From Peronospora farinosa (Eukaryota; Oomycota; Peronosporomycetes; Peronosporales; Peronosporaceae), in assembly GCA_947646735.1 (NCBI GenBank), contig CANTFK010000976.1, positions 124,001 through 188,000 on the forward strand: 64,000 nt of DNA, written 5' to 3'. The notes beneath the pieces were generated by a model that was not told where the DNA came from, did no database searches, and saw nothing but the letters and a program-made list of their open reading frames with translations. Every line of letters starts with the position of its first letter. The first letter of the stretch is position 1. Below are positions 1 through 64,000 of this stretch, piece after piece. Made by a program: the position numbers and the translations under genes.

Positions 1-3000
1 ATTTTCCAGCCCTACGAGACACGATCTCAAAAGATTGTACGTAAACTTCAGGCATCGCGTGTCGTACAGATACTTTTTACGCCAGAACAAGCAGTTCTCC
101 ATAGCGATAAGTTTTCGAATTGCCTCCGGCGCAATCACGTGAGCCACATTACGCAAACGCACTAACTTGAAAGATGCTCTCCTCTTCAGTCGTGCACAAA
201 ATGCTGTCACAAGTACAGCGCTAGAAAAGCTGACACAAGGAGTATCGCTTTCGCTGACGATACGTAGCGTGGAAGGCACTTGGGCGTAGAACAGCATGAA
301 ACTGCTACGGTTCTTCATCGTAGCTGGCAGCGGAGCACCTTTCTCCGGCAACGAGGATCCACTTGTTGAGCCATGCCGAGTACGTGTTGATTCTTCGCCG
401 CCAAAACACTCATCTGGAATGTGGGCTGGATTAAATGGAGTTACCAGCGTATCGTTGAATTCGTACCACTGATTTTTGTCAAGTGGCATTTCCTGGTCTC
501 GCAAAAATGAGTAGTAGTGTCCTGAATGGGCCGTACCAAGGTGCACAACAGTCCCCACAAGCTCATATTGAGAGTATTCCGGTGCCGTCGTCCTTCCACC
601 GTCCATGCGGTCTGATGATGTACTCAGTCGGACATCATGACTGGTGGTTACATCGTCTGCAGATGATGTCGATCTTTTTCGCTTCTCTTGCTGCCCTTCC
701 TTGGTGTACGGGTACATGTCCAATTCCATCGGGAACTCAAAACGGTCATGAAGCTTAATTTGCTGCATTTTTTCAAAGTCGAACTCGAAGCGTTTTAGGT
801 GGATAATTAGGTAGGAAGGTAGCTTAGAAATAGAGATACGCTTGTGCGTTTCCAGTGTCACCTTTTCTTCTTCATCTTCACCATCACTTCCAGCTCCACC
901 TCCGCTTTTCGAGCTGCTGCCTGTTTCCCAAGTGTAGCTAACCCTTTCACCTTCCACCCACCCATCGAGCGATTCCTTCAAGTTTTTCCGATCGCGAACG
1001 GGCACGGAAATGAAGTGGAAAGGCTCAAAGCGTTCGCTGTAGCGATCACCCTCAGCAACAAGCTCATTGCTAAACTCGCCCCCAAAAAACGTGTTCAAGA
1101 TATTCTCCTCACTTGTATAGTGATCACCGCTTCCGGCACTGATGCCATTCATTTCCGACTCGATTTGCTGGAAAAAAGAAGTGAGAAACTCACTGGCATC
1201 CTGCTGGACATTCACATCTACAATTTCACCGTCCCAAGTTTTCATTGCACGGGTGAATGGGCGTGGATTGTAGTAGGACTTGGCACTGCCCTCCAAATGA
1301 GCGAACAACGACTGAAGCTCATACGTTAAGCTCACCGCTTCAGGTTTATCGCTGCCACTTCCATTCGACTGAAGTCGTAAAACTTGGCGACGGAAGCGCG
1401 GCATCATAAAAAAGCTTTGAATCGTCGAGTTCAAGTAGCAAGTGCACCCAAGGTTTTTCAAACCCACATATTTTCCCCTTTGAAGCACCTGGTCTTTCGA
1501 CGATTTTGAGCTCTTTCTTTTCGACGTTGAGATCGTCGACGTTGTATCTATATGATCTGGAGAGCGCTCCAGAGTATGTTGATCTGCTATTTGCGTCAAC
1601 AAAAAGCGCAAGCCGTCGGTATTGTCAATAGAGAGCTCCGTGAGAAGGTCAAATGCAACCCCTCGGCATGTGTCGCTACGACACTTAGGCTGCCGGAGAT
1701 AGTACTGCGATGAAGGCGGTACCTGGATATCAACGACATCACTGTCAATTCCGTCGCATTGAACCTCACCGTCCTTTTGTTTTTCAGGTGTAGCAAATAG
1801 ACACTGGTGGAAAAGCTCGTTTATGATCCCTTCCCGTTCATGAAGGGTTAGCGCGACAACCTCGCGCAAGCTGCGACCGTCGCATGGAACATCAAGAAGG
1901 CCGCTCGCTAGCACAGCCGGGACCCGTTTAATGATAGCAAGCAGCGTAGACAACTGCCCTTCCAACAGCACATCGGGAGAGGGAGGGTGAGGGTGAACGT
2001 GATTGCCCAGTGCAGGTCCAGTCGATAGAGAGTGCCTACTTCCCTCTATGCTACTACTCCGAGCTGAGAGGGACATAGGGCCAACAGTCACACCTACTAC
2101 ATCATCTTTGATCTTGAATACCTTGATTCGGCGGCATAAAATTTGGCAAGGCGCGAGCAATGCAAATTCGGTCAAATCCTCTGCGCTCGTAATTAGTAGT
2201 GTGAATACATTGTAATACTCTTCGTCATTCACTGTCCCAGAGTATTCGCCTAATAGACGCAGGAAATAGTTGCAGCACGCCACACGGTCTTCTTGAAGCT
2301 TGTTTCTAGTGGTCGACAAGGCAGCGATCGCGTTGGCAGCCTCCAACCGAACAGGCTTAAAGCGGCTTTCCACTAAACAGCGTAGAATAATTTTGCCGTA
2401 ACCGGGGTAGCTCTCCAGTAGTTCCCCCGCACCTTGCGTAGCTATCAGCGTCCATGTAGCAATAGAAGAAATCAAACGAGTCATCAAATAGGCATCACTC
2501 GGAATATCGTCAATATTGTCTCGGTCTTCAACCTGTGGACGAGGATACGTAGTTAGCGGAAGATGCTGTGTTGCGTTGAGCTGATCTTCAATCGTTGAGA
2601 GTTGCGCTTTTAATGATACGCTTTTTTGTGTAATTACAGTCAACGAATTAGCCTCTATAGATGCTTCATCGATGCTTTGAAGACTGCTCAGCGTTTCCAG
2701 GAACTGATGAATCAGCTGTTGCGGGTTTTCACCAAGGGATCCTCCATCGTTATCCGCCAATTTACATTCCACCAGCACGAAATGGAGGAGCAACTTCAGA
2801 TAGTCTCGATAAACACATAACACAAAGTGTTCCTTGTGCAAGCAGCTGACGTGGATTCGACAAGAGAACAAAGTTTTCCAGTTGAGCTCGACCGCCAAGC
2901 TCTAAGAAAGATGCACTCCACGCATTAACTGTTCCAATCGATCCAACAGCTTCATGCCTTCGGTGGTCGCCTTCACCATTTTCTTCGTCATCAGCGTCAT

Positions 3001-6000
3001 GGCGTCCATCACCGCACAGCGCAAATTTCTCCACCAACTCGAGTTGATACAATAGTTTTGGAGGGCACTTTAAATCCAAAAGCGTATCCCATTCAAATAA
3101 GCTTGTCTTTTTACGAATGGAGCCGTCGATTGCTAGCACACCGTTCAATGTACGCATTTGCTTTTCCATCTCCTCATTCGTTGTGAGCAGCTTCAGCACT
3201 TTCCAGGCTTCTTCTGCAATTCCGTCGTTGCAGGACAGCTGACTAAACAGAAGTGATACCCAGGTATCGTTTCCTGATATCTCCGTTTTGATTGCATGCC
3301 AGTCGCTTTCTGGACTGCTATTGTTCCCAGCGCCACCTACACCAGCAGCAGCCGCGGCGGCAACCCCAGCTGCTCCGTGGAAGTCCAAGATACTGCGATT
3401 GGTGTGACCACTCGTGTCACTTTCCACTTTCGACAACAAAATTGCGTCAACATAGCTGGTATGCTCGTTATTCCTGCGGACGGAAGCTGGTGCTGTTTGC
3501 GTTAACGACTGCGCTGAAGATGGTCGTGAAGATGCAGAGGATGAACTAAAGACACGCGCTTTCTCAAGCGTAAATTTTCCATGCCCTTGCGCTGTCAGCT
3601 TAGTCTTTGCAGAATTCACGATGCGAACTCGATCGGCAGGGTGGCCGGTATCCTTGGCAATTTGATCACGCAGCTCTGATACGAGCGAAGTGCGCCTTAG
3701 GTGGTACCGAAAAGGTGCTGCAACTCGTCCCCCTTGCGTTCGAACATATACCGTTAGTCCTTTCGGTCCATCAACAGTTCCTCCGCCGCCTTGAGACTGT
3801 GCGACTGATTGATAAAGAAACGTATTTAACAGCATTAACAGGCGAAGAACCTCTCGCGTCTTCAACGCATCAGTTGCCCGTTTCACCGTCTCCTTTAGCC
3901 TCCAGAGACACATTTCGACAAAGTCTGCCCACACCTCGCGCCGGACGAGTTTTGAGCCGACGTGAAGCTGCAGATAGATCAAATAATTGATCGCTTGCTG
4001 ACTCACAACATCATTCTCTGCGCGCAAAGCCACGTCATATAATGTCTCAAGACCTTGCAAGTCCAACGCTTCTACGACAAAAAGGTCAGCTTCACCCATT
4101 TTACCCGACACGCTTCTCGTGTGAGTGCTTCCAGAAACACCAGTAGAGGAAAGTCGCCTAGCGCTTGTGTTAACGAACCGAAATAGCCGCTCCAGCACCC
4201 AAAACGCTTCTTTGCTCATACTTTGCATGTCCAAACGAATTTGGAAAGCGCTTTCATTTTTAGTGCTGGTGGACTGAGACCCAATCAACGACCAAAAAAT
4301 TTCACCAACCACAGCTTCAGAAAAACCCGTTTGCCCTGAATACGCTCGATGGACAAAGTTGTTAGGATCGGGGATAACCGTCAAAAACCACGCAAAAAAT
4401 ACATCGCGCTCCTCTATCGTGCTGTTGGGGCCGTTAAAACAACCCCATAGCTGGCATACAGCATCAAACGGCAGCTTTAGGTCGGATTTGGTTATAATGT
4501 ATCCAAGAAATGCCAAGCGCTTCTTGATGTCAGCAGCGTGAGCTGTTTGCGTTTGATTTCTGGAATCTGACTGAGCAACATAATTTATGATTGCCTCGAC
4601 GACAACTGGCACAATATTGTGCGCACTGTTTAATTCTTTTAGAAGCTCGCCGGGTGTTGTAGGAGGAGAATTTGCTCTTGTCAATGACAATGCTGAACCG
4701 GCTAATGAGGTTGAGTTTCCCCCGTAGCCGTCCACAATCCGACGGATTAAACTCATGGATGTCTCTACCAGCGTGCCAGACTCGATGTTCTCTGCACATT
4801 TGCGGAGATAGTCGCTTAATAGCTGCTGTTGCTTTTTTCCTGACGTAAATGATGCTGCCCCGGCGGAAATCCACTGCTTTTGCACGTGGTTCAACGAGTC
4901 AGCTAGAGCTGCCTCTACTTCACTTCGCATTGAAACACGCAGCCTAGAACTGTTGTTTGCTCCACTCTCGTTTGATGCCTCAGTTTGTAATATAGCATTC
5001 CAGTACAGGGTACAACATAAGTTCACCACCTTGTTTAGGACTTCAACGTCTTTCTCAGCACTAGCGCTAAGTTTGTTTCTTGTTCCAGATGCAGCACTGA
5101 CAAGGGACGTTAGCGACATCTTAAACCCACCCGCATCAGCATCAACTACGAGCTTGGATGCAATCGTAATGACACGCTTAATAAAGTTCACGACAAGTTC
5201 GTCATAGTCACTTAAAGGAACTTGCGTCAACAGCATCACGACGACATCAATCAAATCAGCCGATAGCACACCGCACAGCGATATAAAAATATCAAAAACT
5301 GCCTTTCTGCCTGAGCGCAGTTGACTCATCGCCGTTTTCCACATCAACACAATATGCTGCTCTGTTAAGAGGCCGTGATACGCTACGAATTTAAAAATCT
5401 TTTTGGAACGCTTCAAAATCTCCAAATGCGTACCCTCTTGAAGCGAGTACTTGACACAGCTCTCTCGATCACCTAAAATCACCTCTAGGATGTCTGATGC
5501 CGTCAACCACTCAACAATGTATTTCGTGCGCAGCCATTTTGTAATGGGCTGGTCCCCAGAAGTCGAAGCCTGTAAGGATGCGGCAGTACTGAAAGTACTC
5601 GTGCTTAATGACGCCGTTGTACTAATGGAAGATGAAGATCGTCTCAAAACCAAAGTTGCTTTTCTATGGAGAGCATCCTTTCGTTGAGCCATGGAAATCA
5701 AATCGTTGATGCGTGAAATACCCAGCAGGCGTTGCGACAAATACGGGCAGCAAATGAACTTTTTTGATAAATCCAAATGGAAGATTTCAATCGCCTCAGC
5801 AAATTCCACATCACACGATGAAGCGGAACAATCAGCGGCAATTAATTCGTCGATGTCTGATTCAGAGCTGCACCCTCCAAGCAACAGCCCGTCCCTGCAA
5901 AGTACATCCAGCATGTCTACTATTTGATCGATGAGCCCGATGTCATCTTTTAGCTCCTCTCCACTCATGCGACGCAGCCGTGAGAAAGTAGCATTTAGAA

Positions 6001-7533
6001 ACTCCCGGAAAAAATCTTCTGTCTGGGATTCCGCTGTTGAACGACAACGAGCTGAGGGAGAGCTGCGGCGACGTTTTTGCTGCGTAAAACAAGGTTTTGC
6101 TTCGACAAGAATCGTGCAATAGAGCAGTACTTCGATTAACGCAGTATCTGTACCCTCTAGGCGCTGTAAGATCAGACGAAAGCCTCCTGCTTGCACGAAC
6201 AAGTCGACATTGTCAATGAAGTAACACGATCGACATGGATGGCGACTTGGAATCGCTGTCAGTGCATCTGGGCTCACCAAATACGATGTATACACCAGAC
6301 GTTGATACTTTGCCGCCGTGTAGCTTCCAGGATACTTAATGTAAAAGAACATACACGAGCTGTGTCCATTCAGAATCATTCGCAACAGCGACAGCATATA
6401 CACCATAACACTACCCGCATCGTTGCCAAGCATACATGCTACGACATTCTTCAGCACGTGCTGATGAAATGCATTCATTTTGTCTGCAAGATCACTCGAC
6501 AGGAACGTACACAGCAACGACTTTTCAATAAATGGAATGAGCAATCGTGGCAAGTATGACTTCTGCCTGTCACGATCGTAAAAATACTTGTCAAATTGTT
6601 CTCGAGCGTGCTGCAGGTCCTTCATATTGGCATTCCACATACTCCCTTGCTTACGTGGGAACGGATACGCCGGAGACATGTACACGTTCGTATGTGTTCC
6701 GAGCTTAGCCACACGATTGTGGCACGTCAAACGTGACAAAAACTCGTCACGTCCTTTCCTCCACGTTGGAATATGAACTCGAATCTCCGATACTGACTGA
6801 CTCACAATCTGTGCCACGCGCCACTTGTTGGACGACAGGTCCTTGACATCAATCCAATTGCCCACTTTTTGATTCAAAATGGACCATTTCGAACCCAAAA
6901 GGTCTTCACTTCCAAGTCGACGAAAACATAAATACGTTCGTAGTTCCTCTAAAGTATCACAATCAATACATACAAAGAACATTAGTATTTTGTTTCCCAT
7001 ACAATAGTAGTACTACTACTACTATCAGTACTACTTTCAGTATACTACTATTACTACTACTACTACGATATCATCATTATAGACTCACTCTCTTGGTCGT
7101 CTACACTCAATAGTGGCTCATCAAGCACCTCAAACCCTTCCGGGACGTCCTTCAGGTCCCGTACCACACGAATTTCCTTCAATGGCATCAACTGTTTTGT
7201 TTGATCAGAGGATACAGATGTGGCCTTAAATTGTGTCGTCTGATACCATAAAAACTGCCCATTCTGACGATCAACAGACTTGTCCAATTTTATCCAAGGC
7301 ATTTCCATCTGTTTTTGTTCCTGTTCGATCCGTAATTGCGTGATGGCAAGGGTGGAATCAGAATCAGAAGTACTCATTTTCTGATTCGGAGACGAGAGTT
7401 TGTACCATAGAAAAGTATGAGGCGAGACCTCAGCCGCTGAACCCTCGGCAGTCGTGACGCGGTGAAAACCACCACCTACAGCTAGTGCATTACCATACGT
7501 TACCTCGAGACCGTCAATAAACTCGTAGTGCAT
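1..7533 (-). CDS. Giant ubiquitin-specific protease (USP9X/USP24-like), 3' end outside the window
   Basis: Cysteine protease that would remove ubiquitin from proteins. All three catalytic boxes are visible on the minus strand: the Cys box NLGCTCYLNS (Cys codon 1444-1446), a QDASEF box near 1230, and the His box VHLGTAHSGHYYSF near 502-540, followed by WYEFND. A long armadillo-like helical region and an internal ubiquitin-like segment (LTVYVRTQGG, near 3.75 kb) precede the catalytic domain, as in USP9X/USP24. Exon 1 (7089-7533, ATG at 7533) resembles a MABP beta-prism (FLWYK, FLWYQ, PEGFEVL). A GTGAGT donor at 7088 and an acceptor at 6949-6950 give a 140-nt intron that joins in phase, so the ATG at 7000 is intronic. 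The frame shifts by one base near 2800-2815; an assembly indel or real frameshift is more likely than an intron. The total exceeds 2,400 residues. The reading frame is still open at position 1. Confidence 0.88.
6949..7088 (-). other. Intron 1 of the USP gene, with a CTA/TAG microsatellite
   Basis: The minus strand reads GTGAGT at 7083-7088 and ends in TTTAG at 6949. The phases match (one base left over in exon 1, two taken from exon 2), giving a continuous DDQEKELRTYL join. The intron contains an imperfect trinucleotide run of TAG/CTA at about 7002-7070. Confidence 0.6.
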
Positions 7534-7885
7534 CTCTTCCCTTCTTCTTCTTCTCTTCTTCTTCTCTCGGATCAGTGCGGAATCAGATGCACTATAGTCG
7601 GGAAAAATACCGCACTGGGAAAGTGCAATACAAAGACCAAGTCAAAAAACTGATCGCGGATTGGTGGAGGAAGGTACACCATAAAGATTTTGATTGGATA
7701 AAAGAAAGTACTGCAGGAAGTTAATACAGACTCTTGCTTTGTAATTTAGTCCCCGTGTGGCAAAATTGAGTGCATGCCACAAAACCAGCGGTCACATTTA
7801 TAAAACGATTCACGATTGAATCGACTTTCACACCTCGACTTGTCCGGCATGGCTATTGATGGACAGGGACTCGTAATGTGCAATG
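7534..7885. other. Intergenic, no gene seen
   Basis: This is the 5' flank of the USP gene (a GAA-rich stretch lies directly upstream of its ATG) and the 3' flank of the glycosyltransferase-like gene. No other coding signal is visible. Confidence 0.5.
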
Positions 7886-9316
7886 TCAATGGATTTTGAT
7901 ACTGAATCCCCCCTCCATGACAAACAAATCCAAGGCTTTCACACGATTCGTCACAAAATGCTCTTCTCGAACCAGTTTCATTCCAGCACGACGGATCCGG
8001 TCAATCTCGGGCCAATTGCGTGGATCACTTACCCACTTGATGATTTTCTCAGGGTCCTGCCGATCAAAAGCCACATAATGCTCGCCATCATTCATCCCCA
8101 ATGTGGCAAGTAACGGTGCAACGTCACGGTTGACGGCCAGTAACGCCCCCGTCGAAGGTATCTCAAAAATCTTGGCAATGACGTACTGGAAAATTAACGT
8201 TGTGGTGATACCCGTACGGTATGAACGCAGATACGACGCGTAGATGGCGGATTGGTTTGCTGCTACGTAATAACCTGTGTGGTGATACACATCCATGATA
8301 TCCTGATGGTCCTGCTGGTAAATGCCAAGCCAGTGGCGCAGTGGGTACCAGTTTGAACCAAGTTTGCCTGAAAGAATAATCTTATTGATCGGGTACTCGT
8401 TGAACGATGCGTTCACAAAGTCTGGACTCGATGAGTGAGGCAACCAGACTGTCAGTGGCAAGTCGCGTTCGTTCACTAGATTCGTAACCTTGGCAAAATA
8501 GTCATCCATAAAGTACGTGTACGTACCCAGTAAAACATCCACCTTGGTCAGAATCTCGTCACGCAGTACAATGGGATTAAACTGATCGTAGTAGTGCAAG
8601 TCGTCGTTCCATACCGCCATGATCGTGCCCAGTGCACGTAGCTCTTGGAAGTACGCACTGTACTGTTGCAGTAGCGCCATTGGGTAGTGAAACGAATTCA
8701 AGCAGAAAAGCATGACACTTGGAGCTCGTGTCTGGTCGATCTGGAACATCATTACCTTCATCGGGTTCTTGGACGTATCGAGTTCCTCCCACCCATGCTC
8801 TGTCTTGAGCTCCTCAAAGAGCGAAAGGAATGAGCGCAAGACGTAGCCCTTCCAATGCGACGTGCAGCCTACGAGAAACTTGCGTCCATTGGTGCGTTGT
8901 CTACGTTCAGCCACCCATGCTTTAATCTCTGTCAGGTTTGACGCCGATGCCGGGAATATCTTCCCCTCTGGTCTTCCTGTTGTGTCCTTTAGTACCTTCA
9001 TGTCGACGTCCATTTCGTGATAAAAGCCCAGCTGTCCATTGTGACCTCGTTGCGATACAAAGTATCCGCGAAATCTCATTTGACCCGTCACCTCTAACAC
9101 CAGGAGCATCGCGCCACCAATCATCAACATTCCCAACATTCCCAGCAGTAGTAAACGCTGCCATGGAACACCTCTTGGCACCAACAAAAGACGAGACCGG
9201 ACCTTATTCAGCCAATTTGCAATAATACCTCGTCTCCGACGCTTTCCCTGTTTCTCATTGTCATCATTATCATCATTTCTGCCCCGGTGTCGCAATGAAA
9301 CTACAGGTAACAACAT
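7886..9316 (-). CDS. Type II membrane glycosyltransferase-like protein
   Basis: A 476-residue single-exon frame. The N-terminus is a short Arg/Lys-rich cytosolic tail, then one hydrophobic segment at about residues 52-77, then a large lumenal part; this is the layout of a Golgi type II enzyme. The C-terminal third (FEIPSTGALLAVN, then a spaced DPEKIIKWV and a closing Arg/Lys helix) resembles the CgeB/YkvP-like glycosyltransferase family (Glyco_trans_1_2), in which this region binds the sugar nucleotide. The substrate cannot be told. The start is the first ATG of the frame and gives the expected anchor. It lies downstream of, and on the same strand as, the USP gene, with no sign of a shared transcript. 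Confidence 0.7.
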   Translation of the reverse strand: MLLPVVSLRHRGRNDDNDDNEKQGKRRRRGIIANWLNKVRSRLLLVPRGVPWQRLLLLGMLGMLMIGGAMLLVLEVTGQMRFRGYFVSQRGHNGQLGFYHEMDVDMKVLKDTTGRPEGKIFPASASNLTEIKAWVAERRQRTNGRKFLVGCTSHWKGYVLRSFLSLFEELKTEHGWEELDTSKNPMKVMMFQIDQTRAPSVMLFCLNSFHYPMALLQQYSAYFQELRALGTIMAVWNDDLHYYDQFNPIVLRDEILTKVDVLLGTYTYFMDDYFAKVTNLVNERDLPLTVWLPHSSSPDFVNASFNEYPINKIILSGKLGSNWYPLRHWLGIYQQDHQDIMDVYHHTGYYVAANQSAIYASYLRSYRTGITTTLIFQYVIAKIFEIPSTGALLAVNRDVAPLLATLGMNDGEHYVAFDRQDPEKIIKWVSDPRNWPEIDRIRRAGMKLVREEHFVTNRVKALDLFVMEGGFSIKIH

Positions 9317-10316
9317 CGTGTGAGCAAATCGGATCAGTTCCAGTTCCAGTCAGAGTCACTCGAGACAAATTCAAGACTGAAGATGTATTAACTATAGGCG
9401 CTACGTTTCTGAACCAATCCTGTATTCAGTCTCACCACTCATGCATCAATCAATCAAGAAATGCAGAGACTCAATCGGATGGCCAAATAGATGCGATGAT
9501 TCCACGAAACCTTGATGAGTTTTATACACCGCCATATCGCAAGCTAATTGATGCGACGAGGTTTTAAACATGTTCACTTATCAATCAATAGACGTGTGGC
9601 AAAAGGTGTTCGTCTGACCATGATAGTATCATGTTGAGTGAGATGAAAGGTACCATGATCTCGTTACATTTATCTACGGGGTCAAGTGGATGAAGAGATA
9701 CCTCACTTCAGCCTGGAACCAAACAATTTCTGAACAATCCACAACAATTCAGGTCCACTGGAGCTCCGGTTACGATCGATATCCATCGATTACAATCTAT
9801 TTAGCGTCTTGCTCGCATGAGTCCATGATATCCCACTCAAGTCATTTATGTAAACGAAGACCGTTTTGAAGTGGTCTGAGCAGCAAGAATTCAGGACGGT
9901 GGAAATCTTGCACGTTGTGTAGTGATAATTGCAGCGTAACTCAAAGCACAAGAATGGAGACGCTTTTTTCTTCTATTGGGGTGGTTTCTACTTTGAACTC
10001 GTGAGAACAAGGTGTTGAGACTAGCAGTGGAGATTGCTGGCAGGGCGACAGCTATGCTCACATGGGGCAAATTTCTGCTGGTTTTCATCCTGAAGAGCTC
10101 CAAGGTTTTAGCAGGACTGCTACATGATTTTGACGATGCAAGTACCGAGAACGGAACTGCAGCAATTGCAGTATCTAGCGGACACAACAGTAGAACACAA
10201 CTGCTTGTACGGCATTATTGTTATGAGCTATATAACTACTGAAAAGATAAGATACTGCCACTTGTTTAGTGGGTAAGGCAAGTTCATGTCCAAAACTCCT
10301 TTGCTGGTGACGCGAC
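9317..10316. other. Intergenic, no convincing gene
   Basis: About 1 kb between two minus-strand genes. Short open frames near 9.9-10.2 kb on both strands overlap each other and show no family signal. No RNA gene is recognised. Confidence 0.4.
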
Positions 10317-11651
10317 CTAGACGACATAGTTCTTGCTTGGGTTCGTCCTGGTTTTCGAGTCTTTCCTTGGTCGTCGCGACGACGGAGAAGCTAGTACACT
10401 CGCCTTTTTCTGCTGACTCTTGGCCCACGAGTAGAACATGACTCCACTCACAACGACCAGGGTAGCGACGCCACGCTTCGTATCAAAGCACTGCGACTCC
10501 TGCTGACTGCAGTACAGCATCGAGCTAATCACGAACACGCACACAGCACGCAAGCTCTGCATGATACCTGTGGTGACGGCACCGCTCGAGCCGAGCATCA
10601 CAAAGTACGTGAGTCCATGGGCAAGCTGGGACAAAGTATACGCTACGAGCGCAGACACAATGTGGATCGTGTTCCCATTTACATCGGTAATGGGCTTCGT
10701 TACTAATGCATCCCACTCAGGCAGCACAAAGATACTCTGGTAAACAGCAATGATTGCAACACAAGCCGCACCAATCTTGAGACACAATTCTTTCGGGTGT
10801 GGTTGTTCCGCTAGATTGAGCGTATACTCTCCCGTGACATAATTGCCACCGTAAAAAGCCGCCCCCACCAGCGTATTGAAACAGCCCATGAGCACAAGTG
10901 TGTTATCACGTCCACTTCCTGATTCCCCCAATGCACTAAACGCAAGTCCAAATGTTACTAGTGCAATACCATACCACTCTCCCTTTGACACAACTTTCTT
11001 CAGAATAAACCGAGACATAAGTGCCGACCAGCAAATGACACTCGAGTACACGACCTGATACAAGCCACTGCCAGCCATGGATAGTCCCACATTGGAGAAA
11101 ATGCATCCAGCAAAGTCCAGTATCACGGATACAATGATACACACTTGTAACGTCGAGAATGAAACCGAAACAGACGACGAAGTGACACGAAATCCAAATG
11201 CCGATTTCTTCTCATCACTCTCAAGTCCGTCATCCTCCAGTAACAACAATTGGTCGTCATCTTTTGACGTTTCTTCCTCCAGTACATTTGATCGTCGTAT
11301 CAGTTCCATATCCACAGTTTCCAAGTCAATCGAACATTCTTCTTTAATAGAGCTCGTCATTGTCTTCATTGGGTGTATAGGAGTAAGTTCTGGTTCCATG
11401 TCTTTTTCAGATAATCTCTTGACCTTCTCCTTTCCATTCTGCATCGTTTCCTTCTTCTTTTTCTTCTCCTTTTCCTTCTTTTTCATTGCAGTTTCGTCCA
11501 TAACAGGCAAAAGTCCGACCATCATCATTCCCAAATAATTACAAAGTGGCAAAAGCATCGCCTTTTGATCCCCCGCTCCTTGATAGAATACAAATTGTGC
11601 TACACATGTAGAAAAGACGCCTGTAGCTAAGAAAACGACTTGGACAAACAT
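10317..11651 (-). CDS. DMT/SLC35-type membrane transporter
   Basis: A 444-residue protein with about ten hydrophobic segments in two bundles, typical of the drug/metabolite transporter superfamily that includes nucleotide-sugar and SLC35 carriers. The first two segments (from residue 2) are followed by a charged, Lys/Glu/Asp-rich insertion at about residues 55-155, which is unusually long for the family and probably cytosolic. The second bundle begins near VCIIVSVILDFAG and contains SNVGLSMAGSGLYQVVYSS, a typical DMT helix pair, and the C-terminus is a Lys/Arg/Ser-rich tail. No introns are needed. The substrate is unknown. Confidence 0.75.
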   Translation of the reverse strand: MFVQVVFLATGVFSTCVAQFVFYQGAGDQKAMLLPLCNYLGMMMVGLLPVMDETAMKKKEKEKKKKKETMQNGKEKVKRLSEKDMEPELTPIHPMKTMTSSIKEECSIDLETVDMELIRRSNVLEEETSKDDDQLLLLEDDGLESDEKKSAFGFRVTSSSVSVSFSTLQVCIIVSVILDFAGCIFSNVGLSMAGSGLYQVVYSSVICWSALMSRFILKKVVSKGEWYGIALVTFGLAFSALGESGSGRDNTLVLMGCFNTLVGAAFYGGNYVTGEYTLNLAEQPHPKELCLKIGAACVAIIAVYQSIFVLPEWDALVTKPITDVNGNTIHIVSALVAYTLSQLAHGLTYFVMLGSSGAVTTGIMQSLRAVCVFVISSMLYCSQQESQCFDTKRGVATLVVVSGVMFYSWAKSQQKKASVLASPSSRRPRKDSKTRTNPSKNYVV

Positions 11652-12801
11652 CGTAGAGAGCGCTGCGTTCGTCTCTGTCGTTCTAGAGGAAGATAATAGA
11701 GTCGTCCTTTTACGGAGTTTTATTTTATGATCATGAAGGACGTGTTTAGAAACGACAAAGCACGTGATTGGATGAAATGATGACGAATAGACGACGAAGT
11801 TACGAGCAAACGACAGAGAAATATCGCGGAAAAAACGATGTCAAACGATTAGCGAGTTGTGAATCAATGCGTACTTAATTAACCTTATTTTGGGCTCCTT
11901 GTGATTATTTTTAGTTTTTTTAAATACTGACTCCCTTGGACCAAGGACATTAACAGGCTTTCGCATTCCGCACTCATCTTTCAGTAGTGAATCGACATGA
12001 AAAGGAACTCGTTAATTGATTCGTAGCTTGTGGTTCTTAAGCCATAGCATGCGTCGTACTTGTCCATCCATGTTCAAGACATAAGCGAAATCCGTGCTGT
12101 CAAAATTTCCAGACTGTACAGCAAATACATTCAGACGAACGGCATGTTTAAGAGATCCACAGATTACAGGCATCGGCAGATTCGAAGCAAGTAAAGCGAG
12201 CTTGGATATTCCTTGATAACGGGCATACGCCCAGCGCTAATGGAGCGATGCTGATGTTGTCATCTTAGTATCGATAGTGGATCATGTGCCGAGTTTAATC
12301 ATGGCTGTTACCGTCAATTTTGTAACATTGGACCTCATGCTCGAATGCTCGCGTATTAACAAGATACATTGGTGAACGTATGAAAAGCTGGTTATAGTAG
12401 CTGAGCTACGCAAAAGTTCGTGATATGCGCTCTCATCAGTTTTAAAACTTGATATCGGTAAAAGCGTCGTTAATCGCTATCCCCATGGTTCGGCTTCTAT
12501 ACCAAACATTGGATCGATTCCAGTACTAGATTCGACCCATATGAAGCTATTCTAATTATCAGATTATTCGACTTGTAGTCCATTCTAAAGTAGCCAACGA
12601 AAGGTTCTCGTATTTATACCTTTATCTTGATGTATACTTTACTTGTAACATGGTCAAGTCACACTTCAACTTCATTTTGAATGGCTAAAACGCTTCTAAA
12701 AAAACTGTACTCACTCTTTTTTGCGTTCAAATTCTCCGAGTCCAAAAAAAACGTGTCCCGCATAACTAGTCGACAGTTGTCGATCTGCTGTTATAATCAC
12801 C
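11652..12801. other. Intergenic with a possible gene relic
   Basis: The promoter side of both the transporter and the DnaJ gene. The only coding-like signal is a broken stretch on the minus strand, listed separately (12016-12560). Confidence 0.4.
12016..12560 (-). pseudogene. Possible decayed coding relic, family unknown
   Basis: On the minus strand, pieces in different frames read like real protein: FIWVESSTGIDPMFGIEAE near 12.5 kb, then after stops VRLNVFAVQSGNFDSTDF and LNMDGQVRRMLWLKN ending in a stop at about 12.01 kb. Stops and frame changes lie between the pieces. It could be an old gene or transposon fragment, or chance. Confidence 0.25.
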
Positions 12802-13465
12802 ATGTCCAACGTACAGAAGTCGAGCTACTATTCAATCCTGCATGTAAATGTCGATGCAAGGTACATATACTGCTTTCTCATCAATTTTGACGCACAACCG
12901 ATGTCTGTAACATTCACAATCTCTCATCTCTTAACTGTACTAAATATCCGACACAATTTCCAGTACATCCGAGATTGTCAAAGCGTATCGCTCCATGGCA
13001 TTAAAGTATCACCCCGACAAGAATCCTGATGAAGAGCCAGAGAAATTTCAAGCTATTACCGAAGCTTACGAGGTGTTGTCGGACCCGGAAAAACGACAAT
13101 TGTACGACCATTACGGCCCTTCTCTTAAGCCAAAATTGAGCGAAACTTTTGCTCAATTGACGCCACTGTTGCTGTCCTTTGCAACGGGGTTTGTGGGCTC
13201 TAGTGCCCGTATTTACAGTCCATCTTTGAGCAATCGAGCTGTGTTTGGCTGGGAGGTGTGTCTCATGGGCGTAGCAGGCATGTTTTACTGCTACTACCCA
13301 GGCACTAAGAACAGCACGAAGCCACAGACCAAACCCAAGCAAGATGTTGTTTCAGTGTCGGACTACGTGACTATCACGTCCATGGGATTGCTGATGGGGA
13401 ACTTTAGTGGATGGGCAGTTACATCTGTTGTATTGCTCTGCAAGGCGATCATGCTCGGAAATTAG
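12802..13465 (+). CDS. Membrane-associated DnaJ (J-domain) protein
   Basis: A two-exon gene. Exon 1 is 12802-12860 and exon 2 is 12964-13465; the 103-nt intron starts GTACAT and ends TTCCAG. The join gives [34 protein letters not shown], a normal J domain with the essential HPD motif, and a total of 186 residues. Past the J domain (residues about 8-68) come three hydrophobic stretches ([32 protein letters not shown]; the C-terminal [19 protein letters not shown]), so the protein is probably anchored in a membrane such as the ER and recruits Hsp70 there. No Cys-rich or client-binding domain is present. Confidence 0.85.
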
Positions 13466-13943
13466 AACTGGGAACAGGAGTGAGTGAGGGAGTACAAAGG
13501 AAGTGCTCGTTATTTTTATTGTTTAGCAAGGAAGAGGAACTATAAGGCAAGCAAGTGCAGCTGGTGTAGTTCGATCACTACCATTTTAGTATTAAGAACA
13601 TGGTGTTTCTAGCTTGTCTACAACTTGTTTGGTAAGGGTTGGCATTAGCGCTCGTGTATATTTCGGATGGTGCTGAATGACGAAACGCTATCGCTCGAGA
13701 AAGGTTATTAGTAGGCAATAGCCTCTAGATAGTGATAATTCGAAACAACGACTACTTTCTCTAACTTGTTTCACTTGAAAAAATTACGTAAGAAAGCCTC
13801 GAAAAAAAAACAAAAACAGCCAATCCCTACTACCAAAAAACAAAACTTCTTGATTCCCATCTCTAAAAAAAGGGTCAAAAACCAAAAAACCAACACCCAA
13901 AACCTTCCAACCCAACCCATTTTCACAAAGTTTTTTAATCATC
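13466..13943. other. Intergenic / A-rich leader of the SNARE gene
   Basis: Contains an A- and C-rich stretch (about 13790-13920) immediately before the SNARE ATG, probably its 5' untranslated leader. No separate gene is seen. Confidence 0.5.
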
Positions 13944-14660
13944 ATGAGCTTTGCCGATTTCGCTTCCACCAGTCCGACGTCATCGTCCACTTTGTCTCTA
14001 AACCAGACGAAAAAAAGTACCTTCAATCTCCCAAATTCTCTATCCTTACCCTCCCGTCAAGCCATTGAAACGGCAACGTTAAAACTCGAACAATTTCAAC
14101 GTCAAGTTGTTGCAATCAAACGTTTGTCAAGCGTTTTAAACGCCATTGACGAAGATCTTCATGATCGTATTCGTTTTGCGTGTTTGTTACAAGAAGAAAT
14201 TGCCACTCTTTTGACCCAAATTCCACCCGATGCTTTTAATTCGTTACTCAAACGAAAAATTTGGAAAGATTTTCAAACAATTGCAACCCAATTTGAATCT
14301 GTGGTCGTACATGTCTCAGCCCGTGAACAAGAGCAACATCACCACCGTTTACAAGAGCACCAAGATGGCTACATTCTAGCCCCCCAGGATGGACAACAAT
14401 ATGAATTTACCCAATTAAAACATGAAATTGCACAAAATGAAGTCCTGATTCAAGAGCGGGAAGACGATATTGTTAAAATTCATCAAAGTGTTGCCCAAGT
14501 GAATGAGATTTTTCGAGATTTAGCAGCAATTGTACACGACCAACAAGGAGATTTGGATGTTATTGAGACTCATGTTGAAAAGAGTCGACAGGAGACACAA
14601 AAGGGACTGGAGGAAGTGAAAAAAGCGTCGGAAATGCAAGGATTTTGTGTGGTGCAATAG
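13944..14660 (+). CDS. Qa-SNARE (syntaxin 7/Pep12-like) ending in a CaaX box instead of a membrane anchor
   Basis: A 238-residue protein. An N-terminal helical region is followed by a SNARE motif at about residues 163-230. EREDDIVKIHQSVAQVNEIF and FRDLAAIVHDQQGDLDVIE align with endosomal syntaxins (syntaxin 7, Pep12/SYP2), with Gln at the ionic zero layer (first Q of DQQGD). Endosomal syntaxins normally end in a transmembrane helix. Here the chain stops about ten residues after the SNARE motif with GFCVVQ, a CaaX motif whose final Gln would suit a farnesyltransferase. The downstream DNA is purine-rich low complexity and encodes no hydrophobic helix, so a missed last exon is not obvious. Expected role: fusion at endosomes or vacuole, with lipid anchoring (inferred). 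Confidence 0.8.
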   Translation: MSFADFASTSPTSSSTLSLNQTKKSTFNLPNSLSLPSRQAIETATLKLEQFQRQVVAIKRLSSVLNAIDEDLHDRIRFACLLQEEIATLLTQIPPDAFNSLLKRKIWKDFQTIATQFESVVVHVSAREQEQHHHRLQEHQDGYILAPQDGQQYEFTQLKHEIAQNEVLIQEREDDIVKIHQSVAQVNEIFRDLAAIVHDQQGDLDVIETHVEKSRQETQKGLEEVKKASEMQGFCVVQ

Positions 14661-14679
14661 GAAAATGAAGTCAAGGAGG

Positions 14680-14860
14680 AGGATTTAATGGAGATGATGG
14701 AGGGGGGGGGGGTGGAGATGGAGAGGGGGATTAGAAACAAGGAGAAGGAAAGAAAGAAAGAAAAAGAAGAAGGAGAATGGACCAAGAGAAGAGGAGGAAA
14801 AGAATCGAGGAGACGTCTGTGTGGGTGTGTGTGTGTGTGTTTTTTTTTTTATATAGTGCA
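14680..14860. repeat. Low-complexity purine tract and GT microsatellite
   Basis: A G run at about 14702-14711, then GGA/GAAA-rich sequence, then a (GT)n run at about 14820-14840 ending in a T run. It lies in the 3' flank of the SNARE gene. Confidence 0.8.
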
Positions 14861-15303
14861 AAAAGGAGGTGACTAGTGGATGGTTTTTTGGTCTTGTTTG
14901 CTTTGCAACGATGCCTCCTTCCTCCTGACGCACTCACTTACTCAATGCAGTCGTAAGGGGGTGGAATGCGACATTTTACAATGTACCTTGTCATTTATAG
15001 ACCAGACTGTTTCTTCTGGCGAGGTGTGCAACGATCCCTTCATGGAAGTTTGAAAGATGGTGACCATTGTAAAGTGCTGGTCTCGGGAGAGAAAGTGCAA
15101 AAGGGTGACGACGTGGACAGCGACAACGTTTGCTTTAAAGTGACTTTGACCCATTTCTTTATTGCAAAGTTTTCATACAGATTTACTTTGTAGGAGCGTT
15201 CGGTAGACTTGACACGAGTCTGGATATTGGAAATACTCACGTGTCTGACCTGGCATTAGTCGAGTCTGGCAGTAAACGATTTTGTAGCGTTATTGTCACG
15301 CAG
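14861..15303. other. Intergenic / possible leader or unrecognised first exon of the NUDE-like gene
   Basis: No clear gene. The frame of the next gene is open upstream to 15241 without an ATG, so an upstream exon is possible. Confidence 0.35.
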
Positions 15304-15978
15304 ATGCAGACACCTGAGCACAACGACGACATGGCCAAGCTTCGTGAACAGCTTCGGCACCTGGAGCAAGAAAACGACGACCTTCAATCGTGCGTGCGCA
15401 GGTTAAAAGCGACGGAGGAAGATTTGAGCCATAAAATTGAACGAGCCGAAGAAGAAGCCGTTTTCGCGCAGCAGGAGCTCGAGATTTGTCAGGAGAATCA
15501 TGAACAGAGCGACTCTCGATCAGCGGAACAAATCCACGATTTGACAGCAAAGTTACAGGAGTACCAGAATGTAGTGAGTCGCTTGCTGAGTGTTGTGGTA
15601 ATTCCAAACGAGACTCAAGCGACTGGAAAATCCTTAGATGTTGAAGAAAATGAACTCGAGCTCGGACCTTGTAACGAGAATACTGATGACACCGGCAAAG
15701 CAAATGCTAGAAAAGTCGACAAAAACAATGGACACGCAGCTCGATTTGTGAGCGACCAAAAGTGGATCGATATGGTGGAGAGTTTGCGAACGGAGATACA
15801 AACCAAAACCGAGCAGCTGCAGACTGTCGAAGACAACTATGAAGAGTTCATGGTAGCCAGTTACGAGGTGGAAAAGGCACTGGCGAGCGAAAATACGGAC
15901 TTGAAGCATTTCATTGCAGAGTTGCAAACAGAGAACGCGCATTTGCAACATCTTCTCCAGACTGAGCGAGACAGCTAA
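15304..15978 (+). CDS. NUDE/NDEL1-like coiled-coil protein
   Basis: 224 residues from the first ATG in frame (MQTPEHND). Nearly all of it is predicted coiled coil. LRHLEQENDDLQSCVRRLKA followed by EEDLSHKIERAEEEAVFAQQ resembles the conserved part of NUDE/NDEL1 (RELEQANDDLERAKRAT, then a run of Glu/Arg heptads), which links Lis1 and cytoplasmic dynein. A non-helical, acidic linker lies at about residues 110-155 and a second coil follows to the end. The N-terminal helix of NUDE is not seen, so the start may be incomplete: the ATG directly follows a CACGCAG that could be a splice acceptor. Another dynein-adaptor or centrosomal coiled coil cannot be excluded. Confidence 0.55.
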   Translation: MQTPEHNDDMAKLREQLRHLEQENDDLQSCVRRLKATEEDLSHKIERAEEEAVFAQQELEICQENHEQSDSRSAEQIHDLTAKLQEYQNVVSRLLSVVVIPNETQATGKSLDVEENELELGPCNENTDDTGKANARKVDKNNGHAARFVSDQKWIDMVESLRTEIQTKTEQLQTVEDNYEEFMVASYEVEKALASENTDLKHFIAELQTENAHLQHLLQTERDS

Positions 15979-16269
15979 GTAAATAACAGCCCGATTGAGA
16001 TGATCATCAACACTTGTAGTTAAGCTCTGTAGCTGACAGCAACAACAAAAACAATACAGGAATCTTTACTCAGACCGAGCAATCTTGGAGGCAAGAGTGT
16101 CAACTCACGAACCTTGATGAGATGTACTTGTCTCTTTGTCATCACCTTCCGACGTAGGGAGCTTGGTTTGGTCAAAACATCGTTAGAAAGGTGAGGTAAG
16201 ACGAGCTTTTCATATTTATGTATCTCCTTCATCAGCCGTTCTGTCACCAACTCGATGTCGTGATGTTTC

Positions 16270-18774
16270 TTAGCATTTCTTGCGCGCCAAGAAGCGTGCA
16301 CGGGCCGCAGCAACGGCATCAGCAGTCACTGGAATTAGCTTTGAAGTTTCCGCTGATGAACTTGCTTCCAATGATTTGACACTTGGCTGCTTCCGATTCT
16401 CTTGCTCCTCACCCTTTTCGTCAATGGGAGGTTTGCGTCCGCATAGAGCATACAACAGTGTCGTTGAGACTTTCAGTTTGCCTTTGCTGTACTGGTCGAG
16501 CCAACGACGCTCAACAGCCAACGCACATCGCATAAAAGGCTTACTGGTGACTACGAGCTCCTGGTACACGCAAAATTCGGGTGGCGCGGTGTAGCACATC
16601 GCCGATAGCGGATGAAATTGCACAAGCTGGGCTGGTTTTAGGCCATCGTCGTCGTGAAACGTCTGTACGCGATACACCGTCTCCATCGTACACCGACGCG
16701 CCGAATTCATGAAGAAACCAGCGCAGAGTGCTTGGCGAAGGCGGTCGTCGAGCGACGCATCCAATCGGTTGTCATTTGTATGCACTGTCGATTTAACAGC
16801 ATCGAGGTCGGATCGAGATAGCGAGTCAATGATATCACGGAGCTGCTTCACAATGGACCCAGCCATCGTCAGAGCGCGCAATCGAAGATGGCGATCTTCA
16901 CACCAGAGCTCAAGTTCACGGCGATAACTTCGATTTTCACGAGACTTAGCTTCAAAAGCTTCCAGTAGTAATCGGAACGTGAGCTGGTCTCCATCTTTGT
17001 GCAAAAGCCCGTCTTCTTTCAATGTCAACATGCGATGCTCCCAATCGAATTCCTTGTTTCCGTCGTCTTCGCTTTCATCACGCCGCCGCCGCTTTTGATG
17101 AGACTCGACGAAGACATTCTCCACAGAAAGCATTGCGACCACTTGCGTCATCTCATAACTGCACTTCAATAATAAGGATTCCACTAAAGCACGAGAAAGC
17201 TTTGGATCCAGTGGGAAGGCAGCCATGAGTTTACCAAGTGGCGTAGCCTTGCCAGTAGTGGCTTCCAGTGCTCCAAGCACGTACAACTGCTTTAGCGCGT
17301 CCAAGAGTGAATCTTTGTCAGGCGGGTCCAAATACGGGAACCCAAGCACGTCCTGGATACCAAGCAGCTTAAGATATAATACGGTGTTTGCCAGGTTCGT
17401 GCGTTGGATCTCGGGCACTGTCTCCTGGGCAAATTCTTCGAAAGACGCCTTGTTATAAAGACGATAGCACTTTCCAGGAGCCGTACGACCCGCTCGACCA
17501 GCACGCTGCTGCGCTGATACTTTGGAGATCGGCACGATCACTAGAGACTCTATCTGCTGCACTGGATTATACACTTTCTGCTTCGTAAAGCCACAGTCCA
17601 CAACATATCGAACTCCATCAATAGTCAGGGACGTCTCGGCAATGTTCGTCGCAACAATCACTTTGCGTACGCAATCCACTGACACTGCATCAAAGATCTC
17701 ACGCTGTCTTCGGCCTTGCAAAGCACCATACAGTGGTAAAACACGCAGCTTCATGCCATCACTTCGTCTCTCATTCTGGTCTCGATAAAGCGCTCGAATT
17801 TGTGCACACGCGTCTTCAATCTCACGTTGGCCTGTAAGAAAGATCAAGATATGACCCGGCTCTTCACTATTGTGTATCTGCATCATCGTCTCGACAGCAG
17901 ATCGTACATACGTCGACAATGGACCTCTGTGTCCCATGATCTGCTGCTGTTTCGAATGGAAAATGTCTACCGGAAACACTCGTCCAGGGATCTTTACAAT
18001 AGGACACGATGTCACCTTTTTCTTCTTTTTCTTGTCTCCACTTGATGTTGTGTGGCCAAAAAACTCGGCAAACCTGTCGGCATCCAACGTTGCAGACGTG
18101 ATGAGCACCCGAAACTCTGGTCGTCGTTGCATTACTTGTTTTAACAGACCAAAGAGTAAGTCTGTATGAATACTGCGTTCATGAGCTTCATCCAGCATCA
18201 CGACACTGTATTTTTGGAGCAAGGGGTCGTTCAAACACTCTCGAACCAGCACTCCGTCCGTCAGAAACTTGAGTCTTGTGTGGTCACTGCACCGTGACTC
18301 GAATCGAATGGAGTAACCTACAAAACCATCACCTCCGACTCTTGTATTCATTTCCTCGGCCACTCGTTGAGCCACAGACACTGTAGCGACTCGTCTGGGT
18401 TGTGTAATGGCTACACAATGAGATATCCCACCTGGATCACGTTTGGCATCGGTATAAGCTCCACAGGCGTCTAGAAATTGTGGAATTTGCGTAGTCTTTC
18501 CAGATCCAGTTTCTCCTACACATATGACTACTTGGTGAGCTACTAGAGCGCTTAATAACTCCTCACGATGCGCTAGAGCAGGTAGAGGAGTGTCCAGCGT
18601 AGATTTCATCTCCTGAGTGCTAGAGACGTCAGATTTGGACGGAAATTGTCCAGGATGAAGAGAAGACGCAAGTGAAGAAGATGGTGGATCGTAGTGGTGA
18701 CGATGGTGGGAGCGTGAGCGAGAGGACGACCTTGAACGTCTCCGCTTCCGATCGCGGTTATTGATCCCAGCCAT
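16270..18774 (-). CDS. DEAH-box ATP-dependent RNA helicase
   Basis: 834 residues from the ATG at 18774 (MAGINNRDRKRRR); an ATG 42 nt upstream gives a hydrophobic extension less like the family. The N-terminus is Arg/Ser-rich. Helicase motifs follow in order: GETGSGKTTQ (I), TQPRRVAT (Ia), DEAH (II), SATLD (III), FLTGQREIE (IV), NIAETSLTIDG (V), QRAGRAGRT (VI). Then come the HA2 and OB-fold regions (YTAPPEFCVYQELV, SKPFMR) that bind G-patch or RNA partners. This is the Prp43/Prp22/DHX architecture used in splicing or ribosome assembly. The moderate length and short RS N-terminus suggest a DHX40- or DHX33-like member, but the exact orthologue cannot be fixed by eye. A KKKKKK run after SATLD is a local insertion. 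Confidence 0.9.
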   Translation of the reverse strand: MAGINNRDRKRRRSRSSSRSRSHHRHHYDPPSSSLASSLHPGQFPSKSDVSSTQEMKSTLDTPLPALAHREELLSALVAHQVVICVGETGSGKTTQIPQFLDACGAYTDAKRDPGGISHCVAITQPRRVATVSVAQRVAEEMNTRVGGDGFVGYSIRFESRCSDHTRLKFLTDGVLVRECLNDPLLQKYSVVMLDEAHERSIHTDLLFGLLKQVMQRRPEFRVLITSATLDADRFAEFFGHTTSSGDKKKKKKVTSCPIVKIPGRVFPVDIFHSKQQQIMGHRGPLSTYVRSAVETMMQIHNSEEPGHILIFLTGQREIEDACAQIRALYRDQNERRSDGMKLRVLPLYGALQGRRQREIFDAVSVDCVRKVIVATNIAETSLTIDGVRYVVDCGFTKQKVYNPVQQIESLVIVPISKVSAQQRAGRAGRTAPGKCYRLYNKASFEEFAQETVPEIQRTNLANTVLYLKLLGIQDVLGFPYLDPPDKDSLLDALKQLYVLGALEATTGKATPLGKLMAAFPLDPKLSRALVESLLLKCSYEMTQVVAMLSVENVFVESHQKRRRRDESEDDGNKEFDWEHRMLTLKEDGLLHKDGDQLTFRLLLEAFEAKSRENRSYRRELELWCEDRHLRLRALTMAGSIVKQLRDIIDSLSRSDLDAVKSTVHTNDNRLDASLDDRLRQALCAGFFMNSARRCTMETVYRVQTFHDDDGLKPAQLVQFHPLSAMCYTAPPEFCVYQELVVTSKPFMRCALAVERRWLDQYSKGKLKVSTTLLYALCGRKPPIDEKGEEQENRKQPSVKSLEASSSAETSKLIPVTADAVAAARARFLARKKC

Positions 18775-19176
18775 CGTGTTATATGACACGGAGATTATAA
18801 AGAGGTTTTTAACCAATGAATGAAGCGAGAGATAAACCTGTAATATTTAATACTGAAAGGTCGTAAAGATCCTTGATTGACACTAATTTTGATCCGAAGG
18901 CGATCACATTACAAGATGTTTTCGGGGCAAGAAGCTCAACTTGCTGTCAGCTGCATTTGATCCGTTATAGGCTCTACCAGCCGGCTTGATCATCATTGTC
19001 ACAGTTTATTATTTCTCTGTTATTGTGTGAGACTTGAAGGTCCTTCATTTGTCACAGAGCCAGCAAGAATGATCGAAATGGATGCCTCAATGTGTTGAAA
19101 TCGCAACGGCTTCGTCGTGGGCAATGTCCACCTCATCCAACCAGCTACTTATCCCAAAGTCGCAACCTCTAGCTGT
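18775..19176. other. Intergenic, nothing recognised
   Basis: 5' flank of the helicase and 3' flank of NDUFV2. No coding or RNA signal is seen. Confidence 0.5.
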
Positions 19177-20243
<1,067 letters not shown>

Positions 20244-20320
20244 GGGGAAGAGATGTTACTTTACTTGCTAGACGGACCACCACGAACAAACGTGCGGTTA
20301 TAAGGGCCTCTATAGACAAG

Positions 20321-20467
20321 AATGGTACATGGTACCAGTATACACAAATGGTACATGATACTAGTATACACAAATGGTACATGATACCAGTATACACGAA
20401 TGGTACATGATACCAGAATACACGAACGGTACATGGTACCCGTATAGATATGGTACCATGTACCATT
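20321..20467. repeat. 26-bp tandem repeat with flanking inverted repeats in a divergent mitochondrial-gene promoter
   Basis: Copies begin at 20321, 20347, 20373, 20399 and 20425, exactly 26 bp apart, each starting AATGGTACAT (AACGG in the last). The first 16 bases (20321-20336) are the exact inverted complement of 20452-20467, so the block is flanked by a perfect inverted repeat. It sits about 78 bp upstream of the NDUFV2 ATG and 84 bp upstream of the proposed hinge-protein ATG. Confidence 0.85.
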
Positions 20468-20550
20468 TGTGTAAAAACTTGCGGCGGAGAGAGAGAGACC
20501 CATTTTGTTGCTTGTCCCCAATTAGACTTCTCTTTGAACGTTGTTGAAAA

Positions 20551-20920
20551 ATGGTGTGTACCTTATGTATACTACTGAGTATGTGTACAAGGTGATATGG
20601 CTAATATGTTCATGGGATTCATGTATGAAACAGTCTAATGAAGAGCCTGTCGATGTGATGCCTGCGATTCGCAAGGCATGCGAGCCCAAGTGTGAGCAGT
20701 CGTTCCGTGCCTATCGAGCGTGTGTGGACCGTGTCAAGAGCAAAGGCGTTGGCGCGTGTGACGGCCAGTACTTTGACTTCTTGCATTGTATTGACAAATG
20801 TGTACGTATTGTGTAGAGACTAGGGTTAAGTTGCGAGAAGGAGCGTATGTCTAATGATGATGTTGTTGTATGTGGGTATCATTGCAGTCCGTCCCTCAGA
20901 TCATGAAGCACTTGAAGTAA
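20551..20920 (+). CDS. UQCRH: Cytochrome bc1 complex hinge protein (subunit 6)
   Basis: Small acidic intermembrane-space subunit of complex III that contacts cytochrome c1. The core exon (20634-20801) encodes CEPKCEQSFRAYRACVDRV and CDGQYFDFLHCIDKC, with the paired cysteines of the family. The last exon (20888-20920) encodes SVPQIMKHLK after an 86-nt intron (GTACGT...TGCAG). For the start, the best model is an exon ending right after ATG (20551-20553) followed by a GTGTGT donor and the CAG acceptor at 20631-20633. This yields MSNEEPVDVMPAIRKAC and 67 residues in total. The alternative start at 20625 (MKQSNEE) needs no first intron. Confidence 0.85.
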
Positions 20921-21387
20921 CACATGGTCATCTACTGCATGTGGAATCAATCAAATTGGCTGGATGACTCTGTTGAGTCACAGATGTGCCAGTGCGTGCG
21001 TGCGCACTGATGAAAGAGGTACACAAAAGTATTGCCTTGGGACTGCTAGTTAGTTTTTCAAGGACAATACGACTTTTACTACCTTCCTACCTATCCAGCA
21101 ACAGAAAAAATAACAATTCTCAATGGGTTTCCATGCCTTTTATCTCTTAGTTTACGCTCAATTCAGTTATCATTGCTATGATAGCAGCAGCTACATATAG
21201 TCAGTCAGTCGGTCCTTCCTCATTCCCTCTCGAGAGTGACAGTAGAGTATCTCGACATCTCGCATCTGATTCGTTAATAAACATCCAATCATCTATCGGA
21301 ACAAGTTGGTGGCAGCCAGCGCTTCACAAGCGTGATCCTTTGGACGAAATAAACTCAAATCAATTTGGAGAAAAGAACCAAGGAATC
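20921..21387. other. Intergenic, leader of eS26
   Basis: No separate gene. An open frame runs into the eS26 start from 21178, but the ribosomal protein begins at the ATG at 21388. Confidence 0.5.
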
Positions 21388-21804
21388 ATGACTGTAAAGC
21401 GCCGCAACCATGGACGTAACAAGAAAGGCCGTGGCCATGTCAAGCGTGTACACTGTGTGTCTACGGCGAAACTGATTCCTAAGGATAAGGCCATCAAACG
21501 CTTTGTTGTTCGGTACGTCATCACGCGAAAATAACGCCAGTCGTGTCTTGAAAATGAAAAAAAACGTTTGATTGGGTTCTGAACGTCGTTATCATCTATA
21601 TGTAGCAACATTGTAGACCAATCGGCTATCCGTGATCTGAAGGAGTCCTCTGTCTACGAGTCGTATGCTCTGCCCAAGATTTACATTAAGAACTACTATT
21701 GCGTGGAAGCCGCTATCCACCAGCGCATCGTACGTGGTCGTTCGGTTGAGGCCCGTAAAAGCCGTGCTCCGCCCCCACGTCGTTTCGCTCCGAAACGTAC
21801 GTAA
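21388..21804 (+). CDS. RPS26: 40S ribosomal protein eS26
   Basis: Small-subunit ribosomal protein near the mRNA exit site. Two exons, 21388-21512 and 21606-21804, separated by a 93-nt intron (GTACGT...TGTAG), give 107 residues: [20 protein letters not shown] at the start, [21 protein letters not shown] at the join, and a basic Pro/Arg tail. In most eukaryotes this protein binds zinc through two CxxC pairs. Here the first pair reads CVST and the second CVEA, so one cysteine of each pair is gone. The rest of the sequence and the length are normal, so it is probably functional. Confidence 0.95.
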
Positions 21805-23408
21805 ACTGTTCTGAGGTTACGGTACTAGCTGAAGCTGTTCAGGATTGGTAGCTTGCTGCATCTCGGTTGGTCTCTTGACTGATGGAAAGAGACATGACAG
21901 ATATCTACTGTGGTAGCAAATTAAGATGCTTTCGGACAGGTATTTGGGGACGCCAGTGATTTTCCTATGCCATAATAACAAGAGGCATTTTTCTCCAATG
22001 TGTCGATAGCGTTCGATTGGAATGGGTTGTGTCGTATATGTAGGTAGGTAGGTACGCGGTCTTGAGGATTCGTATCAAGTATCGTGCAGATGGGACGAGC
22101 TTGTATGAACCGTGCTTTTAGGGGTAGAATGATCACGTCGTATCGAGGTCACACAAGTCGCTATAGCTTCAAGACCTTTCGTTTACGCGTCTAACTTGTC
22201 CCTTACTCTTCAACCGCGTAGTGAATACAGCATTCATGATCAAGGAGGCAGGAATAGAGACAGTACCCATGTAGGAAGATGCTAAAAAAGTTCCTCAGTC
22301 TCACATCTTTGCGGCATGTGCTGGCAACGTTATAAGCGACGTGTAAAGCATGTGGTTGTAAAATAAGAGACACGACCACAAAGCCATTCCTTGACCTCTT
22401 CTTAGCTTTTAATTCCATCAAGTCATGCCAGCACCTTATAGTGCATATCACGACATGAAGAGAACAAGTGTACCATATTCAATAGTAATGCTACATCAAT
22501 TCCAATAACAAATACGTTCCAATCCCTCTCTCCTGCCACCTACGACGTCTTACGAGAGTTTTTCTTCACCTTGTACATTCGACGTCAACGCCATTAGAAC
22601 GCGTGGGTGCATTCTGAGACAACAGGCGATCAACGAACGACAAATCCAAAAAAAGCAGCCATCTCAATGTGCGACGCTTCAAGCTCGCATAAGAGTCAGT
22701 GTCTACTAATCGATTGCAATACAAAACAAAGGATGGAAACAGTCAGTATCTTTCCATCTGTTCGAGTCAAGCGTCGCGACCGTTACGCGTTCTGCGAAAC
22801 GACAACAAAATAATGTCGCGATTAAAAAGTTCCTGATAGAAAAATCGACTTTTTAGAGCTTCATAAGGTCTTAATAATCAGTAATTTTTCCACGATTGGG
22901 GTCAGATGTGAACGTCTTTGGAGCTCATGAACGCTCCGCCAATCAGCCGATGAGGTACCACGAAGCGTAAGCGACGTGCAATTGGTGAAAGAGCCAGGAT
23001 AAGACAAGCTGGCCTTCTCACCTGTCCCTTATTCCATCTGTTTAAAACACGGTGAGTGATGAAAGAAGGCAGCAATGGTAAATGTATACTATTTTGTACC
23101 CTCTTTTGATACTTTTTTAATAAAACGAAAGTGTATAACCTCACCTGGTTTTGGCAACGAACCTGTCCAATGTACTCACCCGGTCACAAACTGAGTTGCT
23201 CCCTTTTGTGCGCTGGGAAATCTCATCCACATCTCAAGAGGCAGAGAGACGGTGAAAGGAAACCCCGAGCCACCGTCAGCCTTTAAATCAGCCATCTCGT
23301 GGCGATTTTACTTGATTTTTGTATACTCGTGCGACCCTACCTTTATCGTACGTATCCCCTACTTTGTTTTCTCAACATTCATAGAGGGGGGAAGGCATTC
23401 ATATAACC
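21805..23408. other. Intergenic, no gene recognised
   Basis: 1.6 kb between eS26 and the Ser-rich gene. Only short overlapping open frames without family signal are present, and no RNA gene is recognised. The last 200 bp are probably promoter and leader of the downstream gene. Confidence 0.4.
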
Positions 23409-25328
23409 ATGTCACAACAAGCAAAAGACATATACTCGGGTATTAAAAAAATCTTCCCGAGCTCAAGTCGCAGCGGGAGTTTATCCCGTGCAAGTCGCAT
23501 GAGTGCAACTAGTTTGGACACTGCTATAAGAACTGAAGGTCACGCCATTGCTCGAGACAAAGCTACCAAGACAAAAGAAAGTCGTTCTAGTTTTTCCTTT
23601 TCGGGTTGGAAAGACAAACATCGAGCACCTTTGGAGCCTACACCTCCCATTGTAATGTCTCTTCCCTATGGGGCTACAGCAGCGACACCCAAGGCCAATA
23701 AATCATCTGAAGAGAGTGACAAAGGACCCCGTTCTTCACTGACCCAAACACTGAATAATGCTCTTCATTCGACACCTCTTCGTAGCAGTTTATTTGGTAA
23801 AAGTAGCAACAAAGTAACGAGTACCAAGTCATCTCGTTGTCCATCCGTCCAATCCACTGGTAATACGTCGTCATTCTCGTCCACATCATTTGAATTACCA
23901 TCCCAACCACCGAAACTTGGGACTAGATGTGTTAGTGAAGAACGACCTTTTTGTATGGGCAATCGGACGCTTCGAAACAGTGGAGTTCATGGTACTATGA
24001 CCACTAGTTCCTTATCTTCTGGAGGGGGTGGTATCTATCGTCAGGGACATAAGAATCAAGTCTGTGCAGTTAGTCGCAATCTCACAAGTTTCAGTTCAAT
24101 GAAGACAGTTTCAAGCTCGTATCAATCAAGTTCAAGCTCTTTATCGAACCTTACAGCACCAAGTAACACAGTACATTCCGGTTCAGCTATCCTGTCACCC
24201 AAGAAGATAAGGGGAAAGAAAGAACGAGGCATGTCATTGTCGTTTTCTTCTTCTAGAAAAGCGAAGAAAGAGATGGAAGAGATGGAGAGACTGGACGCCA
24301 AATTCTCTACAGAAATGAGACCTCATGCTTCTACGTGGGACTCGGACAGTGATGATGACTATGAAGACACAAAACGACCAACACAGGGACTTGGACGACG
24401 GTCTAATAGTATGGACTTTATGGAACAAGCACCAACGCACCTTATTGCGAAAATCTGGCGTAAATTACCAATCCAAGCACGTCTTATTGGTGGACGTGGT
24501 AATGTTGATTTGGATTTACAGAAGGATCGGACGAGCTTTTCACGGAGTTCCGAGGCAAGGAAGTTTGCATTAGCAGCTCAAAAGGCCAAAGCTGCAGAAT
24601 TGCATCGTCGTTCGCTTTCGAGTTCAAAGGAATTCTCTCCAGTTCCTGTTGATGAGGTGTTGGCACCTGGAGTTGCGAAACGTACACGGTTTGGTTCAAA
24701 ACCTACAATTATTGCATCGAATGCAAATGACGGTGCTCCGGGTGCGTACACGGCACTGGAGAGCTACGATGATGTGCTAGTGCGTGTTTGTAAGTTTGCA
24801 GCTCATGATCAACGGCCAACTACGACGAAGGTACAGGAGTTTCTTGAACGCTCTATGGCTTTTCTTCACTGCACGCGCACTAAACACGGTAATGTTGTCA
24901 ACATCTCGAACGGAGAGATCCGTATGTGGCGCCGATTGGCTTTGCATGACTGGACATTGGAGGAGGTGACAACGACGGAGGCTGCTGCTGCACTGGGAGT
25001 AAAGGGAAAAGATGTTGAAGCGCCGCGCAATAATTCTGTCGCGACGGAGAGCACTGATAGTGATAGTGACAGTCAGCATTCGAGAGGACGTCGGAGACTG
25101 CACAGTGCGATACTTCACCGATCTCTGAGTGCGAGTGTGGTTGAGGAAGAGCCTGAAATGGAGGGGGACGAGGACGAGGAATTGGAAGTGCCATCTAATA
25201 TGAAATTTGCCAAGCTATGCGACGTGATCAATTGCTGTGTCAACTTTGGTGAGGTGCAGTTTACACCTGATGAGGTAAATGACTTGGTACGACTCGAGTT
25301 TATTGTGGAAGAGGACGGTTGGATTTAA
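23409..25328 (+). CDS. Ser-rich protein of unknown function, paralogue of the convergent neighbour
   Basis: 639 residues, no known domain. Residues 1 to about 300 are Ser/Thr/Lys-rich and probably disordered. The C-terminal part is ordered: SYDDVLVRVCKFAAHD, then an ERSMAFLH helix, MWRRLALHDWTLEE, an acidic/Ser linker, and a closing CDVINCCVNFGEVQF. The same ordered blocks occur in the same order in the gene on the opposite strand at 25593-26573 (SYDELVFNVAG, YRSAMFLGH, RWRRLAHFDWEAEE, VDIVNSCVYCGQFKF), so the two are diverged paralogues lying tail to tail. The start is the first ATG, with GIKKIFPSSSR following. Confidence 0.75.
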   Translation: MSQQAKDIYSGIKKIFPSSSRSGSLSRASRMSATSLDTAIRTEGHAIARDKATKTKESRSSFSFSGWKDKHRAPLEPTPPIVMSLPYGATAATPKANKSSEESDKGPRSSLTQTLNNALHSTPLRSSLFGKSSNKVTSTKSSRCPSVQSTGNTSSFSSTSFELPSQPPKLGTRCVSEERPFCMGNRTLRNSGVHGTMTTSSLSSGGGGIYRQGHKNQVCAVSRNLTSFSSMKTVSSSYQSSSSSLSNLTAPSNTVHSGSAILSPKKIRGKKERGMSLSFSSSRKAKKEMEEMERLDAKFSTEMRPHASTWDSDSDDDYEDTKRPTQGLGRRSNSMDFMEQAPTHLIAKIWRKLPIQARLIGGRGNVDLDLQKDRTSFSRSSEARKFALAAQKAKAAELHRRSLSSSKEFSPVPVDEVLAPGVAKRTRFGSKPTIIASNANDGAPGAYTALESYDDVLVRVCKFAAHDQRPTTTKVQEFLERSMAFLHCTRTKHGNVVNISNGEIRMWRRLALHDWTLEEVTTTEAAAALGVKGKDVEAPRNNSVATESTDSDSDSQHSRGRRRLHSAILHRSLSASVVEEEPEMEGDEDEELEVPSNMKFAKLCDVINCCVNFGEVQFTPDEVNDLVRLEFIVEEDGWI

Positions 25329-25592
25329 GTAGCCTGAGACGCTAGCAGATTTTTTTATTCAGATGGGTATAAGACAATTAACTGAAAAAACAGCTATGAG
25401 AGACACAAAATACAAACGAGTTCAAAGCTACTGCAATACGGACAAAACATTGTGTTTGGCCACGAATGGACTGTTAAACTATTCTCTTTGCTACTATGTA
25501 GCCTTGCTCTCTCCTGTCTTCTTTCGTCAGGAGTGCAATGCAATAAAACGGATGAAGTCGCTCCGTGTTTTTGTGCAGCAGAGCTCTCGTAT

Positions 25593-26573
25593 TCAAATCT
25601 TGACATTGCAAAGACGTATAATGTCACGCTTTCGAAACTTGAACTGTCCACAGTACACGCACGAGTTGACAATGTCAACGAGCAGTCGTAAGCTTCGAGA
25701 TGACGAGATTGGTGGCGGATTCAGCCACGACACGGGTTTGCGAACACTATGTTGATTCGGTTCCTCGACGCTTTCTATTGCAACTTCAGTCTCTTGTTCC
25801 ACTGCATCGTTCAGATGCTGCTGTTCGTGATCCTGCTGCCGTTTGTGTTTGCGAATCCACCCAGTTACCGCACTTCGAAGTTTCATCTTTCCCGACACTT
25901 GACTATCTTGACTACGACTGCTTGAATCCGAATCGACACTATCTTGTTGATTTTGCATTCGAAAGCTCGCTCCAATGGTCGATATGACGGACGTATGTCC
26001 ATTTGATTCAACTGACTGAGTCCGTGTCAATCTTGGTGGATGGTTTTTAAAAAACTCTTGTTCTTCGGCTTCCCAATCAAAATGTGCCAATCGTCGCCAC
26101 CGTTTCACGTCATTACTTGAAAATTTCTTGTCTTCTCGAAACCCCGGTAACCATGGAGTATCACCTTGTGGATGTCCTAGAAACATGGCCGATCGGTACA
26201 AAAATTCTGCAATCATAAGAGGAATGGACCGTTCCAGCGGTGGTTCAGGATCATAAAACTCATCCTCCGAGGAAAAACTTGCCGTTAATTCTTCCCCCCA
26301 GTCCTCCGGATCATGTAAAAATGACATGGTATGAAATAAACCCGCAACATTAAACACAAGTTCATCATAACTCGTAACTTTTGACGGTGGGACCACATCA
26401 GGCGTGTACATGTTTTTAAACGTTACTTTCCGTTTTCGACGCGTTATTTTTTCCATTGATATCGTCGAGACGGATAATTGACGCGTTCGTGAAAGTCCTC
26501 GACGTCGAGGAGGGAAGACATTGTCACTGGCATGCTCAGGTTGTTTGGTCATGACGGAATTAGTCAATTGCAT
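25593..26573 (-). CDS. Unknown-function protein, paralogue of the convergent neighbour
   Basis: 326 residues, no known domain. It is shorter than its paralogue because the disordered N-terminus is reduced to about 65 basic residues (FPPRRRGLSRTRQLS). Shared blocks: SYDELVFNVAG, an YRSAMFLGH helix, VKRWRRLAHFDWEAEEQEFF, a Ser/acidic linker, and the C-terminal LVDIVNSCVYCGQFKFRKRD. It ends at NVKI and may lack the final few residues present in the other copy. The stop codons of the two genes are 264 bp apart. Confidence 0.7.
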   Translation of the reverse strand: MQLTNSVMTKQPEHASDNVFPPRRRGLSRTRQLSVSTISMEKITRRKRKVTFKNMYTPDVVPPSKVTSYDELVFNVAGLFHTMSFLHDPEDWGEELTASFSSEDEFYDPEPPLERSIPLMIAEFLYRSAMFLGHPQGDTPWLPGFREDKKFSSNDVKRWRRLAHFDWEAEEQEFFKNHPPRLTRTQSVESNGHTSVISTIGASFRMQNQQDSVDSDSSSRSQDSQVSGKMKLRSAVTGWIRKHKRQQDHEQQHLNDAVEQETEVAIESVEEPNQHSVRKPVSWLNPPPISSSRSLRLLVDIVNSCVYCGQFKFRKRDIIRLCNVKI

Positions 26574-26979
26574 CTGCTTTTGTCGTATTATTTATTTATT
26601 TAGTAGTAGTAGTATTATTATTTAGTATGGTCGTCTTTAGAGTCTGTCGGTTGAATTGGTATTCGATTGTCTTTTGTCATGTTTTTATTTCTTTTTACTA
26701 CCGGATGTTGACAAAAAAAAACAGGTTTTAGAGTCGTGGAAGAAAAAAAAGACCATTTAGAGACGGACCCTTTTCACCAGATGGTAGAAGAGGGAGAGAG
26801 GTGCCCGACCTACATAAAAAAAATACCAGGCGCCATCTCATGTATGTAACATACACGATGTTACTTAGGTTGGTATAATCTATCTCGATAGACTTTGGGA
26901 CTGTAGGAACTGGCTGTTTATACATATTGTAGTCATTTTTTTCTTCTAGTGTTTTTTATTATACCTCTATGTTATTACT
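26574..26979. other. Intergenic, AT-rich
   Basis: Contains TAG/TTA microsatellite runs at about 26598-26625 and A/T runs. It is the promoter side of the 25593-26573 gene and the 3' flank of the GPCR-PIPK gene. No gene is seen. Confidence 0.5.
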
Positions 26980-29900
26980 TTATCCTGTAAAATCGGTCAA
27001 ACTCAATTGACTCGTTTTCGTGATTAAACGTTGATTAAACGGGAGTAAAATCGGTTGGGGATTTCGACCCGTTTGTTCGAAGGAATCCCCGTCATCCACA
27101 GGATTCAATGAACCAGTCGTCTCTGTCGAATTTCCTCGACCACGAGCTAATTTCCGTCGAACGTTTTGTGCAGCTGCCGCCTTTTCAAATGCTGCAGCTG
27201 CTTGCAAGACGGGACTAAGACGTTGCATGGATTCAAAAATCAGTGCTTCCTTTCGAACATTCCGTGGTTCGAAATGATAAAATTCCGTTGGAATCGCAAT
27301 GATTTCACGCAACTTCGCTTCAAATCGACGTTGGTAGCGTACTGGATCAATAGCTGAGAGCCCTTCTCCGTCCTTTTGATTGATCTTGACTTTCCAAAAC
27401 CGTTCCAACTTCTTTTGTAGTGTCCATGTCTGTAGAATATCAATAATACCAACGTAATAGTACCCGGGTCCAAACACCCGTTGACTTTTTCGCATTGCAC
27501 GCTTTCGTCGAGGTGCTTCAGTGGAAAAGAAATCTCGTGACTGGTTTAAAGTGCTTGGAAGCTCTTGAAATAAGGAATGCACACTCGGTCCAATACTTGT
27601 TGTACCCAGGGGGTTGAAACCATTTGCCATTGATTCATTGTCGTTGTCAGGGTGACTCGACAATTCACTTGTCGAACTTTTCAACGACCAATTCGTAGAC
27701 GAGACCAAACTGTCGGTCGTAACACTAGTGGTCGACAAGTTGGTCGCCCTATTAGTCATCGGGTTTGCAACCGTGTACTGACTAAAGGTCGACTTTATCG
27801 GTGGTTGGTCCACGGCAAATTCAATGTCCATGACCCCCAGGAGCAAACTGTAGTCCATAATTCCATGCTTGCAGAGAAATAAGGAGTCATCACGCAACTG
27901 CTCATACAGCTCGACACCTTCTTTTGTACCGATTCGCATTCTTGTGCGCAAATCATTGTCTTTCAACACCACATTCGGCTCGTGAAGTCCGACAACATTG
28001 GAGCACTGTAGCAACCTCTTCTTTGCGCCATACTTAAACATCATTGAACAGTGCCGGCACTTGACCTTGGCTCCTAACCGTGGGCGCTTGTAGCTTCGGT
28101 TCACCCACGAACCTTTGATATCAAACCGGTGGTGGATCTGCACGCCTTCTTCCATTGCATCAAAGAGGTTTTCCATAACGATAAAGTAGAAACGCTTGTC
28201 GTACATGGTAATCTTGAAACACCCATAAAACTTTGTAATGAGCGACGACGGCTTCAGCGTCAGATACTCTACGTACTTTTCAGCGATCTCACATAGGAAG
28301 CGTGCTTCTTCTTCAGCCATAGATTTCACAATATACTTCTTGTCACCACTGAAAAACATGAACGCACCACTTGCGCCTTCACTGATGTTGGGCTTCGTAC
28401 TGGTTTGGAAAGATTTCATGAAATCGACTGCCTTGATTCCATAAGCTTGACGAAGCTCAGCGAAAGCCTGCGGCTTATACGGCGTGAACCGAATAGACGC
28501 TGCCGTCGTGTCTGCAACTGGGAATTGCGATCGTGGGTCTACTGATGTTGCAGCCGTTGAAGCAGACGAAGGATTCGAAGTACGACGCTTGACATTACAT
28601 GGCTGTTGTATCGAGCGCTGATCTGCAGGAATATCAAAACTAAAGTCACCTTCCTTGCTGTTTTTCTTCTTCACAGCTCGTGTTTCTGCATCAGCACTGC
28701 TATTCCGACGAAGCCCAGCGTTAATAACCTCCTGTATGGTGTAGAGCATTCGGTTTCCCGGCCCATTGCGAAACAAATTGCTGCTACTTTCCGATCCGAT
28801 GGGACCTGTAGCGGTTGTTGCAGCTTCAGCGAGACTCTGTGTCGACTTCCCGTCATCGTCACTGTCACTCGCACCCAACACAAGTTCCTGTGTCGGAGAC
28901 CGCTCGCGTATGCGAATAAGGTCCTCTTCGGCGGTTTTTACAGCACGTGTCATTCCCTCTATGGTAAAGTAAATCAGTTCCTCCTGCAGTGCAGTATTGA
29001 GCTGCGCGCTGAATTGCTTGTCCGCTGAATCGGACGTGAACTTGAGCCAATTTGCTCGTATTAGACTCGGCTTGTTAATCATGAACCACACAAAATAGTC
29101 AACAGCACCACGAGCCGTTAGCGTGAACGAAAACCCTCGGAAAACATGACTCGGCGAAATGTGGCCGTTCTTGTCGTATGTCGTGCGCGTCTGAAATGAC
29201 GCAGCGTACCAAATGAACACGACAGTCCAGTAAATGGTATAACTCGTAATCGATAGCGTGCCGTTCCGTAGCATCTCGCGTCGACTTTGTAGTGTATCCC
29301 GCAGCCCCGAACGGAGTCGCTTGACACCGAACGTCAGTACTGCAATGCCCGAAATGTAAAACAAGATCATCCACGTATAGAACAGTAGCCAACTGCCCTT
29401 ATTCAGGTGGAAAAAGTTTCGTTGAACGGGATCATTTATGGTTTTCCGCTTTGTCCAGCAGTAATTTCCATCGGCAAAGCCACGAATACTCGGCACAAAG
29501 GCCGCTAAAATACCCGTAAACACTCCAGTCGAGTACACCAAGATTTTGCACCTTCTTCGATTGGCCTTAACACTCATAAATGGATTCGTGAGCGACCAGT
29601 ACAAGTCGAAAATTAGCGCAAAGTACCAGGAATCGCTGGACAGATATAAAAATTGCGTGATGCCTGAGAGATAAGCACACGAGGCCTCGTCGTTTGCTCT
29701 GTAGACTCCCAATTCCAATAGCAATGGGTCCAATAGGAACCGAAGTGCTAGACAAATGTCAATGATACACTTGTAGTAAATGAGAGGGTTTGGATGCGTC
29801 TGAAAACTCTGGACACCATGATACGTCACAAAGACGCCGAAACAAAGGATGAGAGTAACCAGTGATCCAAATACGAGACCAGGGTCGATAGTATAGCCAT

Positions 29901-30609
29901 TGAGAGAGTCCGTGAGCTCTGTCAACCCAAACATTAGTAGCAGCAAAACAAGGCCGATACCAAGTACCGTATAGCCTTCAGTGGACCAATTTCGAAAGTT
30001 CACCTGAGGTTTCAAGATCTCACCAATGGTGTTCCCCATGCCACCACTTTCATCAATGACATCGAGGTTAAACTCTTGATCGGATGAAAGTTCGAGTGGG
30101 TCATTTACTAGAGGACCTCGTCCAATAACCCCAAAGAAACTCTCTCTTAGACCACCGACATTGGACGATACACGGGATAGTACCGAGTCCCGGACAGCAA
30201 AAGAGCTTTGAGTTGATGTTTTGCTATGGTCCGTTCGTGTCCGATGACCCCGTAACTTCACGGCTGAATCGACTGAAGGTTGTGACGTCCTTTGAGTCTC
30301 TTCATCCGGGCTTAAACCGATCTCAGGATGTTCAATTGAAACACGTTTCGTGATGGTTTGATGCTTGAATGGACGATTTGGCGTTGAAAGAGCTGATTTT
30401 ATTGACGATGTCGACTCTACCGATGAGATATCGACAATCGTGTTGATATGAGGTTCATGCATCGAATGCAATGGAGATTGAACCGGTGATGACGATATTG
30501 AAAAGGTCGAGTTCGTAGTGTCATCTATTGATTGATTCAATGCAAGTGGACCTTGATATGCGATCATACACGCAGCTACATTTGAATGATCGTCAGTATC
30601 CGATTCCAT
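26980..30609 (-). CDS. GPCR-PIPK: seven-transmembrane receptor fused to a phosphatidylinositol-phosphate kinase
   Basis: 1,209 residues in one exon. After a Ser/Thr-rich N-terminus come about seven hydrophobic segments (residues about 205-515; for example VLGIGLVLLLLMFGLTEL and VFGSLVTLILCFGVFVTYHG). A long disordered linker follows, and then a type I/II PIP kinase domain from about residue 735. Kinase signatures are present: GASGAFMFF glycine-rich turn, KYIVKSM with the ATP-binding Lys, HHRFDIKGS, MDYSLLLG, and the activation-loop region YYYVGIIDILQTW with KKLERFWK. This receptor-kinase fusion is known from oomycetes and Dictyostelium (RpkA) and would couple a ligand directly to PIP2 production at a membrane. 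A CRHCSMMFKYG insertion sits between IKGS and the catalytic DYS block. The ligand is unknown. It is divergent from eL39. Confidence 0.93.
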   Translation of the reverse strand: MESDTDDHSNVAACMIAYQGPLALNQSIDDTTNSTFSISSSPVQSPLHSMHEPHINTIVDISSVESTSSIKSALSTPNRPFKHQTITKRVSIEHPEIGLSPDEETQRTSQPSVDSAVKLRGHRTRTDHSKTSTQSSFAVRDSVLSRVSSNVGGLRESFFGVIGRGPLVNDPLELSSDQEFNLDVIDESGGMGNTIGEILKPQVNFRNWSTEGYTVLGIGLVLLLLMFGLTELTDSLNGYTIDPGLVFGSLVTLILCFGVFVTYHGVQSFQTHPNPLIYYKCIIDICLALRFLLDPLLLELGVYRANDEASCAYLSGITQFLYLSSDSWYFALIFDLYWSLTNPFMSVKANRRRCKILVYSTGVFTGILAAFVPSIRGFADGNYCWTKRKTINDPVQRNFFHLNKGSWLLFYTWMILFYISGIAVLTFGVKRLRSGLRDTLQSRREMLRNGTLSITSYTIYWTVVFIWYAASFQTRTTYDKNGHISPSHVFRGFSFTLTARGAVDYFVWFMINKPSLIRANWLKFTSDSADKQFSAQLNTALQEELIYFTIEGMTRAVKTAEEDLIRIRERSPTQELVLGASDSDDDGKSTQSLAEAATTATGPIGSESSSNLFRNGPGNRMLYTIQEVINAGLRRNSSADAETRAVKKKNSKEGDFSFDIPADQRSIQQPCNVKRRTSNPSSASTAATSVDPRSQFPVADTTAASIRFTPYKPQAFAELRQAYGIKAVDFMKSFQTSTKPNISEGASGAFMFFSGDKKYIVKSMAEEEARFLCEIAEKYVEYLTLKPSSLITKFYGCFKITMYDKRFYFIVMENLFDAMEEGVQIHHRFDIKGSWVNRSYKRPRLGAKVKCRHCSMMFKYGAKKRLLQCSNVVGLHEPNVVLKDNDLRTRMRIGTKEGVELYEQLRDDSLFLCKHGIMDYSLLLGVMDIEFAVDQPPIKSTFSQYTVANPMTNRATNLSTTSVTTDSLVSSTNWSLKSSTSELSSHPDNDNESMANGFNPLGTTSIGPSVHSLFQELPSTLNQSRDFFSTEAPRRKRAMRKSQRVFGPGYYYVGIIDILQTWTLQKKLERFWKVKINQKDGEGLSAIDPVRYQRRFEAKLREIIAIPTEFYHFEPRNVRKEALIFESMQRLSPVLQAAAAFEKAAAAQNVRRKLARGRGNSTETTGSLNPVDDGDSFEQTGRNPQPILLPFNQRLITKTSQLSLTDFTG

Positions 30610-30874
30610 GGGTACAAATTGTTTTATTGAGGAATGAGTGGATACACTTTTTGCGTGTGGATTTTTTTACGTGCGTGCAGGTGATAGTGTACCCATTTCT
30701 AATTTTTTGCAATTTGAGAAACGCGAGTACGATGTGTACCACACTGTCCCAAATGACTTGGTCCTCTTTTTTTTACGATCGCGTAATTACTCTCCCCATA
30801 AATTGGCTGGCTGACAGCTCGAGAGTCTCTGGGTTGTTGTAATAGTGTGTCAGTCCGAATAACTTCCTTTTCAA

Positions 30875-31342
30875 ATGGTGCGTTTTTTACTGTCTATGGT
30901 CGCGTTTGAATGGGATTAAGTCGTCAATGAAGACGAATTACAAAGTGGTGCAAATAGTTTTGAGCTCTGTATTAAGCTGTGCATTGCCTCAATCTTTTAT
31001 CACGATCCGATTCGCTTTGAAAGCTCTTGAAAACATACAAATGCGTAAAAGTTGGTGGGGTTGGATGTAAATCTCTCTAACTAGTTATATTTTTTCTAGC
31101 CATCGCACAAGACTTTCCGTACCAAGCGTATCCTGGCCAAGAAGGCCAAGCAAAATCGTCCGATTCCACAATGGATTCGCCTTCGTACTGACAATACGAT
31201 CAAGTACGTGTTCAAGTGCTACAATTATTCTTATATAGGAGATTAGATTTCTGACATGGAATATTCTTGTTCTGGTGGTATTATTGTTTAAAGGTACAAT
31301 GCCAAGCGTCGTCACTGGCGCCGTACCAAGCTCGGTTTGTAA
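30875..31342 (+). CDS. RPL39: 60S ribosomal protein eL39, first exon containing only the start codon
   Basis: Three exons: 30875-30877 (the ATG alone), 31100-31203 and 31294-31342, giving exactly 51 residues, the normal eL39 length. Sequence: [49 protein letters not shown]. The first intron (222 nt) starts GTGCGT directly after ATG and ends TTTTTTCTAG; the second (90 nt) starts GTACGT and ends TTAAAG. Exon 2 has no in-frame ATG before PSHKTF, so the start codon must come from upstream. Other ATGs with a donor could serve, but this one is nearest with a consensus site. Confidence 0.88.
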
Positions 31343-32131
31343 GCATATTGGCACATGGATCAGGTGTCTCGATATGCTGTAGTTGGCTTGAGCGTGAATA
31401 CGTTGCTGAGACCATCTCTTTGGTCATGAATGAAAGGATTGAAAGGACCCTTTTGTAGTTATTGAAAACATTCTTTTGCAAAGGACACTGTGGCCCATTT
31501 CTCGAGTGTACCTTTTTATTGTTATACATGTTTCAACCGGAATAGCAGAAGAAGAGAAGGAAGCTGAAGCAGTGAGTGTTGATAGCAGTAAAAGTCTCGT
31601 CGATGGGTACACGTGACTGCTCTGGAATGCTTGAGGATAGCACTTTGTCTTTCATTATGGACCTAGTAGTCGTGTCTTGTGAATGCATCATAAGTCATGA
31701 CAAGTACGCTGGAAAAAAGTTTGCTGGACGTGCAATAACTCGTACAGTTGGGGCAAATTGTGCTTTGTAGCAGGGCTTACTACCAACGCAAGTGATTAGA
31801 AACCTTGTTGACTTCAAGTGTCAACATGCAACAGGTCGCACGTTACGTTTGCACGGGATGCAGAGACAAGAAACGGTGTATGAAGGCATTCATTCCATGT
31901 ACATTCAAACTCTAGCTATCATTTTACGGCTTAAATCATGCTTTTGTTAGTTAGTTTACTACGTTTCAACACCTCTGCCTTCATTCAAGGCCTCCTCTCC
32001 TGCTCACTGCACACTTACGGCACAGCGTTATCTACAGACACTCGCATTTCAGCTACCCCCGACTCCCCTTCGCTAGAAAAAAAGCAAGTGTATCACAACA
32101 GTTGAGTTGCACCTGCCAAATCGTCCGTGTC
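31343..32131. other. Intergenic, no gene recognised
   Basis: Between eL39 and the 3' end of the SAP-like gene. A 64-codon open frame at about 31576 has no recognisable homology and is not called. Confidence 0.4.
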
Positions 32132-34805
32132 TCACTGCATCGTGCGTCGCAACTTGTTTCGAAACTCCTTCTTGAGCGCCGACAATACGTGGATATCGTC
32201 ATGCAGGTCAGCGATCAGGTGGTCCGGAGCTTTGCTGTCTTTCCGTAGCGTTGCCAACAGCACCTTCTTGTTGTGCAAAGACTCAAAAATCACCTCAAAG
32301 TTCTGCAGCAGTAGGCCAAAGTATTTCTGCTCAGCTAAAGCAGCACGCATCGACACGTCCTGCGAGCTGTTGTTGCTCGCGTTCGAGTTGGCTGTGTTGC
32401 TACTGCTGCCTTCTTCACCCGTCGTTTCCGAATTCTCCGTACTATTCTCCTCTGGCGAGTGACCGCGTGAGTCACCACTGCCTTGACCACACCCGTTGTC
32501 TCCATTGTTTCCTCCATCGGCTGCACGGGTTTCATTGGCCCCCGCCGCGCCGTCACGGAAGGCTGCGATGGCGCGTGCGCTGTTGTAGGCATCGGATGGA
32601 GGACCAGTCGGGTTTGATCGTTTGTAGCGCTTGTGATTGCGCATCATTGGACCAGCCGATCCGATCAAAGGTCCAGTCTGTTGCTTTTGCTGGGCTTGCT
32701 GCTGTTCGTGTGCAATGGACTCGGACGCATCGCTGGTGCACTTCTCGTCAATGTACTCATTGGACTTGATCAGATGCAACAGATCTGGCCTAGCGTGCAG
32801 TCGCTGGTGCAGATAGTATACGTCTGGTCTGCCATCACAAAAGTTAATGTAGTCTCGATCTTCCACCCCTACAAAAATCACAAAGAGACGATAAACAATG
32901 AGTTAGTACATGCGTTTCATGCACATTGCCGTTATTGTCGCATCTCATAATGGGGTTTCCACTCCTTGCTGCTCGTAACGCAATTTCGACAACGAGAAAG
33001 CTTCGACCCCCAGCAGTTGAAACGATATGCATATTATGCTCACTCTTGTCCATACCAGCAGTGGTGAACTCGAAGCACGTCTTCGTGTACGCAAACGTCA
33101 GCTCTTTCCAGATCTCCCACAGCTGCATGCTACTCCACTTGAAATTACGTGAATTTGTAGCACTGCCTCCGGTGCCTGCTTCACCACTTGCACCTGCTGA
33201 TCCGGGTGGATGCTGGCGACTAAGCAGCGCAATGTACATCTCGCGCACGTCTACCCAGAATTGCCAGCGCGATAGTTCAGCTGCCAATCGGTCAACAAAT
33301 TCAGGCGACAGTACCACATCCACCAGACGAATCACGTCTTCAGACGTCACCGGCACTTCCTTGTATTGTGCTTCTGCCTTCGATTCATCATCGAGATAGT
33401 AGCCACTAGTTGATGGCTTGGAGGTGCCAGCTCGCTGGGGACGCGAGCCACCACTATCTTCACCGCTTGACGGGGGCGACGGGCTCTGGCTGCCATAGTT
33501 GGCATAGCTGCGGGAACGCGAGGAGCTGTATTGTGACTGTGACTGTGAGCCAGCATTACGCTGGTCAAACCGCGAATGGTACTGCATATCTGAGTGGGAG
33601 TCCACCATTGAACTTCCACTGATATTTGATGGTCGTCGCACTTCCATCCGTCGTTGTTGCTGCTGCGGTGACAAAATCTGTTGTCGCAAAGCCACACCAC
33701 CGTGATTGCTGCTGTTATCAGCACTGGCAGCGTCCGCCATGTCTTTAAGACGTTGATTCCGATAATAACGGTACAATGCTTCCACCATCACGTGCTTCTT
33801 GACATTTTTCAGGCCCCGTAGTTTCAAATGTGAGCATTTTTTACGGAGTTGCTTCGACGTCCATGTCTCGTATCTGGTGCTGTCTCGTGGATGACGTGCT
33901 TCACCCAATGGCTCGTATTGCATTGGATCTTCACTCGGTGGTGCTCCGTACATCATCGGCACTGGCCGAAGACGTGGTGTATTGCTACTGTTGTTACTGT
34001 TGACAAGACTTTTTGTGCCGTGAAGACTACTAGGTCCTCGATGAGACATGGTCGTCGATCGTGTACCAGTGGAACTATCAGCTTTTTGCTGCGGTAGTCG
34101 TGTCCCTGGTACTCTGCCAAAACCATCATATAGAACTCCGTCATATTGCTGTGGCAAATGACGTTTAAGCCCACGTGTGGCTACACCACTTCCAATAGAG
34201 GCATTTTGTGCCCAGGATTCACCAGCCATAGCTGGTGAGGATACTGGAGAGAGGTGGTTGTGGTTGTAGGACGACGGTCGGACCGTGACCCGACCACTCT
34301 CTATAGTGTCAAAGTATTGCGGCGGCATGTGCATAGATGGGGAGGATGTCGCTCCTCCATTATAGAGTCTTGTAAGTGGTTGCGATGGGTACAAATGACG
34401 GCGGTCCATTACCGTCAAGACCCGGTTACCGGTTGTACTTGGACCCAACGCATTGGATACTGTGGTTGTGGTTGTGGCACCGGTTGAAATACTGGTAGAT
34501 CCACTAGGGTCCCGTAGGACCGGCGGTAGACGCCGTAGAGGACTAGTACCTTTAGTATGAACAGTAGTAGGTTGGATGTTGTCGTCCAGATTACTGTTCG
34601 TAGTACCGGTAGTAGAAAGAGGGGCTACTATTGTTGCAGGTGTCGTTGTTGTTGTTGTCGTTGTTGTTGTTGTTACTGGTGAGGTCGTTGTCATAGCCGT
34701 GGAGCTGATGCTCGTCGTCATGGCTACAACACTTGTTAAAGGCAGTCTCTTGAACTTGTATTCTTGTTTTTTTTTCTGGACGCTAAGAGTGCGTGAAATA
34801 AACAA
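32132..34805 (-). CDS. SAP-motif-like, low-complexity protein of unknown function (two exons)
   Basis: Two overlapping coding stretches on the minus strand (34805 to about 32900, and about 32870 to 32132) belong together. A TTTTTGTAG acceptor lies at about 32868 before GVEDRDYINFCDGRP; the exact donor (about 32890-32950) was not fixed. The N-terminus has a Met/Thr-rich tract with a poly-Thr run (GTT repeat at about 34640-34680) and long Ser/Gly disorder. A SAP-like helix pair (WTSKQLRKKCSHLKLRGLKN, then VMVEALYRYYRNQR) lies about residues 315-350, suggesting DNA or RNA binding. A folded region (WQFWVDVREMYIALL, WEIWKELTFAYTKTCFE) and a final helical region (LRKDSKAPDHLIADLHDDI) follow. The start may be the ATG at 34805 or the later one at 34721 (MTTSIS). 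Role unknown. Confidence 0.65.
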
Positions 34806-37463
34806 GCAGATCTCGTTATGTATTAAAAGGATGAGACACGGGGTGGCCCATCGCTTACCGACGCTACTGGGTGGCGACTGGTTGGTTGTTCTTCAGACTG
34901 CACGTTTGCTACTACTGCCGTCTCTTATGAAGAGGTTAAGAGACGAAGCCAACCGAATTCCGGGGCTTTTTTCCCTGTGTAAAGTGATAAACGGGGCCGG
35001 ATACACGACCACCGGTCGCATCCGACAACCAAAAGGTGTACCTATTTGGTTGTTGAAGCTGACGCGAGTGGAAAAGAAGCATGGAATGTATTTGTCCACC
35101 GAGTAAGAGAAACAATCAGCTCCTTCGTGTGACGCATATTTTTTTATTATTGAAAACTATAGTTCCTATAGATTCCGGTAACTGTTGCTATGTTACGGCG
35201 GCTAACGGATCGTTTGTGCTGAAAAATGTCGTGGTATGGGAAAAACGACTTTTCGTGGCAGCCGCAATTAGGACTTTCGAGGTGATTGAGATCCACAACA
35301 AAGGTTGTTTAGACGCATACTAAGTGCAAGGCTGTTGGTTATGAGAGTGAGCATTCTGTAGTTCGTGACGTAGAAACGTGGTGAGACGATGAAAGAATGA
35401 CTGTTTGTTTCAGACAAAACCGAGTCCACTGTAACGAATGAAGTCGAAGCACATGAAGAACCTCTGGTCCGATGATTCGGTAAGTGCCACCGCCAAGGAA
35501 GTCCATGGTGATCTTGAGTTATTTTTCACAAAGTCATATGTTTTGTACACGTTCCCACTGGGCTGAAACTTCGTGGGATAAATTTGACAAAGAGTCTTAT
35601 TTTTTTCGTGCATCACCTCTGTGGGTGATCTTCATGAAAAATATATATAACAATATAGAACCCAAGGCCGGTCCGGTCGGATTCTCTGGGTGTAACTGAC
35701 TGCCATGGCCTCGACATATTGATCAGCGGGGCAAGCAAAGAGTGCCAATGCATATGATTAAATGCAGCATTCTTCATACTGGGTGCACCTCGCGGCCTAA
35801 AATGCACTGCATGTCGTCTTCGCAACTTGGGCGACAGGGCGCGCGACACGAATCGAGCAGAAACGGCTCGATTTGCCATAAGAAGACCAATTTAAAACTC
35901 ATTGATGCTAAAATGTGACTACTTTTTACCACGACCAACCATCCTTACTGAGCTTAAGCGAAATGCCCTTTGCCTGGCTACTTTGCAGGTCGTTTCCATG
36001 TCATCGCAGTAGACATCCTTGCAGTAGCGTAGAAGACACGGAGATAGTGCGGGCATTTGAAAAAGAACAAGGTCGAATTCCGAGTGCGAGTACAGTAGTC
36101 AGCCACCAACGCTAGCAGTCTCGGACTATGTATCGCGAACACTCTATCAGTTATCCCGTACATTAAAGCAATGAAACGGATTCAAGAGGGTATGTATTTT
36201 AGAGTACCCACCTATTGCAGAAATTACAGAGTCAATATCCACATCGTATACTAGACATGGGGCATTAATTTCTGCAAGATAGCGACAGGTCGGATTCCAT
36301 GGCAATCCCTTTTAAAGTGATGGTCGTCTGAAGGCTTCCAGCTTGTTCGGTGCTTGTAAATCAATACAGTAATGCAATACAACTTCTAAAGAAATTGTTC
36401 TGTCGTGCAGTGCCTTCATGAAGGTGCATAAGAGCCCGTCCCGTCCTTTTATATACGCTCTGATTTGAGATCCCAAAAAAATTGCGTCGGGTAGGAAGAT
36501 ACAGCAACCAGTATCAGCAGGTGTTAAAGACATCAGCCGTCAAATTGTTGAGGGTTTGCTGGTCTGTCACCAAAGAAAATCCCACGGAGGAGAAAATCTC
36601 ATGAAATCAATCGCTCGAGGAGCTCAAGCCGAGACTTGTTGCTTCTTGTTTGCGTTGAACGAGTCAAGCTTGACAGAAGAGCATCGAAGTTGGCTTCTTG
36701 CAATCAGAACGCGCCATATTGGAACCAGAATTCTAATTTATGAGAAGGAGTGACTATGCATCATTCTTCTCCGTCAGAGCAGAATGGCATTGAGCAGCAG
36801 AAGCACGGCCGTCAATAGGTACTAGAACGCCATTGACGGGCCATGGCTGTTTACTTTAAAATGGTTGCAGGGAAGCATGTAGTCGAGACCACACTCACTG
36901 AACCCGGCACAGTCCACTACACTAAGAAAGCCGTTGTCGCTCTCAGCGTAACCACTTCACCCCAACTAATGGCAAAGTCACGGTCAAGCGAGCACTCATG
37001 GAGTAAAGTGTCATCACTGCATGTAGAAAGGGATAGAGTAGCTGGTCTCGATCAAGCTATAAGTAAAGCTTATTCTAGACGATACTTCCGTCAGAACTTG
37101 TAGACCTTGAATTCGTTCAATTTGTTGCAAATAAAAGCACCTTTTAAACTTATCATAACATTGTCTCCAGACGGCATCACATGGAGAATCGAAGAGGAAC
37201 TCACGACGAGTACCTTGCACCATCAAATGCACAAAAAACATCCTTTTGCGTTGTCTAAGATAAACATGCGCTGTTATCCAATGGTCGTTAGGTGTATATG
37301 GAGTGGTTCAACTTCAAAGAGACAGCAAACTTCAAGTTGGGTACACTTGATGTAGCCGTACGTAAATCAATGTAGCGTACGTCAACTTTATCCCTTCCTC
37401 GCGAATATAATAACACGAACTGACTCGAGCAGCTCCAAAAGTAGACGGCGATCGAATCGATCG
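34806..37463. other. Gene-poor 2.7-kb stretch
   Basis: Several 60-75-codon open frames occur on the minus strand (35410-35616, ending DFIRYSGLGFV; 36312-36533, MSLTPADTGCCIF). None has a recognised family, a second exon or a partner. They could be decayed gene or transposon pieces. No RNA gene is seen. Confidence 0.4.
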
Positions 37464-37832
37464 ATGGAGGGCGACTACTCGCACTGCGATTTATCGGACC
37501 CGGATTTTGAAGGTGAGCTGACCAAGCGCAGCGTGTGGCTGAAAGAGTGGCGCAAGCGATACTTTGTGCTCAAGGGCAACAAGCTTTACTTTTGTCGTAC
37601 ACAGGGTGAGCCTGCCCATGGTCTCATCGATTTGGCGGACTGTTTGACAGTTAAATCGGCCGAGGAAAAGACCAATAAACGTTTTTGTTTCGAAGTGGCG
37701 ACACCAGACTCGACTTTCTACATGTACGCAGAGAATGAGAAGCACAAGGACGAGTGGATTGGTGCCATTGGTCGTGCTATTGTCAAGTTCTCAAGTTCTT
37801 TCACAGGTGATCAAGATGACGAGATGAATTAA
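37464..37832 (+). CDS. Small PH-domain protein
   Basis: 122 residues, almost entirely one pleckstrin-homology domain: FEGELTKRSVWLKEWRKRYF at the start (strands 1-2, with the basic residues that bind phosphoinositide headgroups), LKGNKLYFC, GLIDLADCLTVKSAE, FCFEVATPDSTFYMYAE, and the terminal helix with its invariant Trp (KDEWIGAIGRAI). It probably binds membrane phosphoinositides or acts as an adaptor. It converges on the lipid-kinase gene, with 188 bp between stop codons. Confidence 0.88.
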   Translation: MEGDYSHCDLSDPDFEGELTKRSVWLKEWRKRYFVLKGNKLYFCRTQGEPAHGLIDLADCLTVKSAEEKTNKRFCFEVATPDSTFYMYAENEKHKDEWIGAIGRAIVKFSSSFTGDQDDEMN

Positions 37833-38020
37833 CCACAAGACGGTGACGAAGAGAATGTGGTGTAGATGTACATATATATATATATATAGTGCACTTACAA
37901 GTTACTTCAACTTGTGAGAATGAAAAAAAACAATATTTACAACTTACATGCAGGATAAAAAAAAATCGTGACATATCCCTTGGTCACTAAAAGTACGGCA
38001 TTCTTCGCAGACGACTCAGC
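37833..38020. repeat. Short convergent intergenic space with AT microsatellite
   Basis: An (AT)n run at about 37871-37888 and two A runs between the PH gene and the lipid kinase. Probably holds both 3' untranslated ends. Confidence 0.6.
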
Positions 38021-40093
38021 TTATTTCTCAGATAGTACTTTAAAAAGACTTGGCACCACTTCCATACGCCAGGGACCACCTTCCAGCACTTCGCCATCAA
38101 TGTTCATGCAATCCGTTGGATGATCAGGCTCAATCACGACGGCTTTGACCTTCAAGTACGAAATCAAATCACTCTGTAGCTCCTTACCCATAGTATACAA
38201 CCCAAACAGCTTCATCGTACGCTTCATATTGCCCCTGCGGGTAAGTATTAGGTCCATATTGCCATCCGAAGGGTGCGAGTAGGCACCATCAGGCGCGATG
38301 TTTACAACGCCCACCACCACGTAATTGCTGCAGTCTTCCTTCCACAAAAACTCGGGATATCGCTTGTGGCTCGCTGGACTTGAAATGCTACCGGCAATGC
38401 CGGCCCAGGACTTGCGATGTGTGCTGAAACGGTCCGTATCGTACACAGTGCCTTCTTCCACTTCAAACTGGTCCAATGCACCAGCATCTGGGTAGTCGTC
38501 GTACCGAAGTAGCGGTGGCTGTGGCTCTGTCAGCACGTACCGAACTCGACCAGTGTGCTTTTTGGGCAAAATAGCCGAGCGCTTCACCTTCAGGAAAGCA
38601 TATCGGAGTGTACCCATCCAACGATAGCGTTCCGACTCGGCCGCGATATCGCCTGCTACGCCCCAGCCTAAGCCGCAGTAGCTGTAGTGCACCACGTCCG
38701 GGTTGGCAGCAGACACAGCCGTCACGACATCCAGCGGGCGCATTTTGCGCTTTAAGATACAGTAAAGCGCTGCATCCACTGTCGGGATACCGGCTCCTAA
38801 CCCGAATGCATTTTGCGTACCCGCAGAAATCAGCGAGATCGGTGTCGATGCTACAATTTCACGCCATTCATGCTCCGGACGAGTCAGCAGTCCGTTCATA
38901 AACTCGCACAAAGTGCCATCGCCTCCAATAAAGACAAGAGCCTCAAATCCATCGTCAGCCGAGTAACTTTTTCCCATCTCGGCTCCATGGCCAAAATGTG
39001 TCGTTTCTTCCACGATACACTCAAAGTTGCCCAGATCTAGAAACGGCTTCACCTTTTCCTCCCAGATCCGTCGTGCCTGTCGTTTTCCCGAGTGCGGGTT
39101 CACAACTACCTTTAAACGCCGTTTCTCTGCAATTGGCGGTGCACGAGCCTGCCAGCGTACAAGTTCCTGGATGGCACCGACCCAACTGTCAATCACCTCT
39201 GTCTCCAAACAGTGAAAGTCCACGTACTGAGGTGTACGCATCAAAGCCTTGGCTCCAGTGCCATGGCCCTTCTTAAAGTAGTGTACCCGGAACGTACTCG
39301 CCTTATTCTTAGCAATAATCTCCGCCCCTACGACATCATCCGTCGACAATTCACCAAGCACCTTTCCGCCTCTTGACCATGCAATCGTCTCCGGGTCGAA
39401 TCGCAGCTCGGTTTTCCGCATTCGATGGCCGACCCTTACGACCGTATGAAGTTCCGTGTCCAGTGGAGCTTCTCGTCTCGAATAGGCCGTCACGCGTCGA
39501 ATACTCTCCCGTAAACAGCTACCTACAACCTCATGTAAGTTCTCAAATGTAAAGTCCCCAATCGAAGTCGAGCGCATACTGATCGCTGTCTTAGCCAATT
39601 CCCTGGCCGATTCCTTAGACAGTTGCTGCACGTGCGTCTGGCTACGTGTAGGCATGTTCCCTTGACCTCGACTACCAGCTTTTCCAGCACTACGCGTATG
39701 AGGTGACAGTGGTGGCAGCTGTAATTGACCTTGGACATATTGCTGATAACTCCTGCCTCCATCATATGTCAGACCCTGTGACAATGTAGGCAGCGAAAAG
39801 CCGCTTCGATTATGAACTTCATCCTCCTGTCCTTGAGGTGTCTTTGGTGTCGACAACTCCACATCAAGAGCGTGAATGCCTCCACCTAGTGACGATAACA
39901 CGTTCGATGATGGTGACGATGTATATGACGCTTCTTCAAAATGGACAGAACTATTCTTCCCATGTGAACTAGGTGGTGTACTCAAACCGTCCGTATAGAA
40001 TGTAGCATTTCCATCTAATATGGTACTCACATTTTCTTCAGGTACAGCCAATGGGCCACGGCTAATTGCAAAACTCATGGAAAGATAATGCAC
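38021..40093 (-). CDS. Sphingosine/diacylglycerol-type lipid kinase
   Basis: 690 residues. The N-terminal 150 are Ser/Pro-rich. A PH-like segment (residues about 210-315, TVVRVGHRMRKTELRFDPET to WVGAIQELVRW) precedes the DAGK catalytic domain. Catalytic features: VVVNPHSGKRQARRIWE (nucleotide loop), HFGHGAEMGKSYS, FIGGDGTLCEFMNGLL (GGDGT near residue 389), and SAGTQNAFGLGAG. The C-terminal lobe includes YCGLGWGVAGDIAAESE and NIDGEVLEGGPWRMEV. The architecture fits sphingosine or ceramide kinase better than classical DGK, which carries C1 domains. The chain may begin at the ATG at 40078 (MSFAISRG). Product: a phosphorylated signalling lipid; the exact substrate cannot be told. Confidence 0.85.
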   Translation of the reverse strand: MHYLSMSFAISRGPLAVPEENVSTILDGNATFYTDGLSTPPSSHGKNSSVHFEEASYTSSPSSNVLSSLGGGIHALDVELSTPKTPQGQEDEVHNRSGFSLPTLSQGLTYDGGRSYQQYVQGQLQLPPLSPHTRSAGKAGSRGQGNMPTRSQTHVQQLSKESARELAKTAISMRSTSIGDFTFENLHEVVGSCLRESIRRVTAYSRREAPLDTELHTVVRVGHRMRKTELRFDPETIAWSRGGKVLGELSTDDVVGAEIIAKNKASTFRVHYFKKGHGTGAKALMRTPQYVDFHCLETEVIDSWVGAIQELVRWQARAPPIAEKRRLKVVVNPHSGKRQARRIWEEKVKPFLDLGNFECIVEETTHFGHGAEMGKSYSADDGFEALVFIGGDGTLCEFMNGLLTRPEHEWREIVASTPISLISAGTQNAFGLGAGIPTVDAALYCILKRKMRPLDVVTAVSAANPDVVHYSYCGLGWGVAGDIAAESERYRWMGTLRYAFLKVKRSAILPKKHTGRVRYVLTEPQPPLLRYDDYPDAGALDQFEVEEGTVYDTDRFSTHRKSWAGIAGSISSPASHKRYPEFLWKEDCSNYVVVGVVNIAPDGAYSHPSDGNMDLILTRRGNMKRTMKLFGLYTMGKELQSDLISYLKVKAVVIEPDHPTDCMNIDGEVLEGGPWRMEVVPSLFKVLSEK

Positions 40094-40869
40094 CTAGTCG
40101 AATTTTAGTCGATCGATCGATTTATTTGTGTACAAGAGAGCGATTTCGAGACTGATGATTGCCAGAGACTATTATTATTATTATTATTATTATTTTGGAA
40201 CTGTACGGGGGTAGGGAAGACCCAATTAGCTGACTCTACATACTTACAACATGAGTGACACAAACGGGCAAAAAAGACAATTGAATTAGGAGAATATTCG
40301 TTGTCAGTAGGACGTTATTAAGGACGTTTGTTGATGTTGCGACAAAAAACTTCCCTCATCACTTGGTTTTATGCAGAAAATTAGGGAAACGCTTCGTCGG
40401 TTCAGAAGGTGCGAAACTACCTACTATTCTTTTTCTATAACGAAATGCCGTGTTTCCATTTGAGTTTTAATCTGCGTCTTCCTCTGAATCGACTTCTAGC
40501 AATGATAGACATGTAGAAAGTCATTGTGATTTTAGATAATGCTCGTAGCGTAGAGACCACAACAAAGCAATGCAAACGTCAAGCGACTTGATACAGACAA
40601 TTCTCTTTGTAGGATAATTCTAGATAACGGAATCGTCTTACTTAGCGCTTAGTAGTAGAAATTCAGAATTAGTACTGTATAGTGATCATTAGCTGAGCAA
40701 TGCTGCCCAGTATGGACTTTTATCCAGCAGTCATAGACGCTCTTGTACTTTTTTTCTGTCGTCACCATTATGCATATTGTAGCTATCAATTAAGACGGTA
40801 AAGCAAACTTATTGATATCCTTGCTAGTATCGTAAAGCACAAGCGGCTTACCTGAATTCGCCTCGACTA
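40094..40869. other. Intergenic with ATT microsatellite
   Basis: The promoter side of the lipid kinase. An (ATT)n run lies at 40170-40195. The remainder is AT-rich with no gene seen. Confidence 0.6.
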
Positions 40870-41276
40870 GTGTGGTGCCGAAGACTCGACGTCGAATTGT
40901 CTGACGTCGACACAGCGTTCCTGTACGTGAAATTGCTGGGAGGGCTTTTTGAGCTTATGAAACTGGTAGATACTGAAGGCAACGAGGACGATGGCTTCCT
41001 ACTGCTCCAAAGTTTTCTTCGACTCAAAGAAGCGTCTCGTGTTTGTCATGAGATCATCGACACACATGGCAAGCCAATGTGGATCAAGACTACGAGTACG
41101 TTATGTGCCTTGACGTCGACGGCATGCTACTTTGCGTCAACGAGAGAGGCATTCTCGCTTCGGTCTTGGTTGCGATCGTAAGAAATCCGGATCAAGGACC
41201 TAAGCCGAACACGATATCCTTGTCGGGCGGTGTCTGCCATCGCACCGCTCATAACTTTCTGTTCACCGTCTACTAG
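40870..41276 (+). pseudogene. Decayed Ty1/copia reverse-transcriptase fragment
   Basis: Two overlapping frames, joined by a frameshift near 41080, read like the copia reverse transcriptase: LSDVDTAFLYVKLLGGLFEL, FLRLKEASRVCHEIID, then DYEYVMCLDVDGMLLCVNER. Copia elements have DV.TAFLNG.L, SLYGLKQSPR and the LYVDDMLL active site at matching spacing. Here YVDD is degraded to DVDGM, so the catalytic aspartate pair is lost. No integrase, RNase H or LTR was recognised. Confidence 0.5.
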
Positions 41277-41759
41277 TCTGGTTACAGCTTCGTCGCTTCC
41301 GTCTGAACATTCTGCACGGTGACTACCGTACTACACGCTACGCCACCTAAAAAGCCGCCGTTCACCGTAGCTCCGACTCCACTCCGCGTTGCCGTCATCT
41401 GCCGTCAAGCACACAATGTCATACAGCCATCGACCACATCATCCGCAATACCGTCGTCCACCACAAGAAGAACGCCATGATGCAGCATCATCTGAAGGCT
41501 TCACATATGCATGCAAGGGCCACGTTGATGTCGAAATAACTGCAATTGCAGCAGAAGGTAAAGCATTTGAATACATGAATTACTTCCTAGCGGCACACGT
41601 GATGGAGCTCATGACAAAAAAGTTATCTAGCGAGACATTTCTTCTCGTCGCTTTGCAAGTCTTAGGTAAATTCCACTCACTTTTTCGTTTTCTGAGTCAC
41701 GAAACAGTCCCTGTAAGATCTCAATCGACATTTCGACCAATTCCACCAAGAGCTCAAGT
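41277..41759. other. Intergenic between the copia relic and the choline-transporter-like gene
   Basis: A 147-codon open frame crosses this region but has no family signal and overlaps the start of the next gene in another frame. It probably holds the promoter of that gene and possibly more element debris. Confidence 0.4.
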
Positions 41760-44125
41760 ATGTGGCTCGACAATCAAGAAGAGTGTAGTCATAGTCAAAG
41801 TAGCCACAGTGAGGTACATCAGGACTTGCTAGGGGAACGACAACCTCTTTTAAGTCCCGATAGAGTGCGTACTGCCGCTGCATTGTCTCCTAGTACTGGA
41901 TACTCGTCTAATCAATTGCATCGGAGCACTCGCCACCGACGTGGGTGTACGGACGTGTTATTCGTGGGGGTTTTCGCTACGTACTGGATTGGAATGGTGG
42001 CGTTAGCCATCACTGCTTTCACCCATGAAAGTAGTGGATCTTTTGCTCAAGAGATTGAAAGTGGTGTCGATTTTCATGGACAACCATGTGGACAAGATCG
42101 TTTTGTCTATTTTCCTGACTTTCAAGCGAATCCGGACTTTGGGTTCTGTGTGGATACGTGTCCACGTTACAATGGACAAGTTGTCACGGTGATTTTGCCA
42201 TTGCAAACAGGAAAGAGAGGTGTGAATGGGTCGACTCATGAGTTGCAACAAGTACACTTTACATCCTATGCTACACATCCATGGGCATATGTATGTGCAC
42301 CAGTTGGAGGTGAGTTCCTTGGTGGGTAATGAGAGACAAAACAATACATTGATGGATTGATTGGTGGTGTTGGTGCTTTTGTGCAGTGCAATCGGAGGAA
42401 GTGATGATTTTGCAATTGCAAGATACGTTAGGACGCTTTGTGGGAGCTCTTGGAAGTGTAGGATTGGAAAAATTGTTATAGTTGGTGAGGTTTCGTGTTC
42501 ATTGCTAACGCTTTCATACAGTGTTGGCAGGTGTTGGTGATTGCGTCGGGAATCTCGCTGTCAACGGCGGGATTGTATCTTGTCTTATTGCGCTATTGTG
42601 GCTGTATTAGTGTCTTCCTCTCGACAGTGGCAATTGAATCCACGCTGGCATACAGCAGTTATCGGCTGCTACATGCGGCATCAGATCCACTATCATACGA
42701 GAACGATCCGGCCATGTTGAGTTCGCTCCAGTTCTTTTCTGTTATCATGTGCTGCGCGGCGGTACTCTTTCTGCTCTTTGTGGTGGTCAATATGTCTCGA
42801 CTACTACTTGCTGGCGCGTTTATTACGCATGCATCACGTGCGCTGTCCCAATTGAAGCGACTACTCGTGCTGCCGTTCATTTCCTACGTGCTGTTGTTAC
42901 TGCTGTTTGGCTGGGGGATTCTTGTGACAGTTTGCATTTTTGGTGCTGGAGAGACGTCGACCCGTATTGCAACGATCTCAGCTACCGTTCCGTCCTCCAT
43001 TCGTGTAGTGACTGAGTCGTTCCAAGTGAGTACGAAGCTACGGTGGCTCTTCATTTACCATCTATGGGGAATGTACTGGTCGGTAAACTTTCTCTTGTCG
43101 ATGAACGAGATGATCACGGCCACAGCGGTGTCGCTATGGTATTTCTCTCCTCAAAACAAGATCACCGGTTTGAAAGACTTTGAAGAGGCAGACCCAGTGT
43201 CCTATTCAGCATACACGACTATCAAGTACCATCTCGGAACGTTAGCACTGAGCTCGGGTTCCGTCGCGCCAGTGGAGCACATCCGCTCATTCTTTTTGTA
43301 CCTCGAAAACAAGAACGAATTTGACGCCAGCACTATAACAAAACTCGCGGCCAAGTGTTGCTGTGTAAGCAGCTGAGTTTGCTTCTTAGCATTGGGTATT
43401 TGTTTCTGACCATCGATTATCTTGTTCTGCTGTACACAGTGCTGTATTTGGTGCTTCAAACGCTGCCTGAAGTACATCTGCAAGGAAGCAGTCTACGTCA
43501 CTGCAGTTCAAGGCACTGACTTTTACACATCCGGAAAGGTATTGCATAGTTCCGTGTTCATCGCTTCACCTCGAATCTTGACACGTCTGCCATCTTTGTC
43601 TTGTCATTGATCACAGTTGGCATACACGCTAATTTCATCAAACTTGCTCCGCGTCGGAGCCCTCAGTCATATTGGACATGCATCGGTCTTTCTAGGCAAA
43701 TTGATCGTTTGTACCACGACGTGCCTCATCTCGTGGTTTCTCCTTGAAAATGTACGTTTGACACACCTTAGGGGCTTGCGTATCCAGGACTTTTGTTTGA
43801 CGAGTGATGTGTTCGCTTTTGTGTATCAGGTCCCTTCGCCCATCCTACCATTGGTCGTCATCGTGCTTTTCTCCTACAGTGTAGCGCACGCGTTTATGAC
43901 GGTGAGCTTTTGTTTTGGTCAAGAGATTAGTAAAGTCTTGCTACTAAACTGCTGGTCAAACGTTTGTGTTGACAGATTTACGAGACTTCGATCAACATAT
44001 TGCTCCTGTGTTTCACACTTGACGAAAACTTGCACGGCGGTCGAGGTAACTCGACCCACGCTTCGGCGCCGTTGATCCGATCGGTGAACGACCACTTGCG
44101 ACCAAAGTGGCAGACAGTTTTGTAG
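41760..44125 (+). CDS. Choline-transporter-like (CTL/SLC44) membrane protein, seven exons
   Basis: Exons 41760-42309, 42387-42457, 42522-43364, 43440-43538, 43617-43751, 43830-43901 and 43976-44125 join in phase to 639 residues. Donors are GTGAGT, GTAGGA, GTAAGC, GTATTG, GTACGT and GTGAGC; every acceptor ends in CAG. CTL signatures are in order: RGCTDVLFVGVFATYWIGM (TM1), GVDFHGQPCG, CVDTCPRYNG in the first extracellular loop, a block of hydrophobic helices in exon 3, CCIWCFKRCLKYICKEAVYV and NLLRVGALSHIG, then LLLCFTLDENLHGG near the end. It probably sits in the plasma or internal membranes and moves choline or a related amine. No TM count was computed. Confidence 0.9.
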
Positions 44126-44665
44126 GTTTCGTTCACAAGTAAGTGCTCGATATTCTTCCACAAGACAGGTGGTCAAAAGCTGATAAAGTACTGAGAGGTT
44201 GTGCTTGTGACATTTTGTAGTCAGCATTTGTGCTGTCGACAAGGAAGAGGATGCACTTGTATCTCGTACGATGACATCCTCCACTTGGTTCCTTGAATCA
44301 TTGTCTTGCAATGAACAAATCAGCAGCTGAATCAATAGGAAGCTGATCCATTTGCTTGAAGACACCTGGGAATCACTGGATACATGTCGGCTGCCAAGTC
44401 TTTCGCAAAGGATTACTCACCTGGAGCTTCTGACTTTCAAATGCAGTAGGATTACTGAATAGCTAGTCTACAATATTAATGATCTGCTATTGCGACAGCA
44501 CGAAAGGACAAACGAGACCCAATCAGTTCAGATCCATCATCACATCGTAGGTTCAGTCCACCTGGTCACCCGTTACAAGTCTCACTTAGCAAGTCGATTG
44601 TATCCATTTCGGTTCATAACGGACACTCATCGAAACCACATTTCCAGCTAGACGTTGGTGCACAG
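44126..44665. other. Intergenic, no gene seen
   Basis: Between two plus-strand genes. Open frames here on the minus strand are antisense to exon 7 of the upstream gene and carry no family signal. Confidence 0.45.
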
Positions 44666-47140
44666 ATGGAGACTTCATCTTTATCATCACCAAGATCGTT
44701 ACAGTTGAAAAAACAGCACTTTGATGCAGCAACAATGATCAATTTACCACACTTGATGCCATCAAAATCGACGTTACAGCAAGTAGACCATGCAGTTGGT
44801 CAAGAGATATCAACGTTACAAGTTTCAAGACCGATGAATGACAAAGACTCGATTCCTTTACAGCATTCAGTCAATAATGTAGAGGAAATGTCACGTCCTG
44901 CATCATGTTCGTCACTCTCAAGTCCCGGTGGTGCTTCTTCTTCTTCTACCGCTGCGCAATATCGACACGCTCGAGTGTCAAACCCGTTACGTGGTGACAC
45001 GAACCTCAAGATCTTTTTACCTAGTGACAACTTGGCGTTGAAAGCCATTCTATCACCTCAAAAGAAGGCAGTGTCGGGCAAGATAGAAGACGAAGACGTT
45101 GCAACGTTGAGCAGTTCGTCGAATTTGCTGGACAAATTACTCTTTCGCAATGGGATTCAGACCCCGACGGTGCCAATGATCACCAGAAAATCCATGGGGG
45201 AAAGTGTCGTAGAAGAAGACGTCGAGGTTATGAACGTCGTTGTCATGAACTCAAACCTACCGCCACCACCGTTTGCCAATATGTATGCGTGTGAATCCTG
45301 TCGCGAAGATATTGGATCACTGCTGTCCAAGAGACGACACCATTGTCGAAACTGCGGTGGCTCCTTCTGCACCGACTGTACGACCAAATCGATTGTTGTA
45401 CCTTATCAAGCTTATTTAACACGAGGAGAGCTGCGCGTGTGCGATGGCTGCTTCCATCGGATCCAGGAATTCCACCAGCAGGTGAAGAGCACAAGTGTTA
45501 CATGGAGTGGACTCTCGCCACCGTCCATTGAGCAGATCGTTCGTGACTTTGATCTGTCGGTGGATGAAAATCCTGTTGCAATTTTCAACTGCGCGCTGTT
45601 CGTGGAGATGACGCCGTGTTACGGCCACCTTGTCTTTACACGCGAACGTCTGTGTTTCCAGAGTTACTATGACTCGAAGAAACGCAAAGTGGCGTACTCT
45701 CAGGTCTTGTCGCTATTGAAACCGCAGTTCTACTATATCAATGGCTTGCAGGTGAAGACGAAGCAGAAAGAAACTTTCTTCCTGGCTGAGTTTAATGGGC
45801 TTCGTGATACGTGTTTCCTGCGGTTGGACCAGCTCCTTCGGGCCTTTCAAGAAGCTAGTAAGTTGAAAGCTTTAGGGCCTGGAAAGTCCCCAAGCTCTAA
45901 GGAACTCCGGAGACAGGCACTTGATCGCCGACGCTCATATAAATTGATCTCGGAGCACGTATCTTCAATGGGATGTGCTGGAAGTTCAAGCGGTCCGCCT
46001 ATGTCATCTTCATCTCCTATTTCTACCGTGGGGTATATTGACGTCGATGGCGAGTCTTCCAATGCGGATGTGCCTCTCAGTAACATCACGGAGGATGGTG
46101 GCCACACCGATGACGATAAATCAACAGCCAGTGATGAAGAACCATTTGAGCTGTTACCACCGGATCCGCTGCTCGAAAAAATGACAGTTCTTCTGGATTG
46201 CGATCTGCGGGCTGATGTGAAGCGAGTTTTCGATCTGTTGTGGAACGATGGCCCTGGTCAGGAATTCTTGTACACGAACATGGTGAAGGCACGCGACATT
46301 GACATTGATATTGAGTCGTGGAAAGCCATCGACAAAAATGAGCTTGTAAAAGCTGAAGAGATCCAAAAGGGTTTTGAGATCTCCAAGGAGGATGACTATA
46401 CACTTTATCGTATCGTTCGATCTCAACATCCCCCCAAAACTTCATTTCCCGGTCTACCACCGTACGCTGGGTGCACAAGGACGCAACGATTTCGTCTTGA
46501 CAAAAGCTCTCATGGTGAAGATAAATGGGATCGCTTTGTGATCACTGAAGTGAACCGAATGAGTAAGATTCCGTTTAGCGATTACTTCGAGGTGGAGATG
46601 CGCTACGTGTTTTCTCGTGACGGTAACAACTACTGCCACGTTCAAGTTGGTTTAGTGGTTAATTTCCTCAAGGCAACGTGGTTCAAGTCGCAAATCAACT
46701 CGTCTGCGCGATCAGAGTCGAAAGAGGCGCTGGAGTCATGGATGAAACAGTCAATCGAGTTCCTCGAGTCACAACGGAATCGTATCGTTTCACTGTCCCC
46801 AACGCTTGGGGCGTTGTCTACTTCTGAAAGCTTCAGCGAGCTCGAATCGGAGACAGGTACCACTTTTCGTCCTGTACTGAAGCATCAGGCACCGGGTGCG
46901 CCTCCTACACTCAAGCTTCTCAAGAGTGCGAATGCGCCAGCGACTGCCTCAAAAGCATCCTGTACTGCTCACATGAGTGCCATTAGGCATTTTTTGTCGC
47001 CACCGTCACTCGTACAATTGCTCCTGCTGGGTGCGCTGTGTTACGGGTGTTTGCTACTCCGAGGGAACCTAATGCAGATGCAGCAGCTCACTGACGCGAC
47101 GACAAAATTGCTCGATCAGCTCCAGAGCAGCAGAGTATGA
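44666..47140 (+). CDS. FYVE-GRAM-VASt membrane protein (LAM/GRAMD1-like lipid transfer)
   Basis: 824 residues, one exon. A Ser-rich N-terminus leads to a FYVE zinc finger at about residues 205-266 (CESC, RRHHCRNCGG, C..C, RVCDGC): all eight zinc ligands and the R(R/K)HHCR and RVC motifs that bind PI3P are seen, while the usual WxxD is replaced by YACES. A GRAM domain follows at about 298-398 (FNCALFVEMTPCYGHLVFTR), then a VASt domain at about 500-705 (MTVLLDCDLRADVKRVFDLL to VGLVVNFLKATWFKSQI), then one transmembrane helix near 778-800. GRAM, VASt and TM together form the LAM/GRAMD1 sterol-transfer layout at membrane contact sites. A FYVE added in front would target PI3P endosomes. The lipid carried is not known. 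Confidence 0.88.
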   Translation: METSSLSSPRSLQLKKQHFDAATMINLPHLMPSKSTLQQVDHAVGQEISTLQVSRPMNDKDSIPLQHSVNNVEEMSRPASCSSLSSPGGASSSSTAAQYRHARVSNPLRGDTNLKIFLPSDNLALKAILSPQKKAVSGKIEDEDVATLSSSSNLLDKLLFRNGIQTPTVPMITRKSMGESVVEEDVEVMNVVVMNSNLPPPPFANMYACESCREDIGSLLSKRRHHCRNCGGSFCTDCTTKSIVVPYQAYLTRGELRVCDGCFHRIQEFHQQVKSTSVTWSGLSPPSIEQIVRDFDLSVDENPVAIFNCALFVEMTPCYGHLVFTRERLCFQSYYDSKKRKVAYSQVLSLLKPQFYYINGLQVKTKQKETFFLAEFNGLRDTCFLRLDQLLRAFQEASKLKALGPGKSPSSKELRRQALDRRRSYKLISEHVSSMGCAGSSSGPPMSSSSPISTVGYIDVDGESSNADVPLSNITEDGGHTDDDKSTASDEEPFELLPPDPLLEKMTVLLDCDLRADVKRVFDLLWNDGPGQEFLYTNMVKARDIDIDIESWKAIDKNELVKAEEIQKGFEISKEDDYTLYRIVRSQHPPKTSFPGLPPYAGCTRTQRFRLDKSSHGEDKWDRFVITEVNRMSKIPFSDYFEVEMRYVFSRDGNNYCHVQVGLVVNFLKATWFKSQINSSARSESKEALESWMKQSIEFLESQRNRIVSLSPTLGALSTSESFSELESETGTTFRPVLKHQAPGAPPTLKLLKSANAPATASKASCTAHMSAIRHFLSPPSLVQLLLLGALCYGCLLLRGNLMQMQQLTDATTKLLDQLQSSRV

Positions 47141-48275
47141 GGGTCTGAGAATACAACCAGAGTTCCGGAAAGATAGTTGCACGTGCAAAGTGTAACTGGT
47201 AAGCCCTTGTACGAGGGCAAAGCCGCAGATTCAAGCGATTGGAGTCGTCGTAAACGCAGTCAAGAAGCCGACGCCGTGTTTGCGAAAAAAATTGAGACAT
47301 AAAAATTGAAACATGGTTGTAGTGGAAGCAGGACAAGTTTAACAAGTTGAATGCGATGGAGAGACTGGAAAAGGCATGACCAACAATTTGCAAAGGAAAA
47401 AAGGAGCTACGCTGCTCATCGGATGGATTAACTAAACGAATAACCCTCCAGCATACGAGCAAGACAGGAAAGGTCAAGGCATAAAATACCAAGGCGTAGC
47501 TGCAGCTTGAGCGAAATTACACTGCCGGCCAAACGTAAACGATGAGGAAGGTTCTTGTCATGGGTTGTCAGAGTAGATGGTGCAGCTATGGAGGTATTTG
47601 CACGAGTCATCCCGATTTGGTCGACGGTGGCACAAACAGAGCGCTTCAGCTGGTATATCCAGAAAGGTGGTTGCTATCGAATCCAAGTCAGCTTAGATGG
47701 TGTAGATCGCATTCCTATCAGAATAACTGTGAAGACCTGGCAGTTGAGACATTAATCGTCGTCTAGGACAACAACCTCCTCTTTTGACTCACTTGAAAAA
47801 TACCACTGGAGAATCGATTATCCAAGAGCGTCCCTTTCGAGCGTATCAAGCGGAATTTGGACAGATGATGTCAACGTTGTGGCAGTAGTTCCAGTGAATG
47901 ATTATAGAAGACGTGAGAAGGCGACAAGACCCCTCAATGCAAACCATCTCGTAAAGCCCACGCGCTAATTGAAGCTACTGGTCCGGAATGATAGCGATCA
48001 GCATTCTCAGGCATTTCCTCCAGCGGTCAGAAGTGGTTGTTTAAGTCTTCTGCCTCTTTCAACATATACTCAGAAGCCATTCACAACAATCCAGTAGTGA
48101 TGGGAAAATGAAGAGAGCCAAGTGCGGACATATTGGAGCCAAACTTGCACCAAGCCTCCTCTTATTTCTATGGTAGGAACTGGTACGAAGAAATACGATT
48201 GGCATTCCACTTGCCATAGCAGTTGTTTGGCAGCATAGTGCAAACTGCTACCATGTAATTTGCATGAGAACATCG
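47141..48275. other. Intergenic with one unplaced open frame
   Basis: A 67-codon open frame at 47555-47755 (+), VDGAAMEVFARVIPIWSTVA to VKTWQLRH, reads somewhat like protein but has no upstream exon or recognised family. Otherwise no signal. Confidence 0.35.
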
Positions 48276-50150
48276 CTAGACTGGCGTTGGCGTGGTCGAG
48301 TCAATAGAAGAGGCGTTAGAGAGGCTCGCGCCGGCGCCATCGCATGTATTTAGCTTAGGACCTGTATCCTCTTCATACGCCCACGAAGCCAGTAAATTCA
48401 CCTCCACATCCGGTTGTGAGAAAGCCAATTTGACTTCTTTATCGTCCACGTTGCTCAGCGCAATGCACGCATGAGTAAACGCACAACGCAGTTGACTAAG
48501 TGCGCGTCTAGAACAGAGCATCCCCAGATCGCGTTCGGTCTCGACTGGGTCTTCCAGACAGAGTCGGGTGTCATTTCGACGAGACCAACCCTTGCTGGTC
48601 TTTGACATAATGTCGCCTGTGCGTAAGCTCACTACGGTGTGCTCGTAGTCGAACTCGCAAGCGTAGAAGCGGAAGAAGCCCCGTCGAAGTGCCAGCCAAT
48701 CTCGCACCTTAGTGTTTTGCTCGTTGACGAGTATAAACTTCTTCTCAGCCGCTTCGAGTCGTTTATCGATTTCATCGTCCGTCAGTGTATGTAGCGAAAC
48801 CTCATCTTCAACAACATATGCACTACAGTCAAGCACGGGTAGAACAGAAATACGTTGCAGGTAGTAGATAGCAAGCAGCATGAGTCCATACGAGCTCACG
48901 GCGTCACTAACCACACGCGCCTTGGCCCGACGCCACTTACGAAGCCAGTCACAGAATCGTCGCACATGTTGAAGCTGACGTTTTCGCTCTGAGGAATGTG
49001 CACCGACACCACCATACAAGAGCCATCGCAAAAGACGCGTGTTCCATAATGCAGAAACGTTGTTCACACAAAGGTCACATGGTAGATCGGTAGAAGGGTC
49101 CCAAAACTGCACAATAGGAATACGGGCTCCCGTGACTGCGATAATCCTGTGCTCAGTTTCGTCCGTGCGATCAGGTAAGAAATAAATCGACAAATGCTCC
49201 ATCACTTCAGTGACCAGAGACGCTGTTTCTTGGCAAAAATGTGGCGCTGACGGCAACAAAGCGCAGAGATCCACATCGGCAGGTTTTTGATCATCATCGT
49301 CGGGATCTGACAAAAGACCAGTGACTGAAGAACCAAATATTGTGACACGTGCATCTGGCCACATCAGACGAAGCACATTCTCCACACGATGAGCCGCTTG
49401 TTTTCGACGCTGTAGCTCCTTTTCTTTATCTTGATCAGCCCTTAAGAACGCCTCCTCCTCCTCATTTTCGAAGGCTACGTTAACAGAATCAACACTGATC
49501 TGATCAGCAAATGCTCGTGCATACATTGGCACAAAATAGAGCAATTTTCCTGTCTGCAGACATTGCGTCACTAAAGCACGTTGCAATTTCCGAGCTCGTT
49601 CCTTCTTGTCGTACATCTTGGCATCATTAGAGGCTGTCGGATGCAGCATCAAGTGCACAGCTGCTTTCATCACTGTCTCGTCTTCTTTCTTCTCTTGTAA
49701 CTGCAATACCCACGGCCATAGAAACTGTTCCAGACGTTCACGAATTGCTAGTGTGTCTTCCTCCAATTCCACCAGAAATCGCGCCAATAAGAGCGGAGAA
49801 ATCGTCCAACCAGACGAAAAAACAGCCACTAATTCGTCTCCTCGTACATTCAGACGCTTTGTATAATGTGCCGCTGCTTTCGGGGCCTTATGTTCTGTCA
49901 GAATCACACGGACGACAACTGTCCGTGCTTCAAGTGTCCCAATTTGAAGGGCGAGACTTTGCGCGGTGTCCCATTCGTGACTAGAGCGGCTTTGCAGGAC
50001 GTTGTGCAAAGTATCAATAGATACAGTTACGGGGTTTGATCGAGCCAAACGCTCGGTCTTTGACTTGCGACGTCCTCGTCTCTTCTTCTTGCACTTCGGA
50101 GCTGCTGCTGCTGGTGCTGGTGATTCACCGTGGCGCTTCATTCTGGACAA
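48276..50150 (-). CDS. Non-canonical poly(A)/poly(U) polymerase (Cid1/TRF-type nucleotidyltransferase)
   Basis: 624 residues. An N-terminal basic leader (KCKKKRRGRRKSKTERLARS) suggests nuclear or nucleolar targeting. A helical region follows, then the polymerase-beta fold: VTIFGSSVTGL near residue 268, ADVDLCALLP near 290 (the two catalytic Asp), and the third Asp in LPCDLCVNN near 355. The PAP-associated domain is marked by SSYGLMLLAIYYLQ and, near the end, CLEDPVETERDLG, the Cid1-family IEDPF-like block. It would add A or U residues to the 3' ends of RNA for decay or surveillance. The VFENEEEEAFLRADQDKEKE linker is acidic. A or U specificity cannot be told. Confidence 0.85.
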   Translation of the reverse strand: MSRMKRHGESPAPAAAAPKCKKKRRGRRKSKTERLARSNPVTVSIDTLHNVLQSRSSHEWDTAQSLALQIGTLEARTVVVRVILTEHKAPKAAAHYTKRLNVRGDELVAVFSSGWTISPLLLARFLVELEEDTLAIRERLEQFLWPWVLQLQEKKEDETVMKAAVHLMLHPTASNDAKMYDKKERARKLQRALVTQCLQTGKLLYFVPMYARAFADQISVDSVNVAFENEEEEAFLRADQDKEKELQRRKQAAHRVENVLRLMWPDARVTIFGSSVTGLLSDPDDDDQKPADVDLCALLPSAPHFCQETASLVTEVMEHLSIYFLPDRTDETEHRIIAVTGARIPIVQFWDPSTDLPCDLCVNNVSALWNTRLLRWLLYGGVGAHSSERKRQLQHVRRFCDWLRKWRRAKARVVSDAVSSYGLMLLAIYYLQRISVLPVLDCSAYVVEDEVSLHTLTDDEIDKRLEAAEKKFILVNEQNTKVRDWLALRRGFFRFYACEFDYEHTVVSLRTGDIMSKTSKGWSRRNDTRLCLEDPVETERDLGMLCSRRALSQLRCAFTHACIALSNVDDKEVKLAFSQPDVEVNLLASWAYEEDTGPKLNTCDGAGASLSNASSIDSTTPTPV

Positions 50151-50930
50151 GTGAATGAAAGTGATTGGCTGAAAAGCAGTTCATACAAAATGTATATTGT
50201 ATTGCAGGACAGATCAATTATAGCCAGTGGAACCTGTTTAAATGAATACTCAAAGGGTGCCGATGATTCGAAACGAAAGATCCGGTAAGACTGAGCTGTT
50301 CTTGGAGAATGACGTCACGATGGGAATTGCTAGACAAAGCGTGATATAGAATAGTATTAGAAAGAGCTACGGGCTTTCGTACTGTCGTTTTAAAGGTCCA
50401 TTGTGGTGTTTGCCCATCTGTTCTTCACTGCAAAGCAAAAAGGAGAGCACATTGGAGCTGACATCTGTGGCAAAGACGTCCACAAATACGACAAAGATGG
50501 TGTCTCACCGAAAATTAAAGGCCAATTGTGAGAACCATTGTGCGATTAGGACGCGATTCTCCGCCGTCTCAAGTTATTGTAACTGTTTGTGGAATTATTG
50601 GCGGAGTGAAGTAGGGCTTGATAACATATAGAACAACGGTATTCGAGCTAGCCGCCCACCGAAATGTAAGGGCGGTCTCACCGTATGAAGCAATCCAATT
50701 GCAGGGGAGCTGGATCATGGACACCATCACGAGAAAACTGCTCCTTCCAATAAATGTGCCCAGTTTTGTCGCATCTGGTCTCACCATCCAAAGCTTGGCG
50801 GTAGATTATACGCGAGGTATCCAGTTTGAGCTCCTCAACCTCATCCTATCTACTTGTGCTGTTAGCCTCCTCAAATTACAATTCTCGTCCAACAGCAGAA
50901 GTCATTAAGTCGCATTGTCACCGTTCGTCA
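50151..50930. other. Intergenic, no gene seen
   Basis: Between the divergent nucleotidyltransferase gene and the secreted acidic protein. An open frame upstream of 50931 is continuous with that gene, but the signal peptide fixes the start at 50931. Confidence 0.45.
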
Positions 50931-51479
50931 ATGCGTTTCTACTACGTCGCACTAGTTGCTGCTTCTGCATTATATACAAGCATTGATGGTGTTCAGGCTG
51001 TTCCCAGCGTGGCCGTGCCCACTTCGCTCAGAGGGACCACCAACAACATACCGCTGTCCAACGGCGAAGAGATGACCAACCGTTTTTTGATTGCCGAAGA
51101 TGAAACAATTGACGATGATCCGTTGCCAGAGAGAAGTATCAAAAGTTTAAAAAAGATAGGAAAGAAGATAAACAAGGGAAGACGTCGAGAAGAAAACGAA
51201 GAAGAAAACGAAGAAGAAAACGAAGAAGAAGACAGCATCAACCCTGAATCTGAAGACGAATCTGACGACGAATTTGACGACGAATCTGATGACGAATCTG
51301 ACGACGAATCTGATGACGAATCTGACGACAAGGCTAACAACAAGTCTAACAATGAATATGTCAAAGCTGAAAAAACGGACAAAGATGACAAAGATGACAA
51401 ATACGACGACCCTGACGACTCTGACGATTCTGACCGTCGCCAACACCATCACTTTTTTGGCTTTCATCGCGGAGATTAA
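50931..51479 (+). CDS. Secreted acidic protein with a degenerate RxLR-like N-terminus (candidate effector)
   Basis: 182 residues from MRFYYVALVAASALYTSIDG, a clear signal peptide ending near VQA. The first mature residues contain TSLRGTTNN and then NRFLIAEDETIDDD and PLPER, in the place where oomycete host-translocated proteins carry RxLR and acidic EER motifs; here the motif is RFLI, so the match is degenerate. The rest is low complexity: NEEENEEENEEE, then SDDESDDE repeats, then KDDKDDKYDDPDD and a His-rich end. The acidic blocks come from 15- and 24-base repeats at the DNA level. It could be a decayed or divergent effector, or a secreted metal-binding or cell-wall protein. Confidence 0.65.
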   Translation: MRFYYVALVAASALYTSIDGVQAVPSVAVPTSLRGTTNNIPLSNGEEMTNRFLIAEDETIDDDPLPERSIKSLKKIGKKINKGRRREENEEENEEENEEEDSINPESEDESDDEFDDESDDESDDESDDESDDKANNKSNNEYVKAEKTDKDDKDDKYDDPDDSDDSDRRQHHHFFGFHRGD

Positions 51480-52311
51480 CTTTACTCCAAAGTGGTACTT
51501 ATTTGCTGATTGTTGGCTACCTCCTTTCTCTAGCTGACCGACCACAGGTTGCGCACGTACCTGGATTAACAGAATAATACACTTTTGACTTGCTTATCAT
51601 TGTAAGAGGTTTTGTGCTACTGAAATATTGTTCCCCCCAAAGTGTGGTGCCTCTGACCAAGGAAATACTTTAGTAAATCTATAAATGAGTACTTAATTTA
51701 CAAACGAGATGCTACAAAACGACGGTGCGAAAAGTAATATATATACTGTAGGAATCCTTATAAATTTTGATGCTGCCCGTCGTTTCGACGCATACGTGCG
51801 CGAATTCTCCGCGGATAGTATATTGGCCCATCATTTTACCTTATTTTATATTTAGTTTAATAAAGTAAATTGATACATTTGAAAGTCAATGTGTACCTGT
51901 CATTCCGACGGACATGGTGAGTAAAGTCTGCTTTTTGATATTCGTGCCCATCTATTAAATTTAGAATATTTGGTTGACTCTGATAAGTTAATATGTATGA
52001 TGCAATACATAGGGGTCACTTCGCTTTTTTGCAACTGAATCCAGTTCAACCTGATGACAACGCTTGCTCTTGCCATGTTCAAGTGTATTAATAAAGTACT
52101 GAGCTTATATTTTGAAACGAATCTAAAGCATGTGTTTCATTTAATATATAAGAAAATGCTGTGTTTGATGTAGCAATATATATCAAGGGTATGAAGGTTG
52201 ATGTGTACCCATCGTTTCGAGGATGTATTATATAAAAAAGCACGGAATACGAACACATGGGATGGACTATATTCTGTTATGCAAATCTGATTGGGTTATT
52301 ATCAATGCAGA
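51480..52311. other. AT-rich intergenic, repeat-like
   Basis: No coding signal. AT-rich with several short runs of TATATA. It marks the change from the gene-dense block to the repeat-rich right end. Confidence 0.5.
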
Positions 52312-52579
52312 ATGCAAAATCAGCCAATGCAAAACTAGCCAATAATGTAAAATTAGCTAATCCAAATGCCGGAGAAGGAGCACTACGGACGGACGGACTG
52401 ACAGGCGGACACAATTCGTTATCTTCTATATAATAAAAGAATTGTGTCCGTCCGTCCGTCCGTCTGTTCGTCCGTCCGTCCGTCTGTCCGTCCGTCCGTA
52501 GTGCTCCTTTTCCGGCATTCGGATTGGCTAATTTTGCATTATTGTCTAATTTTGCATTGGCTGATATTGTATTTTGCAT
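52312..52579. mobile_element. 268-bp foldback element (MITE-like inverted repeat with GGAC/GTCC arms)
   Basis: The left arm starts ATGCAAAAT at 52312 and the right arm ends ATTTTGCAT at 52579. Reading inward, both arms carry GCCAATGCAAAA, AATGCCGGA, AAGGAGCACTACGGACGG and GGACACAATTC in inverted order, with a short AT loop near 52419-52438. The right arm has an extended GTCC/GTCT microsatellite that the left lacks. No coding capacity and no obvious target-site duplication were seen. Confidence 0.75.
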
Positions 52580-53779
52580 AGATAATATTATAAGCTGATT
52601 TTTCGAATATATACTGTAGTAAAATTGCCTACGTCCATACTAATTGCGTAGAACATGCGTACCTATCGGTCGGAACGACTGGCAGATCTAAGTTCGGTTT
52701 GACGAATTTTGTAATATTAATGCGAGCAGGTCTCCGTTACAGAATTCAGCTTCGAAAGGCGGCAAAAAGCTGTTAAGACACCCTTTAATATAATTAAACT
52801 ATCTTTTATTTAATTAAAGAAAAGTATTTATCCGTTTGCCATCGTGCTTTTTCTAGGAATTCGAATTGACTGATTTTGCGTTTTATATTCATTCATATTT
52901 GCTAATATGCATTGAAAAACGTATTTGATCGATATATTTGGATGTCTGAAATATATAACGAATCTTATTTGTGAAATCTGATAGGGTGAAGTAAGATTAT
53001 TTGGAGTAAAAAGTACCTATGAGCCTGGGGACGACGTCCCATCGGTGGTGCAATGGTTTGCTTACCATGTATACAGGTCTGTGTAATGGGCACGGGCTCA
53101 ATACCCGCTGCCTGCCAAATCGGGCATATTGGAAATTTGGGTAGTTCTCTTAGTCGAACTTTGGGCTGCTTGCGGTAAACACTTTCGAGTGCTGTCGTGT
53201 GGTAGTCGTTACTTAACCCTTGCATGAAAACGAGAGTCCGTCCCCCAAGCTTGCTTGGGTCTCACACTGAATATCTTCTTCGGAAGGTGGATGGTAGTAG
53301 TGCTATAACGGTAGAAGCCGAAGGCGTAAAGGTCCGTAATAACGGTAGGGCCCGTGTCCCTTCAATATGACTTCGTAATAAGTGACGCAAATCGGCTTAA
53401 GCCGTGACCTCACACGGGCGCATTAGCATACCAATACGATTAATGAGGAAAAAACAAAGACCGATAAGCCAAATAGGCAGGTATAAACCAAAAGCGAATC
53501 TCCAAATCCTCTTCCTGAAAGGGTAAAGGTGTAAGGCAAAAACCACTTGCAAAGGCCAAAAGCCAACTACCAATACCCGCAAGGGTAAAGGCTATAGTCC
53601 GAACGTCTAAATACACTTGATTACCTAAATAATATTAAAAATGGTGTACGACCATCCTTTCATATATTTTAGGCATGTTGATTGGCCAACTTTATATTTT
53701 GCAATAACTGGTGTATGTCGCACTTTGCATTAAGATCTCTACTAAAGATTTAAGTCCTTACGTGGTGCTACAATTAAAG
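52580..53779. other. AT-rich intergenic with a possible SINE and unidentified repeat-like DNA
   Basis: A tRNA-promoter-like pair is listed separately. From about 53200 to 53640 lies moderately GC-rich sequence with phrases such as AACGGTAGAAGCCGAAGGCG, and no open frame of interest; it may be part of a transposon or LTR. No gene is recognised. Confidence 0.4.
53040..53220 (+). mobile_element. Possible tRNA-derived SINE head
   Basis: GGTGGTGCAATGG at 53044-53056 resembles a pol III A box, and GGGCTCAATACCCGC at 53094-53108 resembles a B box (GGTTCGANTCC-like, flanked by pairable GGG/CCC), about 50 bp apart as in tRNAs. The surrounding sequence does not fold into an obvious full tRNA and continues into an unrelated body, which is how tRNA-derived SINEs look. 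Confidence 0.35.
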
Positions 53780-54196
53780 ATGGAAAGCCCACGGTCGCGC
53801 CGAAATCGTCTTGCCTGGGAGCGACGTTCTCGGCAGCGTGCCAAGGAGACGGAAGAACAGCGAGCCGCACTACGGCAAGAAGCGCGCCGTGCGCAACGCA
53901 CCCGGCGGCGACAATATAAGAACGTGGCAGCAGAGCGCGAGCGCAACCGAGTGGCGCACGCGGCACGACGAGCCGAAATGAGCCACGAAGATGCAACGCT
54001 TGAGCGCGAGCGCAACCGAGCGAGGCAGGCGGCACGACGAGCCGAAATCAGCCACGAAGATGCAACGCTTGAGCGCGAGCGCAACCGAGTGGCGCACGCG
54101 GCACGACGAGCCGAAATGATCCACGAAGATGCAACGCTTGAGCGCGAGCGCAACCGAGTGGCGCACGCGGCACGACGAGCCGAAATGACACGCTAA
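53780..54196 (+). CDS. Short STPR-type basic protein at the head of the array
   Basis: 138 residues from ATG 53780 to TAA 54194-54196. The first half is very basic and reads as worn 23-residue repeats (KETEEQRAALRQEARRAQRT), then perfect units begin with ERERNR and AHAARRAE and run to AARRAEMTR and a stop. STPR (score and three peptide repeat) proteins such as silkworm FMBP-1 bind DNA through tandem 23-residue units of this composition; the match in length and Arg/Glu/Ala pattern is by eye. An ATG at 53711 in the same frame gives a longer N-terminus. No helicase or transposase is seen upstream. Whether it is expressed is unknown. Confidence 0.5.
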   Translation: MESPRSRRNRLAWERRSRQRAKETEEQRAALRQEARRAQRTRRRQYKNVAAERERNRVAHAARRAEMSHEDATLERERNRARQAARRAEISHEDATLERERNRVAHAARRAEMIHEDATLERERNRVAHAARRAEMTR

Positions 54197-54253
54197 GACG
54201 CAACGCTTGAGCGCGAGCGCAACCGAGCGAGGCACGCGGCACGACGAGCCGAA

Positions 54254-57200
54254 ATGACCCACGAAGATGCAACGCTTGAGCGCGAGCGCAACCGAGTGGC
54301 GCACGCGGCACGACGAGCCGAAATGAGCCACGAAGATGCAACGCTTGAGCGCGAGTGCAACCGAGTGGGGCACGCGGCACGACGTACCGAAATGACCCAC
54401 GAAGATGCAACGCTTGAGCGCGAGCGCAACCGAGCGAGGCACGCGGCACGACGAGCCGAAATCAGCCACGAAGATGCAACGCTTGAGCGCGAGCGCAACC
54501 GAGCGAGGCACGCAGCACGACGAGCCGAAATCAGCCACGAAGATGCAACGCTTGAGCGCGAGCGCAACCGAGTGGCGCACGCGGAACGAAGAGCCGAAAT
54601 GAGCCACGAAGATGCAACGCTTGAACGCGAGCGCGACCGAGTGGCGCACGCGGCACGACGAGCCGAAATGAGCCACGAAGATGCAACGCTTGAGCGCGAG
54701 CGCAACCGAGCGAAGCACGCGGCACGACGAGCCGAAATGAGCCACGAAGATGCAACGCTTGAGCGCGAGCGCAACCGCGTGGCGCACGCGGCACGACGAG
54801 CCGAAATGAGCCACGAAGATGCAACGCTTGAGCGCGAGCGCAACCGAGTGGCGCACGCGGCACGAAGAGCCGAAATGAGCCACGAAGATGCAACGCTTGA
54901 GCGCGAGCGCAACCGAGTGGCGCACGCGGCACGACGAGCCGAAATGAGCCACGAAGATGCAACGCTTGAGCGCGAGCGCAACCGAGCGAAGCACGCGGCA
55001 CGACGAGCCGAAATGAGCCACGAAGATGCAACGCTTGAGCGCGAGCGCAACCGAGCGAGGCACGCGGCACGACGAGCCGAAATGAGCCACGAAGATGCAA
55101 CGCTTGAGCGCGAGCGCAACCGAGCGAGGCACGCGGAACGACGAGCCGAAATGAGCCACGAAGATGCAACGCTTGAGCGCGAGCGCAACCGAGCGAAGCA
55201 CGCGGCACGACGAGCCGAAATGAGCCACGAAGATGCAACGCTTGAGCGCGAGCGCAACCGAGCGAAGCACGCGGCACGACGAGCCGAAATGAGCCACGAA
55301 GATGCAACGCTTGAGAGCGAGCGCAACCGAGTGGCGCACGCGGCACGACGAGCCGAAATGACCCACGAAGATGCAACGCTTGAGCGCGAGCGCAACCGAG
55401 CGAGGCACGCGGCACGACGAGCCGAAATGAGCCACGAAGATGCAACGCTTGAGCGCGAGCGCAACCGAGCGAGGCACGCGGCACGACGAGCCGAAATGAG
55501 CCACGAAGATGCAACGCTTGAGCGCGAGCGCAACCGAGCGAGGCACGCGGCACGACGAGCCGAAATGACCCACGAAGATGCAACGCTTGAGCGCGAGCGC
55601 AACCGAGCGAGCGCACGCGGCACGACGAGCCGAAATGAGCCACGAAGATGCAACGCTTGAGCGCGAGCGCAACCGAGCGAGGCACGCGGCACGACGAGCC
55701 GAAATGAGCCACGAAGATGCAACGCTTGAGCGCGAGCGCAACCGAGCGAGGCACGCGGCACGACGAGCCGAAATGAGCCACGAAGATGCAACGCTTGAGC
55801 GCGAGCGCAACCGAGCGAGGCACGCGGCACGACGAGCCGAAATCAGCCACGAAGATGCAACGCTTGAGCGCGAGCGCAACCGAGCGAGGCACGCGGCACG
55901 ACGAGCCGAAATGAGCCACGAAGATGCAACGCTTGAGAGCGAGCGCAACCGAGTGGCGCACGCGGCACGACGAGCCGAAATGACCCACGAAGATGCAACG
56001 CTTGAGCGCGAGGCAACCGAGCGAAGCACGCGGCACGACGAGCCGAAATGAGCCACGAAGATGCAACGCTTGAGCGCGAGCGCAACCGAGCGAGGCACGC
56101 GGCACGACGAGCCGAAATGAGCCACGAAGATGCAACGCTTGAGCGCGAGCGCAACCGAGCGAGGCACGCGGCACGACGAGCCGAAATGACCCACGAAGAT
56201 GCAACGCTTGAGCGCGAGCGCAACCGAGCGAGGCACGCGGCACGACGAGCCGAAATCAGCCACGAAGATGCAACGCTTGAGCGCGAGCGCAACCGAGTGG
56301 CGCACGCGGCACGACGAGCCGAAATGAGCCACGAAGATGCAACGCTTGAGCGCGAGCGCAACCGAGTGAGCGCACGCGGCACGACGAGCCGAAATGACCC
56401 ACGAAGATGCAACGCTTGAGCGCGAGCGCAACCGAGCGAGGCACGCGGCACGACGAGCCGAAATGAGCCACGAAGATGCAACGCTTGAGCGCGAGCGCAA
56501 CCGAGTGGCGCACGCGGCACGACGAGCCGAAATGACCACGAAGATGCAACGCTTGAGCGCGAGCGCAACCGAGCGAGGCACGCGGCACGACGAGCCGAAA
56601 TGAGCCACGAAGATGCAACGCTTGAGCGCGAGCGCAACCGAGTGGCGCACGCGGCACGACGAGCCGAAATGAGCCACGAAGATGCAACGCTTGAGCGCGA
56701 GCGCAACCGAGCGAGGCACGCGGCACGACGAGCCGAAATGACCCACGAAGATGCAACGCTTGAGCGCGAGCGCAACCGAGTGGCGCACGCGGCACGACGA
56801 GCCGAAATCAGCCACGAAGATGCAACGCTTGAGCGCGAGCGCAACCGAGCGAGGCGCGCGGCACGACGTACCGAAATGACCCACGAAGATGCAACGCTTG
56901 AGCGCGAGCGCAACCGAGCGAGGCACGCGGCACGACGAGCCGAAATGACCCACGAAGATGCAACGCTTGAGCGCGAGCGCAACCGAGCGAGGCACGCAGC
57001 ACGACGAGCCGAAATCAGCCACGAAGATGCAACGCTTGAGCGCGAGCGCAACCGCGTGGCGCACGCGGCACGACGAGCCGAAATGACCCACGAAGATGCA
57101 ACGCTTGAGAGCGAGCGCAACCGAGTGGCGCACGCGGCACGACGAGCCGAAATGACCCACGAAGATGCAACGCTTGAGCGCGAGTGCAACCGAGCGAAGC

Positions 57201-60200
57201 ACGCGGCACGACGAGCCGAAATGAGCCACGAAGATGCAACGCTTGAGCGCGAGCGCAACCGCGTGGCGCACGCGGCACGACGAGCCGAAATGAGCCACGA
57301 AGATGCAACGCTTGAGCGCGAGCGCAACCGAGCGAGGCACGCGGCACGACGAGCCGAAATGACCCACGAAGATGCAACGCTTGAGCGCGAGCGCAACCGA
57401 GCGAGGCACGCGGCACGACGAGCCGAAATCAGCCACGAAGATGCAACGCTTGAGCGCGAGCGCAACCGCGTGGAGCACGCGGCACGACGAGCCGAAATGA
57501 GCCACGAAGATGCAACGCTTGAGAGCGAGCGCAACCGAGTGGCGCACGCGGCACGACGAGCCGAAATGACCCACGAAGATGCAACGCTTGAGCGCAAGTG
57601 CAACCGAGCGAGGCACGCGGCACGACGAGCCGAAATGAGCCACGAAGATGCAACGCTTGAGAGCGAGCGCAACCGAGCGAGGCACGCGGCACGACGAGCC
57701 GAAATGAGCCACGAAGATGCAACGCTTGAGCGCGAGCGCAACCGAGCGAGGCACGCGGCACGACGAGCCGAAATGAGCCACGAAGATGCAACGCTTGAGC
57801 GCGAGCGCAACCGAGTGGCGCACGCGGCACGACGAGACGAAATGAGCCACGAAGATGCAACGCTTGAGCGCGAGCGCAACCGAGTGGCGCACGCGGCACG
57901 ACGAGCCGAAATGAGCCACGAAGATGCAACGCTTGAGCGCGAGCGCAACCGAGCGAGCGCACGCGGCACGACGAGCCGAAATGAGCCACGAAGATGCAAC
58001 GCTTGAGCGCGAGTGCAACCGAGCGAAGCACGCGGCACGACGAGCCGAAATGAGCCACGAAGATGCAACGCTTGAGCGCGAGCGCAACCGCGTGGCGCAC
58101 GCGGCACGACGAGCCGAAATGAGCCACGAAGATGCAACGCTTGAGCGCGAGCGCAACCGAGTGGCGCACGCGGCACGACGAGCCGAAATGAGCCACGAAG
58201 ATGCAACGCTTGAGAGCGAGCGCAACCGAGTGGCGCACGCGGCACGACGAGCCGAAATGAGCCACGAAGATGCAACGCTTGAGCGCGAGCGCAACCGAGT
58301 GGCGCACGCGGCACGACGAGCCGAAATGACCCACGAAGATGCAACGCTTGAGCGCGAGTGCAACCGAGCGAAGCACGCGGCACGACGAGCTGAAATGAGC
58401 CACGAAGATGCAACGCTTGAGCGCGAGCGCAACCGCGTGGCGCACGCGGCACGACGAGCCGAAATGACCCACGAAGATGCAACGCTTGAGCGCGAGTGCA
58501 ACCGAGCGAAGCACGCGGCACGACGAGCCGAAATGACCCACGAAGATGCAACGCTTGAGCGCGAGCGCAACCGAGCGAGGCACGCGGCACGACGAGCCGA
58601 AATGAGCCACGAAGATGCAACGCTTGAGCGCGAGCGCAACCGCGTGGCGCACGCGGCACGACGAGCCGAAATGACCCACGAAGATGCAACGCTTGAGCGC
58701 GAGTGCAACCGAGCGAAGCACGCGGCACGACGAGCCGAAATCAGCCACGAAGATGCAACGCTTGAGCGCGAGCGCAACCGAGTGGCGCACGCGGCACGAC
58801 GAGCCGAAATGAGCCACGAAGATGCAACGCTTGAGCGCGAGCGCAACCGAGTGGCGCACGCGGCACGACGAGCCGAAATGAGCCACGAAGATGCAACGCT
58901 TGAGAGCGAGCGCAACCGAGTGGCGCACGCGGCACGACGAGCCGAAATGAGCCACGAAGATGCAACGCTTGAGCGCGAGTGCAACCGAGCGAAGCACGCG
59001 GCACGACGAGCCGAAATGAGCCACGAAGATGCAACGCTTGAGCGCGAGCGCAACCGAGTGGCGCACGCGGCACGACGAGCCGAAATGAGCCACGAAGATG
59101 CAACGCTTGAGCGCGAGCGCAACCGAGTGGCGCACGCGGCACGACGAGCCGAAATGACACGCTAAGACGCAACGCTTGAGAGCGAGCGCAACCGAGCGAG
59201 GCACGCGGCACGACGAGCCGAAATGACCCACGAAGATGCAACGCTTGAGCGCGAGCGCAACCGAGTGGCGCACGCGGCACGACGAGCCGAAATGACCCAC
59301 GAAGATGCAACGCTTGAGCGCGAGCGCAACCGAGTGGCGCACGCGGCACGACGAGCCGAAATCAGCCACGAAGATGCAACGCTTGAGAGCGAGCGCAACC
59401 GAGCGAGGCGCGCGGCACGACGTACCGAAATGACCCACGAAGATGCAACGCTTGAGCGCGAGCGCAACCGAGCGAGGCACGCGGCACGACGAGCCGAAAT
59501 CAGCCACGAAGATGCAACGCTTGAGCGCGAGCGCAACCGAGCGAGGCACGCAGCACGACGAGCCGAAATCAGCCACGAAGATGCAACGCTTGAGCGCGAG
59601 CGCAACCGCGTGGCGCACGCGGCACGACGAGCCGAAATGACCCACGAAGATGCAACGCTTGAGAGCGAGCGCAACCGAGTGGCGCACGCGGCACGACGAG
59701 CCGAAATGACCCACGAAGATGCAACGCTTGAGCGCGAGTGCAACCGAGCGAAGCACGCGGCACGACGAGCCGAAATGAGCCACGAAGATGCAACGCTTGA
59801 GCGCGAGCGCAACCGCGTGGCGCACGCGGCACGACGAGACAAAATGAGCCACGAAGATGCAACGCTTGAGCGCGAGCGCAACCGAGCGAGGCGCGCGGCA
59901 CGACGTACCGAAATGACCCACGAAGATGCAACGCTTGAGAGCGAGCACAACCGAGCGAGGCACGCGGCACGACGAGCCGAAATGAGCCACGAAGATGCAA
60001 CGCTTGAGCGCGAGCGCAACCGAGTGGCGCACGCGGCACGACGAGCCGAAATGACCCACGAAGATGCAACGCTTGAGCGCGAGCGCAACCGAGTGGCGCA
60101 CGCGGCACGACGAGCCGAAATGACCCACGAAGATGCAACGCTTGAGCGCAAGTGCAACCGAGCGAGGCACGCGGCACGACGAGCCGAAATGACCCACGAA

Positions 60201-63200
60201 GATGCAACGCTTGAGCGCGAGCGCAACCGAGCGAGGCACGCGGCACGACGAGCCGAAATGAGCCACGAAGATGCAACGCTTGAGAGCGAGCGCAACCGAG
60301 TGACGCACGCGGCACGACGAGCCGAAATGACCCACGAAGATGCAACGCTTGAGCGCGAGTGCAACCGAGCGAAGCACGCGGCACGACGAGCCGAAATGAG
60401 CCACGAAGATGCAACGCTTGAGCGCGAGCGCAACCGCGTGGCGCACGCGGCACGACGAGACGAAATGAGCCACGAAGATGCAACGCTTGAGCGCGAGCGC
60501 AACCGAGCGAGGCGCGCGGCACGACGTACCGAAATGACCCACGAAGATGCAACGCTTGAGAGCGAGCACAACCGAGCGAGGCACGCGGCACGACGAGCCG
60601 AAATCAGCCACGAAGATGCAACGCTTGAGCGCGAGCGCAACCGCGTGGCGCACGCGGCACGACGAGCCGAAATGACCCACGAAGATGCAACGCTTGAGCG
60701 CGAGCGCAACCGAGTGGCGCACGCGGCACGACGAGCCGAAATGACCCACGAAGATGCAACGCTTGAGCGCAAGCGCAACCGAGCGAGGCACGCGGCACGA
60801 CGAGCCGAAATGACCCACGAAGATGCAACGCTTGAGCGCGAGCGCAACCGAGCGAGGCACGCGGCACGACGAGCCGAAATGAGCCACGAAGATGCAACGC
60901 TTGAGAGCGAGCGCAACCGAGTGGCGCACGCGGCACGACGAGCCGAAATCAGCCACGAAGATGCAACGCTTGAGCGCGAGTGCAACCGAGCGAAGCACGC
61001 GGCACGACGAGCCGAAATGACCCACGAAGATGCAACGCTTGAGCGCGAGCGCAACCGCGTGGCGCACGCGGCACGACGAGACGAAATGAGCCACGAAGAT
61101 GCAACGCTTGAGCGCGAGCGCAACCGAGCGAGGCGCGCGGCACGACGTAGCCGAAATGACCCACGAAGATGCAACGCTTGAGCGCGAGCGCAACCGAGCG
61201 AGGCACGCGGCACGACGAGCCGAAATGAGCCACGAAGATGCAACGCTTGAGCGCGAGCGCAACCGCGTGGCGCACGCGGCACGACGAGCCGAAATGACCC
61301 ACGAAGATGCAACGCTTGAGCGCGAGCGCAACCGAGTGGCGCACGCGGCACGACGAGCCGAAATGACCCACGAAGATGCAACGCTTGAGCGCAAGTGCAA
61401 CCGAGCGAGGCACGCGGCACGACGAGCCGAAATGACCCACGAAGATGCAACGCTTGAGAGCGAGCGCAACCGAGTGGCGCACGCGGCACGACGAGCCGAA
61501 ATGACCCACGAAGATGCAACGCTTGAGCGCAAGTGCAACCGAGCGAGGCACGCGGCACGACGAGCCGAAATCAGCCACGAAGATGCAACGCTTGAGCGCG
61601 AGCGCAACCGAGCGAGGCACGCAGCACGACGAGCCGAAATCAGCCACGAAGATGCAACGCTTGAGCGCGAGCGCAACCGCGTGGCGCACGCGGCACGACG
61701 AGCCGAAATGACCCACGAAGATGCAACGCTTGAGAGCGAGCGCAACCGAGTGGCGCACGCGGCACGACGAGCCGAAATGACCCACGAAGATGCAACGCTT
61801 GAGCGCGAGTGCAACCGAGCGAAGCACGCGGCACGACGAGCCGAAATGAGCCACGAAGATGCAACGCTTGAGCGCGAGCGCAACCGCGTGGCGCACGCGG
61901 CACGACGAGACAAAATGAGCCACGAAGATGCAACGCTTGAGCGCGAGCGCAACCGAGCGAGGCGCGCGGCACGACGTACCGAAATGACCCACGAAGATGC
62001 AACGCTTGAGAGCGAGCACTACCGAGCGAGGCACGCGGCACGACGAGCCGAAATCAGCCACGAAGATGCAACGCTTGAGCGCGAGCGCAACCGCGTGGCG
62101 CACGCGGCACGACGAGCCGAAATGACCCACGAAGATGCAACGCTTGAGCGCGAGCGCAACCGAGTGGCGCACGCGGCACGACGAGCCGAAATGACCCACG
62201 AAGATGCAACGCTTGAGCGCAAGTGCAACCGAGCGAGGCACGCGGCACGACGAGCCGAAATGACCCACGAAGATGCAACGCTTGAGCGCGAGCGCAACCG
62301 AGCGAGGCACGCGGCACGACGAGCCGAAATGAGCCACGAAGATGCAACGCTTGAGAGCGAGCGCAACCGAGTGGCGCACGCGGCACGACGAGCCGAAATG
62401 AGCCACGAAGATGCAACGCTTGAGCGCGAGCGCAACCGCGTGGCGCACGCGGCACGACGAGCCGAAATGACCCACGAAGATGCAACGCTTGAGAGCGAGC
62501 GCAACCGAGTGGCGCACGCGGCACGACGAGCCGAAATGACCCACGAAGATGCAACGCTTGAGCGCGAGTGCAACCGAGCGAAGCACGCGGCACGACGAGC
62601 CGAAATGAGCCACGAAGATGCAACGCTTGAGCGCGAGCGCAACCGCGTGGCGCACGCGGCACGACGAGACAAAATGAGCCACGAAGATGCAACGCTTGAG
62701 CGCGAGCGCAACCGAGCGAGGCGCGCGGCACGACGTACCGAAATGACCCACGAAGATGCAACGCTTGAGCGCGAGCGCAACCGAGCGAGGCACGCGGCAC
62801 GACGAGCCGAAATCAGCCACGAAGATGCAACGCTTGAGCGCGAGCGCAACCGCGTGGCGCACGCGGCACGACGAGCCGAAATGACCCACGAAGATGCAAC
62901 GCTTGAGCGCGAGCGCAACCGAGTGGCGCACGCGGCACGACGAGCCGAAATGACCCACGAAGATGCAACGCTTGAGCGCGAGCGCAACCGAGCGAGGCAC
63001 GCGGCACGACGAGCCGAAATGACCCACGAAGATGCAACGCTTGAGCGCGAGCGCAACCGAGCGAGGCACGCAGCACGACGAGCCGAAATCAGCCACGAAG
63101 ATGCAGCGCTTGAGCGCGAGCGCAACCGAGCGAGGCACGCGGCACGACGAGCCGAAATGACCCACGAAGATGCAACGCTTGAGAGCGAGCGCAACCGAGT

Positions 63201-64000
63201 GGCGCACGCGGCACGACGAGCCGAAATGACCCACGAAGATGCAACGCTTGAGCGCGAGTGCAACCGAGCGAAGCACGCGGCACGACGAGCCGAAATCAGC
63301 CACGAAGATGCAACGCTTGAGCGCGAGCGCAACCGCGTGGCGCACGCGGCACGACGAGACAAAATGACCCACGAAGATGCAACGCTTGAGCGCGAGTGCA
63401 ACCGAGCGAAGCACGCGGCACGACGAGCCGAAATCAGCCACGAAGATGCAACGCTTGAGCGCGAGCGCAACCGAGTGGCGCACGCGGCACGACGAGCCGA
63501 AATCAGCCACGAAGATGCAACGCTTGAGCGCGAGCGCAACCGCGTGGCGCACGCGGCACGACGAGCCGAAATGACCCACGAAGATGCAACGCTTGAGAGC
63601 GAGCGCAACCGAGTGGCGCACGCGGCACGACGAGCCGAAATGACCCACGAAGATGCAACGCTTGAGCGCGAGTGCAACCGAGCGAAGCACGCGGCACGAC
63701 GAGCCGAAATCAGCCACGAAGATGCAACGCTTGAGCGCGAGCGCAACCGCGTGGCGCACGCGGCACGACGAGACAAAATGAGCCACGAAGATGCAACGCT
63801 TGAGCGCGAGCGCAACCGAGCGAGGCACGCGGCACGACGTAGCCGAAATGACCCACGAAGATGCAACGCTTGAGCGCGAGCGCAACCGAGCGAGGCACGC
63901 GGCACGACGAGCCGAAATGACCCACGAAGATGCAACGCTTGAGCGCGAGTGCAACCGAGCGAGGCACGCGGCACGACGAGCCGAAATCAGCCACGAAGAT
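54254..64000 (+). pseudogene. Broken continuation of the STPR reading frame through the array
   Basis: Past the first stop the 23-residue frame runs in segments: 54254 to about 55608, about 55612 to 56012, 56048 to about 56368, about 56372 to 56532, 56600 to about 57953, about 57957 to 59165, 59223 to about 61146, about 61149 to 63838, and on to the edge. Each break is a stop or a single-base indel, and the frame returns with full-strength repeats after each one. If translated as separate proteins these would be up to about 900 residues of pure repeat. As one gene it is disrupted. Confidence 0.6.
59706..63156 (+). repeat. Nine-unit (621-bp) higher-order repeat inside the STPR array
   Basis: A run of nine distinct units in fixed order (variants marked ECNRAK, then RRDK/RRDE, RRAARRTE, SEHNRAR, RVAH, RVAH, RKCNRAR, RARH, SERNRVAH or RVTH) starts at 59706, repeats at 60327 and 60948, and again at 61777 and 62536 with insertions or losses. 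The marker AGCGCGAGTG recurs at 59731, 60352 and 60973, exactly 621 bp apart. Farther left the order is looser. Confidence 0.88.

Follow-up and report, generated by a model that had tools for sequence, protein, structure and literature searches.

Helitrons begin with a 5' TC, end with a 3' hairpin followed by CTRR, and insert between A and T without target duplication. Among coding minisatellites, the zinc-finger array of PRDM9 changes its number of units through recombination between these units, and the growth of tandem arrays is usually explained by unequal exchange between misaligned copies. In Drosophila, the central tandem repeats of Helitrons designated DINE-TR1 became satellite DNA (Dias et al. 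2015, as reported by PMC9659126 and PMC6947457). The STPR domain is described in PMC4821344 as a tandem set of four 23-residue repeats in Bombyx FMBP-1, helix-rich when bound to DNA, also found in human ZNF821 and having a Glu4-Arg9 salt bridge as a hallmark.

Here, a stretch of 64,000 nucleotides from the oomycete Peronospora farinosa (hereafter the window; contig CANTFK010000976.1, positions 124,001 to 188,000, assembly GCA_947646735.1) was analysed together with the 46.85 Mb of the genome searched (274 contigs). The oomycete origin is consistent with at least 22 elicitin-domain matches in this genome, compared with none in 14 control genomes, elicitins not being known outside oomycetes. In the window and beyond its end, a run of 23-residue repeats in a Helitron replicase has very probably grown to about 393 units, giving rise to a satellite from a coding minisatellite and not to a giant protein maintained by selection. 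Like DINE-TR1, this locus illustrates the expansion of Helitron-internal tandem repeats to satellite-like arrays (for DINE-TR1, PMC9659126 and PMC6947457), but the DINE-TR1 elements are presented as non-autonomous (PMC9659126, table), whereas the repeat in the window is coding and occurs in the replicase gene. The conversion of Helitron-internal repeats into satellites was thus already known in Drosophila, and the particular feature here is that a coding repeat of a Helitron replicase has turned satellite. Compared to coding minisatellites of the PRDM9 type, the array of the window is distinguished by its hundreds of units, its location in a transposon gene, and the loss of its frame.

The 69-bp array and its repeat unit

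In the window, TRF reports one array with a 69-bp unit, on the forward strand at positions 53,933 to 64,000, with 145.9 copies and 93% matches. This is consistent with the initial annotation, which described a 69-bp unit repeated over more than 10 kb in about 146 units up to the window end. The array had also been said to run off the window edge, and it turned out to be larger than first claimed: on the same contig (C257, the window corresponding to C257:124001-188000), it continues to C257:205073, or window-equivalent 81,073. Based on wraparound alignment, the assembled array totals 27,141 bp and 393.4 units, with 94.8% identity to the unit consensus. The contig ends 468 bp past the array (window-equivalent 81,541), and no N was found in the window or in the fetched contig stretches spanning the array.

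The majority 23-residue unit, ERERNRVAHAARRAEMTHEDATL, is kept along the whole array, in agreement with the Arg/Glu/Ala peptide initially attributed to each unit. The short basic reading frame previously noticed ahead of the array was also recovered, with an ATG at position 53,780 opening a basic N-terminal segment of 51 codons (53,780 to 53,932, forward strand) that leads into the array at 53,933 and is the same in sister copies, as supported by DNA identity with the copy on C178. The unit is rare in the genome outside the array: searches with a 29-nt unit pattern (up to three mismatches) yielded 404 matches genome-wide (400 forward and 4 reverse), 391 of which fall in the array and 13 outside.

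A probable Helitron as host element

Sequence comparisons with sister copies indicate that the array most likely sits inside a Helitron replicase gene, and corresponds neither to a stand-alone protein gene nor to an unattached satellite. Homology to sister Helitron copies starts near position 52,420 and extends to the contig end. The window would thus contain the 5' part of a Helitron (52,425 to 64,000, forward strand); the element would reach at least window-equivalent 81,541, where the end of the contig truncates it. The 1153 bp upstream of the array (52,780 to 53,932) and the 468 bp downstream are, respectively, 97.2% and 98.5% identical to the C178 copy, and the last array unit runs in frame into VAHQQARAAEPDLPVARRAVLADAPTQRYVLNRADVVCRNCAALHWIQERVQAPGSTLANPQFSLCCERGKVANIPP..., which in sister Helitrons lies ahead of the Rep domain. 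The association of Rep with a PIF1-like helicase, by which a Helitron is recognized, was found in the C178 sister copy, with Pfam matches to Helitron_like_N (E 1.2e-64), PIF1 (E 3.3e-77) and Pif1_2B (E 1.8e-19), and extends to the window copy only via its 468-bp flank. Since the contig stops before the domain, no Pfam match is obtained with this 3' flank, and the Rep and helicase domains of the window copy are not on the contig. The Helitron context of the array is visible only past the window edge and in sister copies.

In the genome, Helitron_like_N has 30 matches, 29 of them marked above cut-off (one of the 29 only with neighbours). The C178 frame is interrupted, and the sister copies compared are likewise frame-interrupted in places. 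From these comparisons, the replicase gene would start with a basic segment and the run of 23-residue repeats. Downstream, sister copies have a linker containing Cys and His, then the Helitron Rep domain and the PIF1-like helicase. Like Rep-helicase Helitrons, the sisters carry Rep followed by PIF1, and their ends show TC... on the 5' side and a hairpin ahead of CCCTAG on the 3' side. They differ from the usual members of this group by the 23-residue repeat run ahead of the Rep domain, which reaches about 393 units in the window copy. Searches of Rfam gave no match in the window. Viral contigs scanned with the sister Rep protein provided 11 stretches that fit a pattern, none of them a relative. 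A tRNA-like stretch noticed by eye near position 53,040 was discarded: ARAGORN finds no tRNA in the window, and the stretch is common to sister Helitrons.

The probable 5' terminus of the element is TCTATATAATAAAAG (52,425 to 52,439, forward strand), with a TC at 52,422 as an alternative start. The C24 copy has the same sequence on its 5' side, and such a 5' end adjoins Helitron 3' ends in two places, three bases after in C178 and directly after in C270 (437-447 kb). At the other extremity, a CCGTCG...CGACGG hairpin with CCCTAG closes the C178 copy and one C270 copy (C270b), while the 3' end reads CCCTGA in C116. The 3' end at C270 437-447 kb reads CCCTCG and breaks the CTRR rule, although whether it belongs to the same element is unsure. 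Overall, the ends of this family appear to resemble the Helitron pattern of a 5' TC and a 3' hairpin before CTRR, the 3' end of the window copy being off the contig. The base ahead of TCTATATAATA in the window is a T, and would be an A if the element starts at TCTTCTATA (52,422), the exact 5' end being only a candidate. This T in place of an A before the probable 5' end, together with the unseen Rep/helicase of the window copy, is a counter-point to the main reading.

Repeat runs in sister copies and in a second subfamily

Unit numbers were determined in the 6 of the 11 fetched stretches that had a full span from the N-terminus to the linker (L011-L016); the others (L017-L021) lacked one landmark and were dropped. 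Between the common N-terminus and the common linker, the six sister copies have 5.39, 4.39, 8.39, 1.39, 2.33 and 1.39 units, and the window copy has 393.35 units at the same place. Short repeat runs are therefore the rule among the copies counted, and only the window copy has exploded. The units of the sister copies are up to 98.6% identical to those of the array, which therefore derives from units that belong to this Helitron family itself.

Nine Helitron_like_N loci (L022-L024, L026-L030 and L032) among the 30 matches were translated. They revealed a second Helitron subfamily, including at least L023, L024, L026, L028 and L029, with its own, different 23-residue repeat that occurs as two to seven matches per locus with a spacing of 23 (23 and 69 in L029). 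In the best register, 12 of 23 residues are equal between the unit of this second subfamily and that of the array, a value that none of 20,000 shuffles reached (best 11), and the two repeats are probably related on the basis of this similarity. Among the open-licence PMC papers listed for this topic, no description of a 23-residue N-terminal repeat of the Helitron replicase was found, although an earlier mention is possible.

Growth of the array

The array contains 114 distinct unit strings, 69 of which were seen once. The longest exact multi-unit run spans 8 units, whereas shuffling the unit order 40 times gave maxima of 2-4; 14 exact runs involve at least 5 units. The mean identity between units is 0.931 for neighbours and 0.940-0.941 at lags 6, 9 and 11; since neighbours are less alike than units 6, 9 or 11 apart, multi-unit blocks seem to have been copied, these differences being small. 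A fixed higher-order repeat of one length was considered and rejected, with no dominant lag (best 11 units, 0.9408) and only scattered block duplications. Along the array, the frequency of Ser at position 17 drops from 0.75 to 0.07 before climbing back to 0.35. The run may thus have grown through the duplication of several-unit blocks, by unequal exchange or similar recombination between repeats.

The best-surviving alternative is that the array length is mostly a product of assembly, with a shorter run over-expanded or a longer run collapsed. The contig end only 468 bp past the array is a sign of assembly trouble, 39% of the 150-mers in the array recur, and sister copies reach at most 8.4 units. 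Against this, exact repeats do not exceed 605 nt and every 700-mer is unique, so that the array has no long duplicated stretch; its many distinct unit strings, the drift of variant frequencies from one end to the other, and the intact state of both flanks also argue for a genuine expansion, even if its length may carry some error. We therefore regard a predominantly artefactual length as unlikely, and retain the growth of a replicase repeat run into a satellite.

Reading frame and selection

In frame from the ATG at 53,780, the first stop is encountered after 138 codons, at positions 54,194 to 54,196 (forward strand). The 69-nt unit bearing this stop, at 54,140, recurs identically at 59,109 (stop at 59,163). 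The frame is also shifted by seven single-base indels, located at about 55,612, 56,012, 56,371, 56,535, 57,958, 61,148 and 63,840, and a 6-bp deletion occurs in the array near 66,286. Two of the insertions are each shared by two units. The 70-nt unit at 55,589 to 55,658 (forward strand), which has a one-base insertion, is identical to a 70-nt unit at 57,935, and the 70-nt unit at 61,110 to 61,179 (forward strand), with the one-base insertion GACGTAGCC, has a counterpart at 63,802 with the same insertion and one other base different. Disabled units were thus copied, which suggests that at least some of the growth dates from a time when an open frame had ceased to matter. This holds if the shared indels did not arise from assembly errors made repeatedly, as they could in principle have done. 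Expansion of the array would then have occurred at least partly after this Helitron copy was disabled.

The substitutions point in the same direction. The 51 distinct single-site alleles identified in the array include 16 synonymous, 33 replacement and 2 stop-type changes, for 13.9, 35.3 and 1.8 expected without selection (transitions weighted 2:1), and the distinct substitutions of the array therefore fit neutrality. Of the stop-type alleles, one would give a stop only within the consensus codon, and the other makes real stops, in two units; 14 of the 51 alleles are private to one unit. When counted per unit, the replacement-to-synonymous ratio is 2.5 times the expectation, a value that stems from a small number of common alleles shared between units; for this reason the count of distinct alleles was preferred.

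That the array encodes a functional giant repeat protein, either STPR-like or an extended Helitron replicase, kept by selection, is very unlikely. A frame starting at 63,782 (63,782 to 64,000 in the window, forward strand) runs without a stop through 5,920 codons as far as the contig end; it has its first Met codon at 63,791 and, past the window, connects with the replicase linker. Only 2 of the 394 units have an in-phase stop within their own unit. Both features could be taken as constraint. With so few independent mutations, they are better read as youth and homogenisation than as selection. Against such a protein, the frame that starts from the real N-terminus ends early and is shifted seven times, the distinct alleles fit neutrality, and disabled units were copied. 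A stand-alone giant STPR protein was rejected on the same grounds, namely the stop after 138 codons, the frameshifts, and the neutral allele spectrum. Of the two possibilities envisaged in the initial annotation, a giant protein domain or a coding satellite, the first is thus abandoned, and the array is best described as a satellite produced by massive multiplication of a coding repeat.

Still less credible is an unrelated satellite inserted into or captured by the Helitron, a scenario that could draw on the fact that no other genome locus approaches the array (13 of the 404 unit matches being outside) but is practically dismissed by sister Helitrons, in which these units occupy the same position with an unchanged register and are up to 98.6% identical to array units, and by the junctions of the array with both flanks, which are as in sister copies. 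Returning to the expansion of the replicase's own repeats, the array has the attributes of a satellite, that is a long tandem array homogenised without protein constraint, with its 27 kb, its copied defects, and alleles as expected without selection. Since the frame is broken, broken units were copied and the distinct substitutions fit neutrality, this growth looks like that of a satellite, with DNA being amplified in a Helitron copy that was already defective.

Comparison with STPR proteins

The array unit shares with the STPR of FMBP-1 and ZNF821 a tandem 23-residue period, a basic neighbourhood, and a helix, predicted here, judging from the STPR description available in PMC4821344; FMBP-1 differs from the array in having four repeats, in a transcription factor (PMC4821344, same description). 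In a single-sequence model, the N-terminus and the first units form one continuous predicted helix (residues 4-136, pLDDT 95.4, pTM 0.50). The STPR affiliation initially proposed gained no backing from profile searches, in which the 23-residue unit matched nothing above cut-off in Pfam/NCBIfam and nothing in PDB, these libraries possibly holding no STPR model. The repeats also gave weak matches in Pfam (AGO_N, E 0.0022 and 18.6 bits for a cut-off of 25; Exonuc_VII_L; HTH_8), which were below cut-off and were discarded as noise from charged helices. An E-x4-R pair occurs in the majority unit, in a register that is not fixed relative to STPR, but also in 67% of its shuffles, and is absent from the second-subfamily unit; the Glu4-Arg9 hallmark is thus no usable test.

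The STPR likeness concerns the period, the basic character and the predicted helix, and it is a fair guess that an intact short run works like STPR. More tentatively, the short, helical and basic run of intact elements might provide the replicase with a module for DNA binding or docking. A much broader scenario, which we consider a long shot, is that Helitron replicases bear an STPR-like helical DNA-binding N-terminal module evolving as a coding minisatellite, whose copy number would tune the recognition of GTCC-rich element ends, with an occasional satellite escape, and that the animal STPR of FMBP-1 and ZNF821 would be domesticated pieces of replicases.

Significance for Helitron biology

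Within one genome, the Helitron family described here documents how a short coding repeat, of 1.4 to 8.4 units, becomes an array of satellite size, of about 393 units, without any change of position in the gene, the sister genes being available for comparison. These data also point to an N-terminal repeat module of Helitron replicases, which is a candidate for DNA binding.

Helitron boundary and neighbouring open frames

At the probable 5' end of the Helitron lies an inverted repeat, with arms of 128 nt (window 52283-52410 and 52474-52601) that are 85% complementary and separated by a spacer of 63 nt. The left arm (52283-52410) looks like a Helitron 5' end copied in inverted orientation, the whole being arranged as though a second Helitron sat head to head with the first. 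Left of the inverted repeat, the region at about 51765-52400 has opposite-strand matches at many other sites in the genome.

Two open frames lie further upstream. On the minus strand, a frame of 624 aa (48276-50150) carries two Pfam domains: a palm domain of the mitochondrial poly(A) polymerase type (E 5.1e-23) and a Cid1-type PAP-associated domain (E 1.3e-16). The other, of 217 aa on the plus strand (50826-51479), had no Pfam match above the cut-off and combines a hydrophobic stretch close to its second Met with Glu/Asn and Glu/Ser/Asp repeats, the DNA containing 12-bp tandem repeats at 51188-51329; its predicted product resembles a small secreted acidic protein.

Other copies in the genome

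Elsewhere in this genome (G000), two pieces of Helitron_like_N, the Pfam Rep domain of the replicase, occur with equal scores on opposite strands of contig C179 (112381-112879 and 119140-119638), about 6.4 kb apart, which suggests an inverted duplication. Among the elicitin-domain matches, counted as an oomycete marker, four (two places on C119, one each on C120 and C151) all scored 73.1 bits in frames of 242 aa, and may be either recent duplicates or haplotypes assembled separately.

A second Helitron subfamily has its own 23-residue N-terminal repeat, related to that of the window copy but different, with 2 to 7 matches per locus at L023, L024, L026, L028, and L029 (contigs C115, C185, C29, C258, and C88).

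Immediately inside the 5' end, the window copy bears a GTCC microsatellite (52445-52499); in other Helitron copies, the terminus is followed by shorter GTCCGTCC runs. This microsatellite could conceivably be a binding target of the 23-residue repeat module.
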